Of a DNA stretch of 7,758 nt, positions 1-7,758 are shown piece by piece (within the stretch, counting starts at the first letter, position 1; each line of letters begins with the position of its first letter). The stretch spans positions 1-7,758 of the forward strand of contig JAKAMV010000465.1 in the NCBI GenBank assembly GCA_021812735.1, read 5' to 3'. Made by a program: the position numbers and the translations under genes. A model generated the notes under the pieces. That model made no database searches and was not told where the DNA came from. It saw only the letters and a list, made by a program, of their open reading frames with translations. Source of the stretch: Chloroflexota bacterium (GTDB lineage Bacteria > Chloroflexota > Limnocylindria > Limnocylindrales > CSP1-4).

Positions 1-1586
1 ACGCTCGGGACGCTCGAGCCGCCCGGTAGCCCGCCGGCCTGCGCCAGCTGGCCGCCGCCGGGGCCGAACCCCGCGTCCCGCCCGGCCGAGGGGCCGGCCG
101 ACGGATCGCCGCCCGAGTAGGCGGTCTGGACGGTGTCCACCGCGTACGCCGCCGGGCCGGCCAGCAGCATCGCCAGCCCGAGGCCGGCGGCGGCGACCTG
201 GAGGCCGCGGACTCGAGGAGTCTCGCGCAGGGCGAGCACCGGCACGATGAGGGCCGTCACCGCCAGCACCGTGAGCCCCAGCCCGGGCGCGAACGACGGC
301 GTGCGGTCGAGCAGGGTGAGCGCCACGCCTGCCGAGCCGACCATGGCCAGACCGAGCAGGAGGCCCGCCCAGCTGTACCGCTCGCGGGCCCGCCACAGGA
401 CGACGACGCCGCCCCCGACGAGGGCGCCGACCGCGGGCGCCATGGACACCACGTAGTAGCTGTGGATGGTGCCGGACATGAGGCTGTACACGAGCGCGTT
501 GACGGCCAGCCACAGCCCCCACATGAGGTACGCGGCCCGGGCGAGGTCGGTGCGCGGAGCCCGGGCGCGGGCGACGAGGCCGGCGACGAGGCCGACCGCG
601 GACAGGGGCAGGAACCAGCCGATCTGTCCACCGAGCTCGGTGTTGAACAGGCGCAGGATCCCGGGGGTGCCCGAGAAGTTGCCGCCGTTGCCCTGGCCGC
701 CTCCGACGCTCCCGCCGAAGACCCTGGCGAGCCCGTCATAGCCGAGGACCAGGTTGAGCGCGGTCCCGTTGGCGGAGCCGCCCACGAAGGCCCGGGAGGA
801 CGCGGGCAGCAGAGTCATTGGGATCACCCACCAGGCCGAGGCCACCGCCACGGACGCTGCCGCGACCGCGAGCCCGACGAGGCGGCGGCGCCACGAGCCG
901 CGGCCGGCGATGGCGTAGGTGAGCGCGAAGGCGGGCAGGACCAGGAACCCCTGGAGGAGCTTGGTCTCGAAGGCCAGGCCCGTGAGCACGCCCGCGAGCG
1001 CAAGCCAGCGGAGGCGGTCGGTCTCGAGGGCGCGGACCAGGGCGTAGGCGCCGGCGGCGAACAGCAGGGTGAGCAGCGCGTCGGGGTTGTTGTAGCGGAA
1101 GATCAGGACGGCAGCCGGCGTCAGGGCGGTCACCAGCCCGGCGATGATCGAGGCCGGCGCGCCGAACGTGCGGCGCACGGTCGCCATGACCAGGCCCACG
1201 GTCGCCACGCCCATGAGGGCCTCGGGGAGCAGGATCGAGGCCGAGGACAGGCCGAACAGCCGGACGGACAGGCCCATCACCATGGTCGCCAGGGGCGGCT
1301 TGTCGACGGTGATGAAGTTGGCCGGGTCGACCGAGCCCATGAACCACGCGGTCCACGACTGGCTCGCCGCCCAGGCGGCACCGCTGTAGAAGACGTTGGC
1401 GTACCCGCTCACCGTGAGGTTGACGAGGTAGAGCACGGCGGAGAGGGCCATGACACCAGCCGTTGCGGGCAGGGCCCAGGCGGCGTCGATGGCGCGATCG
1501 CGGGCGATCAGGCGGCGGAGGCTGCCCGGCACGGAGGGCGCCCCGGATCGGCGGCGGTCGGTGCTGGGCGGGGCGATGGAGGTCAT
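1..1586 (-). CDS. GT39/PMT_2-type polytopic membrane glycosyltransferase (YkcB/ArnT-like), C-terminus cut by the window edge
   Basis: About 528 residues are visible and the frame is open to the left edge. Family enzymes move a sugar from a polyprenyl-phosphate donor to an acceptor on the outer face of the membrane. An acidic lumenal-type motif with DKPPLA is at residues 95-100, after DPANF at 87-91. RYNNPDALL is at 164-172, FETKLLQGF at 206-214, a Gly-rich loop ending LFNTELGGQ at about 291-321, and HSYYVVSMAPA at 375-385. Many hydrophobic segments lie between them. The C-terminal part becomes Gly/Ser-rich near the edge; YkcB-like proteins usually continue for another 100-200 residues. The ATG at 1586 is chosen because AGGAG lies 7 nt upstream, inside the last codons of the GtrA gene, whose stop is only 4 nt away. 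This implies translational coupling. The family call is firm. Acceptor (protein, lipid or wall polymer) and sugar cannot be read from the sequence. Confidence 0.92.
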   Translation of the reverse strand, partial: MTSIAPPSTDRRRSGAPSVPGSLRRLIARDRAIDAAWALPATAGVMALSAVLYLVNLTVSGYANVFYSGAAWAASQSWTAWFMGSVDPANFITVDKPPLATMVMGLSVRLFGLSSASILLPEALMGVATVGLVMATVRRTFGAPASIIAGLVTALTPAAVLIFRYNNPDALLTLLFAAGAYALVRALETDRLRWLALAGVLTGLAFETKLLQGFLVLPAFALTYAIAGRGSWRRRLVGLAVAAASVAVASAWWVIPMTLLPASSRAFVGGSANGTALNLVLGYDGLARVFGGSVGGGQGNGGNFSGTPGILRLFNTELGGQIGWFLPLSAVGLVAGLVARARAPRTDLARAAYLMWGLWLAVNALVYSLMSGTIHSYYVVSMAPAVGALVGGGVVVLWRARERYSWAGLLLGLAMVGSAGVALTLLDRTPSFAPGLGLTVLAVTALIVPVLALRETPRVRGLQVAAAGLGLAMLLAGPAAYAVDTVQTAYSGGDPSAGPSAGRDAGFGPGGGQLAQAGGLPGGSSVPS

Positions 1587-1590
1587 GGCG

Positions 1591-2148
1591 TCACTCCTGG
1601 GCGCTGGGCGATGGGGAGGCGGGGACGAGGGCCCGCTGGTGGTCGGCGGCGATCCAGCTCCGGAGCAGGACGAACCGCGCGACGGTGGCGAGCGCGTTGG
1701 CGATGACGAGGACGGCCAGCTCCACGAGGTGGCCGGCGTGCGGTGCAATCGCGCCCAGCACGTTGACGGACGCCGTGGTGATGGCGAGGGCGACCGCGAG
1801 GGCGATGAGGCCGCCCGCCTGGTCGCGCAGCATGGACCGGCCGTCGCGGACGCCGAACGTGAGTCGGCGGTTCGCAGCGGTGTTGCCGACCGCGGTCAGG
1901 ACCAGTGCCGCCGCGTTCGCGGTCGCGGGGCCGGTCGCGGTGCGCAGGACCAGATAGAGGACGGCGTACGCGGCCGTGCTGACGACGCCGATCGCCCCGA
2001 AGACGACGATCTCGCGGCCGAGCCGGCTGGCGACGAGGTGACGGAGGCTGGCCGGGCGGCCGTCAAGGCGCGTGGTTGACGCCTCGGCGGCCGGCCGATG
2101 GGGAGCGGACGCCAGCGCTCGGCCGGCGCCGCTGTGCAGGGTGGTCAT
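1591..2148 (-). CDS. GtrA-like four-helix membrane protein (polyprenyl-phosphate sugar flippase type)
   Basis: This 185-residue protein has a hydrophilic N-terminal 45 residues and then four hydrophobic segments at about 47-69, 75-95, 113-134 and 140-163. VFGAIGVVSTAAYAVLY and the GNTAANRRLTFG motif (residues 88-99) are the GtrA family signature. Members are thought to flip or assist flipping of undecaprenyl-phosphate-linked sugars, supplying a lipid-linked donor on the outer face. That fits the GT39 enzyme immediately downstream, whose Shine-Dalgarno sequence lies in this gene's last codons. The ATG at 2148 has no Shine-Dalgarno sequence. It overlaps (TGATG) the stop of a possible 27-codon leader ORF starting at 2231, so it may be translated by reinitiation. 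The conserved domain starts near residue 45, so the exact start is less certain than the family. Confidence 0.88.
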   Translation of the reverse strand: MTTLHSGAGRALASAPHRPAAEASTTRLDGRPASLRHLVASRLGREIVVFGAIGVVSTAAYAVLYLVLRTATGPATANAAALVLTAVGNTAANRRLTFGVRDGRSMLRDQAGGLIALAVALAITTASVNVLGAIAPHAGHLVELAVLVIANALATVARFVLLRSWIAADHQRALVPASPSPSAQE

Positions 2149-2231
2149 CAGGCGCGGCCCGACACCACGTCGCCGTGGCGGCCGGTCTGCGGCCCGGGCG
2201 GGGTCGGGGTGGTGTCGAAGTGCGTGTCCAT
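2148..2231 (-). CDS. possible leaderless 27-codon leader ORF overlapping the GtrA start
   Basis: An ATG at 2231 opens 27 codons (starting MDTHFDTTP, Pro/Thr/Gly-rich, no hydrophobic stretch). They end in a TGA whose A is the A of the GtrA ATG. The ATG lies 6 nt after a GAGATT -10 box that sits at a fixed distance from the shared regulator site. Transcription would therefore begin at or next to this ATG, giving a leaderless message. With no Shine-Dalgarno in front of GtrA, translating this ORF would deliver ribosomes to the GtrA start. It could instead be a non-functional leader, or the true N-terminus of GtrA if there is a single-base frame error in the overlap. I see no recognisable domain. 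Confidence 0.35.
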   Translation of the reverse strand: MDTHFDTTPTPPGPQTGRHGDVVSGRA

Positions 2232-2237
2232 GACGCG

Positions 2238-2271
2238 AATCTCGGGCACCGCCCCTTTCGAACCCGTTACA
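2238..2271 (-). promoter_or_regulatory. OmpR-type tandem site and -10 box of the GtrA/GT39 operon (site A)
   Basis: Reading the minus strand, GTAAC (2270-2266), 6 bp, GAAAG (2259-2255), 11 bp, GAGATT (2243-2238). The two half-sites start 11 bp apart, as OmpR/PhoB-family dimers require. They cover the -35 region, the class II activator position. The ATG at 2231 follows the -10 box by 6 nt. The same layout recurs at 5523-5556 and 7111-7144. Confidence 0.65.
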
Positions 2272-2276
2272 CGGGT
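2262..2276. promoter_or_regulatory. perfect dyad ACCCGT-TAC-ACGGGT, possible extra operator
   Basis: A perfect inverted repeat with 6-bp arms and a 3-bp centre overlaps the distal half-site of site A and lies between the divergent starts at 2231 and 2308. The other two copies of the shared promoter lack it, so it is not part of the common element. It could be the operator of a separate dimeric regulator acting on either direction. A chance occurrence in GC-rich DNA is also possible. Confidence 0.3.
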
Positions 2277-2295
2277 CGCGCAGGACGAGATGGCC

Positions 2296-2301
2296 TACGA
2301 T
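2296..2301 (+). promoter_or_regulatory. candidate -10 box TACGAT for a leaderless plus-strand transcript
   Basis: TACGAT matches TANNNT and ends 6 nt before the ATG at 2308, the same spacing seen at other starts in this window. I see no good -35 hexamer 16-18 bp upstream, so this may be a weak or activator-dependent promoter. It favours the ATG at 2308, although the in-frame ATG at 2290, preceded by AGGACGAG, is an alternative start. Confidence 0.45.
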
Positions 2302-2307
2302 CGGGCC

Positions 2308-2922
2308 ATGGACCGCAGGGCCGCCATCGCTGCCGTCCGCCTCGGGTTCGCCGGACTCGCCTGCCTTGCCATCGCGGCTCAGCTCGTCGACCTGGCCATC
2401 GCGGGCACCCTCAACCCCGTCGACTTCGTGTCGTCCCTCAGGATCCAGAGCAGCCTGATCGCCGTGATCGTGCTCGGGACGGCCGCGGCCAGCTGGCGAC
2501 GGGGCGGCGGGGCGAGCATCGACCTTCTGCGCGGCGCGGCCACCGTCTACGTGGCGGTCGCCGCCGTGGTCTTCCCGCTGCTGTTCGGCCCCGACCCCGA
2601 CCCGGGCATCGCCTGGGCGGATGTGGTGCTCCGCGGCGTGCTCCCCGCGGCCGTGATCGCCGACTGGCTCGCGGTCCCCCCGCTGACGGGGATCTCCTTC
2701 CGCCGGTCGCTCGCCTGGTTCGCCTACCCCGTGCTCTGGGTCAGCTTCACGATGCTCCGCGGGCCGGCGGTCGGCTGGTATCCGGTCCCGGCCCTGGACC
2801 CGGCCGGGGGCGGCGACGTCATGGTTGCCGCCTCCGTTGCGGCGATCTTCGTGTCCAGCTTCGCGATGTGCCTGATGGTGTCAGCGCTCAGCCGGCGGCC
2901 GCGCTGGCGATCCTCAGCCCGC
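2308..2922 (+). CDS. probable Pr6Pr-family membrane protein without a stop codon at its expected end
   Basis: About 205 codons look like a complete member of the Pr6Pr (FAR-17a/AIG1-like) membrane family, whose function is unknown. There is an N-terminal helix, then NPVDFVSSLRIQSSLIAV (36-53; family pattern NP..FFSYFTIQSN), LLRGAATVYVAV (73-84), DWLAVPP (119-125) and RGPAVGWYPVPALDP (151-165), then a last helix to about residue 194. The usual His before the DWL segment appears replaced by Arg109. The frame does not stop where the family normally ends. It stays open to 4569, antisense to the kinase and part of the regulator gene. A one-base shift in the last codons would reach TAG at 2924-2926 or TGA at 2940-2942. 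The end given is simply where the opposing kinase gene begins. Either the frame carries a frameshift or sequencing error, or the stop has been lost. The start is discussed with the -10 box at 2296. Confidence 0.6.
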
Positions 2923-4194
2923 TTAGCCGCGTCCCCAGCTGACGGTGAACCGGGCGCCTCCGGCGGGCGAGGTGCCGATCCCCCACCGGCCACCCGTCGC
3001 GTGCACGATCGCGTCTCCGATGGCGAGCCCCAGCCCCGCGCCCCCGGTCTCGGCGGCCGTGGCCACCGACCTGTGGAAGCGGTCGAAGATCCGCGCCCGC
3101 TCCTCCTCGGGGATCCCGGGGCCGGTGTCGTCAACCGCCACGAAGGCGCGCCCGGACTCCACGCCCACGGTCACGTCCACGGCCCCGCCGTCGGGCGAGT
3201 ACTTGCAGGCGTTGTCGACCAGCACGCCGACCAGGCGGTCGACCAGCTCCGCGGATGCGGCGATGACGACGGGCCGGGGCGGCGCGTGGACGGCCAGCTG
3301 AAGGTGGCGGGTCTCGGCGACCGCGCTGAACCGGTCGACCGCCTGGCTCGCCAGCACCCCGAGGTCGATCGGGCCGTCGGCGGGGGAATCGCCCGCGGCA
3401 TCGAACCGCGCCAGCCACAGCATGTCCTCGAGCAGCTTCCGCATCCGCTTGGATTCGCGGTCGACCTTGGTGAAGGCGTTCCGGTACCAGTCGGCATCGC
3501 GATCCCCTGCCAGGGCGAGCGAGGTGTGGGCCTCGATGACCGAGAGCGGCGTCCGGAGCTCGTGCGAGGCGTCCGCGGTGAACTCGAGCTGGCGGCGCCG
3601 GGACGCCTCGATGGGCTCGGCGACGCGCTGGCCCACGATGGTGGCGCCAACGAACACGAAGCCGAGCAGGAACGGCGCGATCAGCAGGATGCCCAGGATG
3701 ATCGTCTGCTGGGTGTCCGCGACCTGCTGCGTCTCCTGCGCGACGACGACGCGCACCGAGCCCATCTGCTCGCCGGCGATGCGGACACTGGTCCCGTCGA
3801 TCGTGGCGTCCTGGGGGCTGGTGACCGTCGTGAGGTCGGCGGGGAGCGCGGGCGTCTGGTTGCCGATCGCGGTCACGGTGCCGTCCGCTGCCACCGTCCA
3901 GATCAGGGTCGGCGGCCCGAACGGGCGGCCGGGGTCGCGGCCCAGGTTCGGCGATCCGTCCCCGGCCGCGCTCCCCGTGTTGTCGCCGGTGCCGCCGCCC
4001 GGGACCTGGCCGCCGGGCGGCACGCGGCCGAAGGTCTGCATGAGCCGCTGGTCGATCTGCGAGGTCAGGTCGCGGGTGGCGAACGCCACGACGCCCGCGG
4101 CGATCGCGACGTACACGACGGCCACCACCCCGGTCGCGGCGAGCGCGACCCGGATGGACTGGCGGCGGACTGCCGGCACGTGGGCCATGGTCAT
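2923..4194 (-). CDS. two-component sensor histidine kinase (OmpR-partner type)
   Basis: A 423-residue membrane sensor kinase. TM1 is at about 17-39. An outside domain of about 125 residues follows, with a Gly/Pro-rich stretch at 57-95 and a short folded part from about 96 (IWTVAADGTVTAIGN). TM2 is at about 165-187. Only about 17 residues separate TM2 from the dimerisation helix, too few for a full HAMP domain. The H-box is FTADASHELRTPL with phospho-accepting His211. The ATPase domain has NACKYS (N-box, Asn328), DTGPGI (356-361), FDRFHR (370-375) and GAGLGLAI (385-392). All catalytic motifs are intact. Its ATG overlaps the regulator's stop (ATGA), so the pair is translationally coupled. The signal is unknown. 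Operon position behind a haem-type redox protein makes a redox or metal-related cue a reasonable inference only. Confidence 0.95.
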   Translation of the reverse strand: MTMAHVPAVRRQSIRVALAATGVVAVVYVAIAAGVVAFATRDLTSQIDQRLMQTFGRVPPGGQVPGGGTGDNTGSAAGDGSPNLGRDPGRPFGPPTLIWTVAADGTVTAIGNQTPALPADLTTVTSPQDATIDGTSVRIAGEQMGSVRVVVAQETQQVADTQQTIILGILLIAPFLLGFVFVGATIVGQRVAEPIEASRRRQLEFTADASHELRTPLSVIEAHTSLALAGDRDADWYRNAFTKVDRESKRMRKLLEDMLWLARFDAAGDSPADGPIDLGVLASQAVDRFSAVAETRHLQLAVHAPPRPVVIAASAELVDRLVGVLVDNACKYSPDGGAVDVTVGVESGRAFVAVDDTGPGIPEEERARIFDRFHRSVATAAETGGAGLGLAIGDAIVHATGGRWGIGTSPAGGARFTVSWGRG

Positions 4195-4859
4195 CCGGCT
4201 TCGAGCCGGTACCCGGAGCCGCGGACCGTCACGACGCGCACGCCGGCGTCGGGCAGCTTGGACCGGAGGCGCGACATCTGGACGTCGATCGCGTTGGACC
4301 CGAGGGGGTCGGTCTCGTCGGCCCAGGCGTGCTCGGCGATCGCCTTGCGGTCCACCACCGACGGCGACCGGCGCAGCAGCAGCTCGAGGATCCGGTACTC
4401 CGTGGCGGTCAGCGCGGTCTCACGGCCGTCGACCCGGACCACGTGGGTGACCGGATCGAGGGACAGTCGCCCGGCGCGCAGCACCGGCTGGTCAACGCCG
4501 CGCGGGCGGCGTTGCAGCGCCCGCACGCGGGCGAGCAGCTCGCCGAAGTCGAACGGCTTGACCAGGTAGTCGTCGGCGCCCGTGTCGAGACCGCGGATGC
4601 GGTCCGCGGGCGTGTCGCGGGCGGTGAGCATCAGCAGCGCGGTGGGCCGCTCGTGGCGGCGCGCCCACGCGACGACATCGATCCCCTCGGCGCCGGGCAT
4701 GCGCCAGTCGATGACGGCGACGTCGTACTCGTACCACTTGAGCTGGTCGATGGCGTCGTCACCGCGGTCGACGGCATCCACGTGGTAGCCGGCGTCGGTG
4801 AGGCCGAGGACGAGGACGTCACGGAGCCCCTCGTCGTCCTCCGCCACCAGCACGCGCAT
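4191..4859 (-). CDS. OmpR/PhoB-family DNA-binding response regulator
   Basis: The 222-residue length is normal for the family. The receiver domain (1-118) has the acidic pair Asp8/Asp9, phospho-acceptor Asp51 (VIDWRMPG), Thr79 (MLTARD) and Lys101 (LVKPF). The C-terminal winged helix (about 125-222) has TATEYRILELLL, the recognition-helix segment SNAIDVQMSRLRSKL and the terminal VRGSGYRLE hairpin. GGAG lies 8 nt upstream of the ATG. The gene sits 27 nt after the ferric-reductase-like gene and overlaps the kinase start, so all three should share one mRNA. It is the natural candidate to bind the three tandem GTNAY-N6-GAAAG sites here. One of those lies in front of its own operon, which predicts positive autoregulation. 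Confidence 0.96.
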   Translation of the reverse strand: MRVLVAEDDEGLRDVLVLGLTDAGYHVDAVDRGDDAIDQLKWYEYDVAVIDWRMPGAEGIDVVAWARRHERPTALLMLTARDTPADRIRGLDTGADDYLVKPFDFGELLARVRALQRRPRGVDQPVLRAGRLSLDPVTHVVRVDGRETALTATEYRILELLLRRSPSVVDRKAIAEHAWADETDPLGSNAIDVQMSRLRSKLPDAGVRVVTVRGSGYRLEAG

Positions 4860-4886
4860 CAGCGTCGCTCCCTCGCTCCTCGCGGG

Positions 4887-5447
4887 TCAGCGGGCGAGCG
4901 CCCGCGGCCCGAGCACCATCGTCGCACCCCGGTCGACCCACCGCCACGTCGCCGCGCCGGCGACGATCGCGAGCGTGAGCGCCTCGATGCCCAGCATCCA
5001 AGGCGCCATGGCGTCGCTTCCGGCCGTGAGGGTGTGCGCGAAGGCGAGCGGCCACATCAGGTAGGCCGTCCAGTGGACCAGCCGCCACGCGCGCTGGCCG
5101 AGGCGCTGCCGGAGCAGGCTGGTGGCGATCAGCGCGACGACGAGGTACAGCGAGATGACGCCGAGCGCCACCGGCACCGGCTTCCAGGACGAGGCGAAGG
5201 GCACCAGCGCGGCGGCCAGCCCGAGCTTCAGGTACGGGTCCATGATCGCGGCCAGGACGTGCACGGCGAGGAACGCCGTGGACAGCAGCGAGATGCGGCG
5301 GTGCATCTCGTAGTTGAAGAACCGGGGCCAGCCCGCGGCCTGGAAGCGGGTGACCGTGATCAGCCCGAAGGCGGCGCTCGCGGTGAGCATCAGCAGGGAG
5401 ACGATCCCTGCCCCTCGGGCCGCGAACCACAAGATCTGATCGGACAT
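4887..5447 (-). CDS. ferric-reductase-like transmembrane protein (b-type haem, four-His core)
   Basis: A 186-residue integral membrane protein with hydrophobic segments at about 8-32, 50-68, 92-112, 121-140 and 150-168. Four histidines fall in two helices: His49 (EMHRR) and His63 (AVHVL), 14 apart, and His125 (LVHWTAY) and His138 (FAHTL), 13 apart. This is the bis-His spacing for two stacked b haems in ferric-reductase, NADPH-oxidase and MsrQ-like domains. It lacks the soluble FAD/NAD domain of full ferric reductases, so electrons must come from or go to another protein, plausibly a flavinylated one given the ApbE gene upstream. AGAGGAG sits 5 nt before the ATG and fixes the start. It is the first gene of an operon with the regulator and kinase. 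Substrate and electron donor are unknown. Confidence 0.88.
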   Translation of the reverse strand: MSDQILWFAARGAGIVSLLMLTASAAFGLITVTRFQAAGWPRFFNYEMHRRISLLSTAFLAVHVLAAIMDPYLKLGLAAALVPFASSWKPVPVALGVISLYLVVALIATSLLRQRLGQRAWRLVHWTAYLMWPLAFAHTLTAGSDAMAPWMLGIEALTLAIVAGAATWRWVDRGATMVLGPRALAR

Positions 5448-5468
5448 GTGTGCTCCTCTGGTGAGCTG

Positions 5469-5504
5469 GCGGCGGCGGGCAGGGGGGGTGAGACCCGCCG
5501 CCGC
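5469..5504 (-). promoter_or_regulatory. 11-bp all-GC hairpin in the 5' leader of the redox/two-component operon
   Basis: GCGGCGGCGGG and CCCGCCGCCGC form a perfect 11-bp stem around a 14-nt loop. In the mRNA the loop carries a C-run (a G-run on the plus strand). From the predicted start near 5516 it begins about 12 nt into the transcript. It ends 9 nt before the AGAGGAG ribosome site, which it leaves free. No U-tract follows, so it is not a standard terminator. It may stabilise the message or act as a regulatory structure. Confidence 0.5.
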
Positions 5505-5522
5505 GGGGTGTTCGTGGGCGGG

Positions 5523-5556
5523 AGTGTCGAGGGGACAACCTTTCGGCGCGGTTACA
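5523..5556 (-). promoter_or_regulatory. OmpR-type tandem site and -10 box of the ferric-reductase/regulator/kinase operon (site B)
   Basis: Minus strand: GTAAC (5555-5551), 6 bp, GAAAG (5544-5540), 11 bp, GACACT (5528-5523). Spacing is identical to sites A and C. Transcription should start near 5516, leaving a leader of about 70 nt that holds the 5469-5504 hairpin and a normal ribosome site. Unlike the other two, this transcript is not leaderless. It predicts autoregulation of the two-component system. Confidence 0.68.
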
Positions 5557-5599
5557 GGTCCGGTCGGGGCGCAGCTGCTGGCCGACTCTGTGGCGTGGA

Positions 5600-5788
5600 T
5601 TGGCCCCTGAGGCCAACCTCCTGGCACCAGTGGGTCGGATGTTGGCGGCAGAGGCCGAGATGCGACCGACCGTGGGGCTCGCGGACCCAGGATCGCGTCG
5701 GAAGTTGGCTCGGGAGGCGAAGGCTCGAACGCTGGGGGCCGAAACCATGGCACGGGAGGCCAATGACGATATCGTCGGCGGGTCGGAA
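5600..5788. repeat. degenerate 21-bp tandem repeat array (about nine units)
   Basis: Units start every 21 bp at 5600, 5621, 5642, 5663, 5684, 5705, 5726, 5747 and 5768. Four are well preserved (5600, 5642, 5705, 5747) and share TGGCnnnnGAGGC(C/G)RA. The others keep only some positions. In the nine units, column 5 is C, column 10 is G and columns 12 and 13 are G in eight of nine each. Read in the plus frame the unit is a heptad of the type LAxEAxx. The frame has no convincing start and runs into the antisense of apbE, so I do not call it a gene. Twenty-one base pairs is two helical turns, so the conserved positions face the same side of the DNA. The first unit also holds the inverted repeat TTGGCC-cctga-GGCCAA (5600-5616). 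Confidence 0.6.
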
Positions 5789-5802
5789 CATCGGCGTGCC
5801 GC

Positions 5803-6816
5803 TCAGCGGCGGGCCCGCGGTTCTTCGGTCGCGGAGGCGGCACCGGCCGGGGCTTCGCCGGAATCGGCGCGAGACGGCTCGTCGTCGGGCGTGCCTTGCT
5901 CCGGCTCCGGCCAGCCCCCGACGCGGACGACCGACCCGTCCTGGGCCACGAGCCGAGCGGGCAGCCGGGCCGACGCCAGCCAGTCGAGGGCCGCGGGGCC
6001 GAGGACGATGCACGCGGTGGAGGCCGTATTCGCCGCCTCGCACGTCGCCGCGACCACCGTCGCCGTCCGCCATGGCGTGTCGGCGGGCAGGCCGGTCCGG
6101 GGGTCGACGATGTGGTGCACGGTGGTGCCGTCCGACGACGACCACCTCCGCACGGTGGTCGTCGAGGTGGCCAGCCCGCCCCGCTCGATCGAGATCACCT
6201 CGCCGGGCCCGTCCGGGTCCGCCCGGCTGTCCTCGGCGACCAGGATGCGCCATCCTCCCTCGGGCGCCCTGCCGGCCACCGCGACGTCGCCGCCCAGGCT
6301 CACGAGCACGCCGGCGCCGGCGCCCCCCGCCTCGAGCGCGACCGCGGCGCACAGGTCGGACGCGAGGCCCTTGCCGGTGGAGCCCAAATCGAGCTCCACG
6401 TCAGTCGGGATGCGGACGGTGCCGGCCGCCGCGTCGAACGCGATCACCGACCAGCCGGGCACCGGGGCCACCTTGAGCACCAACGGACGGGTGCTCCCGG
6501 CGATCTGCTCGAAGTCGTCGTCGTAGCCGGTCACGCGCAGCGCACGGCCCACGGTGGGGTCGACAGCACCGCCGGTCGCCCGGGCCGCCTCGAGCGAGCC
6601 GGCGAGCGCGCGGGCCAGCAGGGGCGACACGCGCACCTGCCTCCCCCGCGCCGAGTTGAGGGCCACGAGCTCGGAGTCCGGGCGGAACCGGGAGTAGGCG
6701 AGATCGACCTCACTGAGCACCCGCTCCACCGCCGCGCGAGCGGCCGCGAGGTCACCGTCGTTCACGACGAGCCGGACGCCGGTGCCGATCGCTTGCCAGT
6801 CGGCGGTGGCGAGCAC
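5803..6816 (-). CDS. apbE: ApbE-family FAD:protein FMN transferase
   Basis: A 337-residue ApbE protein. Family enzymes cut FAD and attach FMN through a phosphoester to a Ser/Thr of a membrane or exported redox protein. Motifs in order are SRFRPDSEL (42-50), DPTVG (86-90), DLGSTGKGLASD (143-154), SLGGDVAV (173-180), HHIVDPRTG (234-242) and NTASTACIVLG (263-273). The Asp of the usual metal-binding AD...T motif is Asn263, while Thr267 is kept. No signal peptide or lipobox precedes the domain, which starts at about residue 6, so this copy may act in the cytoplasm. The last 35 residues are an acidic, low-complexity tail. The start is GTG at 6816, 2 nt after the upstream stop with no good ribosome site, which implies coupling to the 94-residue gene. 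A short GC-only palindrome covers the stop (5798-5810). Confidence 0.93.
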   Translation of the reverse strand: MLATADWQAIGTGVRLVVNDGDLAAARAAVERVLSEVDLAYSRFRPDSELVALNSARGRQVRVSPLLARALAGSLEAARATGGAVDPTVGRALRVTGYDDDFEQIAGSTRPLVLKVAPVPGWSVIAFDAAAGTVRIPTDVELDLGSTGKGLASDLCAAVALEAGGAGAGVLVSLGGDVAVAGRAPEGGWRILVAEDSRADPDGPGEVISIERGGLATSTTTVRRWSSSDGTTVHHIVDPRTGLPADTPWRTATVVAATCEAANTASTACIVLGPAALDWLASARLPARLVAQDGSVVRVGGWPEPEQGTPDDEPSRADSGEAPAGAASATEEPRARR

Positions 6817-6818
6817 GA

Positions 6819-7103
6819 TCAGGAGCCCCCAGACGAGGCGTGGCCGAAGCCCGAGCCGGCGGTCACGACGGGGGCGCTCGTGGCGGCGGTCGTCGTGGTG
6901 GCGGCCGAGGACGAGACGGTCCCCGTCGTGGAGACCGTCGTGGTGTAGGCGGTCGTGGCGGCGGTGCCGGTGTACGTCGCCGCGGCCAGGAAGCCGAAGC
7001 CGCTGACGGCGGCCACGCTCAGGGCGGCGGTCCCGATCGTCATCTTGCGCAGCCGGGCGAGGTTTCGGGATCGCGCCTCGCGGGCCGTGTCGGTTGTGTT
7101 CAT
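6819..7103 (-). CDS. unrecognised 94-residue single-pass membrane protein with Thr/Ser-rich tail
   Basis: I do not recognise a family. A basic N-terminus (residues 1-20, RSRNLARLRK) precedes one membrane helix at about 22-43 (MTIGTAALSVAAVSGFGF). Positive-inside logic then puts the rest outside. From residue 43 onward about half of the residues are Thr or Ser (TTTVSTTGT, SSSAATTTT), ending in GFGHASSGGS. In comparable gene sets a FMN_bind protein, the ApbE acceptor, often stands at this position. Here neither that domain nor an SGA(S/T) flavinylation motif is visible. The tail could be an O-glycosylation target, a flexible stalk or a non-canonical flavin acceptor. The ATG at 7103 lies 7 nt after a GACCAT -10 box, so the mRNA is probably leaderless. 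ApbE follows after 2 nt. Coding status is supported by this promoter geometry, the clean membrane topology and the close coupling. Confidence 0.7.
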   Translation of the reverse strand: MNTTDTAREARSRNLARLRKMTIGTAALSVAAVSGFGFLAAATYTGTAATTAYTTTVSTTGTVSSSAATTTTAATSAPVVTAGSGFGHASSGGS

Positions 7104-7110
7104 GGCACGG

Positions 7111-7144
7111 ATGGTCGGGGTCGAACCCTTTCAGCCCGATGACA
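7111..7144 (-). promoter_or_regulatory. OmpR-type tandem site and -10 box of the small-protein/apbE unit (site C)
   Basis: Minus strand: GTCAT (7143-7139), 6 bp, GAAAG (7132-7128), 11 bp, GACCAT (7116-7111), then 7 nt to the ATG at 7103. The distal half-site differs at two positions from sites A and B. The flanking T before it and G after GAAAG are shared by all three. The spacing predicts a leaderless transcript starting at or next to the ATG. Confidence 0.66.
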
Positions 7145-7179
7145 GGACGGATGAGACTTCGCCCATGTTGGCGACGCGC

Positions 7180-7692
7180 TCAGTCGCGCGCCAGCGTGGC
7201 CTCCAGCTGGGCGGCATGCTCCTGCAGATGGCTGACCACCATGCGGTCGCGGACCTGGTCGGCGGTCATGGTCCCCAGCCGGGGGTGGAGGCCGGCGCAC
7301 CGGCCCTGCTCCTCGGTCGTCGCCGCGGCACGGCGCTCCCAGCGCGCGATGCCGTCGTCCACGAGGTCGAACAGGTCACCGAGCGGGAAGACGCGGTCCC
7401 GCTCGATGATGACGAGGCGGGCCTCGTCGTTGGTGTTGCGCCCGAACGGGACAGGGTCGGACGGCCCGCGGCCCGCCTCCACGATGACGCCGTGCTGCCC
7501 GTACCAGTAGGCGAGCATCTCGGCGACATGGGCCAGCGACTCGCGCGGTCCCCATGACGCCTCGGGCCCCGTGCCGAAGTCCTCGGCGAGCGCCCAGGGT
7601 CCGCTGGCGATCACGCGTGGCCGGAGCGAGGCGAACACCGCTCGTGCGGCGGTGATCCGGGCGATCGCGTCGGTGCGGAACAGACTCTCCAT
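7180..7692 (-). CDS. DinB-like (DinB/YfiT superfamily) four-helix protein
   Basis: A 170-residue soluble, mostly helical protein. WGPRESLAHVAEMLAYW (47-63) followed near the C-terminus by VSHLQEHAAQLE (153-164) matches DinB-fold proteins. These carry a metal site of three histidines, here probably His55, His155 and His159. Family members include thiol-dependent S-transferases, mycothiol-dependent maleylpyruvate isomerases and many proteins of unknown role, so no reaction is assigned. The start at 7692 has no Shine-Dalgarno but follows a promoter-like -10 box by 6 nt. The gene ends 76 nt before the next start. It carries no copy of the shared tandem site and is probably not part of the redox unit. 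Confidence 0.78.
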   Translation of the reverse strand: MESLFRTDAIARITAARAVFASLRPRVIASGPWALAEDFGTGPEASWGPRESLAHVAEMLAYWYGQHGVIVEAGRGPSDPVPFGRNTNDEARLVIIERDRVFPLGDLFDLVDDGIARWERRAAATTEEQGRCAGLHPRLGTMTADQVRDRMVVSHLQEHAAQLEATLARD

Positions 7693-7698
7693 GGGCGT

Positions 7699-7727
7699 AG
7701 TGTGGCGGGCCGCCGATCTCGTGTCAC
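7699..7727 (-). promoter_or_regulatory. candidate sigma70-type promoter of the DinB-like gene
   Basis: On the minus strand GTGACA (7727-7722), a 17-bp spacer and CACACT (7704-7699) are followed by 6 nt and the ATG at 7692. GTGACA is one base from TTGACA. The geometry again predicts a leaderless message. Unlike the three tandem-site promoters, it has a recognisable -35 box and no activator site. Confidence 0.45.
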
Positions 7728-7758
7728 GCCACGGGCCGGGTGGCGGGGCCGCGGAGCT

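Follow-up and report, generated by a model that had tools for sequence, protein, structure and literature searches.

A predicted OmpR-family operator-promoter of a new regulon, with a corrected consensus

The window analysed here, a whole stretch of 7,758 nucleotides, carries three copies of an element with the consensus GT(A/C)A(C/T)-N5-(C/T)-G(A/C)(A/C)AG-N11-nANNNT, and comparison with relatives indicates that it is a real promoter element whose two spacers are both held. Judged from sequence, we take it to be the operator-promoter of a new regulon under an OmpR-family regulator. We consider it highly likely that the two-component system with genes at positions 2923-4859 (Table 1) governs this small regulon, and the three operons of the window very probably stand under its common control as a set of redox and glycosylation genes acting at the cell surface.

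Table 1. Positions of the element copies, their parts and the surrounding genes in the window.
Feature	Position	Strand	Basis or remark
Site 1	2238-2270 (33 bases)	minus	pattern match
Site 1 half-site 1, GTAAC	2266..2270	minus	pattern match
Site 1 half-site 2, GAAAG	2255..2259	minus	pattern match and GAAAG count
Site 1 -10-like box, GAGATT	2238..2243	minus	pattern match
Site 2	5523-5555 (33 bases)	minus	pattern match
Site 2 half-site 1, GTAAC	5551..5555	minus	pattern match
Site 2 half-site 2, GAAAG	5540..5544	minus	pattern match and GAAAG count
Site 2 -10-like box, GACACT	5523..5528	minus	pattern match
Site 3	7111-7143 (33 bases)	minus	pattern match
Site 3 half-site 1, GTCAT	7139..7143	minus	would lie at about -39/-35, taking the start codon as transcript start
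Site 3 half-site 2, GAAAG	7128..7132	minus	pattern match and GAAAG count
Site 3 -10-like box, GACCAT	7111..7116	minus	pattern match
GT-C glycosyltransferase (PF13231, GT39-like)	3..1586	minus	domain search; cut by window end
GtrA-type membrane protein (PF04138)	1591..2148	minus	domain search
Possible 27-aa leaderless leader ORF	2148..2231	minus	ATG 2231
Histidine kinase (HisKA, HATPase_c)	2923..4194	minus	domain search; adjoins regulator gene
OmpR-family response regulator (putative reader of the sites)	4191..4859	minus	domains and alignment
Ferric-reductase-like (MsrQ-like) membrane protein (PF01794)	4887..5447	minus	domain search
ApbE flavin transferase (PF02424)	5803..6816	minus	domain search; by eye without signal peptide
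94-aa protein, C-terminal HASSGGS	6819..7103	minus	ORF and family comparison

An earlier note on this DNA had described three minus-strand copies of GTNAY-N6-GAAAG-N11-GANNNT in which the spacers measure exactly 6 and 11 bp, and this is borne out, with the full pattern found three times in the whole window, always on the minus strand and with both spacers exact, and not once in 200 shuffles of its sequence. The starts given for the sites were correct, whilst their ends had been set one base too far. Its remark that GAAAG/CTTTC is confined to the sites also holds, the three occurrences on both strands of the window (2.15 expected) all lying within them. As the pattern had been picked after the fact, an unbiased within-window test was run as well, in which the best ungapped three-way 34-mer match among the three 150-nt upstream regions showed 16 identical columns, compared with 12 to 15 in 60 Markov-1 shuffles. 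By itself this test lends modest support, and it is the relatives that settle the question.

Loci were fetched by the OmpR-type regulator protein alone, and the best 80 of 231 stretches encoding a relative were combined with the window to give a conservation set of 81 sequences (1.06 Mb). The titles of these 80 loci are mostly Chloroflexi bacterium or Candidatus Dormiibacterota, with the closest regulator relatives 85-94% identical and the few named ones belonging to Chloroflexota or Candidatus Limnocylindrales. Across this set we counted 108 half-site pairs, where a Markov-1 model predicts 5.5, and 47 copies of the full pattern, where none were expected; 106 of the 108 strict pairs lie on the strand of the regulator. 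The nANNNT box follows 11 nt beyond the half-sites in 95 of 106 sites selected without requiring it (A 92%, T 91%), flank positions -15 to -2 are flat (no more than 0.09 bit), and positions that had not been selected for are also kept, namely a pyrimidine before GTNAY, C/T before GAAAG, and G after GAAAG. A 34-column matrix at a threshold of at least 13 bits picks out 140 sites on the strand of the regulator as opposed to 5 on the other, and its reversed form picks out none in the same set; having been trained on the strict sites, the matrix recovers these by construction, and 35 of the 140 lie outside the strict form, mostly as GACAG or GCAAG variants. The conservation of half-sites and of the 6 and 11 bp spacers upstream in relatives, a check proposed at the outset, is therefore seen in this best-80 set, with at least one site present in 76 of the 81 sequences and absent from five.

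A less circular test required only GTMAY, nANNNT and a start codon, leaving half-site 2 free, and in the same 81 sequences it matched 83 times on the strand of the regulator and 5 times on the other. In 82 of these 83 the free half-site reads G(A/C)(A/C)AG (GAAAG 68, GACAG 9, GCAAG 5), with GAAAC, GAAAT and GAAAA each found in none of them. The matrix sites also correct the earlier description of the bases around the half-sites: the shared G after half-site 2 is retained in 110 of 140, whilst the supposed T before half-site 1 is more often C (C 93, T 39, G 8 of 140), and the 3' box given as GANNNT gives way to the general form nANNNT, its first base being G in 67, C in 54, A in 12 and T in 7 of 140.

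With the initial G of GTNAY numbered 0, the -10 box occupies +27 to +32, and 87 of 139 sites of the best 80 loci and the window have a start codon at offset +39, +40 or +41 (ATG in 43, 23 and 11 sites, respectively, and GTG at +39 in 10, with an ATG background of 1.49 per offset further on). The box is thus placed ~12 bp before the start codon, as in leaderless promoters, and many of the target genes look leaderless. Bacterial leaderless genes carry TANNNT at about this distance from the start, according to an excerpt of PMC3160421. The initial T of that housekeeping form is rare here, with T at -12 in 7 of 140 sites (binomial p ~1e-4 for its avoidance against background), whereas elsewhere in the loci, measured against the mean of five widely scattered control triplets, xANNNT-N6-7-ATG is enriched 2.6-fold when x is T and 1.3- to 1.6-fold when it is another base. 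Because T is avoided at its first base, the -10 box is read as that of a weak promoter in need of an activator. If the transcript begins at the start codon, the half-sites would lie at -39/-35 and -28/-24. Site 3 is probably leaderless for the 94-aa gene, the ATG of which lies at +40 from it, whilst a transcript from site 2 would have a leader of ~69 nt. At site 1, ATG 2231 opens the possible leader ORF, the stop of which overlaps the GtrA start (TGATG); in two relatives (L001 and L003) the ATG at the corresponding place starts GtrA itself.

The rigid spacing from GTAAC to the -10 box and to the start codon would also suit a promoter read by an alternative sigma factor of the ECF type, with GTAAC serving as the -35 and the remainder as spacer. 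We regard this as extremely improbable, as the 22 bp between GTNAY and nANNNT exceed the usual -35/-10 spacers, which are shorter, GMMAG between them is strongly conserved, the A at -11 and T at -7 match housekeeping -10 boxes, and no sigma domain was found in the nine window proteins scanned. An ECF-sigma promoter was set aside as unlikely on spacing.

In a test of the region upstream of each orthologue, run as the earlier note had suggested and wherever sequence sufficed in the best 80 of 231 loci and the window, the element lies upstream of GtrA in 22 of 28, of ApbE in 13 of 14, of the ferric-reductase gene in 8 of 16, of the regulator gene itself in 28 of 76, and of GT39 in 3 of 29, with opposite-strand controls of 0, 1, 0, 0 and 0, respectively; before the kinase gene it was found in 0 of 66 (control 0). 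For GtrA the search interval was extended to as much as 150 nt beyond the estimated start once the first result was known, the first count having been only 9 of 28 because the search interval ended too early for relatives with shorter N-termini. The ferric-reductase gene comes after ApbE in L067 and L072, for example, and the element tends to precede first genes and not internal ones, as expected of promoters. Other genes preceded by it in relatives include HlyD-type, YceI, glycosyltransferase 2 and PrsW genes, and some genes in the loci are unlabelled on account of the crude Python gene caller. A divergent Pr6Pr-family membrane protein (NCBIfam NF038065) is encoded in the window at 2308-2943 on the plus strand, its end overlapping the end of the kinase gene. 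In L108 and L109, an ORF of ~230 to 340 aa follows the ferric-reductase-like gene and may be an electron-donating partner.

The OmpR-family regulator said to be encoded between the sites is indeed present, with Response_reg and Trans_reg_C domains and a phospho-acceptor Asp. D51, T79 and K101 are identical in all 77 aligned sequences, window included, and the recognition-helix region GSNAIDVQ-SRLR is largely invariant in the same 77. The nearest solved chain to the regulator is BasR/PmrA, 8jo2 being an RNA polymerase complex. PmrA binds tandem half-sites head to tail, as described in part of PMC3973317. The sites themselves, with two tandem half-sites ~11 bp apart beside the -10 box, have the layout of OmpR-family activators that had been attributed to them.

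Scans of the relatives' whole genomes, using the form GTMAY-N5-YGAAAG-N12-ANNNT (GAAAG only), link the element to this regulator in two classes of Chloroflexota-type genomes, which by their labels are Limnocylindrales and Dormibacterota, the class names beyond the labels being our inference. In the class of G001, 62 of 177 genomes hold matches (117 sites, compared with 5 in 4 genomes for the reversed control). The regulator, called at 74% identity or more and in some cases partial, was found in 50 of the 177, with a site in 48 of these 50 genomes versus 14 of the 127 others, and with 101 of the 117 sites in regulator-bearing genomes. In the class of G006, 47 of 110 genomes hold matches (150 sites; reversed control 5 in 5 genomes), and the regulator, called at ~70% identity or more and again partial in some, was found in 43, with a site in 35 of these versus 12 of the 67 others. 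Fisher values of 5e-28 and 4e-11 for the two classes are overstated, as genomes sharing descent are not independent. Regulator-bearing genomes without a site of the strict GAAAG form number 2 of 50 and 8 of 43. The genome scan proposed in the earlier note, run here on relatives, thus finds sites that track the regulator, and its claim that the three units form one regulon of the local regulator is supported by both the orthologue upstream sites and this regulator-linked presence in two classes. Three genomes of the class of G006 (G187, G189 and G245) hold 8 to 10 sites each, and there the regulon looks larger.

These scans also bear on who owns the sites. Some other global regulator common to both classes and encoded elsewhere could own them, with the two-component system merely one target, and 45 of the 101 sites in regulator-bearing genomes of the class of G001 have no regulator gene within 8 kb (contig breaks included), whilst sites without a close regulator occur in the 14 of 127 and 12 of 67 genomes noted above. 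However, matching genomes of that class hold only 1 to 4 sites, more than half of those in regulator-bearing genomes (56 of 101) lie no more than 8 kb from the regulator gene, the 11-bp tandem layout fits the OmpR family, and the DNA-reading helix of the local regulator is largely invariant, leaving a separate global owner unlikely. Among the 12 genomes, G201 has a 63% relative of the regulator, and some sites without a regulator stand ahead of regulon genes (before ApbE in L101, before GtrA in L102), suggesting incomplete bins. Five genomes with no close regulator (G132, G139, G143, G145 and G158) share near-identical GTCACCGTCTCGAAAGACAG matches, which may be an unrelated conserved sequence.

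A GlnR-type nitrogen regulator is a further potential owner, as the Streptomyces coelicolor GlnR box gTnAc-n6-GaAAc, as given in parts of PMC3087709 and PMC10704036, has the same half-site 1 and 6-bp spacer, and 8 of 18 site-bearing genomes show weak GlnR_1st matches below cut-off. Against this, GlnR_1st (PF21695) passes its cut-off in 0 of the 18 (bins may be incomplete, and 0 of 14 control genomes passed either), the target genes identified include no nitrogen-assimilation gene, the presence of the element follows the local regulator, and the GlnR-type b-site GAAAC is not among the 83 free half-sites. Ownership by GlnR is very unlikely; the candidate was rejected on the absence of any domain over cut-off in the 18 genomes, a search with no positive control, and of GAAAC.

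Our preferred reading, in which the local two-component system owns the sites, would work as follows. The kinase would phosphorylate D51 of the regulator, and a regulator dimer would bind GTMAY and GMMAG head to tail at ~-39/-35 and -28/-24, replacing the -35 box and contacting RNA polymerase to activate the weak -10. We infer that it is the local regulator that binds the half-sites, and activation, as opposed to repression, is deduced solely from where the sites lie and from the weakness of the -10. Activation would extend together to GtrA and the GT39-like glycosyltransferase (unit 1), to the ferric-reductase-like protein, regulator and kinase (unit 2, and so positive autoregulation), and to the 94-aa tethered protein with ApbE (unit 3), the likely output being a redox module of the envelope that carries covalently bound flavin, together with glycosylation of the envelope.

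The 94-aa protein has a basic N-terminus, one hydrophobic segment, a Thr/Ser/Ala linker and the C-terminal HASSGGS. Searches for its family gave 39 and 100 matches, in which the basic N-terminus and hydrophobic segment are conserved, the hypervariable linker, rich in Thr, Ser, Ala or Pro, does not align, and 107 of 110 distinct proteins end in [ST]GGS, followed by no more than 2 further residues. The ApbE motif is D-x-x-[S/T]-G-A-[S/T], and flavin attachment to tags worked best at a protein N or C terminus, according to portions of PMC12052999. The family tag departs from this motif, being mostly H/Q-x-x-[S/T]-G-G-S with D and A replaced, and keeps its seven-residue spacing. In the loci, 26 rows of tagged ORFs, 7 of them duplicates, leave 19 distinct ones (the pattern missed L098), and apbE directly follows in 15 of the 19; in the others, an apbE frame with an in-frame TAG follows (L004), the tagged ORF reaches the contig end (L017) or precedes GtrA (L007), or it overlaps the apbE frame and is probably spurious (L101). 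Whilst apbE is present in all 16 genomes tested, an FMN_bind domain was not found in 12 of the 16, nor NQR2/RnfD over cut-off in 13 of the 16, and in G028, G029 and G166 the single apbE match lies at the 94-aa-protein locus, with neither substrate domain found; this search covered FMN_bind and NQR2/RnfD, the known ApbE substrates also including DUF2271, DUF3570, flavodoxin-like and reductase types, and was made on bins that may be incomplete.

With its C-terminal [ST]GGS and its gene beside apbE, the 94-aa protein is a candidate minimal flavinylation substrate, a flavin-carrying tether. Against the flavin reading, the positive-inside rule predicts an outward-facing tag, whereas the window ApbE starts directly with its catalytic domain and shows no signal peptide by eye, and the tag lacks the D and A of the motif. 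We tentatively propose, as a possibility somewhat below even, a new covalent flavoprotein with a one-helix membrane anchor and a disordered Thr/Ser-rich tether, in which the neighbouring ApbE would place FMN on the Ser of the C-terminal H-x-[ST]-[ST]-G-G-S, electrons would come from the ferric-reductase-like haem protein, and the GtrA/GT39 pair would perhaps decorate the tether. If true, this would be a natural flavin-tag on a flexible arm, replacing a folded FMN-binding domain. Short leaderless ORFs also occur at site 1, of 27 aa in the window, 29 aa ending AASSGGS in L005 and 28 aa ending GQGGS in L102, and L007 carries a full 143-aa tagged protein at the same place; the short ORFs may be what remains of a second tethered protein.

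For two classes represented here by metagenome bins only, the analysis thus yields a regulon that can be tested, together with its operator and likely activator. It connects a haem protein of the membrane with a flavin transferase and with glycosylation of the envelope, and it brings forward a candidate for a new type of protein that carries flavin. The marker sequence is rare (1 to 10 matches in genomes having any) and so usable for finding further members. Literature searches on Limnocylindr- with response regulators and promoters, and on Limnocylindr- with ApbE, found nothing, and the papers listed for GTAAC/GAAAG response-regulator direct repeats include none on these bacteria.

Amongst known systems, the AfsQ1 site, GTnAC-n6-GTnAC, has half-site 1 and the spacer as here, with GTnAC as half-site 2 in place of GMMAG. 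RppA and CztR/CopR are the closest named regulator families by score (NCBIfam), and the local regulator falls below both cut-offs (189 of 250 bits and 182 of 279 bits, respectively). The PmrA/BasR box, of CTTAAG type with half-sites 5 bp apart, shares the head-to-tail tandem and 11-bp period, however other bases are read and the regulon is another. The closest DNA motif found in print appears to be the actinobacterial GlnR box (the sections of PMC3087709 and PMC10704036 cited above), which shares half-site 1, the 6-bp spacer, the GAAA that begins half-site 2 and an OmpR-family reader. In contrast to the GlnR box, which ends in C, the element here ends in G and is fused to a -10 at 11 bp, its proposed regulator keeps the phosphorylation residues, and its targets differ. 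At the level of gene content, the MsrQ-like flavinylation clusters described in part of PMC8238504 combine a PF01794 haem protein with ApbE, as here; those clusters typically include an FMN-binding-domain protein, whereas here it is the 94-aa tethered protein that stands beside apbE.
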